NCBI GenBank assembly: GCA_903825645.1
Contig: CAIKBL010000040.1
Span: 124,001 to 188,000, forward strand
From: an uncultured Pseudomonadota bacterium
Lineage (GTDB): Bacteria > Pseudomonadota > Gammaproteobacteria > Ga0077536
Length of the DNA: 64,000 bases
Direction of reading: 5' to 3'
In this document: piece by piece, positions 1 through 64,000 of the stretch
How the letters are laid out: each line of letters starts with the position of its first letter
Numbering within the stretch: position 1 is the first letter of the stretch
Program-made: the position numbers and the translations under genes
The notes under the pieces: model-generated
Told to the model about the DNA's origin: nothing
What the model saw: the letters and a program-made list of their open reading frames with translations, nothing else
The model's database searches: none

Positions 1-3000
1 CCCTGACGTCCGAAATCGATGCGCCGGATCCCAAGCCGGGCGGCAACGAGTTTGAGCGCCGCCACGCGGAACAAATTGTGCACGGGCTCCCGAAACTCAC
101 CGAAACGATCGATCACTTCCTCTTTCAGTCCCTCTAAATCCTGCTCGTCAAGCGCGCTGCCGATCCGCTTGTATAACACCAGTCGGGCATGCACATCCGG
201 CAGATAATCCTCCGGCAGCAGCGCCGGGATGTGGAGTTCAATCTCTGTGCCACGGGGCTCCTGATCGGCTAAATCAGGTTGTCGCCCGGCCTTGAGCGCC
301 GCAACTGCTCGGTTGAGCAGCTCGGCATACAGGCCAAAACCAATTTCCTGGATATGTCCGCTCTGCTCGTCGCCGAGGATTTCGCCAGCCCCACGGATTT
401 CCATGTCGTGGGTCGCGAGCGTGAAACCGACGCCAAGATCTTCCATCGCTTCTAGTGCATCGAGACGTTTAACCGCATCCGCGGTGATGGCCTTACGCGG
501 CGGGGCGATGAGATAGGCATAGGCACGGTGATGAGAACGTCCGACCCGACCGCGTAACTGGTAGAGCTGTGCTAGCCCGAATTTATCCGCGCGATTGATG
601 ATCATCGTATTCGCGCTCGGCACGTCAATGCCTGTCTCGATAATCGTGGTACACACGAGCACGTTGCAGCGTCGATGATAAAAATCGAGCATGACCTGCT
701 CGAGATCGCGCTCCCGCAACTGCCCGTGCGCAAACTGGACACGGGCTTCAGGAACCAGCGCGGCGATAGTCGCCGTCAGCTTCTCGATGGTCTCTACTTC
801 GTTATGCACGAAATACACCTGCCCACCGCGCGCAATTTCGCGCAGGATGGCCTCCCGAATCAACTCATCCGACCATTCATAAATGAACGTTTTGATGGCC
901 AACCGCTTGGAAGGTGCGGTCGCGATCACCGACAGTTCCCGCGTGCCGGCCAGGGCCATGTTGAGCGTGCGCGGAATGGGCGTCGCGGTCAGCGTCAGAA
1001 TATCCACTTCGCTGCGCAGGGCCTTCAGCTGCTCCTTCTGACGGACCCCAAAGCGATGCTCTTCATCGATGATGACCAGACCCAGATCTTTGAATTTGAG
1101 ATCGGGGCTGAGCAGTTTATGGGTCCCCACCACGATGTCCACGGTGCCATCCGCCAGTCCGGCGCGCGCGCCGCGACTCGTCTGTGCATCGCTGAAGCGG
1201 GATAACTGTTCAATTTTGACCGGCCAGTCGGCGAAGCGATCTCGAAAGGTCTGGTAGTGCTGCTGGGCAAGGAGCGTAGTCGGCACCAGTACCGCAACCT
1301 GTCGTCCGCCGTTGACCGCGATGAAGGCAGCACGCATCGCGACTTCGGTTTTGCCAAAACCGACGTCACCGCACACGAGGCGATCCATAGGCTGTGACCG
1401 CTGCATGTCCGCCGTGACAGCTTCAATGGCCGCGGCCTGATCCGCCGTTTCTTCAAACGGGAAACCTTGTGCAAAACTGAGATAGGCGTCGCGTTCAAGC
1501 TTAAACGCGTGACCGACACGCGCCGCCCGCTTGGCATGAATTTCCAGCAATTCTGCGGCGACATCTCGAATACGTTCTGCTGCCCGACGCCGGGCTTTGT
1601 CCCATTGCCCACTCCCCAACTTGTGGAGGGGAGCCCGATCGGGATCGATGCCCGTGTAGCGGCTGATCAGTCCCAGAGACGCGACCGGGATATAAAGCTT
1701 GTCACCGTCGGCATACTCGAGCTTGATGTATTCGTTCGCCGCATCGCCGGCGGTGATCACCTCAAGGCCGAGGTAGCGACCAATGCCATGGAGCTCGTGG
1801 ACAACGGGTGCCCCCACGCGCAACTCCGCCAGATTGCGCACAACCGCTTCCTGATCGACATTACTGCGGCGCCGACGACGACGCTGCGCCGCACGCTCCC
1901 CGAACAGTTGGCTCTCGGTGATGAGGGCGACCGCGGGATCGTCCATCTCCACGCCCTCGGCTAGCGGCGCGACGGCAAGCCCCAGCCGACAATCCCCTTC
2001 GAGAAATTCTGTCCAGGAAGCGAGATTTTTGAGCGGCAGTTGGTGCCGCTGGAAAAGCTCAGAAATCGTCTCGCGTCGACCGGTGGACTCTGCAACGATG
2101 AGAATGCGACCCGGGTAGCGCTCGACATAAGCAGCGACCGCCCCCAATGGCTCTCGCGCCCGCACATCGATGGGAAGGCGCGGCGCCGGGCGTGTGGCAA
2201 AGCGACTACCGCGTGCACGGTCCGACCACTCTTCGCCCCCTAGCGCAATACGTGGGTAGGCCGCAAGCCGCTCCTCAGTCTCGGGCCAATTCAAGAATAA
2301 CTTCGCGGGCGCCAGCAAAGGGCGCTCAATGTCGTGCCGCAGTTGTTCGTAACGGGTCGCCACCGTTTGCAGGAACGTTTCGGCACCCGCCGAGACGAGA
2401 CCGTCGAGCAGAAAGAGTGTCCCCGCCGGGAGATAATCAAAAAGCGTGGATACGCCCTCGAAGAAAAGCGGGAGATAGTATTCGATCCCCGCGGGCGCGA
2501 GCCCATTGCTCACGTCTTCGAAGATCGGACTCGCCGAGGGACGGCCTTCAAAACTGATCCGCCAGTTACGCTTGAAGGTCGCGATGGCCTCTGGCGTCAG
2601 GGGCACCTCGCGTGCAGGTAGGAGCTCTATTTTATCGACCTGGGTCGACGAGCGCTGGGTCTCCACGTCAAAAAGTCGCAGAGATTCGATGTCATCATCG
2701 AACAAGTCGATCCGGAATGGCTGTGGCGCCCCCATCGGAAACACATCGATGATCGAACCACGCAGAGCGAAATCGCCATGATCCATCACTTGCGGCGTAT
2801 GCCGGTAACCGGCTTCCTGCAGACGTTGCCGGAAGGCTTCACGGTCCAGTCGCTCCCCGGTGCGCAGCAAAAAGCTCTGGCCCTGCAGCCACTGTCGCGG
2901 GGGAAGTCGGTGGAGGAGCGTACTAACAGACATGACAAGACAACCCTGTCGGGATTGTCCGAGCTGGCAAAGCGTGGCAATACGGTCGGAGATGATGTCC

Positions 3001-3272
3001 TGGAAGGGACTGAAACGGTCGTAGGGCAGCGTTTCCCAGTCCGGCAAATGCAGCACCTCCAGCTCCGGTGCAAAAAAGGGCAATTCAACTTCGTATTGAG
3101 CGGCGGTGGCGGAATCCGGGCAGACTAGAACCGACAGACCGCGTTGACCTCGCACCGCCTCGGCGATCGCCAGCGAGCGTCCTGCGCCAAACAGCTGCGT
3201 CCAATAGCGAATAGACTCCCCCGGCGCCGGCGGTACCGCCGACAGGGGGCTCAGGCGAACGGTATCATCCAT
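1..3272 (-). CDS. mfd: Transcription-repair coupling factor Mfd (C-terminus beyond window)
   Basis: Mfd is the DNA translocase that removes RNA polymerase stalled at lesions and recruits UvrA. About 1090 residues are visible, of roughly 1150 usual for the family; the missing part is the C-terminal end. In frame with the chosen start are a Walker A motif GDVGFGKTE (Lys about 641) and a Walker B/DEEHRFG motif (from about residue 736), the RecG-like signature that separates Mfd from UvrB and other helicases. The N-terminal third is the UvrB-like region. The ATG at 3270-3272 is preceded by GAGG at a good distance and lies 25 bp after the pyrF stop, so mfd is probably the last gene of the rpsA-pyrF run. 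No damage is seen in the visible part. Confidence 0.96.
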   Translation of the reverse strand, partial: MDDTVRLSPLSAVPPAPGESIRYWTQLFGAGRSLAIAEAVRGQRGLSVLVCPDSATAAQYEVELPFFAPELEVLHLPDWETLPYDRFSPFQDIISDRIATLCQLGQSRQGCLVMSVSTLLHRLPPRQWLQGQSFLLRTGERLDREAFRQRLQEAGYRHTPQVMDHGDFALRGSIIDVFPMGAPQPFRIDLFDDDIESLRLFDVETQRSSTQVDKIELLPAREVPLTPEAIATFKRNWRISFEGRPSASPIFEDVSNGLAPAGIEYYLPLFFEGVSTLFDYLPAGTLFLLDGLVSAGAETFLQTVATRYEQLRHDIERPLLAPAKLFLNWPETEERLAAYPRIALGGEEWSDRARGSRFATRPAPRLPIDVRAREPLGAVAAYVERYPGRILIVAESTGRRETISELFQRHQLPLKNLASWTEFLEGDCRLGLAVAPLAEGVEMDDPAVALITESQLFGERAAQRRRRRRSNVDQEAVVRNLAELRVGAPVVHELHGIGRYLGLEVITAGDAANEYIKLEYADGDKLYIPVASLGLISRYTGIDPDRAPLHKLGSGQWDKARRRAAERIRDVAAELLEIHAKRAARVGHAFKLERDAYLSFAQGFPFEETADQAAAIEAVTADMQRSQPMDRLVCGDVGFGKTEVAMRAAFIAVNGGRQVAVLVPTTLLAQQHYQTFRDRFADWPVKIEQLSRFSDAQTSRGARAGLADGTVDIVVGTHKLLSPDLKFKDLGLVIIDEEHRFGVRQKEQLKALRSEVDILTLTATPIPRTLNMALAGTRELSVIATAPSKRLAIKTFIYEWSDELIREAILREIARGGQVYFVHNEVETIEKLTATIAALVPEARVQFAHGQLRERDLEQVMLDFYHRRCNVLVCTTIIETGIDVPSANTMIINRADKFGLAQLYQLRGRVGRSHHRAYAYLIAPPRKAITADAVKRLDALEAMEDLGVGFTLATHDMEIRGAGEILGDEQSGHIQEIGFGLYAELLNRAVAALKAGRQPDLADQEPRGTEIELHIPALLPEDYLPDVHARLVLYKRIGSALDEQDLEGLKEEVIDRFGEFREPVHNLFRVAALKLVAARLGIRRIDFGRQ

Positions 3273-3297
3273 GCAAAAAACCTCGAGCGGACACCGC

Positions 3298-4005
3298 TCA
3301 ACCCTCCGCCGAAGCGATTTCGGCCGTAATCGCCGCGAGCGCCCGGGCCGGATCGCTTGCGCGGGTGATGGGGCGACCAATCACAAGATAATCGCCACCG
3401 GCATGAACAGCCGCAGCCGGCGTCGCGACACGCTGCTGATCATCGAGGCTCGCCTCGGCGGATCGGATGCCCGGGGTGACCGTCAACCAGTCTGCCCCAC
3501 AGGCTTGCTTGACTGCCGCAATTTCCTGCGGTGAGCACACCACGCCGTCAAGCCCGCACTGGTGGGCGAGGCGCGTGAGTCGCAAGACCTGACCTGCCGG
3601 GCTATCCGGAATACCCACGGCAGCCAGATCCGCCCCGCTCAAGCTGGTTAGGACGGTCACGCCGATGAGCAGCGGTCGGGGCTGCCAACCTTCGAGGCTG
3701 GCGCGCGCCGCGCGCAACATTTCCGGTCCGCCACTGACATGCACATTGATCATCCAGACGCCGAGCGCGGCGGCCGCCTGACAGGCTGCCGCGACCGTGT
3801 TGGGAATATCGTGGTATTTGAGATCAAGGAAGACGGGCTGACCACGCGCGACCAGTGCACGCACGATCGGCGGCCCCTCCCGCGTGAAGAGCTCCTTCCC
3901 TACCTTGAAGGCACAGGCGTGAGGTTCGAGCCGGGACACCAGCGCGAGGGCTTCTTCCCCGGTCGGATGATCCAGTGCCACAATAATCCGATGCGTACGC
4001 TTCAT
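3298..4005 (-). CDS. pyrF: Orotidine 5'-phosphate decarboxylase
   Basis: This enzyme catalyses the last step of UMP synthesis, OMP to UMP plus CO2, in the cytoplasm. The 235-residue product has the normal length for the bacterial TIM-barrel enzyme. It carries the active-site signature [10 protein letters not shown] at residues 61-70, whose Lys and Asp residues form the catalytic charged network, plus an early VALD strand (Asp12) and the FKVGKELF strand. The start overlaps the lapB stop by four bases (ATGA), indicating translational coupling. The order lapA-lapB-pyrF downstream of rpsA and ihfB is the usual gammaproteobacterial one. Confidence 0.98.
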
Positions 4006-5195
4006 TCGCCCTCGATACCGTGAATGGGTTTTATCTTGTTCCAGGATTTACAACTCGGACATTGCCAGTACACGGAACGCCCCGCAAATCCGCACTGCCC
4101 GCACTTATAAGTTGCCTTGGTCGCCAGCAACCGCACCGTAGTTTCTTTCAGAATCAGTAGATCTTCACGCGGCTCTCCTGCCACACCCGACAACGAATAG
4201 TCGATCAATCGATCGATGCCCCGAAGCGTCGGGCGAATCTTAAGTTCCTGCACCACATACCGTTTAGCGGCTTCGACCCCGCGCTGCTCTTCGAGCAATT
4301 CGGCCATCGCTAACATGGGGGAAGCGCTGATCCGCAAGCTCGCAAGACGGGTCAAATAGTCGGCAAATTCATCCATCCGATTCAGTTCCCGATAACAGCG
4401 CGCGAGCGGCGGAATGGCCTCGCTGACGAGCTCAATATCCTGATGCTCGATACGCTTCAAGGCTTGGATGGCCGCTTCATAATCTCGGTTAGCCAGCGTA
4501 ATGCCGGCCCCCATTAGGTTGGCCCGTGCGCAGCGGCGATCAGCATTGAGCGCTCGTTCGAGATAGGCTTGGGCTTCCGGGCGATTGCTTCGGTCGATCT
4601 CCACTTGCGCGAGTTCGCACAGAAAATGGGCACGTTCAACGCTTAGGTTCTCTCCGTTGGCAAGTTCGAGGCGCGTGCCGAAATCGAGGGCCTTCTCCCA
4701 GTCGCGCTCCTGTTGATAAATATCGATCAGGTGACGCAACGCGGCCGGCTGAAACAGGCCGAGATCGAGCAACTCGAGCAACAAACTTTCCGCCCGGTCG
4801 AGTAAACCCGAACGCATGTAATCAAGCGCAAGTTCGAGCAGCGCCTGGGCACGCTGACTGACGTCGAGCGTGGTGCGTGCCACCAGATTTTGGTGGATCC
4901 GAATAGCGCGGTCCACCTCGCCTCGGCGGCGAAAAAGATTACCCAACGCCAAGTGGGTCTCGATAGTGTCGGTTTCCACCTCGAGAACCTTCACAAAGAT
5001 CTCAATCGCCTTGTCCGGTCGATCATGCAACAGGTAGTTCAGACCTTTGAAGTAATCTGTCCCGATTTGGGGCTTGGTCTCGCGCGGGTACTTCGCGACA
5101 TCGGCGAACGGATCGCGGCGTGCAAAGTACCAACCGGAAAATGCCGCAACCGGCAACAATAGGGCCGTCAGGAAGAAAAGGGCTTCAATGCTCAT
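4002..5195 (-). CDS. lapB: Lipopolysaccharide assembly protein B (TPR protein)
   Basis: LapB (YciM) is an inner-membrane TPR protein that, with FtsH, controls LpxC turnover and so the LPS level. Of its 397 residues, the first 20 or so form a hydrophobic membrane anchor. A long run of helix-turn-helix TPR units fills most of the protein, and a rubredoxin-like metal site lies at the C-terminus, with Cys at about 365, 368, 379 and 382 in two CxxC pairs. Both hallmarks and the length agree with the family. The gene begins 10 bp after lapA and overlaps pyrF by 4 bp. Its functional partner ftsH lies elsewhere in this window (57066-58982). Confidence 0.96.
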
Positions 5196-5205
5196 CTGGA
5201 GAGAT

Positions 5206-5472
5206 TCACAGCGAAGGAGACGAACCGCCGGGCACCATCCCTTTGCTGGCCAGCCGACGCGCGCGCCACAGTGCGCGCCGCACGCGTAGCAGATGCGGCA
5301 GCATCGCGCAGCTTCCCAATCCCGCGCCCAGTACCAAGGCGGCGACCACGACCCAGGACAGCGGCAATTCTGCCCGCACGGTGTAGAGATCGATCATCAC
5401 GGTCTGGTGATTGCGGGCGTGAAAGGCCAGCCCTATCAGCAGGGCAACCACCACCGGCAATAAACGGCGCAT
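5206..5472 (-). CDS. lapA: Lipopolysaccharide assembly protein A domain protein (LapA/DUF1049)
   Basis: This small inner-membrane protein of 88 residues has two hydrophobic helices, one at about residues 5-20 and one at about 38-58, followed by a basic cytoplasmic tail with a short helical stretch. This is the LapA (YciS, DUF1049) architecture. LapA and LapB act together in LPS assembly and the gene sits directly before lapB. A GTG at 5473-5475 immediately before the ATG at 5470-5472 is an equally possible start and would add one residue. The 123 bp between ihfB and lapA holds only weak inverted repeats, so transcription may continue through it. Confidence 0.9.
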   Translation of the reverse strand: MRRLLPVVVALLIGLAFHARNHQTVMIDLYTVRAELPLSWVVVAALVLGAGLGSCAMLPHLLRVRRALWRARRLASKGMVPGGSSPSL

Positions 5473-5598
5473 CACAGGATCTCAGCGTGGGCAGACATTA
5501 GAGGAGAGAAGGCAGTGGGGCGATAGGCCCTTCCGCCGGATAATCACCCGCAGGCAGATACAGGCCGCGCTGCGGTCTGCATCATCCGCGTGAGTCCC

Positions 5599-5946
5599 TT
5601 AATCATCATCATCTTCATCAGCATCATGCGCACTGGCCGCACGACCTCGTTCGATGGTGGCGTCATCGAGTGCGTTTACGCGTTCACGTAACTCTTTACC
5701 AGGCTTGAAATGGGGAACGTGTTTGGCAGGCAGTGACACCGGATCCCCCGATTTGGGGTTGCGTCCTAGTCGGGGAGGCCGATAGTGAAGCGAAAAGCTG
5801 CCGAACCCGCGGATTTCAATACGCTCACCGGCAGCCAGCGTCTGACCCATCTGATCCAGCATGGTCTTGACGGCGAGTTCGATGTCCCGGTAGCCGAGCT
5901 GCGTCTGCTTCCTGACAAGAGTCTCAATCAATTCTGATTTCGTCAT
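5599..5946 (-). CDS. ihfB: Integration host factor subunit beta
   Basis: IhfB pairs with IhfA to bend DNA at specific sites in transcription, replication and recombination. The chosen ATG gives 115 residues starting MTKSELIE, preceded by GGAG 11 bases upstream; a longer reading adds 11 residues that do not fit the family. The DNA-binding arm motif [10 protein letters not shown] is at residues 61-70, with the proline that intercalates into DNA, and the RGFGSFS strand precedes it. The last 25 residues form a basic then very acidic tail ending in a run of Asp, longer than in E. coli. The position directly downstream of rpsA is the conserved one. Confidence 0.97.
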
Positions 5947-6034
5947 GCCTGCTCTCGCTCCAGTACCATCCAAATTCACGCTGCCATGGGGCCGCGCGGA
6001 AAGTTCCGTGCGGCCCTTCCTTCACCGGCCGAAC

Positions 6035-7723
6035 TCAGCGCTCGAGTTGCTCTTTCAGCAAATCGCCGAGTTTGGTTGTCCCCGGTTCGTGATCAGCACT
6101 GTATTCCTGCAATGCTGTCGCCTCGTCTTCGCTTTCCTTGGCCTTGATGGACAGATTGATGACACGTCGTTTGCGATCGACACCGACAATCATAGCCTCG
6201 ATGGACTCATTTTCCTTCAGCACCTTACGCACATCGTCGATCTGATCGCGAGAAATTTCGCTGGCGCGGATGACGCCCTCGATACCATCCCCGAGATCGA
6301 TCGTGGCGGACTTGGCATCTACTGCCGTGATCGTGCCGACGACAATAGCGCCCTTGGCATTATCTGCGATGTAGGACGAGAACGGATCCTGTGCCAACTG
6401 CTTGACGCCCAGCGAGATACGCTCGCGCTCTGCGTCCACGGCCAATACGACGGTTTCAATCTCATCACCCTTCTTGAAGTTGCGAACGGCTTCTTCGCCC
6501 GGGATGTCCCATGACAAATCGGATAGATGGACCAATCCATCAATGCCACCATCGAGACCAATGAAGATACCAAAGTCAGTAATTGACTTGATAACCCCGG
6601 CCACGCGGTCGTTCTTGTTATGGGTGGCGGCAAACTCTTCCCAAGGGTTAGCGCGGCACTGCTTCATGCCAAGCGAAATACGCCGGCGCTCTTCGTCAAT
6701 ATCGAGCACCATGACTTCGACTTCCTGTCCGAGGTGCACCACTTTCGACGGATGAACGTTCTTGTTCGTCCAGTCCATTTCGGAGACATGGACGAGACCT
6801 TCCACGCCTTCTTCGATTTCAACGAAACAACCGTAATCGGCAATGTTAGTCACCGTACCGAACAGACGAGTGTGCTCCGGATAACGCCGGGAAATATCGA
6901 CCCACGGATCCTCGCCCAGTTGCTTGAGTCCCAGTGAAACTCGGGTACGCTCGCGGTCGAATTTCAACACTTTGACCGTGATTTCTTCGCCAATATTGAC
7001 CACTTCGGAGGGGTGCTTGACGCGCTTCCATGCCATGTCCGTGATGTGCAAGAGGCCATCGATACCACCGAGGTCGATGAACGCGCCGTAATCGGTCAGG
7101 TTCTTCACCAAACCCTTGGTCACTGCGCCTTCCTTCAGGCTCTCGAAGAGTGCTTCGCGCTCTGCCGAATTCTCGCTCTCCACCACTGCACGGCGGGAGA
7201 CGACGACGTTGTTACGTTTCCGATCAACCTTAACCACTTTGAATTCGAGGGGCTTGCCTTCGAGGTAGCTGGTGTCACGCACCGGTCGGACATCCACCAA
7301 CGAACCGGGCAAGAACGCGCGAATCGAAGCGATATCTACCGTGAAGCCACCCTTGACCTTGTCACTGATTACGCCGGTGACGGTCTGCTGGGCTTCGCAT
7401 GCTTTTTCAAGTTCATCCCAAGCCTTGGCCCGTTTCGCTTTCTCGCGTGAGAGTCGTGTTTCGCCAAAACCGTCTTCAACGGCTTCGAGCGCCACATCCA
7501 CAATTTCGCCGACGGAAATTTCCAGTTCCCCCTTGGCATTACGGAACTGCTCGGCGGGAATAACACCTTCAGATTTCAGGCCGGCGCTGACAATGACGAA
7601 ATCGCCGCGGATTTCGACAACCGTCCCTTGGACGATCGTACCGGGCTTCATCTTCGCCTCGACTAGGCTGCTGGCGAATAACTCTGCAAAGCTCTCAACG
7701 GGTGACTCTACTGACATGCTCAC
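6035..7723 (-). CDS. rpsA: 30S ribosomal protein S1
   Basis: S1 binds mRNA leaders and brings them to the 30S subunit. The 562-residue product contains six S1-type OB folds; the repeated pattern '[16 protein letters not shown]' with its variants recurs along the chain (for example [11 protein letters not shown] and [11 protein letters not shown]), each followed by RISLG-type ends. The start is either GTG at 7721-7723, with GAG about 9 bases upstream, or ATG two codons later at 7715-7717. The 121-bp gap upstream separates it from cmk and carries a possible promoter. In E. coli S1 represses its own translation through a weak leader; the poor Shine-Dalgarno here would be consistent with that, which is inference. 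Confidence 0.98.
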
Positions 7724-7768
7724 AATGGTTTTCTCGTTACTGGCTGAAGTGATAATTGTCTGACACCG

Positions 7769-7797
7769 TATTTATGGCGGCGTGGGCAAGACAGCAA
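7769..7797 (-). promoter_or_regulatory. Possible rpsA promoter
   Basis: On the minus strand a TTGCTG box (7792-7797) and a TAAATA box (7769-7774) are separated by 17 bp. A start near 7762 would give a leader of about 40 nt before rpsA. Both boxes match the sigma-70 consensus only partly, so this is a candidate resting on spacing and on its place in the 121-bp cmk-rpsA gap. Confidence 0.3.
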
Positions 7798-7844
7798 TTC
7801 TCCGGGCCAGGGTTAGGGGTTGAACACAACGAACTGTACTTGCT

Positions 7845-8528
7845 TCAAGCGAGGCCGCGTGCGTGCATCAAACGCATGACGAGGTCTTCGACCTCGACGA
7901 TCCCGAGTCGGGTCGTATCGAGAATAATGGCGTCGTCGGCGGGCTTTAATGGCGCCACTGCGCGCTGCGCGTCGCGCTCGTCGCGCGCGCGGATGTCCTC
8001 AAGAAGCGGCGCGAGATTAACATCAATTCCCTTGCCCTTCAACTGGTTATATCGTCTCTGCGCCCGAATCTCCGGGCTCGCGGTCAGGAAAATTTTCAGT
8101 CCTGCATCGGGGAAGACGACGGTGCCCATGTCCCGACCATCGGCAATCAGGCCCGGAGGCTGGCGCAGCTCATGCTGGCGGGCGAGCAACGCGGCGCGAA
8201 CCGCCGGCACGGCCGCCACCTGAGAAGCGGCGGCCCCAATGATTTCGTCGCGGACCCGGCCAGTCACGCATTCGCCTTCGAGAAGGATTTCGGCCTCCTC
8301 GACGCCGGTCCGAAACTCAACGGGCAGCGCCGCGGCTAACGCGCCTAGCGCGTCCGTCTCAGTCCAGGCAATGCCGCGCTTCAACGCCAAATAGCCGACC
8401 AGCCGGTAAAGCACGCCACTATCCAGGAAATGCCAACCTAAAAGGGATGCAAGTCGTTGACTAAGCGTGCCTTTCCCAGTGCCGCTCGGCCCATCAATAG
8501 CGACGACTGGGGCGATCGTCTGTCTCAT
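7845..8528 (-). CDS. cmk: Cytidylate kinase
   Basis: Cmk phosphorylates CMP and dCMP with ATP. The ATG at 8526-8528 gives 227 residues, the usual length. A longer in-frame reading would run back through the end of aroA and encode a non-conserved extension, so it was rejected. The P-loop GPSGTGKGT lies at residues 13-21 and the family's 'LIADGRDMGTVVFPDAGLKIFLTA' region is clear. aroA ends 20 bp upstream and rpsA follows 121 bp downstream, the classical aroA-cmk-rpsA order. Confidence 0.97.
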   Translation of the reverse strand: MRQTIAPVVAIDGPSGTGKGTLSQRLASLLGWHFLDSGVLYRLVGYLALKRGIAWTETDALGALAAALPVEFRTGVEEAEILLEGECVTGRVRDEIIGAAASQVAAVPAVRAALLARQHELRQPPGLIADGRDMGTVVFPDAGLKIFLTASPEIRAQRRYNQLKGKGIDVNLAPLLEDIRARDERDAQRAVAPLKPADDAIILDTTRLGIVEVEDLVMRLMHARGLA

Positions 8529-8547
8529 CGAACACACCCAGGCGCGC

Positions 8548-9849
8548 CTAAATGCGCAGCCCGGCGCGGCGCGCGAGCGGGACAAAATCCGGAAAAGACG
8601 TCGCAATCGCGGCACAGCCCCGAATGATAATCGGCGCCGATGCCCGGAGACTTGCGATGGCGAAAGCCATGGCGATACGATGATCGCCGTGACTTTCAAT
8701 AAGCCCTCCCGTCAGTGCTCCCCCTTCGATCTCGATGCCATCGGGCAGCGTGGTAATCTGTACGCCCAACGTTCGGAGTCCGGACGCCATGGTGTCGATC
8801 CGGTCGCTTTCCTTGTGTCGCAACTCCTCCGCACCGGTCACCCGGGTGCGGCCACGGGCGCAAGCCGCCGCGATGAACAGGACAGGAAATTCGTCTATCG
8901 CAAGCGGCACTAGGGTCGGCGGCACCTCAATGCCCCGTAACGTCGAAGGCCTCACCGTGATGTCCGCCACAGGCTCGCCGCCGATTTCGCGTGGGTTCTC
9001 ACACGTTATCTCTGCACCCATCAGCCGCAGAATTTCGAGCACCCCGGTACGGGTAGGATTGACGCCCACCGCTTCGACGGTCAGCGCGTGCTGACCGGCA
9101 AGCGCGGCGCCGACCAAGAAGAAAGCCGCCGACGAAATATCAGCAGGCACCGTGAGTGCCGTTGCGCGGAGCGTTTGCCCGCCCGCGACCGACACCCGTG
9201 CGCCACGCTGAATAACGTCCACGCCGAAGCCACGCAACATACGCTCAGTATGATCCCGCGTCGTGGCGGGCTCCGTCACTGCCGTCGTGCCGTCGGCGAA
9301 GAGACCGGCCAGCAGCACGGCCGACTTAACCTGAGCGCTGGCGACGGGTAGCACGTAATCAATCGCATGGAGACGCCGACCCGCGGCGATCGATAAGGGC
9401 GGTGTGCCATTAGGCGCTGTGGTCAGGACGGCACCCATCAACCCCAGGGGCTCGGTCACCCGACGCATCGGCCGGCGCCGCAGGGACGCATCGCCAGTCA
9501 GCGTTGCACCTAATCCTGCCCCTGCGACAATGCCGGCCAGAAGTCGCATCGAGGTACCCGAGTTTCCGCAGTCGAGCACTGTCGCCGGTGCGCGCAGCCC
9601 ATGCAATCCTGCCCCATGAATCTGTAGCACGCGTCCCGCGGCAAGTTCGTCAATACGCACGCCCATCGCACGCAAGGCGCCAATAGTCGCCCGCACGTCT
9701 TCGCCCATCAGACACTCGCGCACTTCGGTGACGCCCTCGGCCAGTGCGCCGAACATCACGGCCCGATGCGAAATCGACTTATCACCTGGGACCCGCAGCG
9801 TCCCCTGCAAGACCCCACCGGGCTGGACAATCAGTTCATCGTCAATCAT
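8548..9849 (-). CDS. aroA: 3-phosphoshikimate 1-carboxyvinyltransferase (EPSP synthase)
   Basis: AroA joins phosphoenolpyruvate to shikimate-3-phosphate, the sixth step of the shikimate pathway. The 433-residue chain has the substrate-binding PGDKSISHRA motif near residue 21, CGNSGTSMRLL near residue 93, SAQVKSAVLLAG, NPTRTG and the C-terminal HGDHRIAM. The combination of the GNSGTSMR and SAQVK forms is typical of class II EPSP synthases rather than the E. coli class I form. The glycine of the GNSGT loop is retained, unlike the alanine found in the best-known glyphosate-tolerant enzyme. Its start overlaps the tyrA stop by four bases (ATGA). Confidence 0.98.
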   Translation of the reverse strand: MIDDELIVQPGGVLQGTLRVPGDKSISHRAVMFGALAEGVTEVRECLMGEDVRATIGALRAMGVRIDELAAGRVLQIHGAGLHGLRAPATVLDCGNSGTSMRLLAGIVAGAGLGATLTGDASLRRRPMRRVTEPLGLMGAVLTTAPNGTPPLSIAAGRRLHAIDYVLPVASAQVKSAVLLAGLFADGTTAVTEPATTRDHTERMLRGFGVDVIQRGARVSVAGGQTLRATALTVPADISSAAFFLVGAALAGQHALTVEAVGVNPTRTGVLEILRLMGAEITCENPREIGGEPVADITVRPSTLRGIEVPPTLVPLAIDEFPVLFIAAACARGRTRVTGAEELRHKESDRIDTMASGLRTLGVQITTLPDGIEIEGGALTGGLIESHGDHRIAMAFAIASLRASAPIIIRGCAAIATSFPDFVPLARRAGLRI

Positions 9850-10718
9850 GATTTTGCGCTACGCGTGAGGTAGGCGTCTCGCGCAGCCTTGGCGCGTTCG
9901 AAAAGCTGCAAAAGCGACGATCCATCACCCTGTTCAAGTGCTGAGCGAAGATATCGGAAAGTCACTTCGAAGCGCTCACACATCGTGGCTAACGCTACCC
10001 GGTTCTGCAGGGCAATGTCTCGCCACATCTCGGGATTACTCGACGCGATGCGCGTGAAATCACGGAAACCACCCGCGGCATAGTCCAGGATTTCTCCCGA
10101 GTCGCTCATTCCGACGAGGCAATCCACGAGACTGTAGGCCAGCATATGCGGCAGGTGGCTGGTGGCAGCTAGCACTTCATCGTGATGCTGGGCATCCATC
10201 ACGGATACCCGGGCCCCTACCGCTTCCCATAACTGTTGCACGCGAGATACGGCCGTGGCGGAGGTCTCGGGCGCAGGCGTGAGAATGACCCGATGGCGCT
10301 CGTACAGTGTCGCCAAAGCGGCCTCAACGCCGCTACGCTCCCCACCGGCAATCGGATGGCCGGGGACGAATTGGGTAAAGCGCGACCCCAGCGCCTCACG
10401 GGCGAGTGCAAGCACGCCGGCCTTTGTGCTGCCCACATCCGTCACCACAGCCATCGGCTGCAGCACCGGCGCTACGCGGGCAAGGACCTCGCCAGTCGCA
10501 CCGAGGGTCACCGCGACCATCACAACATCCGCGTGTGTCGCAGCCACTGCCGGATCGAACGTGTACCGGTCGATTACGCCCAGCTCGACCGCACGCCTGA
10601 GGTTGGTTTCATTGCGCCCACAGCCAATGACTTCGCCGACGAGGCCCCTTTCGCGCAATGCGCGCGCAAATGAGCCGCCAATCAGGCCAACCCCGATGAT
10701 CGCAAGCCGCTCAATCAA
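9846..10718 (-). CDS. tyrA: Prephenate dehydrogenase (TyrA family)
   Basis: This enzyme oxidatively decarboxylates prephenate (or arogenate) with NAD(P)+ on the way to tyrosine. The 290-residue product opens directly with the Rossmann motif GVGLIGGS (residues 9-16), so the start must be here; it is a TTG at 10716-10718, immediately after the pheA stop codon. There is no fused chorismate mutase domain (unlike E. coli TyrA), and aroA is a separate, translationally coupled gene (in pseudomonads tyrA and aroA are often fused). The 'GHPIAGGERSGVEAA' and 'HHDEVLAATSHLPHM' stretches are family signatures. Specificity for prephenate versus arogenate cannot be read from the sequence by eye. Confidence 0.94.
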   Translation of the reverse strand: MIERLAIIGVGLIGGSFARALRERGLVGEVIGCGRNETNLRRAVELGVIDRYTFDPAVAATHADVVMVAVTLGATGEVLARVAPVLQPMAVVTDVGSTKAGVLALAREALGSRFTQFVPGHPIAGGERSGVEAALATLYERHRVILTPAPETSATAVSRVQQLWEAVGARVSVMDAQHHDEVLAATSHLPHMLAYSLVDCLVGMSDSGEILDYAAGGFRDFTRIASSNPEMWRDIALQNRVALATMCERFEVTFRYLRSALEQGDGSSLLQLFERAKAARDAYLTRSAKS

Positions 10719-11804
10719 TCAGAACACCGCGCGGGGATAAGATCCCAAAATGCGGAACGTCGCGGTCCGGTTACGCAGCTCTTGCAGTGCAGCGGCGACG
10801 TGAGGATCCTGCTGATGGCCAAGGAGATCAACAAAAAAAAGATAATCCCAGTTGCCCTGCCGCATCGGTCGCGATTGCAGGCGACTCATACTGATTTCTG
10901 CGCTCGCGAGCGCCTGTAGTGCATGACTCAGCGCGCCTGCGCGATTGTGGGTACTGAATACCAATGTCGTGAGATCGTCTCCCGTCGGCGGCACGGGCAC
11001 CTTGCCGAGTACCAGAAAACGCGTCGTGTTGTCCGCCCGATCTTCGATATTCGAGGCGAGGATGGGTAGATGGTAAAGCTCCGCGGCGATCGTGCCGGCG
11101 AGCGCGGCGGCGTCCGGTTTGTCCGCGACCAAACGGGCGGCTTCGGCATTGCTGCTGGCCGCAATCCGGTTTGCCTGGGAACAATGACTATCCAGCCAGT
11201 GTCGGCATTGCGCCAGTGCCTGACTGTGCGCATAGACCTGCCGGATATCGGCTATCTTCGGCGCGACCGAGAGCAACTGGTGATGGATGGGCAGCGAGAC
11301 TTCGCCGCAGACGATCAAGGTCGAGGCATGCAACAGGTCGTGGGACACGTTGATGGGACCTTCAAGCGAGTTTTCGATTGGGACGACGCCAAAGGCGGCA
11401 CAATCAGTCTCCACCTCCCGAATGACGTCGTCGATTTCCGGCAACGGCCTAAATTGTGCGGCACTACCGAAATGTTTTTGTGCTGCTGCATGGGTGTAGG
11501 TACCAGCGGGGCCAAAATACGCGACCGCCAAGGGCTGCTCGAGCGCGAGACATGCCGACATGACTTCCCGCACGATGCGCACCACGGTTTCGGCTGACAG
11601 CGGTCCTGGATTGAAATCCCGAACCCGACGCAGCACGTCAGCTTCACGGTCGGCCCGGTAGAGCATCGCGGTCGCGCCCGTGGCGCGTTTGATCTTCCCA
11701 ACCTCAATCGCGCACTGCGCACGCGCGTTCAGCACGCGAACGAGATCATCGGTGAGCGCATCAATCTCGCCCCGGATCGCCTTGAGTGCTTGTTCTTCGT
11801 CCAT
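10719..11804 (-). CDS. pheA: Bifunctional chorismate mutase / prephenate dehydratase (P-protein)
   Basis: The P-protein converts chorismate to prephenate and then to phenylpyruvate, the committed route to phenylalanine. Of its 361 residues, about 1-90 form the AroQ helical chorismate mutase (EIDALTDDLVRVLNARA, then LYRADREADVLRR). About 95-270 form the prephenate dehydratase, with the GPAGTYTHAA start, the PIENSLEGPIN motif and the catalytic Thr in NTTRFLVLG. An ACT domain follows, with GALSHAL and a Phe-binding loop that reads QSRP instead of the usual ESRP. The gene lies 51 bp after gyrA; serC and hisC, which often sit with pheA in this group, are absent. Confidence 0.97.
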   Translation of the reverse strand: MDEEQALKAIRGEIDALTDDLVRVLNARAQCAIEVGKIKRATGATAMLYRADREADVLRRVRDFNPGPLSAETVVRIVREVMSACLALEQPLAVAYFGPAGTYTHAAAQKHFGSAAQFRPLPEIDDVIREVETDCAAFGVVPIENSLEGPINVSHDLLHASTLIVCGEVSLPIHHQLLSVAPKIADIRQVYAHSQALAQCRHWLDSHCSQANRIAASSNAEAARLVADKPDAAALAGTIAAELYHLPILASNIEDRADNTTRFLVLGKVPVPPTGDDLTTLVFSTHNRAGALSHALQALASAEISMSRLQSRPMRQGNWDYLFFVDLLGHQQDPHVAAALQELRNRTATFRILGSYPRAVF

Positions 11805-11855
11805 GCGGGCGCTCTCGCTAGCGGTGGTCTAGCCAACGGCGTTCGACAAGGCGCA

Positions 11856-14432
11856 TCAGACTTCCTCCGGCGGCGATTCGTCGGTCTCGCCGTCACCCTG
11901 CTCACCACCGCCCATGTCTGCAATCGGCTCCATACCAATCAGTTTCTCGCCGTCACCGAGGGAAATAAGCCGCACACCTTGCGTATTACGCCCGAGAACC
12001 GACACGCCTTCTACCGGCGTCCGGACCAGCGTACCGCCATCGCTAATCAGCATGATTTCCTCACCTGCTGCGACCGCGGCCGCCCCGATCACGGGTCCGT
12101 TCCGCGAATTGGTCTGAATCGCAATCACCCCCTGACCGCCGCGCCCATGCACCGGAAATTCGTCCACCCGGGTCTGTTTGCCATAGCCCTTTTCGGTCGC
12201 GAACAGCACCGTGCGTTCGGGATCGATCGGAATAAGCGCAATCACCTGTTGGTCAAGTCCGAGCCGAAGGCCCCTAACCCCGTGCGCGTTACGTCCCATC
12301 GGCCGGACTTCCCGCTCTGCAAACCGAACCGCCTTCCCATCAGAGCTGACCAGCATCACATCGCGCGTGCCATCCGTAAGCACGACGCCCACCAGGCTAT
12401 CATCGACATCTAAGTCAACGGCAATGATCCCGGCCGCCCGAGGACGCGAGTATTCGACCAGGGGCGTTTTCTTGACCGTTCCACGACGGGTTGCCATCAG
12501 TACAAAAAGATCGGGGACATAGACTTTAATAGGCAACACTGCCGTGATGCGCTCGCCCTCGGCGAGCGGCAGCAGATTGACTAATGGCCTACCTCGTGCG
12601 GTACGCCCCGCTTGCGGCAACTCGTACACCTTGAGCCAATAGACTTTCCCATGACTCGAAAAATTAAGCAGCGTGTCATGGGTATTGGCCACGAACAGCT
12701 TGTCGACAAAGTCTTCATCCCGCGTCGTGGTTGCGGTCTTGCCCTTGCCGCCACGTCGCTGCGAGCGATACGTTGCAATGGGCTGGGACTTCGCGTAACC
12801 CATGTGAGAAAGCGTGACTACCACGTCTTCAGGCGTAATCAAATCCTCAAGCGACAGATCCTCTTTGGTCATCTCGATCCGGGTACGACGCGCATCGCCA
12901 AAGTTTTCCCGAATCTCGACCAATTCATCGTGGATTACCTTCAGTAGGCGTTCCGGACGCCCCAGAATGTCCATCAAATCGTCTATCCGAAGCAGGATTT
13001 CGCGAAACTCGTCGAGAATTTTGTCCTGCTCAAGCGCCGTCAGGCGTTGGAGCCGCATCTCGAGAATGTCTTTAGCCTGACGTTCCGATAAACGATAGCC
13101 GTCGTCATGCAGCCCGTAGACCGCCGGGAGATCTTCCGGCCGTGACGTGGCCGCGCCAGCCCGCTCGAGCATGGTCAGCACAATCTTCGACGGCCATGCC
13201 CGGGCCATCAGCGCCGTCCGCGCTTCATTGGGCCCCGGGGCGGCCTTGATCAGGGCAATCACCTCATCGATATTCGCCAGCGCGACCGCGAGTCCCTCTA
13301 GAATGTGCGCCCGATCGCGCGCCTTGCGCAACTCGAACAACGTCCGTCTCGTGACCACTTCGCGACGATGCCTGAGGAAGCATTCAAGGAGCGATTTCAG
13401 ATCGAGTGTGCGCGGCTGGCCATCGACCAAAGCGACTGTATTAATGCCAAAAACCGTCTGCATTTGGGTGTGCTGATACAGATTATTCAGCAAGACCTCG
13501 GGCACTTCGCCGCGTTTCAGCTCAATGACCATCCGCATCCCGTGCTTGTCGGATTCGTCCCGCAACTCACGGATTCCGGTAAGTCGCTTTTCCTTCACCA
13601 GCTCGGCGATCTTCTCCATGAGGCGCGCCTTGTTGACCTGGTAGGGCAACTCGGTCACCACGATGCGCGCATCGCCGTCGTCGTCCTCGATTTCCGCTTT
13701 GGCGCGTACGTAGATTCGACCACGCCCGGTTCGATAGGCCTCTCGGATCCCCGCCGCCCCGTTGATGATCCCCGCGGTCGGAAAGTCAGGTCCCGGCACA
13801 AAACGCATCAAATCGTCCACAGTCAGCGTCGGATCTTCGATAAGCGCGACACAAGCGTTGATAATTTCGGTCAGGTTGTGTGGCGGAATATTGGTCGCCA
13901 TACCCACGGCGATGCCGCTGGACCCGTTGATAAGGAGGTTGGGGATCCGCGCAGGCAGGACGGTGGGTTCCTGCTCCTTACCGTCGTAATTGGGGACGAA
14001 ATCAACCGTTTCCCGATCGATATCCTCAAGCAGTTGGGCGGCTATGCGGTCGAGTCGGCATTCCGTATAACGCATCGCCGCCGGGGCGTCCCCGTCCACC
14101 GATCCAAAATTCCCCTGTCCGTCGATCAGCATGTAGCGCAACGAAAAATTTTGCGCCATCCGCACCAGCGTGTCGTAAATGGCGTTGTCGCCATGTGGAT
14201 GATATTTACCCATGACCTCGCCCACGATACGGGCGCATTTGACGTAGGGCCTATTCCATACGTTGTTTGATTCGTGCATCGCAAACAACACGCGGCGATG
14301 CACCGGTTTCAGGCCATCCCGGACGTCCGGTAGGGCGCGACCGACGATCACACTCATCGCGTACTCCATATAGGAGTGACGCATCTCGTCTTCTATATTT
14401 ATGGGGCTTAACTGGCGCGCAAAATCAACCAT
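11856..14432 (-). CDS. gyrA: DNA gyrase subunit A
   Basis: GyrA is the DNA-cutting subunit of gyrase, which introduces negative supercoils. The 858-residue chain has the catalytic Tyr122 in AAMRYTE, the helix-turn-helix region with the quinolone pocket at residues 67-106, and the GyrA-box QRRGGKG near residue 560 followed by the beta-pinwheel repeats. The C-terminus is acidic. Position 83, normally Ser or Thr in this group, is Asn here (HGDNAIYDT, residues 80-88), with Asp87 kept. The ATG at 14430-14432 has no clear Shine-Dalgarno; a second CAGATGGTTG copy directly upstream creates a short overlapping reading frame of 11 codons in another phase. Confidence 0.98.
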
Positions 14433-14527
14433 CTGACAACCATCTGAGTAGGTTAGGCGACGTACCGGAAGTAGTGTTCTAAGTTCTTAGAAATTAAAGG
14501 AAATCGACGACTTCCAATAGTCGCCCG

Positions 14528-14557
14528 ATTGTAGCACGCCAAGACCCCCGCGGTCAC
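14528..14557 (-). promoter_or_regulatory. Candidate gyrA promoter (extended -10)
   Basis: The minus strand reads TGCTACAAT, an extended -10 (TGn plus TACAAT, 14528-14536). A GTGACC box (14552-14557) lies 18 bp upstream, matching TTGACA at four of six positions. The predicted start near 14520 gives a leader of about 88 nt before the gyrA ATG. The -35 lies inside the loop of the mtnA hairpin, so mtnA termination and gyrA initiation share DNA. Confidence 0.5.
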
Positions 14558-14576
14558 CCGTGTGGCGGTCTTGGCG
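14537..14576 (-). terminator. Hairpin downstream of mtnA
   Basis: A perfect 10-bp inverted repeat, CGCCAAGACC at 14537-14546 and GGTCTTGGCG at 14567-14576, with a 20-nt loop, begins 4 bp after the mtnA stop codon on the minus strand. No T-run follows; the next bases are the TGCTACAAT taken as the gyrA promoter. It is therefore a terminator-like hairpin of the type without U-tract, or an RNA 3' end stabiliser. Confidence 0.55.
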
Positions 14577-14579
14577 GGT

Positions 14580-15614
14580 CTACCCTAGCAACTGGGCAAG
14601 TCCCGGCCGTGAGGGTCGCTCGAGACAGCCCTTTTCGGTGACGAGTACGTCGATGAGGGCGGCGGGAGTGACATCGAAGACTGGATTGAGTGCGCTCACC
14701 CCAGGCGCCGCAAAGCGGGTACCGGCGACAAAGAGCACTTCGTCGGCCTGACGCGATTCAATCGGAATCCCCGCCCCGTCTGGGGTAGCAAGATCCACCG
14801 TCGATGACGGCGCCACGACCATGAAGCGCGCCCCGTGGTAGCGCGCGGCTATCGCGAGAGCGTAGGTGCCTATCTTGTTGGCGACGTCACCGTTGGCGGC
14901 GACGCGGTCCGCGCCGACAATCACCCAGGCGATTTGTCGTTCGCGCATGACGTGTGCCGCGCTACCGTCCGTGACAAGTCGCACCGGGATACCGTCGCGA
15001 CGCAATTCCCAGGCCGTCAGCCGGGCACCCTGCAACCAAGGCCGCGTCTCCGTGGCAAAAACTTCCGTCACGCGTCCGGCCTGATAGGCGCTACGAATGA
15101 CCCCGAGTGCCGTGCCGTAACCCGCCGTCGCCAGCGCGCCCGCGTTGCAATGGGTCATCACACGCGCACCTGGCAGGATGAACGCGGCGCCAAGCGCACC
15201 CATGAGGAGGTTAGCCGCCAGATCTTCGGCATGGATGCGCTGCGCTTCCGCGAGTAGTACCGGTCCCGGATCGGCATCACCGGCGGGGATAGCCCGCACC
15301 ATCCGATCGACCGCCCACGCCAGGTTCACTGCGGTCGGTCGCGCTGCGCGCAGGGCGGCGAGCATCGGCGCAATTTCCTCCCGCCACCGGGCCGGCGCAG
15401 CGCGGTAAGCCGCAGCGGCCGCGAGCACGACCCCGAAAGCCCCCGCGATACCGATCGCCGGCGCACCCCGTACGATCATCGTCGCTATCGCATCCACCAC
15501 GGCCGCGGCGTCCGTACAGCGCACATCGACTTCCTGCAGGGGTAAAAGGCGTTGATCGAGCAGGACCAACGAGTCACGGTCCCATTTAACGGGATTGATG
15601 GGCACATTTGTCAT
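14580..15614 (-). CDS. mtnA: S-methyl-5-thioribose-1-phosphate isomerase
   Basis: MtnA converts methylthioribose-1-phosphate to methylthioribulose-1-phosphate in the methionine salvage pathway. The 344-residue protein has the eIF2B-like fold with the signature [11 protein letters not shown] (catalytic Cys), [15 protein letters not shown] near residue 50, and [19 protein letters not shown] (catalytic Asp in GADR). It is transcribed away from mtaD, 75 bp apart, and both genes act on methylthioadenosine breakdown products, which supports the assignment over the related eIF2B or ribose-1,5-bisphosphate isomerase families. The shared intergenic region probably holds both promoters. Confidence 0.96.
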
Positions 15615-15689
15615 GGGGCGGTAGCGAATTTCACGGTGTCAGAGGAGGCCCTATGTTAACGTAAGCACCCGCATCGCGCAGGATTTATC

Positions 15690-17018
15690 GTGATCACCGT
15701 CGACCAAATCATTCATGCCCGCTGGGTCATCACCGTGGAGCCCGACGTTCCGATCCTTCCGGCCCACAGCATCGGCATCACAGGGGGACGGATCGTCGCG
15801 ATCGTGCCGACCGCCGACTGGACCCTGCATGTCGAGGCCGATCAAGAAATCGATTGCAGGCAGCATGCCGTGCTGCCAGGCTTCATCAACACCCATGCAC
15901 ACGCAGCCATGAGCCTGTTTCGGGGGATGGCGGACGATCTACCGTTAATGCAGTGGCTGGAACAGAAAATCTGGCCAGCGGAGGCACGCTGGGTGGAGGC
16001 GGGATTTGTGCGCGACGGCACCCGTCTTGCCGCCTATGAAATGCTGCGCGGCGGAACCACCTGCTTCAACGACATGTACATGTTTCCCGATGAGGCTGCC
16101 GCGGCTGCTACGGAGATAGGGATCCGTGCCATGGTCGGCATGCTGGTCATCGGGTTTCCAACCGCATGGGCGCAGGATACGCGCGAATATCTGCGTAAAG
16201 GGCAGGCCGTACACGACCGGTACCGCGAGCACCCTTTCATTCATACCGCCTTCGCCCCGCATGCGCCCTACACGGTCGACGAGGGGACGTTAACGACGGT
16301 GGCCATGCTGGCTGAAGAACTTGATGTTCCGGTACACATGCACGTCCACGAGACCGCCGTCGAAGTCGCAAACGCCCTGCAGGCGTCTGGCATGCGCCCA
16401 CTCGCCCGTCTCGAACAACTGGGCCTCCTGTCTCCGCGGCTCCTTGCCGTCCATATGACCCAATTGACGCCCGAAGAGATTACTCACGTGGCGCGTGCCG
16501 GGGTCAGCATCGCACATTGTCCCGAATCGAACCTGAAACTCGGGAGCGGCATCATGCCGTTGACGGCGCTACTGGCTGCCGGCGCGAACTGCGCCCTCGG
16601 CACCGACGGATCGGCCAGTAACAATGATCTCGACATGCTGAGCGAAATGCGCTGCGCCGCGCTGCTGGCCAAAGGGGTCAGTGGAGACGCGAGCGTGGTA
16701 CCCGCCGCGACCGCGCTGCAGATGGCCACCCTGAATGGTGCCCGAGCGCTCGGGCTGGAGCAGGAAATCGGTTCAATCAAGGTCGGCAAACAGGCCGATT
16801 TAATTGCTATTGATTTCCGTGATATTCGACTTTCACCGGTCTACGATCCCGTCGCTCAAATTGTCTACGCCGCGCATCGTGACAACGTGAAGGAAGTCTG
16901 GGTCGCCGGACGACGGGTCGTCCAAGACGGCGAAGTCACGCAGGTGGACGCCCGCCAACTCCTGATTACGGCGACCCGTTGGGGCGAATTGATTCGTGGG
17001 TGGAATCCCACATATTGA
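15690..17018 (+). CDS. mtaD: 5-methylthioadenosine / S-adenosylhomocysteine deaminase (MtaD, TRZ/ATZ amidohydrolase)
   Basis: This metal-dependent amidohydrolase deaminates methylthioadenosine (and often S-adenosylhomocysteine) to the inosine form. Of 442 residues, the metal and catalytic motifs are all present in order: INTHAHAAM near residue 70, FAPHAPYTV near 190, HVHETAVE near 218, and GTDGSASNND near 305. The start is GTG at 15690, with AGGA upstream at proper spacing. Together with mtnA on the opposite strand it suggests the Pseudomonas-type salvage route: deamination, phosphorolysis of methylthioinosine, then isomerisation. The methylthioinosine phosphorylase needed between the two steps is not in this window. 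The 3' end overlaps rnt by 53 bp in convergent orientation. Confidence 0.92.
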   Translation: MITVDQIIHARWVITVEPDVPILPAHSIGITGGRIVAIVPTADWTLHVEADQEIDCRQHAVLPGFINTHAHAAMSLFRGMADDLPLMQWLEQKIWPAEARWVEAGFVRDGTRLAAYEMLRGGTTCFNDMYMFPDEAAAAATEIGIRAMVGMLVIGFPTAWAQDTREYLRKGQAVHDRYREHPFIHTAFAPHAPYTVDEGTLTTVAMLAEELDVPVHMHVHETAVEVANALQASGMRPLARLEQLGLLSPRLLAVHMTQLTPEEITHVARAGVSIAHCPESNLKLGSGIMPLTALLAAGANCALGTDGSASNNDLDMLSEMRCAALLAKGVSGDASVVPAATALQMATLNGARALGLEQEIGSIKVGKQADLIAIDFRDIRLSPVYDPVAQIVYAAHRDNVKEVWVAGRRVVQDGEVTQVDARQLLITATRWGELIRGWNPTY

Positions 17019-17598
17019 CGATTGCGCAGAACAGCTCCGCAGTCTTCTCGGCGTCGTAAATCGCTGAATGCGCCGCTTCCTCTCGCCACTCTAGCGCGGC
17101 GGCAGTCGCCGCGCGTGAGAGCACCGTCTGCCCGAAGGCTACGCCAGCCAGACTCGCCGTATCGAAAGTACTAAACGCGTGGAAAGGATTCCGCTTCAAA
17201 CGACAACGTTCGACCGCCGCCTTGACAAAGCCCAGGTCAAAGGCCGGGTTGTGCCCGACGAGGATAGCCCGTGTGCAACCGTGCGCTTGCACCACATCCC
17301 GCACGCGACTGAAAACATGACTCAGCGCCTCGCGCTCCGGAACCGCCAGGCGAAAGGGATGGTAGGGATCGATTTTATTGAAACGCAAGGCAGACTCTTC
17401 AAGCCGTGCGCCCTCAAATGGCACCACGTGATGGGCCAGTGTTTCTGTGCGATGCCACCCACGCGCATCATCCCAGTCGATAAGTACAGCCGCGATTTCA
17501 AGCAGCGCATCCGTCGCCGCATTGAAACCGCCCGTCTCGACATCGACGACGACCGGCAAAAATCCCCGAAAACGCTGCGCGACTGCTGACTTGGGCAC
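16966..17598 (-). CDS. rnt: Ribonuclease T
   Basis: RNase T is a DEDD-family 3'-5' exonuclease that trims tRNA and rRNA 3' ends. With the GTG at 17596-17598 as start, preceded by GGCGGGA, the protein has 210 residues, close to the family's 215; an upstream TTG would add 19 unconserved residues. Visible motifs are VVVDVETGGFNAATDALLEIA (ExoI, Asp and Glu), VGHNPAFDLGFV (ExoII) and AHSAIYDAEKTAELF (ExoIII, His and Asp), plus KRNPFH.FSTFDTASLAG typical of RNase T. The last 16 or so codons lie within the mtaD coding region on the other strand and encode a tail that differs from the usual C-terminus. Confidence 0.95.
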   Translation of the reverse strand: MPKSAVAQRFRGFLPVVVDVETGGFNAATDALLEIAAVLIDWDDARGWHRTETLAHHVVPFEGARLEESALRFNKIDPYHPFRLAVPEREALSHVFSRVRDVVQAHGCTRAILVGHNPAFDLGFVKAAVERCRLKRNPFHAFSTFDTASLAGVAFGQTVLSRAATAAALEWREEAAHSAIYDAEKTAELFCAIVNMWDSTHESIRPNGSP

Positions 17599-17637
17599 GG
17601 ATTCCCGCCGATGACTGTTTACCAACGTCGAGTGTAG

Positions 17638-19071
<1,434 letters not shown>

Positions 19072-19073
19072 CC

Positions 19074-19577
19074 ATGAGCGGCTCGTCGGCCGACACGCGG
19101 GTGGCGCCCTTCAGCCTTGAACACCGCGAAGAGCTTCGGGCTGCGGCGTTAGCGATCGTTCAACAGGCGCACCGCTCGCTCGATATCGTGAGCCGGCACC
19201 TTGATCCGATACTCTACGACAACGAGGCGTTCGTCACCGCTGTGCGGACGTTGGTGGTTGGGAGTGCCCGCGCGCGGGTACGATTCCTGGTGCTTGATAC
19301 CACACCATTGGCGGGCAGCGGCCACCGCCTGCTCGAACTCGCGCAACGCCTGTCCAGCTTTCTTACGCTTCGCGTGCCCGGCCCTGAGCACCGTAGCTTG
19401 AACGAGGCCTGGCTAGTGGCGGATGAAACCGGGTTTCTGCACCGCCGATTGAGCGATCGTTTTGAGGCGACCGGAAGCTATGACGATCGCCAACAGGCCC
19501 ATGCGCTGACCCAGCGCCTCGACGCAATCTGGGAGAGGGCGCAAGCCCCCCCTCATCTCCGACGCCTGTTTTTATGA
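19074..19577 (+). CDS. DUF7931-type protein (phospholipase-D-like fold, function unknown)
   Basis: This 167-residue cytoplasmic protein starts 2 bp after the purB stop. It shows the pattern of the family annotated as DUF7931: an early helix, then SRHLDPILYDNEAF, a strand FLVLDTTPL, GHRLLELAQRLSS, a strand with LVADETGFLHRR, and a C-terminal WERAQAPPHLRRLFL. In other gammaproteobacteria the same domain is found alone or behind a GNAT acetyltransferase; here it stands alone. The fold is thought to resemble the PLD superfamily, but no HKD catalytic motif is visible, so no nuclease or lipase activity is claimed. Assignment to the family is from memory of its pattern. Confidence 0.75.
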   Translation: MSGSSADTRVAPFSLEHREELRAAALAIVQQAHRSLDIVSRHLDPILYDNEAFVTAVRTLVVGSARARVRFLVLDTTPLAGSGHRLLELAQRLSSFLTLRVPGPEHRSLNEAWLVADETGFLHRRLSDRFEATGSYDDRQQAHALTQRLDAIWERAQAPPHLRRLFL

Positions 19578-19602
19578 GTGGCACGGGTCAAGGCACACCC
19601 GA

Positions 19603-20379
19603 GTGATGTCCCGTCTACTGCCGTGGCTATTCTTGGGATTGGTGCTGTCGGTACGGGCAGATCCACTCGAACTCGAGATCGTTTCGCTGCAACACCGGCT
19701 AGCGCGAGATTTACTGCCGATAATTCTGCCCATGATGGCCCCAGGCGGCACGGCAACGGGGACCTCTAATCAACTCGTCCTGCGCTCCACGCAGGAGAAT
19801 CTCGCGGAGCTCCGGAAAATCATCCAGACCCTAGATACCCGCCTGCAGCAATTGCGAATCAGCGTGACGCTTAATGCCAGCGCCGTCGCGGCCGACACGC
19901 CAGACGAGACCATCCGGACGCATACCCATGGCGATCGCGTTGGCAGCCATTTTGTTATTAGTATGGAAGGGCAACGCGCCTTCCTTGTCACCGGGCAGGA
20001 AATCCCACAGCCGCAATTCCCCATGCGCGGGAACGCCACACCACGCGTCGGAGATCCGCAGAATGTGGGTCGGAATCAGAGCGTTGGCGGTATCGAATAC
20101 CACGAGACCACTTCCGGTATTTACGTGACGCCCCATCTACAAGGCGAACAGGTGACGATAGACATCGCGCCCCGTTACGCGCAGTCGCAAGAAGGTGGCA
20201 ACGGCATTATCGACACCAACCGTGCCGAAACAACCGTCACTGGCCGCTTGGGCCGGTGGATCCCCGTCGGCGGAAGCCAAGTCTCCTATGGCGAGCAGGG
20301 CTCTGAAATGCTGGCACGAACGGGACAGCAAGGCGACAATAGTGTCGCGCTGTGGGTGAAAGTCGACGTGCAGCCTTGA
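19603..20379 (+). CDS. Orphan secretin-N-domain periplasmic protein
   Basis: The 258-residue protein starts at GTG 19603 (or the next codon, ATG 19606) with a signal peptide of about 18 residues. The first domain (about residues 22-90) matches a secretin N/NolW-type KH-like domain: 'VSLQHRLARDLLPIILPMMAPGG', a short loop, NQLVLRSTQENLAELRKIIQTLDTR and QLRISV. The second part (about 95-258) reads as beta-strands like the start of the secretin channel domain (VTGQEIP, GIYVTPHLQGEQVTIDI, ETTVTGRLGRWIPVGG). It is far too short to form an outer-membrane ring on its own, and no secretion or pilus gene lies nearby. Its role is unknown. Confidence 0.75.
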   Translation: MMSRLLPWLFLGLVLSVRADPLELEIVSLQHRLARDLLPIILPMMAPGGTATGTSNQLVLRSTQENLAELRKIIQTLDTRLQQLRISVTLNASAVAADTPDETIRTHTHGDRVGSHFVISMEGQRAFLVTGQEIPQPQFPMRGNATPRVGDPQNVGRNQSVGGIEYHETTSGIYVTPHLQGEQVTIDIAPRYAQSQEGGNGIIDTNRAETTVTGRLGRWIPVGGSQVSYGEQGSEMLARTGQQGDNSVALWVKVDVQP

Positions 20380-20501
20380 GTCGATCACGGCGGGGCGAGA
20401 GAGCGCATTTTGGTCGCGACCCTTAAAAACACTGACCGGAGTCAACGGCGGGCACTGCATGGCCGCACGCGGATTCTTCGGACCTGATCCTGACACGCAC
20501 T

Positions 20502-23500
20502 ATGTCTCCAGATTTTTCAATACAGGCCCGTTTGTTTCTGGGCGACAGCGCTTTTTCTCCCTTCCGCCTAGAGCGTCTGTTACACCGATTGCGACAGTGG
20601 TTTCCGGATATCACGCGGGTGCAGGCTCACCATGTCTACGTGGTATGGACCGAGGACTCGCTTACCACGGACTCGGTGACGAAGCTTGCCGCGATGCTGA
20701 ATGCCGACACGACACCTTGGATAGTGCCGCCCGGCGCGCGCTTGGTCGCGCCCCGCGCCGGCACCCGTTCACCTTGGTCGAGCAAAGCGACTGACATCGC
20801 GCACAACTGTGGGCTTGTCGGTGTCGAATCAATCGAGCGCGCGGTTTGCTGGCAGATCGAACCGGCTACTGCGCCGATGTGGCTCGCCGTGGCGCCTGCC
20901 TTGTTCGATCGCATGACCGAAACTCTGCACCATACCCCTGACCGATTGTTGATACGCACTGAGCCGACCCCGCGCCCCTTAGGTCGGATCCCCCTGCGGG
21001 CGCAGGGGCGGGCCGCGCTGATCGCCATCAACGAGACCCTAGGTCTGGCACTCGCCCCGGATGAAATCGATTATCTGGCAGACTGCTATCAAGTGCTCGG
21101 GCGGGATCCGACCGACGCTGAGCTGATGATGTTTGCGCAAGCCAACTCCGAACATTGCCGGCACAAGATTTTCAACGCCGACTGGCACCTCGACGGCAAA
21201 CCACTGCCGGCGAGCCTGTTCGCGCTCATTCGCGCAACGCATGCGGCACACCCGAACGAGGTGTTGTCTGCTTATCGTGACAATGCGGCGGTGACACGTG
21301 GCTATCGCGGGGAACGTTGGGAGATCGCACCGGATTCGCTTGAATACCGCCGCCAAGAGGAAGATCTGCAGTTGGTAATGAAAGTGGAAACCCATAATCA
21401 CCCCACTGGGATCTCACCCTATCCAGGCGCAGCGACCGGCGCGGGTGGGGAGATCCGCGACGAGGGCGCTACCGGCCGGGGCGCTCGACCCAAAGCCGGT
21501 TTCAGCGGCTTTAGCGTCTCGCATCTGCGGATCCCCGGCTTTCTGCAGGCGTGGGAGACACCACGCGCACACTCGCCGCGCCTCGCAAGCCCCCTGCAGA
21601 TCATGTTGGAAGGTCCGATTGGTGCCGCGGCGTTCAATAATGAATTTGGCCGTCCGGGGCTTGGCGGCTATTTCCGCACCTTCGAACATACTTTGACGCC
21701 GCAAAGTCAGCGCGGCTACGACAAACCGATCATGCTCGCCGGCGGCATCGGTAACATACGACCCGGGCACGTGGAAAAACGCCGCCTCCCCGTCGGCACC
21801 CAAATCCTGATCCTCGGCGGACCGGCGATGCTGATCGGTCTCGGTGGCGGCGCCGCGTCTTCGCAACGTGGGGGCAGTAATGCCGGCGATCTCGATTTTG
21901 CCTCCGTTCAGCGCGACAACGCGGAGATGGAGCGTCGGGTTCAGGAAGTGATCGAGACCTGTGTCGCGCTCGGCGACGAAAATCCCATCATCTCCATCCA
22001 TGACGTTGGCGCCGGCGGACTTTCTAACGCGGTCCCGGAGCTTCTGCACGATAGTGCGCGAGGCGGACGACTCGATCTGCGGGCCATTCCAAATGCTGAT
22101 GCTAGCCTTTCTCCGCTGGAAATTTGGTGTAACGAGGCGCAGGAACGTTACGTACTCGGGATTGCCCCGGCCGCGCTTGCCCAGGTCCTGGCGATCTGCG
22201 CACGTGAGCGCTGTCCGGTGGCGGTATTAGGCGAGGCAACCGACGAGGAGCACCTTTGGCTCAACGACCGCTTGACCGGGGAGGCCGTAGTCGACTTACC
22301 GATGGAGGTGATCTTCGGTAAGCCACCCAAAATGTCACGCAGCACCCAGTCACAGCCCGGCCCCGAGCGCCGCGCGTTAATCGATGATTGCGATTTGCAC
22401 GCACTGCCCCTGACCGAGTTGCTCACGCGCGTTCTGCGCTTCCCGGCGGTGGCGGATAAGCGCTTTCTAATCACGATAGGCGATCGCACAGTGGGCGGCT
22501 TGTCCGTGCGCGATCCGATGGTTGGCCCGTGGCAGGTACCGGTCGCGGATTGCGCGGTGACCGCGCTCGATTTTACCGGCGTTGCCGGGGAGGCCTTTGC
22601 GTTGGGCGAGCGCACACCGCTCGCGCTGTTTGCGGGAGGGCCCGCCGCGCGTATCGCCATCGGCGAGGCCCTGACTAACCTCGCCGCCGCCCGTATCCTA
22701 CGACTCACGGACGTGGTGCTGTCAGCAAACTGGATGGCGGCCGCAGGCCATCCCGGCGAGGACGCGGTGCTTTATGCGGCCGTGGAAGCGACCAGCGTGC
22801 TGTGTCAGGCCCTGGGCGTGTGTATTCCGGTCGGCAAAGACTCTATGTCGATGCGGACCACCTGGAATGATGACACCGGTGAGCACGCAACCACCTCCCC
22901 GCTCAGTCTAGTCATCTCCGCCTTCGCGCCGGTAGCGGACGTTCGCCTGTCGCTCACGCCCCAGCTGCGCCGGGAAGTCGATAGTGTGCTGCTTCTGGTC
23001 GATCTCGGTCGCGGCCAACAACGGCTTGGGGGGGCTGTCGTGGGCCAGGTATGCGATACGCTGGGTGAAACCCCACCGGACGTGGATCACCCGCAGGATC
23101 TCGTCGCGTTTTTTCAGACGGTCCAGCTGTTGAACGAAACCGGTTACCTGCTGGCCTACCACGATCGGGCGGATGGTGGGCTTTTTGTGACGCTGCTCGA
23201 AATGGCCTTCGCGGGCCGCTGCGGCTTCGATATCGACATTGCCGGACTGGGTGGCACCCCGTGCGGTGCGCTTTTTTGTGAAGAATTAGGTGCGGTCCTG
23301 CAGATTGCCACGGAAGATCTGCCGAGTGTCTTAGCGCAATTCACCCGCATGTCGGCCCTTGCCCCGCATATTCACGTGCTCGGCCGGGTCACCCAAGAAA
23401 CTGTCGTGACTGTGCGAGCGGCGCAAAATCTGCTCTATCAGGAAGATTTGTTCGTGCCACTCGAACAGTGGACAACGACGACCTGTGAACTACAGCGTCT

Positions 23501-24374
23501 GCGCGATGATCCGGCTTGTGCCGATGAAGAGCTGGCAACAGTTCTCGATCGACACGATCCCGGGCTTGGGCTGCACGTACCGACGCATTTCCCGAGAACC
23601 GCTCCCGCACTCGCCACAAGTCGCCCCCGGATCGCGATCCTCCGTGAGCAAGGGGTGAATGGTCATCGAGAGATGGCGGCAGCGTTCGACCGTGCCGGCT
23701 TCAGCGCCTGTGATGTCCACATGTCCGATCTGCTGGAGGGTCGTGTGTCGCTCGCCGCATTCCAGGGACTCGTGGCCTGCGGGGGATTCTCCTATGGCGA
23801 TGTACTGGGTGCGGGCGGCGGATGGGCCCGTTCGATTTTATTCAATCCCCGTACGCACGCGGAATTCAGCGCCTTCTTTGCGCGCGAAACGACCTTCACG
23901 CTGGGCGTCTGTAATGGGTGTCAGATGCTGTCCCAGCTCAAGGAAATCGTCCCCGGTGCGGCACATTGGCCGCGTTTTCTGCGCAATCGATCCGAGCAGT
24001 TCGAAGCGCGCCTGGTCATGGTCGAGGTGGCGGCATCACGATCCGTGCTGCTCGCCGGCATGGCCGGCCTGCGGGCACCTGTGGCGATCGCGCACGGTGA
24101 GGGGCGCGCCGTATTCGAACAGGCGAGTGAAGGCGTTTGCCTTCAGTATGTCGACAACCGCGGCGACGTGGCCCGGCATTACCCACATAACCCCAATGGG
24201 TCCGCCGCAGGGATCACCGGCGTCACGTCGAGCGACGGGCGCGTAACCATACTCATGCCCCATCCGGAACGCGTCTTCCTCCGCCGACAATTCTCCTGGT
24301 TGGACCCCGCCTGGCGTGACGCGACCTCGCCATGGTTCAGCCTATTCACCAATGCGCGACGTTTTGTGCAGTAA
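20502..24374 (+). CDS. purL: Phosphoribosylformylglycinamidine synthase (single-chain PurL)
   Basis: PurL makes FGAM from FGAR, glutamine and ATP in purine synthesis. The 1290-residue product is the large single-chain type found in gammaproteobacteria. It has an N-terminal PurS-like domain (about 1-130), a linker, two AIRS-like halves with '[14 protein letters not shown]', '[20 protein letters not shown]', '[13 protein letters not shown]' and '[17 protein letters not shown]', and a C-terminal class I glutamine amidotransferase from about residue 1040 ([24 protein letters not shown] with the nucleophile Cys, and PHPERVF with the catalytic His and Glu). The 122-bp upstream gap shows no clear operator. 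Confidence 0.98.
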
Positions 24375-24952
24375 TGCCTCGCAAGACGCGGCCCCCTGCG
24401 CCACTGGCGATAGAACCTAGTCCGGAAGAGCGGGCTTTATTCCGGGACGCGGTCAAAGGTGCCCGTGAACTCCACTCCGAAATGCAACTGGTGCGCAATC
24501 CACCGCCGCGACCGGTCCCCCGAGCCGATCGCGCTATTGACCAGCCCTCGATGCTCGTCGAGCCTTCAGATATCGAACTGAATCTGGCGGAAACCCTGGA
24601 ATACAAGCGTACCGGTGTCCAGCCGGCCGTCTGGCGTCGCCTACGACGCGGCGAATTCGCTATCGGCGAGACGCTTGACTTACATGGTTTGACTCTCGCG
24701 GAAGCGCGACCGTTGCTCGCTGAATTCCTGCAGGTCTGCGTGTCCACAGGATATCGTTGCGTGAGAATCGTACACGGCAAAGGCTACCGTTCGCCTGATC
24801 AGGCGCCCGTGCTGAAACCGCGCGTTGCCTACTGGTTGTCTCATGCCGCCGAAGTCGTGGCCTATATCAGCGCCCGCCCTGCGGATGGTGGGACGGGCGC
24901 CTTGTACGTGCTACTGAGCCCGCCGCGACGAGCCGGTGCAGATCGCACCTGA
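24374..24952 (+). CDS. Smr-domain protein (possible endonuclease)
   Basis: The 192-residue protein starts at the ATG that overlaps the purL stop by one base (TAATG), so it is likely translated by coupling. The N-terminal half is basic and probably disordered. The C-terminal half (about 95-185) is an Smr domain with LDLHGLTLAEARPLLAEFL, IVHGKGYRS and the final TGALYVLLSP. Stand-alone Smr proteins of this SmrA/SmrB type in gammaproteobacteria cut DNA or RNA; SmrB acts on mRNA at collided ribosomes. The key LDLHG and HGKG motifs are intact. Which of the SmrA or SmrB groups it belongs to was not resolved. Confidence 0.88.
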   Translation: MPRKTRPPAPLAIEPSPEERALFRDAVKGARELHSEMQLVRNPPPRPVPRADRAIDQPSMLVEPSDIELNLAETLEYKRTGVQPAVWRRLRRGEFAIGETLDLHGLTLAEARPLLAEFLQVCVSTGYRCVRIVHGKGYRSPDQAPVLKPRVAYWLSHAAEVVAYISARPADGGTGALYVLLSPPRRAGADRT

Positions 24953-25757
24953 CATGATTTTGCTGAAAACCGGAGATGGCAGCCAGGCTGTGCTGCATCT
25001 CCAGGGCGGACATTTGACGGCCTGGCGCACCGCGACCGGACGCGAGCCCCTTTTCCTGAGTCCGCTGGCGGTATTTCGTCCGGGGATCCCCATTCGAGGG
25101 GGTATCCCGATTATTTTCCCGCAGTTCGCCGACCTGGGTAAGCTACCGAAACACGGCTTCGCGCGTACCGCGCCGTGGACGCTGAGTCGGCAGGCCGAGG
25201 GCGCGACCACCTCGAGTCTCACGGTTCGGATGGAGACCGAAAGCACCACGTACCCCGACTGGCCCTATTGCGCCAGCCTGGAACTTGCTATCCGGTTAGG
25301 TGGTGAAGCCTTGCGACTCAACCTGACTGTCACGAACCAGGATGTCCGGCCGTTCAGTTTTACGGCTGCTTTGCACACTTATCTTCGGGTAAGCGATACC
25401 CGTAAGGTACAGATCCACGGTCTGACAGCGCACCATTATCGAGATGCGACGCAAGCGGGAAGGCTCGCGCACGACGCCGCGCCTTGGTTGGATGTGGCCG
25501 CCGAAGTTGACCGAACCTATCTGGAAGTCAGGCGCGCCGTCGAGCTCCACGAACCTTCGGCGTGCCTCACCGTCCGTCAGGAGGGCTTTCGCGATCTCGT
25601 TGTGTGGAATCCGGGCAGTGAGAAGGCTAGCGCCTTGGGCGATCTGGGTGCCGAACATTCGCAGCAGATGGTGTGCCTCGAGGCCGCGGCGGTTGGGGAG
25701 CCCATCCTGCTCCCACCGGGCGCACGGTGGCATGGTGCCCAAATCCTGATTGCCTGA
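24936..25757 (+). CDS. D-hexose-6-phosphate mutarotase (YeaD family)
   Basis: This aldose-1-epimerase-like enzyme interconverts alpha and beta anomers of hexose-6-phosphates. The 273-residue product has the family's early beta-strands (VLHLQGGHLTAW), FLSPLAVFRPG.PIRGGIPIIFPQF, KHGFART (catalytic His), ALHTYLRV, and a late C-terminal VCLEAAAVGEP (Glu region). The start is either GTG at 24936, overlapping the Smr gene by 17 bp, or ATG at 24954 directly after its stop; the second would remove six residues. It seems to be co-transcribed with purL and the Smr gene. The exact sugar preference cannot be read from sequence. Confidence 0.9.
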   Translation: MQIAPDMILLKTGDGSQAVLHLQGGHLTAWRTATGREPLFLSPLAVFRPGIPIRGGIPIIFPQFADLGKLPKHGFARTAPWTLSRQAEGATTSSLTVRMETESTTYPDWPYCASLELAIRLGGEALRLNLTVTNQDVRPFSFTAALHTYLRVSDTRKVQIHGLTAHHYRDATQAGRLAHDAAPWLDVAAEVDRTYLEVRRAVELHEPSACLTVRQEGFRDLVVWNPGSEKASALGDLGAEHSQQMVCLEAAAVGEPILLPPGARWHGAQILIA

Positions 25758-25848
25758 GCATGCCAGGGAGCAGATACTCAAGCAGGCGCGCGGCCCCCGG
25801 GCGGTGCGCAATCGCTTCATACTCCTCGTCCAAGAGAAAGGCCCGCGC

Positions 25849-26031
25849 ATGAAATGGTTACTGTGGGTAATTGCCGTGACGGCGAATGGAAACCATCTCG
25901 TCATCGACAAGACACCCTTCGAGAGTCAGGAGACGTGCCTCGCCGCACGTACACAGGTCCAGGACGCGAACAATACGGCCATCGGCTCTAACGCCCGCGT
26001 TGAAGCCATGTGCCTGCAGGGTACGCGCTAG
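25849..26031 (+). CDS. Small protein of unknown function with two cysteines
   Basis: A 60-residue reading frame begins with ATG at 25849, preceded by a GAAAGG box. It has a short hydrophobic N-terminus (MKWLLWVIAV), then a polar stretch with the pattern F-x-S-x-E-x-C-x-x-A typical of many tiny secreted or membrane-linked proteins, and a second Cys near the end (MCLQG). A longer in-frame version starting at 25750 would overlap the mutarotase gene and has no good start signal. It sits 91 bp after the mutarotase gene and overlaps the convergent gene that follows by 4 bp. I do not recognise a family; coding is likely but not proven. Confidence 0.5.
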   Translation: MKWLLWVIAVTANGNHLVIDKTPFESQETCLAARTQVQDANNTAIGSNARVEAMCLQGTR

Positions 26032-26510
26032 CGCCTCTCCCGTTCCTCAAGGTGGGTTCCGGTCGAATGAAGGCGTGCGTCCACCGCCCCCGCCGCGCGG
26101 GCGCACGCGCGCGCCGACGCAAACGCGCCCAGCTCAATCCGCCAGCCTGGGGCCCGATATTCAGCCTCCGCCACCGCCGCCGCGTTAAGGAATCGGCAAA
26201 CCTTCGCCATGTGGGCGTCCCGTGCGGCCAGCTCCGGATCAGGATTGGGATTACCCTCTAGCTGAAGCGTGGCTAGCCGATCCATCACCTCGTCGGCCAT
26301 CCGACTTTGGTAGAGAAAAACATCCCTGATCAATCCATGTCTAGAGATCCCCGTCAGCGATTGACGGAAAGTCGAGACCGCTATGCCGACGAAGAGGAGC
26401 CCGAGCAACGCCGCTGCACGACCTAAAATTCTGGCACGGGGCGAGCTCTGGGCGGCACGGACGCCGGACATGTCCGGCGCTGGAGTGGGGAGATTAGATC
26501 CAGAAGACAC
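26028..26510 (-). CDS. Small membrane-anchored protein, function unknown
   Basis: The reading frame encodes 160 residues from a GTG at 26508-26510, or 147 from the ATG at 26469-26471; neither has a strong Shine-Dalgarno. After a Pro/Ser-rich N-terminus, one transmembrane helix is visible at about residues 31-47 (GRAAALLGLLFVGIAVS), preceded by Arg residues, suggesting an N-in anchor. The remainder is soluble, Ala-rich and contains two cysteines (KVCRFLN and ARACARAA). It is convergent with the small plus-strand gene and is separated from ispF by 170 bp. No family was recognised. Confidence 0.5.
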   Translation of the reverse strand: MSSGSNLPTPAPDMSGVRAAQSSPRARILGRAAALLGLLFVGIAVSTFRQSLTGISRHGLIRDVFLYQSRMADEVMDRLATLQLEGNPNPDPELAARDAHMAKVCRFLNAAAVAEAEYRAPGWRIELGAFASARACARAAGAVDARLHSTGTHLEERERR

Positions 26511-26680
26511 GGTAGCGAATGTCCAATTTTCAGATCGGCTTGTCCTCTGAGCATAGTCGAGACAAGATGAATCCGGGCATAACCACGGCCGCCAACCCGG
26601 CCCCCTTTACAGAGAAACCCACCGTCTCGCGTCAAAGTTGCCGCCGCAGCCACCCCTGACGGATACCGTGAATCGACCGC

Positions 26681-27163
26681 TCAAACGTGCTTGCCGTCGA
26701 GTAAGGCGACGGCGGAGGCGGCGATGCCTTCCTCACGTCCGGTAAACCCCATTTTCTCTGTGGTCGTCCCCTTGATGTTCACCTGCGAGACATCAAGCCC
26801 CAGATCCTCGGCAATGCGTTCACACATCAGGGCCACATGGGCTGCCACCCGTGGCCGTTCGCAGATGACCGTCGCATCCACGTTGAGGATCTGATAACCC
26901 GCCCCGCGCACCAACTCACTCGCACGACGTAACAGAATCCGACTGTCGATGCCCTTTAATTCCTGACTCGAATCCGGAAAGTGCCGACCGATATCGCCCA
27001 GTGCGGCCGCTCCCAGAATGGCATCACAAATGGCATGCAACAGGACATCACCATCCGAGTGTGCGGCGAGGCCCTGTTCAAAGGGGATCCGAACACCGCC
27101 AAGTATCACGTGATCTCCCGCTCGAAACTTGTGGGCGTCGAGGCCCTGACCGATGCGCATCAT
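26681..27163 (-). CDS. ispF: 2-C-methyl-D-erythritol 2,4-cyclodiphosphate synthase
   Basis: IspF makes the cyclic diphosphate intermediate of the MEP isoprenoid pathway. The 160-residue length is typical. Visible signatures are GLDAHKF (Zn-binding Asp and His near residues 9-11), AAHSDGDVLLHAICDAILGAAALGDIG with the second metal-binding His, and IKGTTTEKMGFTGREEGIA near the C-terminus. The start ATG overlaps the ispD stop, so the two are translationally coupled; ispD and ispF catalyse neighbouring steps and their adjacency is the standard arrangement. Confidence 0.98.
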   Translation of the reverse strand: MMRIGQGLDAHKFRAGDHVILGGVRIPFEQGLAAHSDGDVLLHAICDAILGAAALGDIGRHFPDSSQELKGIDSRILLRRASELVRGAGYQILNVDATVICERPRVAAHVALMCERIAEDLGLDVSQVNIKGTTTEKMGFTGREEGIAASAVALLDGKHV

Positions 27164-27882
27164 AGGGTTTCCTTCAATTGGGCGCGGAGAAACAACTCTG
27201 CCAGTATCAAGTCCTGCGGGCGGGTCACTTTGAGGTTGTCAGCCCGGCCTTCGACGATGCGCACCGCGCCACCAATATGCTCAATCGCCTGCGCATCATC
27301 GGTCACGAGGACGCCCGCGGCGAGTACCGTTTCCAAGGCAGTCCGCAACCTCGCGAGGCGAAACATCTGCGGGGTCAAGGCATGCCAGAGTCCACTGCGA
27401 TCGACAGTCCCCATCACGCCACCCGCGGCATCACAGCGCTTCAGCGTATCGCGAACCGCCATACCGAGCAGTCCGCCGTCAGCGGTAGGCTCGGCCTCGC
27501 AGCGCGCGATCAATCGAGTAATGTCGTCGGCATGAACACAGGGACGCGCCGCGTCGTGCACCAACACCCAATCGGTCGGCGCGGCGCTCATCGCCAGACT
27601 TTGCAGTGCGTTGAGCACCGAATGACATCGTTCAGCACCCCCCGTGACCACCGTGACCGGCGGCAACCGAGAGGCCACCGCAGGCCAATATTCGTCGTCT
27701 GGCGCGATGACAACCACGAGCCCGGCTATTTGGGGATGGTCAGCGAGACGTGTCAGTGTGTGTTCAAGAATGGATTTGCCGAGCAAGGGAAAATATTGCT
27801 TGGGCGTTTCGGCTTCCATGCGTGCGCCCTTCCCCGCGGCCGGGACCACTGCCCAGCAACGTGCATGCGGGAGGGTGCTCAT
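27160..27882 (-). CDS. ispD: 2-C-methyl-D-erythritol 4-phosphate cytidylyltransferase
   Basis: IspD joins CTP and methylerythritol phosphate in the MEP pathway. The 240-residue protein has the nucleotidyltransferase start VVPAAGKGARME.ETPKQYFPL, the mid-chain WVLVHDAARPCV and the late VTDDAQAIEHIGG. The start overlaps ftsB by four bases (ATGA) and the stop overlaps ispF. Being in the same operon as ftsB, eno, kdsA and pyrG links envelope and isoprenoid-carrier synthesis to cell division genes. Confidence 0.98.
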   Translation of the reverse strand: MSTLPHARCWAVVPAAGKGARMEAETPKQYFPLLGKSILEHTLTRLADHPQIAGLVVVIAPDDEYWPAVASRLPPVTVVTGGAERCHSVLNALQSLAMSAAPTDWVLVHDAARPCVHADDITRLIARCEAEPTADGGLLGMAVRDTLKRCDAAGGVMGTVDRSGLWHALTPQMFRLARLRTALETVLAAGVLVTDDAQAIEHIGGAVRIVEGRADNLKVTRPQDLILAELFLRAQLKETL

Positions 27883-28217
27883 CGCAGGGAGGTGGCCGCC
27901 GCCGATCGGGCGGCATCCGATTCGCCGGCGACGGCACCCGCCGGCGGCTCGATCATCTGGTAAAAAATCTCACCCTCTTTGATCATGCCCATTTCACTCC
28001 GTGCGATCTCTTCCACCGTCTCGAGGCCTCGTTTCAAATCCATCACTTCGGCGGCGAGTTTACTATTGCGGCTACGGAGCCCTTCCAACGCCAGTTCTTC
28101 CGATTTGATCTGCGCCTGGAGTTTACGCGCGTCGCGAACACCGCCCTTGCCTTGCCACCAGGTCAACTGAAGGCCGAGGAGGATTACGCAAAACGCAGCC
28201 GCCAGTATGCGTAGCAT
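27879..28217 (-). CDS. ftsB: Cell division protein FtsB
   Basis: FtsB is a bitopic inner-membrane divisome protein that binds FtsL and FtsQ. The 112-residue chain has an N-terminal transmembrane helix (about 3-21), a periplasmic coiled coil (about 28-70, with regular Leu and Ile spacing) and the conserved ARSEMGMIKEGEIFYQ segment. A tail of about 20 Ala-rich residues follows it. Start and eno stop are directly joined (TAA then ATG). The eno-ftsB-ispD order is typical of gammaproteobacteria, which makes the call secure for so short a protein. Confidence 0.96.
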   Translation of the reverse strand: MLRILAAAFCVILLGLQLTWWQGKGGVRDARKLQAQIKSEELALEGLRSRNSKLAAEVMDLKRGLETVEEIARSEMGMIKEGEIFYQMIEPPAGAVAGESDAARSAAATSLR

Positions 28218-29510
<1,293 letters not shown>

Positions 29511-29605
29511 TTAGAACGTTGATCGCGCCGTCGACACGCCGCAATCGAATAAGTCTGGTTGATGGTTGTTTTTCGCAACTAAAGGGCTCAAAAACAGGGC
29601 GCTCC

Positions 29606-32363
<2,758 letters not shown>

Positions 32364-34457
32364 ATGTCTGTGCCCGTACCAAAGACCTCTGTTTTTTCGG
32401 CTCTGCGCTGGCCGGCCGTCGTGGGCTGGTTGGCGGTTTCGGTCGTGGGGGCGGGGGCACTCGGTGCCATTGCCCTTAATCGCGGGGAAACTATCAACAG
32501 CGCCTGGTTTGTGGTCGCGGCCGCCTGCGTGTATGCCATCGGTTTTCGCTTCTATAGCTTATTCATTGCGACAAGGGTGTTACTGCTTGACTCCACTCGA
32601 GCGACACCCGCCGAGCGCCTCAATGATGGCCGAGACTTCGTCCCGACCAACCGCTGGATCGTCTTCGGCCATCACTTCGCCGCGATCGCCGGTCCCGGAC
32701 CACTCATTGGCCCGACCCTGGCAGCCCAGTTCGGCTATTTGCCGGGGACCCTCTGGATTGTGCTGGGTGGGGTACTGGGCGGCTGCGTACAGGACTTCAT
32801 CATTCTGTTTTGTTCGTTGCGGCGAGACGGCCGGTCCCTCGGCCAGATGGCGCGCGAAGAGATAGGCCCGCTGGGTGGATTCGCCGCGATGTTAGGCGTC
32901 GTCTTGATCAGCCTGATCCTCATCGCCGTTCTCGGACTCGTCGTCGTCAACGCGATGAAACACAGCCCCTGGGCGACCTTTACGGTCGCCGCCACGATCC
33001 CGATTGCCCTGCTGATGGGCATCTATATGCGCAATCTGCGACCCGGGCGGGTCCTCGAAGCGACGACGCTCGGCGTTGTGCTGCTCCTGTTGGCCGTCAC
33101 CGGTGGCGGTTATGTCGAAGGGATCCCCGCCCTGCGTAATGTCTTTGACTACGATGCGCCGACGCTCGCCCTGTTCGTCATCGCCTACGGATTTTGCGCC
33201 GCGGTGGTCCCCGTGTGGCTGCTGCTCGCCCCTCGAGACTATCTCTCTACATTCATGAAAATCGGGACGATCCTTGCGCTAGCGGTTGCCATTTTATTGC
33301 TTAACCCTTTAATTAAGATGCCCGCACTCACGCAATTCATCGACGGCACAGGACCGATTTTTTCGGGGAAACTTTTTCCCTTTGTCTTCATCACGATCGC
33401 CTGCGGCGCCATTTCCGGGTTTCACGCGATGATTTCATCCGGAACCACCCCGAAACTACTGACCAACGAGGCGGATGCCCGCATGGTTGGCTATGGCGCG
33501 ATGGTGGTGGAGTCGTTCGTGGCGGTGATGGCCATGATCGCGGCCACGGTGCTTGACCCTGGCGTTTATTTCGCGATCAACAGTCCCGCGGGAATCGTCG
33601 GTGCCGAAGCCGCTCAAGCGGTCGCCACCATCAGTAGTTGGGGTTTCCCGGTGAGTGTCGCCCAGATGAGTGCGCTTGCCCGGGACATGGGTGAAGCAAC
33701 GCTGTTCGCCCGGACCGGCGGCGCACCCTCCCTAGCCGTCGGGATGGCCAGTATCTTCGCGCAAATTACCGGGCCGGGCCTACTAGCCGTTTGGTATCAC
33801 TTCGCCATCATGTTCGAAGCCCTGTTTATCCTCACCACCCTCGACGCAGGCACGCGCGTGGCGCGCTTCATCGCGCAAGATTTTCTGGGGAACTTCATAC
33901 CGGCCCTAGGGCGCACCAGTTGGTACCCGAGCGTCCTGATCACCAGTGCGCTAGTGGTGGGTGCCTGGGGCTATTTCTTGTACCAGGGCACCCAAGATCC
34001 CCTCGGCGGCATCAATAGCATGTGGCCTTTGTTCGGCATCGCAAACCAGATGCTAGCGGCGATCGCACTGTGTGTGGCGACCACCGTCCTGGTCAAATCG
34101 GACCGTGCGCGCTATGTGTGGGTGACGGCCGTGCCACTCGCGTGGTTGTTACTGATCACGACCACAGCCGCACTGCATAAACTTTTCAACCCGTTGCCGA
34201 AAATAGGTTTCCTCGCACATGCCAGTGATCTCTCGGCAAAACTGGCTGCACATACCTTGCCCACACCGCTCGCGACCCTGGCCCCTCGGATGATTTTCAA
34301 TGATCGGCTAAACAGCGGACTTACCCTGCTGTTCATGGTGCTCGCCTGGGTGCTGGTCTGTGACATGGTGTGGGTTTGCGTTCGTCACCTGCGTGGCCAA
34401 GCGGGACGCCCGCTGGCGGAGGTAGCCTACGTTCGCACCGCGCTGACGCACGGCTGA
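32364..34457 (+). CDS. cstA: Carbon starvation protein A family transporter (CstA/BtsT)
   Basis: CstA-family proteins are multi-pass inner-membrane transporters of peptides or pyruvate, induced on carbon limitation in E. coli. The ATG at 32364, preceded by GAGGAAG, gives 697 residues with about 16 hydrophobic helices; an upstream in-frame start adds a non-hydrophobic extension and was rejected. Family signatures visible are RDFVPTNRWIVFGHHFAAIAGPGPLIGP near residue 90, GGVLGGCVQDF, SGFHAMISSGTTPKLL and FEALFILTTLDAGTRVARF. The small YbdD-type gene follows 7 bp later, as in other members. Whether the substrate is pyruvate or peptides cannot be told. Confidence 0.95.
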   Translation: MSVPVPKTSVFSALRWPAVVGWLAVSVVGAGALGAIALNRGETINSAWFVVAAACVYAIGFRFYSLFIATRVLLLDSTRATPAERLNDGRDFVPTNRWIVFGHHFAAIAGPGPLIGPTLAAQFGYLPGTLWIVLGGVLGGCVQDFIILFCSLRRDGRSLGQMAREEIGPLGGFAAMLGVVLISLILIAVLGLVVVNAMKHSPWATFTVAATIPIALLMGIYMRNLRPGRVLEATTLGVVLLLLAVTGGGYVEGIPALRNVFDYDAPTLALFVIAYGFCAAVVPVWLLLAPRDYLSTFMKIGTILALAVAILLLNPLIKMPALTQFIDGTGPIFSGKLFPFVFITIACGAISGFHAMISSGTTPKLLTNEADARMVGYGAMVVESFVAVMAMIAATVLDPGVYFAINSPAGIVGAEAAQAVATISSWGFPVSVAQMSALARDMGEATLFARTGGAPSLAVGMASIFAQITGPGLLAVWYHFAIMFEALFILTTLDAGTRVARFIAQDFLGNFIPALGRTSWYPSVLITSALVVGAWGYFLYQGTQDPLGGINSMWPLFGIANQMLAAIALCVATTVLVKSDRARYVWVTAVPLAWLLLITTTAALHKLFNPLPKIGFLAHASDLSAKLAAHTLPTPLATLAPRMIFNDRLNSGLTLLFMVLAWVLVCDMVWVCVRHLRGQAGRPLAEVAYVRTALTHG

Positions 34458-34464
34458 TTATCCG

Positions 34465-34647
34465 ATGTGGCACCTACTCTGGAATCGTTTCAAGCAAATC
34501 CTGCGCGTGCTGAACGGCGACGACGCCTACGCGCGTTATCTCGCACATTGGCGCATCTTGCATGCTGAGGAACCGCTACCTTCCCGCGCCGAATTCTTTC
34601 GGCGGGAAACCGAGCGCCGCTGGAACGGGATCCGTCGCTGCTGCTAA
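34465..34647 (+). CDS. YbdD/YjiX family small protein (DUF466)
   Basis: This 60-residue protein follows cstA by 7 bp. It has the family pattern of a short amphipathic start (WNRFKQILRVLNGDDAYARYLAHW), then HAEEPLPSRAEFFRRETERRWNG and a C-terminal pair of cysteines. Homologues (YbdD, YjiX) are always next to cstA or btsT and are needed for transport activity in E. coli, probably as a small membrane-associated partner. Position and sequence agree fully. Confidence 0.93.
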   Translation: MWHLLWNRFKQILRVLNGDDAYARYLAHWRILHAEEPLPSRAEFFRRETERRWNGIRRCC

Positions 34648-34660
34648 AGGGCCATTCACC

Positions 34661-35458
34661 TCAGGATTTTGACGCCTGTAGATCGTCGATACAGAGACCA
34701 TCCCGTTCCGCGTAGTTGAGCAGACGGACATGGCTAGGAATGGCCGTCTGGCTGGGTTCGGTTAGGCACAGCAAATGGGTCGAATGCCAGACGCCAAGCA
34801 TCTCCGAAACCACTGGCGCCTGTTGTCCGTAGTATTGTGGATCGGCACGCACTTCTCGGTGCAGCATACCCAGCTCCTTTGCGAGGCTGCCAACGCTGTC
34901 GGTGCTGCGCGGGGCGCTCATGGCGCTGATGAGTGTGCAGGTATCCACGCCCCACAACGGCATCGAAGTCGCAATATAGTCTCTGAAACGTGCCCGCCAT
35001 TCATCACTCCGCAGACGATCAAGGGGATCGAACACTAAAATTCTCACCCCGTTGAGGATCCCGAACGCGCGTTGCCACAACGCTGGCAGCACACAGTTCT
35101 TGGGTAGCCCCCGCCAAAGCTCCGCCATCTCCACATCGTCATACTCGCCTTTATCGCAACCGAAGCGGGCGATACGGAACCGCCGATTGGGGTTGTTCCG
35201 GGCGTATTGGATAAATTCGGCGATGTAGCCTTCGAGCGCATCATGCGAGAGCAGTTGCCCTTGCGTGCCGCGGCAACCGACGCCATAGGCATTGCCATTG
35301 GGTCCCGCCCACACACTCGGGATCGCACCATGGAAGCGCGCGGCCGCGGCAGCCGCTCCTTCGGTCAGCGGATCGTTTTTAACCCGACAGCCAAATACGA
35401 ATACAGGCTCCGACGCAGGCTCGCGCACTGGAGAGGACTGAAAAACTGTCTGATTCAT
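34661..35458 (-). CDS. Orphan two-domain protein: A1S_2505-like domain plus degenerate SLOG-like domain
   Basis: This 265-residue soluble protein stands alone. Residues about 19-128 follow a pattern I associate with a family of phage and hypothetical proteins (A1S_2505-like): FVFG, GAAAAAARFHGAI, GNAYGV, EGYIAEFIQYARNNPNRRFRIARFGCDKGEYDD and NCVLPALW. Residues about 135-260 read like a DUF2493-type SLOG Rossmannoid domain: RILVF, then DSVGSLAKELGMLHREVRADPQYYGQQAPVVSEML and HLLCLTE. The glycine-rich nucleotide loop and the usual IRN motif of SLOG proteins are replaced (SAMSAPRST and VVSEML). No catalytic residue is identified and the function is unknown. A nucleotide or ADP-ribose-related binding role is inference only. 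Confidence 0.6.
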   Translation of the reverse strand: MNQTVFQSSPVREPASEPVFVFGCRVKNDPLTEGAAAAAARFHGAIPSVWAGPNGNAYGVGCRGTQGQLLSHDALEGYIAEFIQYARNNPNRRFRIARFGCDKGEYDDVEMAELWRGLPKNCVLPALWQRAFGILNGVRILVFDPLDRLRSDEWRARFRDYIATSMPLWGVDTCTLISAMSAPRSTDSVGSLAKELGMLHREVRADPQYYGQQAPVVSEMLGVWHSTHLLCLTEPSQTAIPSHVRLLNYAERDGLCIDDLQASKS

Positions 35459-36030
35459 GTGCTTATCATCCTACAAGGGACTCGAAACTCGGCAACTGCT
35501 CGTGGTATCGGCCACTCAGCCCGAAAATTAAGTACCGAGTCACGGGTGACGACGCGCCACTCAGCCGGTTTCCGGCACGTTCGGCGTCGTCCTGTGGGCG
35601 CACCAATGGCCGAAGGACTCGCCGGCGCATCAGTCCGCGAGCCAATCAAACAGATGAGATTCAACTGAAGTGCTGACGGGGCCGGTTAATCATGGATATC
35701 GGCACGCCGGGCGCGCCAAACCATGCGCCTTCCTCACGGCGAGGTCGTTAGCGATGGGCGGGAAAATAGCCGAAGAAACACCGCCATCACCAAGGCATGG
35801 GCCCCAGCACAATGCAGTACACCGAATCCGCGAGGACGACGTCATAGCCAAAATGTGCGACGCTCAAGCGGCACGCACCGCGTGATCTTCACGGTAGGAG
35901 AGGATAGGCATCTATCCGGTCGGCGCGTCTCGCGGCGGCATTCGTTCGCCGCGAGGCGCCTCCGGTCTCGCGTTACCCCAGCCGAGCCGGGTTCAGCCGG
36001 TCGGATCAGGCAACGTCCTGCCCGTCGCGG
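35459..36030. other. 572-bp region without a convincing gene
   Basis: Short reading frames cross this region on both strands, but none has a good start signal, recognisable motif or gene-like composition. It holds a strong hairpin (35925-35959) toward the peroxiredoxin side. The promoter of the orphan two-domain gene must lie at its left end. It is the longest non-coding stretch in the window and may hold gene remnants or an RNA. Confidence 0.6.
35925..35959. repeat. 13-bp stem hairpin downstream of the peroxiredoxin gene
   Basis: Bases 35925-35937 pair with 35947-35959 (nine perfect pairs CTCGCGGCG/CGCCGCGAG, then a G-T wobble and three more pairs) around a 9-nt loop. It starts 72 bp after the peroxiredoxin stop on the minus strand. 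No T-run follows, so it is a terminator-like or mRNA-end hairpin without a U-tract. Confidence 0.5.
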
Positions 36031-36513
36031 TTACAGATTGGCGAGAATATGCTCGGCAGAGCTGATCTTGAACTCCATCGGGGCTTCAATGAAAACATGC
36101 GTCGCGACGCCATTTTCAACCACCAGCGCAAACCGCTGGCCGCGCTGGCCCATGCCAAAACCGCTGGCGTCGAGTTCCAGACCAAGCGCCTTGGTATAAC
36201 TGCAATTGCCATCGGCGAGCATCGTGATCTTGCCTTCGGCGCCACTCTGCTTGCCCCAAGCACCCATCACGAACGCGTCGTTGACGGCGAGACAAACTAG
36301 GGTATCAACCCCTTTCGCCTTCAATTTATCTGCATTTTCGATAAAGCCCGGCAGGTGTTTTGCGGAGCAGGTGGGGGTAAAGGCACCCGGCACCGAAAAC
36401 AGCACCACCTTCTTACCATCAAACAATTCCGCGCTCGTCAGTTGGCCAGGACCTTTGTCGGTCATGACGCCAAATGTTCCGGTGGGCATCTTATCGCCAG
36501 CTTTGATCGCCAC
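36031..36513 (-). CDS. Peroxiredoxin, Prx5 type
   Basis: This thiol peroxidase reduces H2O2 and organic peroxides. The GTG at 36511-36513 is the start, because GGAGG lies 5 bases upstream and the product then has 160 residues, the usual Prx5 size; the longer in-frame reading is not conserved. The peroxidatic Cys49 lies in PGAFTPTCSAKHLPGF, the Prx5 signature, and the conserved Arg follows in GQRGQRF. A second Cys in ADGNCSYTKALGLE could act as resolving residue, but this is uncertain. No fused glutaredoxin domain is present. It lies 94 bp after the aminotransferase gene, with a hairpin between. Confidence 0.93.
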   Translation of the reverse strand: MAIKAGDKMPTGTFGVMTDKGPGQLTSAELFDGKKVVLFSVPGAFTPTCSAKHLPGFIENADKLKAKGVDTLVCLAVNDAFVMGAWGKQSGAEGKITMLADGNCSYTKALGLELDASGFGMGQRGQRFALVVENGVATHVFIEAPMEFKISSAEHILANL

Positions 36514-36583
36514 ATGGGCCTCCAGATTCGTGTTGTGAGTGATTAAACCGCCATTGTGCCATTCTGCCCGGCGCCGGCATAGG

Positions 36584-36606
36584 CCGGCGGGTCCGCGCCC
36601 CGCCGG
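36584..36606 (-). terminator. Hairpin after the aminotransferase gene
   Basis: CCGGCGGG (36584-36591) and CCCGCCGG (36599-36606) form a perfect 8-bp stem with a 7-nt loop directly after the aminotransferase stop. No T-run follows. A weaker CCGGCGCCGG-type element continues downstream, before the peroxiredoxin gene. Confidence 0.5.
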
Positions 36607-36607
36607 T

Positions 36608-37780
36608 TCAAGCCGGGAACGTGCTCCGGAGGAACACCTGTGCGGCGGCGACGCCGCTGCCCAACGTAATCTCGACGCCGCAATCCCTAAGCGCCATCTC
36701 AGTGCCGGCCAACGCACTCAGAACCATGATTTCATTCAAATCGCCCAGATGCCCAATGCGAAATACCTTACCCGCAAGCTGCGCGAGCCCCGCCCCGAGT
36801 GAAAGGTTGTAACGCTGGTAGGCATGATTCACGACCTTCGCGCTGTCGACGCCATCCGGCACACAGATGGTCGTCACCGTATCCGAATACCAGCGAGGAT
36901 GCTTCGCGCACAGCGCTAGACCCCAGGCGGCGACACCCCGACGGACCGCTTCCCCGAATCGGTGATGACGCGCGTAGACATTAGGCAAGCCTTCCTCGAG
37001 GAGCATGTTGATGGATTCCCGCAAACCATGAATCAACGTCATGGCCGGAGTATAGGGAAACCACCCCCCCTCGTTCATTTTCAACATGTCCTGGAATTCA
37101 AAATAAGCTCGTCGCAACGTTGCCGTCTTGCCCGCAGCGAGGGCTTTCTGACTCACACCGACAATGCCGAGCCCCGTTGGCAGCATGAAACCTTTCTGAG
37201 AGCCGGCGACGGCGAGGTCGACACCCCATTGATCCATCTTGAATTCAATGCAACCAATCGAGCTCACGCCATCCACATAGAGCAAAGCAGGATGTCTGAG
37301 CTCGTCGAGGATATGACGCACGGCCTGGATGTCGCTCGTCACCCCGGTCGCGGTTTCATTGTGGGTCACTAACACCGCCTTGATGGCGTGGGCACGATCG
37401 GCCGCGAGAATTTCACGATACTGGTCCAGCGGAATACCGGTCCCCCATTCGCATTCCAGCACTTCGATATCCAGACCGAGCCGTCGGCACATCTCGGCCC
37501 ACAGGTGACAGAACTGTCCGTAACGCGCATGCAGCACGCGGTCGCCCGGCGAGAGTGTGTTGGTAATCGCGGCTTCCCAGCCACCTGTGCCGGAAGAGGG
37601 GAAAATGAAAACCTTGCCATCCTGCGTGCCGAAGACTTTTTTCAGATCCTCGAATAAGGGCAGCACCGACTGTGGATAATCAATCCGTCGGTGATCTTCG
37701 AGAGGAACGTTCATCGCCCGCCGGACGCGTTCCGGAATATTGGTAGGGCCCGGGATAAACAAGAAATTGCGACCTGGCAT
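36608..37780 (-). CDS. Serine-glyoxylate / alanine-glyoxylate type aminotransferase
   Basis: This class V PLP enzyme transfers an amino group to glyoxylate, forming glycine. The ATG at 37778-37780 (GGAGGA upstream) gives 390 residues. The chain closely follows the methylotroph SgaA pattern from end to end: GRNFLFIPGPTNIPERV, FPSSGTGGWEAAI, ARYGQFCHLWAEM, VTHNETATGVTSD, YVDGVSSIG, AGSQKGFMLP with the PLP Lys196, and KVFRIGHLGDLNE near the end. In methylotrophs SgaA belongs to the serine cycle; in autotrophs a related enzyme salvages phosphoglycolate. No other serine-cycle gene is in the window, so the pathway is undecided. Confidence 0.9.
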   Translation of the reverse strand: MPGRNFLFIPGPTNIPERVRRAMNVPLEDHRRIDYPQSVLPLFEDLKKVFGTQDGKVFIFPSSGTGGWEAAITNTLSPGDRVLHARYGQFCHLWAEMCRRLGLDIEVLECEWGTGIPLDQYREILAADRAHAIKAVLVTHNETATGVTSDIQAVRHILDELRHPALLYVDGVSSIGCIEFKMDQWGVDLAVAGSQKGFMLPTGLGIVGVSQKALAAGKTATLRRAYFEFQDMLKMNEGGWFPYTPAMTLIHGLRESINMLLEEGLPNVYARHHRFGEAVRRGVAAWGLALCAKHPRWYSDTVTTICVPDGVDSAKVVNHAYQRYNLSLGAGLAQLAGKVFRIGHLGDLNEIMVLSALAGTEMALRDCGVEITLGSGVAAAQVFLRSTFPA

Positions 37781-37960
37781 GACACTTCCTCCGGAAGGCA
37801 TTGACCCGGGAAATGTCTGTGGGGTGCACAGATATTCCGGACAGCGACGTTAGTTTATTGGCGGATGCCGGGTGGTCAGACCCGGGCCATTAGGCGCGCG
37901 ACTGTACACGCCGGACCCGTCTCCTGCAAAGCTTTCCGTCTCAGAATCAGCGGGTACGGA

Positions 37961-39151
37961 TCAGAGACCGGCCATCGCCTGCTCGAGGTCGAGCATGAGA
38001 TCGTCGACCTCCTCGAGCCCGACGGATAACCGCATGAGCGCGTCGCCAATCCCCATTTCTGCCTTAACGTCGCCACTCAGTCGGCCGTGGGTCGTACTGG
38101 CAGGATGGGTAATGATGCTGCGCGCATCGCCGAGGTTGCCCGTGATCGAGAATAGCCGCGTCCTATCGATCACCTGCCAGGCGGCCGACCGACCGCCCCG
38201 AACTTCGAATGAAACAATCCCCCCGAACCCACTTTGCTGACGGCACGCGAGGGCATGTTGGGGATGGCTTTTCAAGCCCGGGAAATATACTTTTTCAACG
38301 GCGGGTTGCGCGCATAACCAAGCGGCGATGCGTCCGGCGCTTTCGCAGTGGGCCCGCATGCGCAGCGTCAGCGTTTCAAGCCCCTTCAGAAACACCCAGG
38401 CATTGAACGGGCTCATGCAGGGGCCCGCGGCGCGCAGAAAGGGGAAAAATTTCTCGCGCACCCGATCTGCACTCGTGACGATCGCGCCCCCCACACACCG
38501 ACCCTGTCCATCAAGGTACTTGGTGGCGGAATGAATAACGAGATCAGCGCCGAGTGTGAGCGGTCGCTGAAGGGCGGGCGTACAGAAACAATTATCGACC
38601 ACCAGCAGGCATTGCGGATGGGCATGGGCGAGTGCCGCCAAAGCCGCAATATCGGCGATCTCCGTTAGCGGATTCGAGGGGGTTTCGAGAAATAGTAATC
38701 GCGTTCGGGGCGTAATAGCGCGCGCCCAAGCGCCAAGATCAGTCAGCTCCACAAAAGTCGTGTGGATGTTGAACTTCTCGAGTGATTGCAGGAGCCCCGT
38801 TGTCGTCCCAAAGATGCTACGCGAACTCACCACATGATCGCCCGCTTCGAGCAAGCACAGCATGACCGTCAAAATCGCGCTCATGCCCGAGGCGGTCGCG
38901 ATGCAGGCCTCGCCTTTTTCCAGCGCCGCCAAGCGCTCTTCAAAGACCCGCACGGTCGGATTGGTGAAACGCGAATACACGTTCCCAGTTGCCTCACCGG
39001 CAAACACCGCCGCGGCGTGTGCCGCAGATTCGAAACAGAAACTCGAAGTCAGAAAAAGGGGATCACTATTTTCAAGCTCTGCGGTCTGATGCACCCCGGC
39101 CCGCACCCCGAGGGTACTGATGCCGCAGTGATCAAGAAATTCTTCGCTCAT
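37961..39151 (-). CDS. metZ: O-succinylhomoserine sulfhydrylase
   Basis: MetZ makes homocysteine directly from O-succinylhomoserine and sulfide, by-passing cystathionine. The ATG at 39149-39151, with GGAG upstream, gives 396 residues; an earlier in-frame start adds 13 poorly conserved residues. Cys/Met-metabolism PLP-enzyme signatures are YSRFTNPTV, ATASGMSAI, ETPSNPL and SATKYLDGQGR with the PLP Lys211. The place behind purF (cvpA-purF-metZ) is the conserved pseudomonad-type one and favours MetZ over MetB or MetC, which share the fold. Confidence 0.94.
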   Translation of the reverse strand: MSEEFLDHCGISTLGVRAGVHQTAELENSDPLFLTSSFCFESAAHAAAVFAGEATGNVYSRFTNPTVRVFEERLAALEKGEACIATASGMSAILTVMLCLLEAGDHVVSSRSIFGTTTGLLQSLEKFNIHTTFVELTDLGAWARAITPRTRLLFLETPSNPLTEIADIAALAALAHAHPQCLLVVDNCFCTPALQRPLTLGADLVIHSATKYLDGQGRCVGGAIVTSADRVREKFFPFLRAAGPCMSPFNAWVFLKGLETLTLRMRAHCESAGRIAAWLCAQPAVEKVYFPGLKSHPQHALACRQQSGFGGIVSFEVRGGRSAAWQVIDRTRLFSITGNLGDARSIITHPASTTHGRLSGDVKAEMGIGDALMRLSVGLEEVDDLMLDLEQAMAGL

Positions 39152-39290
39152 CGTATTCTCCACCGCCCAGATCGGTGCGGTCATCGGCAAGATTGGAGGC
39201 GCAGATCGGTCAGGACCTGGCGTCAGGAGGCGCGCACCTCAAGAGTACGTGGATTGGCTTGTCAAACCCGCTGTCCCTGCCCGCGGCCAC

Positions 39291-40823
39291 TCAATTGAGA
39301 TCGACCACCACACCACTCGAGGTATAGAGATCTTGCAACGAATTGCTGGCGGCCGCGCGTTTGGCCTTCGCTTCATCTGAGCGCAATAACTCGACTTGGT
39401 TGAGATAACCCTCGCTAATATCACCGGTGACATAGCAACCGTTGAAACAGGACAGATCGAAAGCTTCGATGGCCGGGTTTCCCCGTCGAGCGCATTCGAC
39501 CATATCGTCAAGCTCCTGATAGATGAGTCGGTCTGCCCCCAGCAACTGGCAGATTTCTTCTACCGTTCGCTTGTAGGCAATTAGCTCTTCGCTGGTCGGC
39601 ATGTCGATACCGTAAACATTCGGAAACGCGACCGGCGGTGCCGCAGAAGCAAAATAGACACGTCGTGCACCCGATTCACGGGCCATCTCGATAATCTGGG
39701 ACGACGTGGTCCCGCGGACAATCGAATCATCCACCAATAAAACGTTCTTGCCTTCGAATTCTAGATCGATAGCGTTCAGTTTCTGACGCACCGATTTACG
39801 GCGCATAGCCTGTCCAGGCATGATGAAGGTGCGCGGAATGTATCGGTTTTTGATAAACCCCTCGCGGTAATCGACGCCCAGCACGTGCGCGAGTTCGAGC
39901 GCGGCCGTGCGCGAGGTGTCCGGAATGGGAATGACCACGTCGATATCATGTTCCCCCCACTCGCGCTTAATTTTGTGCGCCAAGGCTTCACCCATGCGCA
40001 TGCGAGCTTTGTGCACCGAAATGCCGTCAATGATGGAATCTGGACGGGCCAAATAAACGTGTTCGAAGATGCAGGGCGTGAGGTTGACGACCTCAGCGCA
40101 CTGCTCGGCGTAGAGCTCACCCTCCTTGCTGATGAACACCACTTCGCCGGGCGCGATATCGCGGATTAATTTAAACCCAAGGACATCAATGGCCACGCTT
40201 TCCGAGGCGATAATGTACTCAGTACCCAAGGGGGTTTCACGCTGCCCGAAGACGATCGGGCGAATGCCATGCGGATCCCTGAAGCCAATGATACCGACGC
40301 CGGTAATCATCGCGACCGCGGCGTATCCGCCACGGCACCGCTTGTGCAAGCGCGACACTGCACGAAAAATGTCAGACGGACCGATCCGACGTTTGCCAAA
40401 ACTCTGCAGTTCATGCGCAAATACATTCAACAAGACTTCAGAATCGGAATCTGTGTTGATGTGCCGAAGCCCTTCTTGAAAGAGTTCGCGTTTGAGCTGT
40501 ACGGAATTGGTCAGGTTGCCATTGTGGGCGAGCGCAATGCCATAAGGCGAGTTGACATAGAACGGCTGAGCTTCGGCCGTCGACGACGCACCGGCAGTGG
40601 GATAGCGCACATGTCCAATCCCCATCCGTCCCTTGAGATTGATCATGTGACGGGTATGAAACACATCGCGCACGAGACCATTGGACTTACGCAGGAACAA
40701 CCGTCCATCTTCGTAGGTGGCGATACCGGCGGCATCCTGCCCGCGGTGTTGCAACACGGTAAGTCCGTCGTAAAGGCTTTGATTCGCCATCTGTTTGGCG
40801 ACGATACCGATCAGTCCACACAT
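39291..40823 (-). CDS. purF: Amidophosphoribosyltransferase
   Basis: PurF carries out the first committed step of purine synthesis, PRPP plus glutamine to phosphoribosylamine. The 510-residue product begins MCGLIGIVA, so Cys2 becomes the N-terminal nucleophile after Met removal and no propeptide is needed. The glutaminase domain (to about 240) shows HRGQDAAG and ALAHNGNL; the phosphoribosyltransferase domain has [14 protein letters not shown] (PRPP loop) near residue 365 and the C-terminal [12 protein letters not shown]. It follows cvpA by 55 bp, as in most gammaproteobacteria. Confidence 0.98.
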
Positions 40824-40878
40824 TTTTAAAGCCGCTCGTGGTCACGTTGCCGTGGATAGGAGAAACACAAAAATTTCT

Positions 40879-41391
40879 TCAGGGGGCGCCATCGTAAGCG
40901 AAATGCTTGCCGAATTCAGGCGGCAGCCAAGTCGCCGCAACGCGGGCAAGCTGTTCGAAATGCCCTAACAAGATAGAGGCTCGCCACCATGGATCTCGTG
41001 GGACCGGCGTCAGACCCGCCAACATCACGAGCACCGTGATGATGGCAATTCCCCGCCCCAAACCAAAAACCATCCCAAGCAGCCGGTCGGTGGCGCTCAG
41101 GCCAGTGCTTTCGATAAGCTTCCCAAGGAGAACATTCAACACACTGAAGCCGATCAGGGCGACGACCAGAATGGCCAGGAAGGCAAGTCCGGTCCGCACA
41201 GAAGGAACCGAAATAACGCCCGTCAATTGCACCGCGAGCGCCCCCGCAAACTTGAAAGCCACCCACCCGGAAACCACCCACGCAACCAGCGAGAGTGCCT
41301 CGCGCAGAAACCCGCGGTGCAGGCTGAGCAGGGCGGAGATCCCAATCACCGTAAGGACGACCATATCGGCCCAATTCAGACTTGTGTTCAT
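40879..41391 (-). CDS. cvpA: CvpA family membrane protein
   Basis: The 170-residue protein has four hydrophobic helices (about 5-20, 28-50, 64-85 and 104-125) and the family start NWADMVVLTVIGISALLSLHRGFLREALSL. CvpA is an inner-membrane protein named for its need in colicin V production; its normal function is unsettled and linked to envelope and bile tolerance. The position just before purF supports the call. Confidence 0.94.
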   Translation of the reverse strand: MNTSLNWADMVVLTVIGISALLSLHRGFLREALSLVAWVVSGWVAFKFAGALAVQLTGVISVPSVRTGLAFLAILVVALIGFSVLNVLLGKLIESTGLSATDRLLGMVFGLGRGIAIITVLVMLAGLTPVPRDPWWRASILLGHFEQLARVAATWLPPEFGKHFAYDGAP

Positions 41392-41537
41392 GTCCGAAGG
41401 TTCTCCAAACGCTCAACCTGGCGGCAGACGCGACGCCCTACTTTGCGGCCCATGTCCATGCAGTTGTTCCCTTTGTATGCACAAGCCCCTTCCTGTCAGC
41501 GTTCCGCGCAGGGCCCAGTATAGCCGACCGGCGGATT

Positions 41538-42191
41538 TCAATCCGTTCGAATCACGCGCCCAGAAATCCCCAACTCGCGCAGCACCCGTGCATTTAACCG
41601 GTCCGCCGCCTCGTGCGTGGTGGGTACCCCCACGAGAACGCGATAGGTCTCCAGACCTTGCGCGACGAGCGGCGAAATCGAGGCCGCCAGACCGCTCTTC
41701 TGAAGTCGGGCCTGCAAGCTTTCCGCATTCTCCTGGTTGGTGAAACTACCGAGCTGGATAATCCAGTGCCCTGTCGGAGGGGGTATCTTGGCCACTATCG
41801 GCGCGTGGGCGGCCGGTGGCGGTGGGTTGCGGGGGCGCTCGGGCACCGCGGTCCGTGGACGTTGTTCTGGCACGGCACGAAGTACCGGCGAAGACCGCTC
41901 GGGCACGGTGTGGAGAGGGGGGGGAGCGTCGGGTGCGGCTGTTACCGAAGCCAGCTTTCCCGCCAGCTGTTCGTTGCTGGCCTCCAAGCCCTGAATCACC
42001 GCCTGCGTCGTCGCTCCATCAACCGTTGCCGGGACCTCGGGGAATTCCCCGGCCGGCAAGGGCGCCATGTCGCGTTTGACGACCGGCGGGAACACACGCA
42101 CATCTTGCTCGAGGAAAGTCGGAATCAGGATCACGGCAAGCGCGACGAGTACCGCCGCACCGACCAGTCGTTGTTTCAGCTGTGGATCCAT
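41538..42191 (-). CDS. dedD: SPOR-domain cell division protein DedD
   Basis: DedD is a bitopic protein that binds denuded septal peptidoglycan. The ATG at 42189-42191 gives 217 residues, preceded by GAGGGGA; the longer in-frame reading is Cys-rich and overlaps folC, so it is an artefact. One transmembrane helix lies at about 10-28, next a Pro-rich linker (about 100-140), then a C-terminal SPOR domain (about 142-217) with WIIQLGSFTNQENAESLQARL and YRVLVGVPTTHEAADRL. The folC-dedD-cvpA-purF order is standard. Confidence 0.95.
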   Translation of the reverse strand: MDPQLKQRLVGAAVLVALAVILIPTFLEQDVRVFPPVVKRDMAPLPAGEFPEVPATVDGATTQAVIQGLEASNEQLAGKLASVTAAPDAPPPLHTVPERSSPVLRAVPEQRPRTAVPERPRNPPPPAAHAPIVAKIPPPTGHWIIQLGSFTNQENAESLQARLQKSGLAASISPLVAQGLETYRVLVGVPTTHEAADRLNARVLRELGISGRVIRTD

Positions 42192-42202
42192 TGCCTGTCC
42201 CC

Positions 42203-43510
42203 TCACCCACCAAGTACATCGGGTTGAAGCACAGCAAGCGCTTCGCCGACGGTGATGAAGGATCCCACGACGAGGAGCCGCGCACCCACAGACGCCGCAG
42301 CCCGCGCACCGGCAAGCGCGTCCACGACACTGGCATAGGTCGTCGCGCTCCCCCTCCGCGCAAGCGTACACCAAGTGGCCTGAAGCTCAGCGGCGCTCGC
42401 ACCCTGCCGTGCGTTGCTGCTCGCGAGATGCCAGCAATCAACCACTTTACTCAGGCTCTGCATCACGCTTGATCGATCTTTAGTACCCAACATGCCGATA
42501 ACCACATGCGTCTCGGTCACCCGCGGTAATGTGCAGAGCGTCGCCACGAAATGCTCGACCGCCTGAGCGTTATGGGCGACATCTAGAATGATTTCAACGT
42601 CCCCCACGATTCGCTGAAAGCGCCCCGGGAGACAGGTGTCCGCCAGCGCCCGACAGATCTCCGCATCACCGACCGGGTGTCGCGCAGACAAACGTTCGAT
42701 GACCTTGAGCACGCCGGCCGCATTCCGTAACTGATAGCTCCCGACAAGACTTGGCAGCGGCAACCGGTCCCGCACGCAATCTCCCGACCACCAAGTCCAG
42801 TGCTGCACGTGACGTTCGAAATGAAAAGACTGTCCGAGCAGGGCAAGCGCGGCCCCGGCTTCCGCCGCGGCGGAAACCAGTGTACCCGGGACATTCGGAT
42901 CGGAGCAGATAGCGGGGCGATCGCGGCGCATAATGCCGGCCTTTTCGATGGCGATCTGCTCTCGGGAGGCCCCTAGGAATTCTACATGGTCGATGTCAAG
43001 GCTGGCTATTACGGCCACGTTGGCATCGACGATGTTCACCGCGTCGAGACGCCCTCCCATGCCGACTTCTAGGATCGCAATATCGAGTGTGCTGTTCCTG
43101 AAAATCTCGAGGGCCGCCAAGGTGCCGAACTCGAACACTGTCAACGGGATCTCTAGGCGCGCCGCCTCCACGGCCTCGAATGCCGCGCAAAGCTGCGCGT
43201 CACTGGCCATCACATTGGATACGCGGATCCGCTCGTTGTAGCGCCGCAAGTGCGGCGAGGTATAGGCCCCGACGCGATACCCGGCCTCGCGGTAAATTCG
43301 TTCGAGCATGGCAACCGTGGAGCCCTTGCCATTCGTTCCGGCGACCGTGATGACCGTATACGTCGGGGGCAGTAGCCCCATCCGCGTGGCCACGGCGCGA
43401 CAACGCTCCAATCCGAGTTCAATTTCGTGGGTGTGCAGACATTCCTGCCAACGAAGCCAGTCCGTGAGGGAACGCGGCGAGACGGCCTCGCCGTCGAAAG
43501 CGTTCACCAT
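42203..43510 (-). CDS. folC: Bifunctional folylpolyglutamate / dihydrofolate synthase
   Basis: FolC adds glutamates to dihydropteroate and folates. The 435-residue chain has the Mur-ligase-like P-loop VAGTNGKGSTVA at about 56-67, then YTSPHLRRYNERI, EVGMGGRLDAVN and a C-terminal domain with LDVAHNAQAV. The next gene, dedD, begins 11 bp after its stop. The dihydropteroate synthase gene folP, often upstream of glmM in this group, is not in the window. Confidence 0.96.
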   Translation of the reverse strand: MVNAFDGEAVSPRSLTDWLRWQECLHTHEIELGLERCRAVATRMGLLPPTYTVITVAGTNGKGSTVAMLERIYREAGYRVGAYTSPHLRRYNERIRVSNVMASDAQLCAAFEAVEAARLEIPLTVFEFGTLAALEIFRNSTLDIAILEVGMGGRLDAVNIVDANVAVIASLDIDHVEFLGASREQIAIEKAGIMRRDRPAICSDPNVPGTLVSAAAEAGAALALLGQSFHFERHVQHWTWWSGDCVRDRLPLPSLVGSYQLRNAAGVLKVIERLSARHPVGDAEICRALADTCLPGRFQRIVGDVEIILDVAHNAQAVEHFVATLCTLPRVTETHVVIGMLGTKDRSSVMQSLSKVVDCWHLASSNARQGASAAELQATWCTLARRGSATTYASVVDALAGARAAASVGARLLVVGSFITVGEALAVLQPDVLGG

Positions 43511-43523
43511 GACCGTAGGTTTT

Positions 43524-44411
43524 TCAGGACTTGCCCTGCGGCAGCGGCAGTGACGGCGGAGGATAGTGCATCAGAAGCCCTAGGATCGAGCCAATACGGG
43601 CGCGCAGCTCGCGACGATCACAAATCAGATCGAGTGCCCCGTGTTCGAGCAGAAATTCGCTGCGTTGAAACCCCTCAGGCAAAATTTGGCGAACCGTCTG
43701 TTCGATCACACGCGGCCCAGCGAACCCGATCAGCGCGTTAGGCTCCGCGATGATCACATCGCCGAGCGTCGCCAGACTCGCCGACACTCCCCCGGTGGTG
43801 GGATCGGTAAGGACCGAGATGTAGGGCAAGCGGTGAGTCCGCAGATCCGCTAAGGCCGCACTGGTCTTGGCCATCTGCATGAGCGAAACCAAGGCTTCCT
43901 GCATACGCGCACCGCCACTGGCGGCAAAGCAGACGAACGGTAATCGCTCTTCGATCGCTCGTCGGATCCCGCGTACAAAGCGCTCACCGACGACCGATCC
44001 CATCGAGCCGCCCATAAAGGCAAACTCGAAGGCTGCGCTGACGAGCGGCATTCCTTGTAGCGTCCCATGCATGACGATCAGCGCGTCAGTCTCTCCGGTT
44101 TCCTTCTGGGCACTGACCAACCGGTCCCGATAACGTTTCGTGTCCCGAAATTTCAGAAAATCGAGCGGCACCACATTGGCACCAATTTCCTGCATCGAGC
44201 CCTCATCCAGAAATTGCTGGAGACGTTTGCGCCCCGTCACCCGGAAGTGGTGACCACATTTGATGCAGACTTCGAGATGGCGCTCGAGCTCGGCGCGGTA
44301 CAGCACTGCCTTGCAGCTCGGGCAGCTGCTCCACACACCTTCCGGAATCGACTTCTTGGGGGCCCCGGCAGTACGGATCCGGGAAGGCAACAATTTTTTA
44401 AACCAATTCAT
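43524..44411 (-). CDS. accD: Acetyl-CoA carboxylase carboxyltransferase subunit beta
   Basis: AccD with AccA transfers CO2 from biotin to acetyl-CoA, the first step of fatty acid synthesis. The start MNWFKKL gives 295 residues; a longer reading would overlap trpA. A zinc ribbon is formed by Cys30, Cys33, Cys49 and Cys52. The crotonase-like core shows [27 protein letters not shown] and [22 protein letters not shown]. It lies 10 bp after trpA, matching the trpBA-accD-folC arrangement of many bacteria. Confidence 0.98.
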
Positions 44412-44421
44412 GGAAAGGGCC

Positions 44422-45243
44422 TCAGGCTGCGCGTCGCGCGTCCATCGCTGTACGCAAGCCAACGACGAAAGTTTCAAGCGCGCGGACCATTGCTTCGGGC
44501 GCCGCGGCATGCTGTTCCACAAGTTCAATCAATACGCTGCCCACGATGACCGCGTCGGAAATCTCCGCAAGCGCCGCGGCGTGCTCCGGTGTGCGCACCC
44601 CAAAGCCGACACCCACCGGCAGCCGCGTTTGCGCCTTGACCTCAGCAATCCGCTGGCGCACTTCCTCTGTATCAAAGGACTTGCCCCCCGTGACCCCCTT
44701 GACCGAAACGTAGTACACAAATCCTGACGCCTGTGCGCAGATAGCCTTGACTCTGGCCGGGCTCGACGTCGGCGCAAGCAAGTAGATGAGGCGCAATCCA
44801 TACCGTTCAAATTCGGCCCTGCATTCGCCTGACTCTTCGGGCGGCAAGTCTACCGTCAGAACGCCATCTACGCCGGCGGCTGCCGCACGTTCGGCAAACA
44901 CGCCGTAACCCATGTTTTCGATGGGATTGAGATACCCCATCAGAATAACCGGCGTGGTGTCGTCCTGTTGCCGGAACGCGGCGACTAAATCTAGGACGCC
45001 GGTGAGCGTCATGCCCGCCGCTAACGCGCGTTCACTGGCCCGCTGAATAGTTGGGCCGTCTGCCATCGGATCCGAGAAAGGGACACCCAGTTCAATCAAA
45101 TCGGCCCCGCCCCGGACTAACGCCTGCATACAAGCGAGTCCCGTCTCCGCGCTGGGATCCCCTGCCGTAATGAATGTCACCAGTCCTGCACGCCGTGCTT
45201 TTGCCAGCGCGGCGAACCGCTGCTGAATACGATCGCTGCTCAC
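44422..45243 (-). CDS. trpA: Tryptophan synthase alpha chain
   Basis: TrpA cleaves indole-glycerol phosphate; indole passes to TrpB. The 273-residue TIM barrel starts at GTG 45241-45243, with GGGAG 6 bases upstream. Signatures include [28 protein letters not shown] with the catalytic Glu and Asp, and [13 protein letters not shown]. It is separated from trpB by 57 bp, with no clear terminator or attenuator between. Confidence 0.98.
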
Positions 45244-45300
45244 TTCATCTCCCTTTATTTACGTCCGGCGTCATCAGATTCGTCACTCTCGCACGGGCCC

Positions 45301-46527
45301 TTACAGCGTGATCCCGTCGATGGCCGCCACCGTGGGGATATCTTTGTCCCCGCGCCCAGAGAGGTTTATGACCAACGTCTGTTCGCGTGTCATCTGCCGC
45401 GCGAGCTTGGCCGCGTAGGCCAGTGCATGGCTCGATTCAAGCGCGGGAATAATACCTTCGAGTTGGGTGAGGGTACGGAATGCGGCCAGGGCTTCTTGAT
45501 CGGTCACGGCCACGTAGCGCGCACGACCATTGTCCTTAAGCCACGCATGTTCAGGTCCGACGCCCGGATAATCGAGTCCCGCGGACACCGAATGCGTCTC
45601 GAGGATCTGGCCATGCGCGTCCTGCATCAGGTACGTACGATTGCCGTGCAGAATGCCAGGCTTCCCCCCGCTTAGCGGCGCCGAGTGGCGGCCCGTATGC
45701 AGACCATCGCCGCCCGCCTCAACGCCGATTAATTCGACCTGCTGATCGGCCAGGAAAGCGTGAAAGATCCCCATCGCGTTAGAGCCGCCGCCGACACAAG
45801 CCACCACAGCATCCGGAAGACGCCCTGTCTGATTAAGGCATTGGTGCCGGGCTTCACGGCCAATAATGGCCTGGAAATCCCGCACCATAGCGGGATAAGG
45901 ATGGGGACCCGCGACGGTGCCGATGATATAGAACGTGTCATCGACGTTGCTTACCCAGTCGCGCATGGCTTCGTTCAGTGCATCTTTCAGCGTCTTGGAC
46001 CCTGATGTCACCGGCACGACTTCCGCCCCGAGCAGCTTCATACGAAAAACGTTCAGAGATTGGCGCTGAATATCATTTGCGCCCATGTAGACACGGCAAG
46101 TCATTCCAAAACGAGCCGCCACGGTGGCTGTCGCCACGCCGTGCTGACCCGCACCTGTTTCGGCGATGACTCGTCGCTTGCCCATACGCCGGGCGAGCAG
46201 CGCCTGGCCGACAGTATTATTGATTTTATGCGCGCCCGTGTGATTAAGATCTTCTCGTTTGAGAAAAATCCGTGCCCCGCCGAGCGTGTTGGACCAGCGC
46301 TCAGCAAAGTAAAGTGGTGACGGACGTCCCACATAATCATGCAGATCATGTTCTAGTTCGGCCATGAAAGCCGGATCGGCGAGGACCTTGCGGTAGGCCG
46401 CTTCCAGCTCGGCCAACGGTCCCATCAGCGTCTCGGCCACAAATCGACCGCCATAGGGGCCAAAATGACCGCGTTCGTCCGGCAGAATCTGCAAGCTCGT
46501 ATCAGTAAGTTCAGGCATGGTGCTCAA
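45301..46527 (-). CDS. trpB: Tryptophan synthase beta chain
   Basis: TrpB joins indole and serine with PLP. The reading frame has 408 residues from TTG at 46525-46527, which has AGGT at 8 bases, or 405 from the ATG at 46516-46518; the first has the better ribosome-binding site. Features are [16 protein letters not shown], the PLP Lys in [11 protein letters not shown] (about residue 101), [13 protein letters not shown] and [11 protein letters not shown]. It overlaps trpF by 17 bp or less, showing coupled translation. Confidence 0.98.
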
Positions 46528-47146
46528 CTCTGGTTACCTCGGCGATAAAATCGCGCATTTTTGCAACGTCCTTGATCCCTTTGTCGGATTCTACCCCGCC
46601 ACTCACATCGACCGCATAAGGCCGCAGGGTCAGAATCGCCTCCGCCACGTTTTCCGCGCACAGGCCACCCGCCAGAATGAGGGGGAAGCTCCGTGCCGCA
46701 GGCAATAATGACCAATCGAATCGCTGTCCCGATCCCCCCGCGAGCTGAGGGTGAAACGTATCCATAAGCAGAGCGCGGGCACCCGTGTATCGGCGCGCTT
46801 CCGCTTCGCAATCAAATCCCGGGATGACTTGCAGCGCCTTGATGTACGGGCGCGGGCTGCTGGCACAGTTTCTGGGCAATTCCGCGCCATGAAATTGCAC
46901 GACATCAACACCAGTCTCCGCCACCACCGCGGCGATAGTCGCCGCATCTTCGTTCACAAACAGTCCTGTCGTGGCGACGAAAGGAGGCAGGTGACGGATG
47001 ATTTCCCGCGCCGCTCGTGGCGTAATCCCGCGCGGACTGGGAGGATAAAACACGAACCCAAGTGCATCCACTCCGAGGTCGACCGCCGCCAGCGCATCGG
47101 CAAGCCGCGTGATGCCACAAATCTTGACGCGGGTTCTGGCCATCAT
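46511..47146 (-). CDS. trpF: Phosphoribosylanthranilate isomerase
   Basis: TrpF isomerises phosphoribosylanthranilate in tryptophan synthesis. The 211-residue TIM barrel has the catalytic Cys in VKICGITR near residue 10, [28 protein letters not shown] and the catalytic Asp in LLMDTFHP; a phosphate-binding loop [10 protein letters not shown] and [14 protein letters not shown] close the chain. trpF, trpB and trpA are contiguous here, whereas trpE, trpD, trpC and trpG are elsewhere. Confidence 0.98.
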
Positions 47147-47161
47147 GTGATTGAAACGGGC

Positions 47162-48013
47162 TCAGGAATCATGGGTCGGAGGATGGGCGATTATCCCACC
47201 GAAGCCCGTCTGCGGTACAGGAGCAAACAGGCCGCCTGCGTGCGCCTGCCAAACCGACGTAGGCAGCTGGAAGTGGCCCGGGTAGTCCACGTGTGTCAGG
47301 TAGAGGCCCCCCGGTGGCGCGGTCATCGCCGCTTGGGATCTATCCCGTGCAGCGAGCACCCGCCCAAGCCACTCCGGTGGCTGCTCACCCCGACCAATCA
47401 CCAGCAGAGTGCCGACGATGTTACGCACCATATGCTGGAGGAAGCCATTTGCTTCGACTTCCACGAGAACCAGATCGCGATCGCGCAAGACGCGCAGCCG
47501 GCGAATCGTGCGCACAGCATGGTGCGCCTGACAACCTGCGGCACGGAAACTCGTAAAATCATGCTCACCCAGCAGGTGCGGTACCGCACGGGTCATGGCA
47601 TCCACCTCAAGTGGCCGGTGCTCCCAAGCCATCTTGTTGGCCCATAACGCTCCCCGCGTCGCGCGATTAGCGATCACATAACGGTATGACCGGGCGACTG
47701 CAGAGAATCGGGCATGAAACGCAACGGGCACCGCTTCCGCCCAGCAGACACTGATGTCCTGAGGCAGATTTGCATTAGTCCCAAGGGTCCAAGACCGGGA
47801 ACTACGCGAGGCTTCTGTATCGAAATGAACGACCTGGCCGCAGGCGTGGACACCCGCATCGGTGCGCCCGGCGCATTGCACCCGGATCGGATGAGCGGCC
47901 ACCGTAGACACGGCCGCTTCGACACAGGCTTGGATAGTACGCACCGCATGTCGCTGGGCCTGCCAGCCGCTGAACTGGGACCCGTCGTACTCAATGCCGA
48001 GCGCTATTCTCAT
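47162..48013 (-). CDS. truA: tRNA pseudouridine(38-40) synthase
   Basis: TruA isomerises uridines 38-40 in tRNA anticodon stems. The 283-residue protein begins ALGIEYDGSQFSGWQ, with the catalytic Asp52 in CAGRTDAGVHA and later signatures SFRAAGCQ and GFLQHMVRNIVGTLL. The C-terminal 15 residues are a loosely conserved tail. The fimV-truA-trpF order is conserved across many gammaproteobacteria. The start is the ATG at 48011-48013. Confidence 0.97.
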   Translation of the reverse strand: MRIALGIEYDGSQFSGWQAQRHAVRTIQACVEAAVSTVAAHPIRVQCAGRTDAGVHACGQVVHFDTEASRSSRSWTLGTNANLPQDISVCWAEAVPVAFHARFSAVARSYRYVIANRATRGALWANKMAWEHRPLEVDAMTRAVPHLLGEHDFTSFRAAGCQAHHAVRTIRRLRVLRDRDLVLVEVEANGFLQHMVRNIVGTLLVIGRGEQPPEWLGRVLAARDRSQAAMTAPPGGLYLTHVDYPGHFQLPTSVWQAHAGGLFAPVPQTGFGGIIAHPPTHDS

Positions 48014-48079
48014 GAAGATTGCTTAGCGCCGCGTCGCGCGCCGCCGCGATCGTCGCTGTCGGCCGGAATCGCGGCTAGA

Positions 48080-51000
48080 TCAGGACAACTGCGAAAGCAA
48101 CCTACGTGCTTCGTCTTGTTGTCCTGCACTGCCATCAGCCACGACTTCATCCAGAATCGAGCGCGCACTGCTGCCGTCACCCAGTTCGATATAAGCCTTT
48201 GCCAGATTGAGTTTTGCATTGGTCTCTTCGAGCGGATCCGCGTAAGCGGTCTCCTCCCGTGTGCGCGGAAGAACCGTGGTTCGGGCCGAAACCTTCTCCG
48301 CTGCCCGCCTGAGCTCATCCGGATCGAGCGCAAGCGTATCGAATTGATCGAGATCGCCTGTTTCATCCAAGCCGAAATCAAGGTGGACCGACGGATCATT
48401 CAGCGCATGCCGCGTCAGATCGAGGCCGCTATTATCATCGTCATCCAGATCAAGCCCGGAGATGGACGCCTCCATCGAGCGGGTAATATCTTCGAGCGAA
48501 GCGTCGGTACGCCCCTCGGACGCCAAATTCTCGAACGTCGGTAACTCAAGTGTTTCATCAAGCCCGAAGCTGTTGAAGTCAGCGGTGTCTTCCAGCGCGA
48601 GATCAAATTCAAGTTCCGGCATTTGGTCGGCAACGAGATCAGTGGCTGGACGTTCTTCCTGCATAAGTGGCGGGGACGTTCTCCCGAGCGTCATGTCGAA
48701 GTCATCAATCGTGGTGTTGCGAACCGCTTGGCGTGGCGTCCCCGCCAACTGGCCCGCGATCGACAAGAAGTCTCGCCGGGGAGCACGCACGGTCGCATCA
48801 AGGCCTTCAATATCGAAATCTTCGCTGCCCGGTAGCTGCACGGTCAGCGCGTCAAGATCCGCCTTCGCGGGCGCATGATCCGGAAGAGCAAAGTCGCGGT
48901 GTCCGGACGGCGACGCGCTGGACACGTCCAGCACTTCATCAAACTCCCCTATGGCGCCCTCACTCGACGCCCCCGGAAAATCAAAAAGGCCATCCAGAGC
49001 CGCCTCTTCAGTGGTTGCTGTCAGATCGATAACATCATGATCAGCGTGCGGTTCTCCTGCCGTCAGGTCGAGCACCGAGGAATCGAACGCAAGCGCCTCC
49101 GGCGCGTTACCCACGTCGAAGTCGAGCGTCGCCGTGTCCGCGGCGAGATCGTTTGAGAAACCGACCTGTGTCGAGATCAACGGCTCCTGTTGAGCCCCTT
49201 GCACCCCAGCCGGCGCGGAAGGGCCTGCCTCCCGCGTAATGTCCACGAAATCAGGCGCCTCAACCCTCTTTCCGACCAGTGGCTGTCCAGGAGAAAGCTC
49301 CGCCCACATGGCAGTCGCACTGGCCCATAACGGACTCAACTCTCCCACGGTCTGAAGCAGATCCCGAGCAGCGGTCTCGAAGGCCGGCCGGTTACCGGCC
49401 GCGTAAAATACTTCCAGAAGCCGTAGCTTAAATTTGGGCTCATTGGGCGCACTGGCGATGGCTTTGCGCACGAGCCCCTCTGCCTGCTCGAAGCGTTCGT
49501 AGGCCAGATAGACATTAACTTCTTCGAGCGGATCCTCCGCCGACGGCGCCGGCATTGCGAGTTCTTCAGCCGGTACCTGAAGCGTGCGATTGAACTGCTC
49601 GGGATCTGGCGCTCGCTTAGTCGGCTCGGGGATCGCTTCTGAATTTACGATCGCCGGAATCGCGGATTCAGACGTTGTCACCGGTGCGGGGGTAATCCCT
49701 GTTGATAACCCGGAGCGCCCACCGCCACGCAGACGATTCGCGAGTCCGACGCCCAGTCCTACTAACAGACTCAAGCCGATTGCAAGCAAGGTAAAGGCGC
49801 CTCCGGGCACCCTATCAGCCCACGATTCCGACGCTTGTGCGTCTGCCAATCCGGTCGGCCCTCCCCCCGCCGCCACCGGCGTTGCGGGCGCGACGGTTAG
49901 GACCGGCTTGACCTCACCTGCGGCGGGCGCGGTCGCAGGTCGCGACGCAGGCGTCCCCGCTTTACCAAGTTTCGCCTGTAACGCCGCGAGTTCCTGATCT
50001 TTGACCTGAACCTGCCGTTGAAGCAGATCAATAATCTGGTCGGCTTCTGTGAGCTTCGCTGCAAGCTCAGAATTTTCCTGCGTTTTGGTATCTTGGTCTT
50101 CCTTCACCAACGCCTCATCGAGGCTCCCCCCGGGTTGTCCACCCGGCGCCTTAGTCGCTTTGCCCGCTTCGGGCGCGGCAAGCTCGAGATGCGCATCCTT
50201 GGCCAGCGGCGGGGGACTAGGACGGGGCGTCGCCGACGGTAGCGCCGCGGCGGGAACATTTTTAGAGGGGGCAAGGAGCGCGTCCGCAACCGGCACTACC
50301 GCGGCGCCCTGCCGAGCCGCAAGCCAGCGTTGGTATTGTCGGTTCACTTCCTCTGCGGCGGCACCGGGCGCCAGGCGTGTTAGTTCAGCTTGGTTTGGCA
50401 TCCGCAGCACTGCGCCACGTCGAAGTTGGTTCACATTCTGCTTCACGAACGCATCCGGATTCGTCCGCAACAGTGCCAACATCACCTGCTGCACAGAAAG
50501 ACTGCGTTGTGGCCGATGGGCCAGTGCCAATTTCCAAGCAGTGTCATTCGGCTGTACCGTCAACGTACCCTCTGCAGGTGCCGCAGCGGTTACGCTGGTT
50601 GCCGGTTGCGACGCCGTCGGCGCCTGAGATGGTAACGGTGCGGATGCCAGGCTCGGCGCCCGCACAGGCGGCGTCATCGCCGGTCGTTGACGATTTCGAT
50701 CGTAGAGGGGAGGGTCCAGCAACGCCGTGTATTCACGGACCAATCGCCCCTTGGCCCAATCAATTTCCAGCAGAAAATTCAGGAAGGGCTCGCGGACCGC
50801 GTCTTTGGAGGTGATCCGCACGTAGTCGGCGCCGGACTCTGTCGAGACCACCTCAAACCGAAGACTGAGCAGTACCGCATCACGCGCGATCCCCGCCCGC
50901 TCAAATTGCCCCCTATCGGCCAATTTGGCCGTCAACGCATCGAAATCGTTGCCGGTCGCACCCATGATTTCGACACGGGCCTCGAAGGGCTCGTTCAGCG

Positions 51001-51094
51001 CCGAATGGGTCTTCAGGTTTCCGAGGCCGAGTCCGAACGTTGCCGGACTCAACAGGGCCGTTAGGGCAACGGCGACGGCTTTCTTCCGCGGCAT
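48080..51094 (-). CDS. fimV: FimV/HubP family polar peptidoglycan-binding protein
   Basis: FimV is a pole-organising membrane protein linked to type IV pili, motility and chromosome pole marking. The 1004 residues show a signal peptide (about 1-21), the conserved FimV N-terminal domain (GLGNLKTHSALNEPFEARVEI to about 135), a LysM-like domain near 175-235, a Pro/Ala linker with a coiled coil (about 345-375), one transmembrane helix (about 435-455), then a strongly acidic region with repeated DFD/LDL motifs. It ends in the FimV C-terminal TPR-like motif ETNAKLNLAKAYIELGDGSSARSILDEV. AAGGAAG precedes the ATG at 51092-51094. Confidence 0.95.
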   Translation of the reverse strand: MPRKKAVAVALTALLSPATFGLGLGNLKTHSALNEPFEARVEIMGATGNDFDALTAKLADRGQFERAGIARDAVLLSLRFEVVSTESGADYVRITSKDAVREPFLNFLLEIDWAKGRLVREYTALLDPPLYDRNRQRPAMTPPVRAPSLASAPLPSQAPTASQPATSVTAAAPAEGTLTVQPNDTAWKLALAHRPQRSLSVQQVMLALLRTNPDAFVKQNVNQLRRGAVLRMPNQAELTRLAPGAAAEEVNRQYQRWLAARQGAAVVPVADALLAPSKNVPAAALPSATPRPSPPPLAKDAHLELAAPEAGKATKAPGGQPGGSLDEALVKEDQDTKTQENSELAAKLTEADQIIDLLQRQVQVKDQELAALQAKLGKAGTPASRPATAPAAGEVKPVLTVAPATPVAAGGGPTGLADAQASESWADRVPGGAFTLLAIGLSLLVGLGVGLANRLRGGGRSGLSTGITPAPVTTSESAIPAIVNSEAIPEPTKRAPDPEQFNRTLQVPAEELAMPAPSAEDPLEEVNVYLAYERFEQAEGLVRKAIASAPNEPKFKLRLLEVFYAAGNRPAFETAARDLLQTVGELSPLWASATAMWAELSPGQPLVGKRVEAPDFVDITREAGPSAPAGVQGAQQEPLISTQVGFSNDLAADTATLDFDVGNAPEALAFDSSVLDLTAGEPHADHDVIDLTATTEEAALDGLFDFPGASSEGAIGEFDEVLDVSSASPSGHRDFALPDHAPAKADLDALTVQLPGSEDFDIEGLDATVRAPRRDFLSIAGQLAGTPRQAVRNTTIDDFDMTLGRTSPPLMQEERPATDLVADQMPELEFDLALEDTADFNSFGLDETLELPTFENLASEGRTDASLEDITRSMEASISGLDLDDDDNSGLDLTRHALNDPSVHLDFGLDETGDLDQFDTLALDPDELRRAAEKVSARTTVLPRTREETAYADPLEETNAKLNLAKAYIELGDGSSARSILDEVVADGSAGQQDEARRLLSQLS

Positions 51095-51214
51095 GCTGCG
51101 CTTCCTTAATCGAGCGTCGCTGAGTGGATTAGCCCACAGGCATACAGACAGGCCACCCAGCGTCGTTCCGCACTGACTGATGGGGACCCTAGCAACCTAC
51201 GAACAGACTTTATA

Positions 51215-51224
51215 ATTCATGAAT
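51215..51224. repeat. AT-rich palindrome upstream of fimV
   Basis: A 10-bp perfect palindrome (ATTCATGAAT) sits in an A/T-rich stretch of about 30 bp just after the asd stop, inside the 140-bp asd-fimV gap. It could be a fimV promoter element or operator; the A/T richness stands out against the GC-rich surroundings. No proper -35/-10 pair on the fimV strand could be fixed. Confidence 0.35.
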
Positions 51225-51234
51225 AACTATAAGC

Positions 51235-52257
51235 TTACCAATGGCTTTTTACCAACATTTCTGCAATTTGAACACTGTTCAGCGCCGCACCTTTTCGCAC
51301 GTTGTCAGCGACCACCCAGAGATTCAGCCCACGCGGATGGGAGATATCCTCCCGAATCCGTCCGACAAATACGGCATCGGCGTGCGCCGCGTCAGTGACC
51401 GCGGTCGGGTAGCTACCCTCGCGGCGCTCATCGATTACCGTAATCCCAGGGCCTTTCTGCAACAGGACTCGCGCTTGTTCAGCTGTAATTTTATCGCGGG
51501 TCTCAATATGGATCGCTTCCGAATGCCCGAAAAACACCGGCACCCTCACCGTTGTCGGATTCACCATAATACCCGCATCACCCATGATTTTCCGAGTCTC
51601 CCACACCATTTTCATTTCTTCTTTGGTGTAGCCATTATCCTGAAAAACATCAATTTGTGGCAGGCAGTTGAACGCAATCTGCTTCGGATAGACTTTCGCC
51701 TCGATGGGCTGACCATTGAGCAGTGCGGCGGTTTGTCCGGCCAATTCTTCAATGGCTTCCTTGCCAGTGCCGGACACCGCCTGATAGGTGCAGACATTGA
51801 TCCGTTCGATGCCGACCGCATCGTAAATTGGTTTTAGCGCCACTAACATTTGAATGGTGGAGCAGTTCGGATTGGCGATAATGCCACGGTTCCGATAATG
51901 AGCAATATCCGTGGGATTGACCTCCGGCACCACCAATGGAATATCGTCTACGTAACGGAATTCCGAGGTGTTATCAATCACGACGCAGCCGGCGGCCGCC
52001 GCCCGCGGTGCGTAAATCCGGGAGACGGCAGCACCGGGGGAGAACAAACCAATCTGCACCTGACCAAAATCAAACGTATCCAGATCCTGGACCGCCAAAT
52101 GCGTCTTATTAAATGGGAGTCGGTTCCCGGCTGAGCGGGCGCTTGCAACGGCAAACACCTTGTCGAACGGAAATCGGCGCTCCTCTAGGATGGATAGCAT
52201 TGCTTCACCGACCGCGCCGGTCGCGCCGACCACTGCTACATTGAACTTCTTGGCCAT
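51235..52257 (-). CDS. asd: Aspartate-semialdehyde dehydrogenase
   Basis: Asd reduces aspartyl phosphate to aspartate semialdehyde for lysine, methionine, threonine and diaminopimelate. The 340-residue enzyme has the NADP-binding VVGATGAVGEAML, catalytic Cys in IIANPNCSTIQM, TYQAVSGTGKEA, and the substrate-binding Arg and His region VRVPVFFGHSEAIHIE. It follows leuB by 29 bp. It supplies the pathway completed by dapC and dapD next door. Confidence 0.98.
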   Translation of the reverse strand: MAKKFNVAVVGATGAVGEAMLSILEERRFPFDKVFAVASARSAGNRLPFNKTHLAVQDLDTFDFGQVQIGLFSPGAAVSRIYAPRAAAAGCVVIDNTSEFRYVDDIPLVVPEVNPTDIAHYRNRGIIANPNCSTIQMLVALKPIYDAVGIERINVCTYQAVSGTGKEAIEELAGQTAALLNGQPIEAKVYPKQIAFNCLPQIDVFQDNGYTKEEMKMVWETRKIMGDAGIMVNPTTVRVPVFFGHSEAIHIETRDKITAEQARVLLQKGPGITVIDERREGSYPTAVTDAAHADAVFVGRIREDISHPRGLNLWVVADNVRKGAALNSVQIAEMLVKSHW

Positions 52258-52286
52258 ATGACTACTCGATCAGTAAATTTTTGGGG

Positions 52287-53363
52287 TCAACGCAGCGCTT
52301 CAACGACTTTGCGTCCCATCTCACGCGTGCCGATGATCTGGGTTCCTGGGGCCTGAATGTCGGCCGTGCGGAAACCCGTCGCCAGCACCGTCTCTACGGC
52401 CTGCTCGATACGTGTGGCCTGTGCGACTTCATCCAGCGAATACCGCAACATCATCGCAACGGATAGGATGGTGGCGAGCGGATTGGCCATGTCCTTGCCC
52501 GCAATATCAGGGGCAGACCCGTGAATGGGTTCAAACATACCCTTGCTGGTGGCATTCAGCGAAGCGGAGGGCAACATGCCGATAGAGCCCGTCAGCATCG
52601 ATGCCAGATCCGAAAGAATGTCACCAAACAAGTTAGTCGTAACGATAACATCGAATTGTTTAGGAGCCCGGACGAGCTGCATCGCCGCGTTGTCGACATA
52701 CATATGCGACAAGGCCACGTCAGGATATTCAAGCCCGACATCACTCACGATTTCACGCCAGAATTCGGTCGCCTCGAGTACATTGGCCTTATCGACCGAG
52801 CATAATTTCCGGGTTCGTAACCGCGCGATGCGAAAGGCGGAATGCGCAATGCGCCGAATTTCCGATTCGGTATACACCAAGGTATTGAAGCCGTAGCGCT
52901 CCCCCTCCGCGTTGACCGCGATGCCGCGCGGCTTACCGAAGTAAATATCGCCCGTCAGCTCACGCACCAGCATTAGATCGAGCCCATCGACGACCTCGGG
53001 CTTAAGGGTGGAGGCCGCTGCTAGAACAGGGAAAAGCACTGCTGGGCGCAGATTGCAAAACAACTCTAGGCTAGACCGCAGCCGCAGAAGGCCGCGTTCT
53101 GGACGCTGCTCGCGCGCAATTTTTTCCCATTTCGGGCCGCCAACGGCACCCAACAGAATCGCGTCGGCGGCTTCAGCCAAACGTTGCGTATCAGCCGGCA
53201 GCGGATCCCCGGTCGCGTCGATGCCCGCGCCGCCCATCAGACCGGGCTCCATCTCCACGGCCAACCCGAACCTGCTTTGCAACGCCAACAACACGTCGCG
53301 CGCGGCGCCGACGATTTCTGGACCGATGCCGTCACCCGCCAGCATGAGAATTTTGTGAGTCAT
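52287..53363 (-). CDS. leuB: 3-isopropylmalate dehydrogenase
   Basis: LeuB oxidises 3-isopropylmalate in leucine synthesis. The 358-residue enzyme has [44 protein letters not shown], and the metal-binding [26 protein letters not shown] signature. leuC and leuD, which normally lie upstream, are absent: the 137 bp upstream lead to the divergent dapC. leuB therefore heads its own run with asd. Confidence 0.98.
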
Positions 53364-53500
53364 GACACGAATCCCGCGTGGCCGAAAAAAATGGGGGCAA
53401 AGGATACCGTAATCATATGTGAGACGATACCGATGCCGCTCGGCACGGCTTTCCCTATACTAGCCGCCCGCATCACTTAGCGACCATTGCCGAAAATCCC

Positions 53501-54700
53501 ATGAATCCTGGCTTTCAGAAACTAGAACCTTATCCTTTCGAGCGCATGGCGACGTTGCGCCGCGACCTAAAAGAGGTGAGCGGGCTGACGCCTATTAATC
53601 TGTCTATTGGGGAGCCACAGCACCCGACCCCGCAATTTATCCATGCCGCGTTGACCGCCGCGCTACCCACCACATCGAAATACCCGGCCACCAAGGGCGG
53701 CGAGGAAATCAGGCAGACCATCGCACGGTGGCTCGCACATCGCTTCGGTATGCCGGTGTCTGCGGTAGACCCTGAACGCATGGTTTTACCCGTCAACGGG
53801 ACACGCGAGGCCCTGTTTGCTATTGCACAGACGCTCGTGCCGCGAGACTCTCGGCGCAATCGCGTACTCATGCCCAATCCTTTCTACCAAATCTATGAGG
53901 GGGCGGCTTTCTTAGCCGGCGCCGAGCCCTACTTCATGCCCTGTCCGGCGGCGCAGGGCTTTTTACCAGATTTCAGGGCGATTCCGACGGCCATCCTTGA
54001 CCGGTGTGCCTTCATGTACATCTGCTCCCCCGCGAACCCCGCCGGGACGGTCATTTCGCTCGAAAGCTTGCGGGACCTGCTGACACTGGCTGATCGGCAC
54101 GATTTCGTCGTGGTTGCGGATGAATGCTATTCGGAGCTCTTTTTTGATGAGGCTGCCCCGCCCCCGGGTCTACTGCAGGCCGCATGGTTGAATGGTCGAA
54201 CCGATTTCAGTCGCTGCCTCGTCATGCACAGTTTGTCCAAGCGTTCTAATGCGCCTGGATTACGTTCCGGCTTTGTGGCGGGCGATCCGCGTCTTATCGA
54301 CGCGTTTCTCCGATATCGGACCTATCACGGCTCTGCAATGCCGCTGCACGTGCAGGCTGCGAGCGTGGCGGCCTGGAATGATGAAACCCATGTGCGGGAA
54401 AATCGTACCCGCTACCGCGAAAAATTTCAGTCGGTCAGTCAGATCCTAAGGGAGTGCGTTAACGTGACGATACCGGCCGGTGGTTTTTACCTGTGGCCGG
54501 AATTTCCGCTTGACGACATCGCACTGTGTGGACGGCTGATTGCCGAGGCCAACGTCACCACACTCCCCGGTCAATTTCTCTCTCGGACAGTGAATGGTCA
54601 TAACCCCGGCCGCCAGCGTCTGCGCATTGCGCTGGTCGCCGATCATGCCGACTGCGTGGACGCGGCCCTGCGTATCCGCGATGTCGTCCGCAAACTTTGA
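53501..54700 (+). CDS. dapC: N-succinyldiaminopimelate aminotransferase
   Basis: DapC transaminates N-succinyl-2-amino-6-ketopimelate in the succinylase lysine pathway. The 399-residue class I aminotransferase has LSIGEPQHPTP, NGTREALFAIAQTLV, PNPFYQIYEGAAF, YICSPANPAGTV, DECYSELFFDEA and the PLP Lys in MHSLSKRSNAPGLRSGF. Aminotransferase specificity is hard to read, but dapD begins 12 bp after its stop and performs the preceding step, so DapC is strongly favoured over ArgD or a generic aminotransferase. Confidence 0.93.
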   Translation: MNPGFQKLEPYPFERMATLRRDLKEVSGLTPINLSIGEPQHPTPQFIHAALTAALPTTSKYPATKGGEEIRQTIARWLAHRFGMPVSAVDPERMVLPVNGTREALFAIAQTLVPRDSRRNRVLMPNPFYQIYEGAAFLAGAEPYFMPCPAAQGFLPDFRAIPTAILDRCAFMYICSPANPAGTVISLESLRDLLTLADRHDFVVVADECYSELFFDEAAPPPGLLQAAWLNGRTDFSRCLVMHSLSKRSNAPGLRSGFVAGDPRLIDAFLRYRTYHGSAMPLHVQAASVAAWNDETHVRENRTRYREKFQSVSQILRECVNVTIPAGGFYLWPEFPLDDIALCGRLIAEANVTTLPGQFLSRTVNGHNPGRQRLRIALVADHADCVDAALRIRDVVRKL

Positions 54701-54712
54701 ATAGGAGTGCTC

Positions 54713-55537
54713 ATGGAAGCCTTAGCCGCTGTCATCAATGACGCCTTCGAGCGTCGCGCCGAAATCACCCCAGCCAGCCCGGCCCCCGCAGAGCGCGCCG
54801 CGGTCGAGGAAACCTTGAACCGACTCGACGCAGGGACGCTACGGGTCGCAGAGCCACGCGCCGATGGGGGCTGGCACGTCAACGAATGGGCAAAAAAAGC
54901 GGTCCTGCTGTCCTTTCGTCTGTATGACAACGCGGTAATGGACGCCGGACATACGCGTTATTTTGACAAGGTCCCGCTCAAGTTTGCACAGACGACTGAT
55001 GCCGAATTCCGCGCGATTGGCGCCCGTGTCGTACCACCGGCCACTGTTCGGCGAGGGACTTTTATCGCCAGCGGCGTCATCCTGATGCCAAGCTATGTCA
55101 ACATCGGTGCCTATGTGGACAGCGGCACCATGGTAGACACCTGGGCGACCGTCGGGTCTTGCGCGCAAATCGGCAAAAACGTGCACCTTTCAGGAGGCGT
55201 TGGCATCGGCGGCGTGCTTGAACCGTTGCAGGCATCGCCGACCATCATCGAAGACAACTGTTTTATTGGTGCCCGATCAGAGATCGTGGAGGGGGTCATC
55301 GTTGGCGAGGGCGCGGTCATTTCGATGGGCGTTTATATCGGTCAAAGCACAAAAATCTATGACCGCTCGACGGGCGAAGTCTCTTACGGCTATGTGCCGC
55401 CAGGCTCAGTCGTGGTTGCCGGTAACCTACCCGCCGCGGACGGCACCCATAGCCTCTATTGCGCCGTTATCGTCAAAAAAGTGGATGCTAAAACGCGTGC
55501 AAAAGTAGGGATTAACGAGTTACTGCGAAATATCTGA
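54713..55537 (+). CDS. dapD: 2,3,4,5-tetrahydropyridine-2,6-dicarboxylate N-succinyltransferase
   Basis: DapD succinylates tetrahydrodipicolinate with succinyl-CoA, the branch into diaminopimelate. The ATG at 54713, with AGGAG 5 bases upstream, gives 274 residues exactly like E. coli; a GTG at 54707 would add two. The left-handed beta-helix is marked by hexad repeats ([42 protein letters not shown]) and the chain ends [11 protein letters not shown]. Confidence 0.98.
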
Positions 55538-55567
55538 GTTCCGCCGAGGGCAAGCCGGCGGTCCACA

Positions 55568-55592
55568 CTGCGCAGCCGCTCAAGCTGCGCAG
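55568..55592. terminator. Hairpin between convergent dapD and glmM
   Basis: Two copies of the self-complementary CTGCGCAG (55568-55575 and 55585-55592) flank a 9-nt loop, 30 bp after the dapD stop and spanning the glmM stop codon. An alternative GCCGCT/AGCGGC stem overlaps it. No T-run follows on either strand, so termination here is only likely from position. Confidence 0.35.
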
Positions 55593-56959
55593 GAGCGGCT
55601 ATCGCTCGCGTTCACGACATCGCGGACAACGTCCGCAAGCCGGCGGACGACATCATCGATTAGTGCCGCATCATGCCCCTCAGCCATAACGCGAACCAAT
55701 GGCTCGGTACCGGACGGACGTAGCAGCAACCGACCGCGTTCGCCCAGCCTGAGCTCCGCATCCTGGATAGCCTGTTTAACCAGCGGATGCTTCATCACGT
55801 CCTGTTTGGACGACATCCGGACATTGACCAGTCGCTGCGGCAATTTCGACATGCCGCGTTTCAATGTCGCAAGCGTCTGTCCGCCCCGAATCATTGCCTC
55901 AAGAACCTGTAGCCCAGAGATAATGCCGTCGCCGGTCGTGGTGAGGTCGAGGCAAATGATGTGTCCAGAAGATTCCCCACCTACCGTCCAACCGTGTTGG
56001 TTGAGGATCTCCAGAATGTAGCGATCTCCGACATTCGCGCGTCTAAGCTCAAGGCCAATCCCGCGCAACGCAAGCTCAAGTCCCAGATTGCTCATGTGCG
56101 TCCCTACCACCGCACCACGCAGACGCCCTAGCTGCTGGCGATGCCGAGCGATGATGAACGTCAGCTCGTCACCATCAACCACCTCGCCGTCTGCATCAAC
56201 CATGATCAACCGATCGCCATCACCGTCGAGCGCAATGCCGGCATCTGCGCCTACGTCCAAGACGTGACGTTGAAGCGCCGCAGGTGCAGTTGCCCCGACG
56301 TCTGCATTGATGTTGAAGCCGTCCGGCTTGTTGCCAATGACCGTCACTTCTGCGCCCAGCTCTTCAAGTACTGCTGGCGCCACGTGATAAGTCGCACCAT
56401 GGGCGCAATCGACCGCGATTTTGAGACCACTGAGATCGACGCCCGTACTAAGCGTGCTCTTGCAGAACTCGATGTACCGACCCGCTGCGTCCATCACACG
56501 ATGGGCTTTGCCGAGCTCACGGGACATCACGGTCGTGAACGGCCTGTCGAGCTCGGCCTCTATTTCAGCCTCCACCTCATCCGGAAGTTTTTGACCAGTA
56601 GCATCGAAAAACTTAATCCCGTTATCTTCGAATCCATTGTGGGAGGCACTGATTACAATCCCGGCTTGCGCATGAAACGTGCGCGTAAGATAGGCGATGC
56701 CCGGAGTCGGCATAGGACCCAGCAGATGAATATCGACGCCGGCCGCGGAAAGTCCCGCTTCCAGCGCCGACTCGAACATATAGCCCGAAACACGGGTGTC
56801 CTTGCCGATCAGTACTTTAGGCTTTGACAGTACGCCACGCGCCAACACACGCCCAGCGGCCCAACCGAGTTTCATCACGAAATCGGGCGTGATCGGGGGC
56901 TCACCCACCGTGCCACGAATACCGTCGGTGCCAAAATATTTCCGGGTCGATTTCGCCAT
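55580..56959 (-). CDS. glmM: Phosphoglucosamine mutase
   Basis: GlmM converts glucosamine-6-phosphate to glucosamine-1-phosphate for peptidoglycan and LPS. The 459 residues include FGTDGIRG near the start, the phosphoserine loop [17 protein letters not shown] with active Ser106, [10 protein letters not shown] (metal-binding Asp residues), and the phosphate-binding loop [12 protein letters not shown] at the end. It is downstream of ftsH by 106 bp; folP, which often lies between them, is missing. secG, often next downstream, is missing as well. Confidence 0.98.
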
Positions 56960-57065
56960 CAGGAGATCCTTGAAGGTGAGCGGTCAAACAAGCTGCGGCG
57001 GCATCGAAATGCTCCCCGAAAATATCTATCGGCGAGCCTCCGCTTGGCCTTGAGTGAGCCACGCC

Positions 57066-58982
57066 TCAGCTCTGACTAGCCGCAGGTCCCCCAATCGAAG
57101 CTTCCGCCGCCACGTCCTTCGCTGCGCTGGCCGCTTTAGCCGTACCGTCGCGATCTTCATCGTCCCAATCATGCGGCACACGCGGCACACGCCCGGCCAT
57201 AATGTCGTCTATCTGTTCACTGTCGAGCGTCTCGTATTTGATTAAGGCTTCAGACATCAGATGTAATTTGCCCAGATTAGTTTCCAAAATCTGACGCGCC
57301 CGCGCGTAGTTGCGATCGACTATCTTGCGAACTTCCTCATCGATCACATGCGCCGTGCTATCGGACACCATCTTGTGCTGCGTAATTGAATGCCCCAGAA
57401 AGACTTCCCCCTCGTCATCGCTGTACGTCATCGGACCGAGCCGGTCGGACAGTCCCCATCGGGTGACCATATTGCGTGCGATATCCGTCACCCGCTCGAT
57501 GTCATTGGACGCCCCGGTCGTAACCGAGTCCTTACCAAAGACGATTTCTTCCGCGAGGCGCCCACCGAAGAGGCTCGCGATCGAACTCTCGAGCCGCTCC
57601 TTGCTGTAACTAAGCCGATCTTCTTCAGGTAAAAACATGGTAACGCCAAGCGCTCGCCCACGCGGAATGATGGACACCTTATAGACCGGATCGTGGACCG
57701 GCAGGCTGCGCCCCACTATCGCATGCCCCGCTTCGTGGTAGGCCGTCAGCTTCTTTTCGGACTCACTCATGACCATTGAGCGGCGCTCCGCACCCATCAT
57801 GATCTTGTCTTTGGCTTTCTCGAATTCTTCCATCTCCACCAATCGCTTGTTGCCACGTGCTGCAAATAGCGCAGCCTCATTGACCAAATTGGCCAAATCG
57901 GCGCCCGAGAAACCCGGTGTTCCCCGGGCGAGGATCCCTGGTTTGACGTTGTCTGAGATAGGCACTTTTCGCATGTGCACTTTCAAGATCTGCTCGCGGC
58001 CCCGCACATCCGGCAACGGCACAACTACTTGGCGATCAAACCGCCCCGGTCGCAGCAACGCCGGATCAAGCACGTCGGGACGGTTTGTCGCCGCGATGAC
58101 GATAACCCCTTCATTGCCCTCGAAACCGTCCATCTCGACCAGTAACTGGTTAAGGGTCTGCTCGCGTTCATCATGTCCACCACCCAACCCGGCGCCGCGG
58201 TGGCGACCGACGGCGTCGATTTCATCGATGAAAATGATGCAGGGGGCATGTTTCTTGGCCTGTTCGAACATGTCTCTGACACGCGAGGCGCCCACGCCGA
58301 CAAACATTTCGACGAAATCAGAGCCCGAAATAGTGAAAAAGGGCACCTTTGCTTCACCGGCAATGGCCTTGGCTAACAGGGTCTTCCCCGTTCCGGGCGG
58401 TCCCACCATCAGGACCCCACGTGGAATTTTGCCACCGAGTTTCTGGAATTTGCCCGGATCACGCAAGAAATCGACAAGTTCCCCGACTTCTTCCTTGGCC
58501 TCATCAACGCCAGCGACATCGTTAAACGTAATCCTGACCTGATCTTCGCCCAGCATACGTGCCCGACTCTTGCCAAACGAAAGCGCACCGCGCCCGCCGC
58601 CACCACCCTGCATCTGGCGCATGAGATAAATCCACACCGCGATAAGCAGCAGGAAGGGGAACCAGGAAATAAAAATTTGCATCAGGAGACCCTGACGCTC
58701 CGGCGGATTGGCTTGAATACGGACGTTATTGTCGAGCAGAAGACCAATCAGCGGCGCATTGTCAGACTCCGGACTGTAGGAGAAAAGCTTCGATCCATCC
58801 CGTAATTCGATTTCGATCGTTGGGCCATCCAGAACCGCCTTAGCTACTTGACCGCTCTTCACCGACGCAATGAAATCGGAGTAATCAAGTGGGCGTGTAA
58901 CCCCGTGATGAGGCGCGAAATTCTGGAATACCAACATGAGCACCAAAGCGATTACAGCCCACAAGGCGAGGTTTCTTGCCAT
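57066..58982 (-). CDS. ftsH: ATP-dependent zinc metalloprotease FtsH
   Basis: FtsH is a membrane-bound AAA protease that degrades LpxC, sigma-32 and damaged membrane proteins. From the preferred ATG (58980-58982; another lies three codons upstream) it has 638 residues: transmembrane helices at about 5-22 and 102-121, a periplasmic domain between them, Walker A GPPGTGKT at 194-201, Walker [12 protein letters not shown], the SRH region [21 protein letters not shown], and the zinc-protease motif HEAGH near residue 415. The tail is Ala-rich. LapB (4002-5195) is its known partner in LpxC control. Confidence 0.98.
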
Positions 58983-59052
58983 TTTCTCCATATCCTTTCG
59001 TTGCTGGCCTGGCGCCAGTGCCGGGCACGGACCGCTTGAACGGTCACGGGAA

Positions 59053-59673
59053 CTATAGCCGAAATCCGCTCGCGACTAGGTAGAACTCACGCGATTGGCT
59101 GCGTGAAGCGGCCGGTTTGCGGCGATTCAGCTCTGTAAAACGTCCTTTTAACGTCCTGATGAAAAGTTCCGTGTCGTTGTGCTGAAAAAGCTTGATCAGC
59201 ATTGCGCCACCTTTCACCAGAAAATTTTGCCCCACATACAGGGCCTGCTCGGCGAGCACGAGGGACCGCGCTTCGTCAACCGACCGAATTCCAGTAAGGT
59301 TGGGGGACATGTCCGATAAAACAAGGTCCACGCGGCGCCCGCCCAATCGATTTTCGATCTCGGCCACCACCAAAGCCTCAGTCGCATCCCCTAAAATGAA
59401 CTCGACGCCCGTGATCGGCGCCATTTGAAGGATATCGACCGCCACGACCAAACCCGCAGCGCCCACGACAGGTGCGACAATTTGGCTCCACCCGCCCGGC
59501 GTTGCCCCAAGATCGAGCACCACCTGACCACTCCGACACAACTTGTCGCGGCTCAGGAGTTCCTGCAATTTGAATGCCGACCGCGAGCGGAAACCGGCCT
59601 GATCGCGTCGTTTGACATAGGGATCTGTTGACTGCGTCTTGTACCACTGGCTGCTGGAGGCGCGTCGCGACAT
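59053..59673 (-). CDS. rlmE: 23S rRNA (uridine-2'-O-)-methyltransferase RlmE (FtsJ/RrmJ)
   Basis: RlmE methylates U2552 of 23S rRNA. The 206-residue SAM enzyme carries the K-D-K-E tetrad: Lys35 in [11 protein letters not shown], Asp in [10 protein letters not shown], Lys in MLIKLFQ and Glu in SREFYLVA. The SAM-binding loop is [13 protein letters not shown]. The gene lies 70 bp upstream of ftsH, as is usual. yhbY, normally divergent next to rlmE, is not present in the 107-bp gap to greA. Confidence 0.97.
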
Positions 59674-59780
59674 CGCTCATCCCTCCCGAGCCATCAACGC
59701 GCGGCAGCACAGCGTCAAAGAGAACTGCGCGAGAAGGGAAATGGGCCTGCTCCTGCCTGTACGTCGCACTAAAACCCAAC

Positions 59781-60253
59781 TCAAAGGTATTTGATCGCCA
59801 AAATTTCGTATTCGACGACGCCGCTCGGGACTTGCACGGCGACTTCATCACCCGCCTGCTTGCCAATCAGTCCACGCGCAACCGGCGAATTGATGGACAC
59901 GAGTCCTATTTTGATGTCCGCTTCGTCTTCGCCGACAATCCGATAGGTCACTTCATCCCCAGATCCGATATTTAATAACGTCACGGTCGCCCCAAAGACC
60001 ACCCGGCCATGGGCATTTACCTTGGTGACATCAATAATTTCCGCATTGCCAAGCTTTCCCTCGATATCCGCAATTCGCCCTTCGGCAAAGCTCTGTTGTT
60101 CGCGGGCAGCGTGGTATTCCGCATTTTCTTTCAGGTCACCCAGCGCCCTCGCCTCCGCAATCGCATTCGTAATCCGCGGCCTATCGACTGTCTTAAGTCG
60201 ATGGAGTTCTTCCCGCAAACGTCGCGCACCTAGTTCCGTCATGGGTGATTTGT

Positions 60254-60257
<4 letters not shown>
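59781..60257 (-). CDS. greA: Transcription elongation factor GreA
   Basis: GreA rescues backtracked RNA polymerase by stimulating cleavage of the nascent RNA. The 158-residue protein has a long N-terminal coiled coil (to about 75) whose tip carries acidic residues ([11 protein letters not shown]), and a C-terminal FKBP-like domain with [35 protein letters not shown]. Its ATG overlaps the carB stop by four bases, showing coupled translation. Confidence 0.98.
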
Positions 60258-63469
<3,212 letters not shown>

Positions 63470-63485
63470 GAAGGAGGGCTCGTAG

Positions 63486-64000
63486 TCAGGCGCTGCGGTG
63501 ACGACTCATCAAGTCGACAAATTGATCGAATAACGGCTGTACATCCCGCGGACCCGGGCTTGCTTCAGGGTGCCCCTGAAAACTGAACGCGGGCGCCCGA
63601 GTGTGCGCGATCCCCTGCAAAGAACGGTCGAAAAGTGAGCGGTGCGTGGGTATTAGCGTGTCAGGCAACGACGCCTCGTCTACCGCGAAGCCATGGTTCT
63701 GACTGGTGATCATGACGCGACCCGTGCGCAAGTCTTGAACCGGATGGTTCGCACCGTGATGACCAAACTTCATCTTGGTCGTTTTCGCACCGCACGCGAG
63801 CCCCAGTAACTGATGGCCAAGGCAAATCCCGAAAATCGGCACGCGACTTTGCAGAATTTCACGAATAGCCTCGATGGCGTAGGTGCAAGCTTCAGGATCG
63901 CCGGGTCCATTAGACAGAAACACGCCGTCCGGGCGAGTGGCAAGTAATTCACGAGCAGGCGTTGTGGCCGGATACAGTTCAAGCAGACAGCCTCGGTCTG
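63486..64000 (-). CDS. carA: Carbamoyl-phosphate synthase small subunit (N-terminus beyond window)
   Basis: Only the C-terminal 171 or so residues of CarA are visible; the start lies outside. The frame runs on to the window edge as [18 protein letters not shown], then [14 protein letters not shown]. The class I glutamine amidotransferase triad is present: Cys in [11 protein letters not shown], His and Glu in [11 protein letters not shown]. CarA supplies ammonia to CarB from glutamine. The order carA-carB-greA is typical. Confidence 0.97.

Follow-up and report, generated by a model that had tools for sequence, protein, structure and literature searches.

A chromosomal macrodomain-SLOG protein family with replaced site residues in a gammaproteobacterial order

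A chromosomal gene of an uncultured gammaproteobacterium encodes a protein in which an A1S_2505-type macrodomain is joined to a SLOG domain with altered nucleotide motifs, and which has probably been repurposed for binding instead of acting as a standard enzyme. The gene lies at 34661..35458 on the minus strand of the window (the whole stretch of 64,000 nucleotides that was analysed), is read from 35458 to 34661, and runs from ATG to stop over 265 amino acids, with an AGGA (35469-35472) that ends 10 nt upstream of the ATG. Frame 1 of the plus strand contains stops across the same interval, a promoter scan for the gene found none, and ARAGORN found no tRNA in the 64-kb window. Macrodomains and SLOG domains have a central place in immunity and counter-immunity based on NAD and ADP-ribose, and their union in one protein is an architecture already known in viruses; what is new here is the chromosomal clade with rewritten sites, and no description of a chromosomal degenerate macro-SLOG family was found in the open-licence literature.

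The N-terminal half belongs to the A1S_2505 family and, in its predicted model, folds as a macrodomain of the DarG/TARG1 type. The domain was placed at residues 16-133 (35060..35413, minus strand) through a profile match, a fold match and hhalign. For example, residues 19-128 match the NCBIfam profile NF049995 (A1S_2505_Nterm) at E 2.2e-19 and 69.7 bits, which exceeds the curated cut-off of 45, a value also passed by all ten other proteins scanned (2 standalone phage proteins, 2 fusions and 6 family members), and phrog_2072 matches the same half at E 5.3e-18. When the N-halves of 13 family members were compared, as a profile, with a profile of six A1S_2505 proteins, hhalign returned 99.9%. The model of residues 1-134, built on 42 aligned sequences with a pLDDT of 91.6, matches the DarG macrodomain 5m31 with Z 10.4 (110 aligned residues, 2.5 A) and TARG1 4j5s with Z 9.9, these being the top solved folds for this half. 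Among the 50 fold matches listed, 31 are titled macrodomain, TARG1/C6orf130 or DarTG and 2 are YmdB, with most of the remainder being designed serine hydrolases, which have a scaffold of the macrodomain type. Phage Milano gp061 carries a macro-domain annotation, which agrees with this reading, and an earlier study that threaded A1S_2505 itself reportedly found C6orf130 closest (PMC6978653). Foldseek with the N-half model gave nothing at E <= 0.001, Pfam Macro PF01661 did not match the window protein (no Pfam family was reported at E <= 10), and PDB sequence searches with the single window protein, and with A6, gave nothing useful. An NCBIfam match to the SmdA transporter (E 0.0021) scored 16.5 bits where the cut-off is 845, and was rejected.

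The C-terminal half (residues 136-265; 34664..35053, minus strand) is, according to its model, fold matches and family profile, a YpsA-like Rossmannoid SLOG domain. When the single sequence was searched against Pfam, NCBIfam and PADLOC, no SLOG match appeared in this half, and none to the YAcAr family PF10686 (Pfam cut-off 28.2 bits). The full-length AlphaFold model, built on 14 aligned sequences with a pLDDT of 89.6 and a pTM of 0.86, places it closest to YpsA 2nx2 (Z 10.8, 122 aligned residues, 2.7 A), then to ThsA 6lhx in its SLOG region (Z 8.8), with the matches after these at Z <= 7.3. Foldseek also placed YpsA first, at E 2.7e-3, with none at <= 0.001. In the comparison with viral models, unnamed phage proteins come first (22-27% identity over 113-145 columns), and several YspA/DUF2493 SLOG proteins appear after them. 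The profile of the family C-halves reached 95.9% (E 5.7e-9) against a SLOG profile of eight rows, five of them taken from fused proteins, and a non-significant 1.8% against a thin profile of three standalone phage SLOGs.

Given these results, the two-domain structure proposed in the sequence-only reading stands on both profile and fold grounds, with its "A1S_2505-like" half now described more exactly as a macrodomain and its SLOG half assigned the Rossmannoid fold on which that reading had been staked. A chance resemblance of the two halves was rejected by the profile, fold and family evidence, the controls being 1.0% and 0.6% (N-half profile against two SLOG profiles) and 0.1% (one further profile comparison).

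The residues of the predicted pockets were counted in 28 rows of the family (25 from the order and those of genomes G143, G223 and G094) and in five fusions, leaving aside the relatives matched by the N-half only (L027, L063-L067). The standalone phage A1S_2505 proteins have three loops (SN...GRHGxG, YAIPTK and IGCGLAGY), and the window protein, which is like them in fold and in passing the curated cut-off, departs from them in each. At the lysine column of the PTK motif, the fusions have K in three and R in two, whereas the family has R in 22, L in two, A in two and T in two, with no lysine in any of the 28 rows. The window residue here is Arg63 (35270..35272, minus strand), which a weak profile alignment (E 0.13) pairs with the lysine of TARG1; this sets the protein apart from the DarG and TARG1 macrodomains, whose K80 and K84, respectively, have a reported catalytic role (PMC9967889). 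The third macrodomain loop is altered, with Arg for Lys, in the Halomonas and phage fusions as well, and as these are two of the five mobile-type fusions, erosion of the macrodomain is not special to the chromosomal family. Gly52, Gly55, Tyr58 and Asn121 of the macrodomain are retained in 27 or 28 of the 28 family rows, so that ADP-ribose binding could persist, and the window protein departs from residues common in the family at Ala59 (25/28) and Pro61 (23/28).

In the SLOG half, where the YAcAr motifs have GSR, RN and GT, the window protein has FDPL, SE and AI. Asp144 (35027..35029, minus strand) stands at the glycine of the GSR loop, where Asp is found in 26 of the 28 rows of the family alignment, and Glu219 (34802..34804, minus strand) at the asparagine of the RN motif, which is replaced by an acid in all 28 (E 25, D 3), with Asp144 and an acid at 219 occurring together in 26/28; judging from the fold, these two acids would face one pocket. 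The glycine of the GT motif is kept in one of the 28 rows, in a gapped stretch. The alignment leaves the register of the glycine-rich loop (GxxRGAD) uncertain by one residue, and in the hhalign register the family keeps the first Gly in 24/28, the Arg in 16/28, the second Gly in 5/28 and the Asp in 1/28, the single row being that of the window, whose loop SAPRSTD retains Arg184 and Asp187 and neither glycine. These counts agree with the earlier observation that the glycine-rich loop and the IRN motif are altered. His200 and Thr238 are conserved in 25/28 rows each, and are absent from the fusions or present in one of the five.

The protein had been described as an orphan, which does not hold, given that 24 other places in the order encode it. 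The family is carried by 18 of the 36 genomes of the order (16 of the 23 of good quality) and by seven of its ten genera, at 25 places, where the homologues share the two-domain pattern. Six A1S_2505 proteins used as queries matched 25 places, all in these 18 genomes, so that no separate A1S_2505 gene was seen in the order. The family is missing from genera g2, g3 and g5, whose genomes measure 1.4-2.3 Mb and are in several cases incomplete. Eight of 274 genomes matched in a sample of the class, three of them from the same order, and the full-length matches outside the order in this sample are those of G143, G094 and G223, while a sample of the phylum gave 6/398, the five besides the window's own genome (G000) matching by the N-half only.

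Adjacent family copies occur in four genomes (G005, G013, G014 and G020), and the second copy of G005 (L004:2447-3229, minus strand) is very divergent, with 25% identity to the window protein and without the first macrodomain loop. Twelve relatives are found in titled records, of which eight are named Gammaproteobacteria bacterium (Lake Baikal or groundwater being the source of some), one Proteobacteria and three Klebsiella pneumoniae; the last three (L030, L037 and L041) are contigs of genomes in this gammaproteobacterial order, and the label looks wrong.

The gene is under selective constraint in the relatives measured. Six of nine pairs had dS < 1, and their dN/dS values of 0.106, 0.116, 0.101, 0.223, 0.265 and 0.177 (the last from a pair outside the order) indicate this constraint and led to the rejection of decay for those relatives; dN/dS was lower in the C-half than in the N-half in five of the six. 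The three other pairs were saturated in dS, including the window against G002 (dS 2.90). The tree, which is rooted at its midpoint only and leaves 13 of 30 inner branches open, groups the five fusions together (100/99) and gives the window row a long end branch (0.74).

The window gene has ordinary metabolic chromosomal genes as neighbours and gives no sign of phage or plasmid carriage. On one side lies a convergent cstA gene (32256..34457 for the longest frame, plus strand), which is conserved in two genera and stands convergent at 204-233 bp from the family gene in the window and in six relatives of these genera; on the other side are a redoxin-family gene and a class-V aminotransferase. The gene-poor stretch noticed beside the gene is real, as the next called frame is 573 bp away, and what is left of a PLP-dependent decarboxylase gene lies within it (35627..35849, minus strand), as two pieces of the N-terminal region in colinear order. 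The best single piece scores 29.6 bits, which was equalled by one of 300 shuffles; of six queries, three gave both pieces in this order and three gave one of them. These remains stand where relatives carry the gene and would explain the gene-poor stretch, which is most likely a gene ruin.

Upstream of the family gene and on the same strand, several relatives carry DUF4919, SIMPL and PLP-dependent decarboxylase genes, and the last is also found upstream in G013, of a third genus. The DUF4919 gene lies 15-167 bp upstream in five loci (L160, L163, L165, L172 and L174), and perhaps forms one operon with the family gene. Neither DUF4919 nor SIMPL was found in the window, and DUF4919 was not found in the window's own genome in a search run without a positive control. 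The neighbours differ in other genera, and no partner gene common to all genera was found with the crude gene caller used, which missed the family gene, and hence its distances, at L164, L167 and L168 (3 of 20 loci of the order) and at L177, L178 and L180 outside it. Genes for AMP-binding enzymes lie 0.3-2.7 kb from the family gene at L157, L158, L159, L162 and L179, in varying orientation, and nothing was drawn from them, given the size of the superfamily and the loose clustering.

Fusions of the same domain order, A1S_2505 followed by YAcAr, are found on plasmids of Acidiphilium and Halomonas, in the Pseudomonas phage QdP_Psa3 and in genome G289, and a fusion on a Rhodanobacter plasmid resembles them. 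They share a MAWxGTHL-like segment with the window protein, align colinearly with it and match it at the profile level. However, PF10686 was above its cut-off in all four fusions scanned, with the SLOG motifs intact, while the window protein is chromosomal, has no Pfam match, has lost the GSR, RN and GT motifs and has an altered glycine-rich loop. With the window protein as the query, a coverage of at least 80% was reached in one of 274 matching phage records and in two of 18 matching plasmid records, and a viral scan with one fused protein as the query gave no relative. In viral contigs, SLOG genes are linked to A1S_2505 genes at 6 of 80 A1S_2505 loci (the best 80 of 511), in comparison with 2 of 51 ThyX control loci; the two sets share one contig, and no excess is claimed.

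The G289 protein (L028:1378-2346) has DUF4326 ahead of the A1S_2505 macrodomain and a YAcAr SLOG with intact motifs. One frame of a viral contig (L128:3215-4348) matches both SLOG and A1S_2505, the latter at the end of the frame (4001-4327), so that the domain order seems reversed. The gp56 protein of the Rhodobacter phage RcIroh (L072:2992-3360) is annotated as an "ADP-ribosyltransferase", yet is an A1S_2505 protein (130.7 bits) of the macrodomain type; 14 listed records of Rhodobacter phages give the A1S_2505 match this name, RcIroh alone having been scanned.

Fusions of macro and SLOG domains in viruses, in which DUF4326 is a further partner, have already been published (PMC9503650; PMC7824862), and the 2022 paper predicts that viral macro- and SLOG-type domains counter ADP-ribose-derived immune signals (PMC9503650). 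The window protein is like these Macro/NADAR/SLOG fusions in that a macrodomain is joined to a SLOG domain, whereas those are predicted by their authors to act on ADPr derivatives and the window gene is a host gene in a conserved place with its site residues replaced (PMC9503650; PMC7824862). In the window's own genome, the families tried gave no link to conflict systems, and profile searches for Macro PF01661, TIR_2, DarT and YAcAr gave no match. The protein differs from DarG, given the missing DarT match, and from Thoeris ThsA, the second-best fold match of its C-half, as it has no SIR2 or further domain match and its genome no TIR_2 match. Across the order, TIR_2 is found in seven of the 36 genomes (5/18 carriers and 2/18 non-carriers of the family), counts too few to show a link, and DarT in one of the 36, the carrier G296.

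Several readings of the protein were weighed against one another. The one preferred here, to which a little less than an even chance is given, is that a phage- or plasmid-type macrodomain-SLOG fusion entered the chromosome of an ancestor of the order, where the gene would have been inherited and duplicated, its product turning into a non-catalytic binding protein, either a sensor or a regulatory scaffold. The direction of descent from mobile element to chromosome is likely, given the distribution of the family; the tree does not prove it. A binding role without catalysis is suggested because the folds are those of ADP-ribose or nucleotide binders and the key binding and catalytic positions have been replaced. 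Loss of motifs alone is no proof of the loss of catalysis, which may nevertheless be absent to judge from the residues. The SLOG site would have been re-lined with acids, the protein would act by binding, and the ligand of the pocket with Asp144 and Glu219 may differ from those of its relatives, which are phosphate-rich derivatives of ADP-ribose. A bolder version, in which the pockets of a phage-type fusion were rebuilt with acids for a new class of ligand, converting a mobile counter-defence protein into a housekeeping sensor of the host, is held to be unlikely.

The protein may, on the other hand, still bind or sequester ADP-ribose or cyclic ADP-ribose messengers, as a host sponge or a sensor of NAD signals, with the changes altering specificity only. 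There is a precedent in ThsA, whose SLOG domain binds 3'cADPR and whose macrodomains bind ADPR without the activities tested, as reported (PMC11204291), and both folds are retained here, together with macrodomain Gly52, Gly55, Tyr58 and Asn121 and, in a shifted register, Arg184 and Asp187 of the glycine-rich loop. However, acids replace the GSR glycine in 26/28 rows and the RN asparagine in 28/28, and the genome gave no TIR_2 or DarT match, which makes this reading a rather doubtful one. For the nucleotide or ADP-ribose binder proposed in the sequence-only reading, the macrodomain makes an ancestry of the ADP-ribose type concrete; several positions with an expected part in binding or cleavage carry other residues in each half, and the present protein may or may not bind such a ligand. 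An enzyme with a new chemistry, acting through Asp144 and Glu219 on, for example, a nucleoside or other N-glycoside, would account for two near-invariant acids at the columns of former nucleotide motifs, for the further conservation of His200 and Thr238 and for the lower dN/dS of the C-half in five of the six pairs with dS < 1, but the members have no common metabolic operon and their neighbours differ between genera, and the idea is distinctly unlikely. Least probable is that the gene is a relic which is being lost from the lineage of the window under relaxed constraint: the long end branch (0.74), the departures at Ala59 and Pro61, the decayed decarboxylase gene nearby and the absence of the family from half of the genomes of the order would fit, whereas the frame of 265 codons is open, the fold is confident and the dN/dS of the relatives is low, even though the window against G002 is saturated (dS 2.90).

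The clade keeps both folds under selection with the key site residues replaced, and offers a natural experiment on the role of these folds in the absence of their known ligand, as well as on how phage-type counter-defence genes might become genes of the host.
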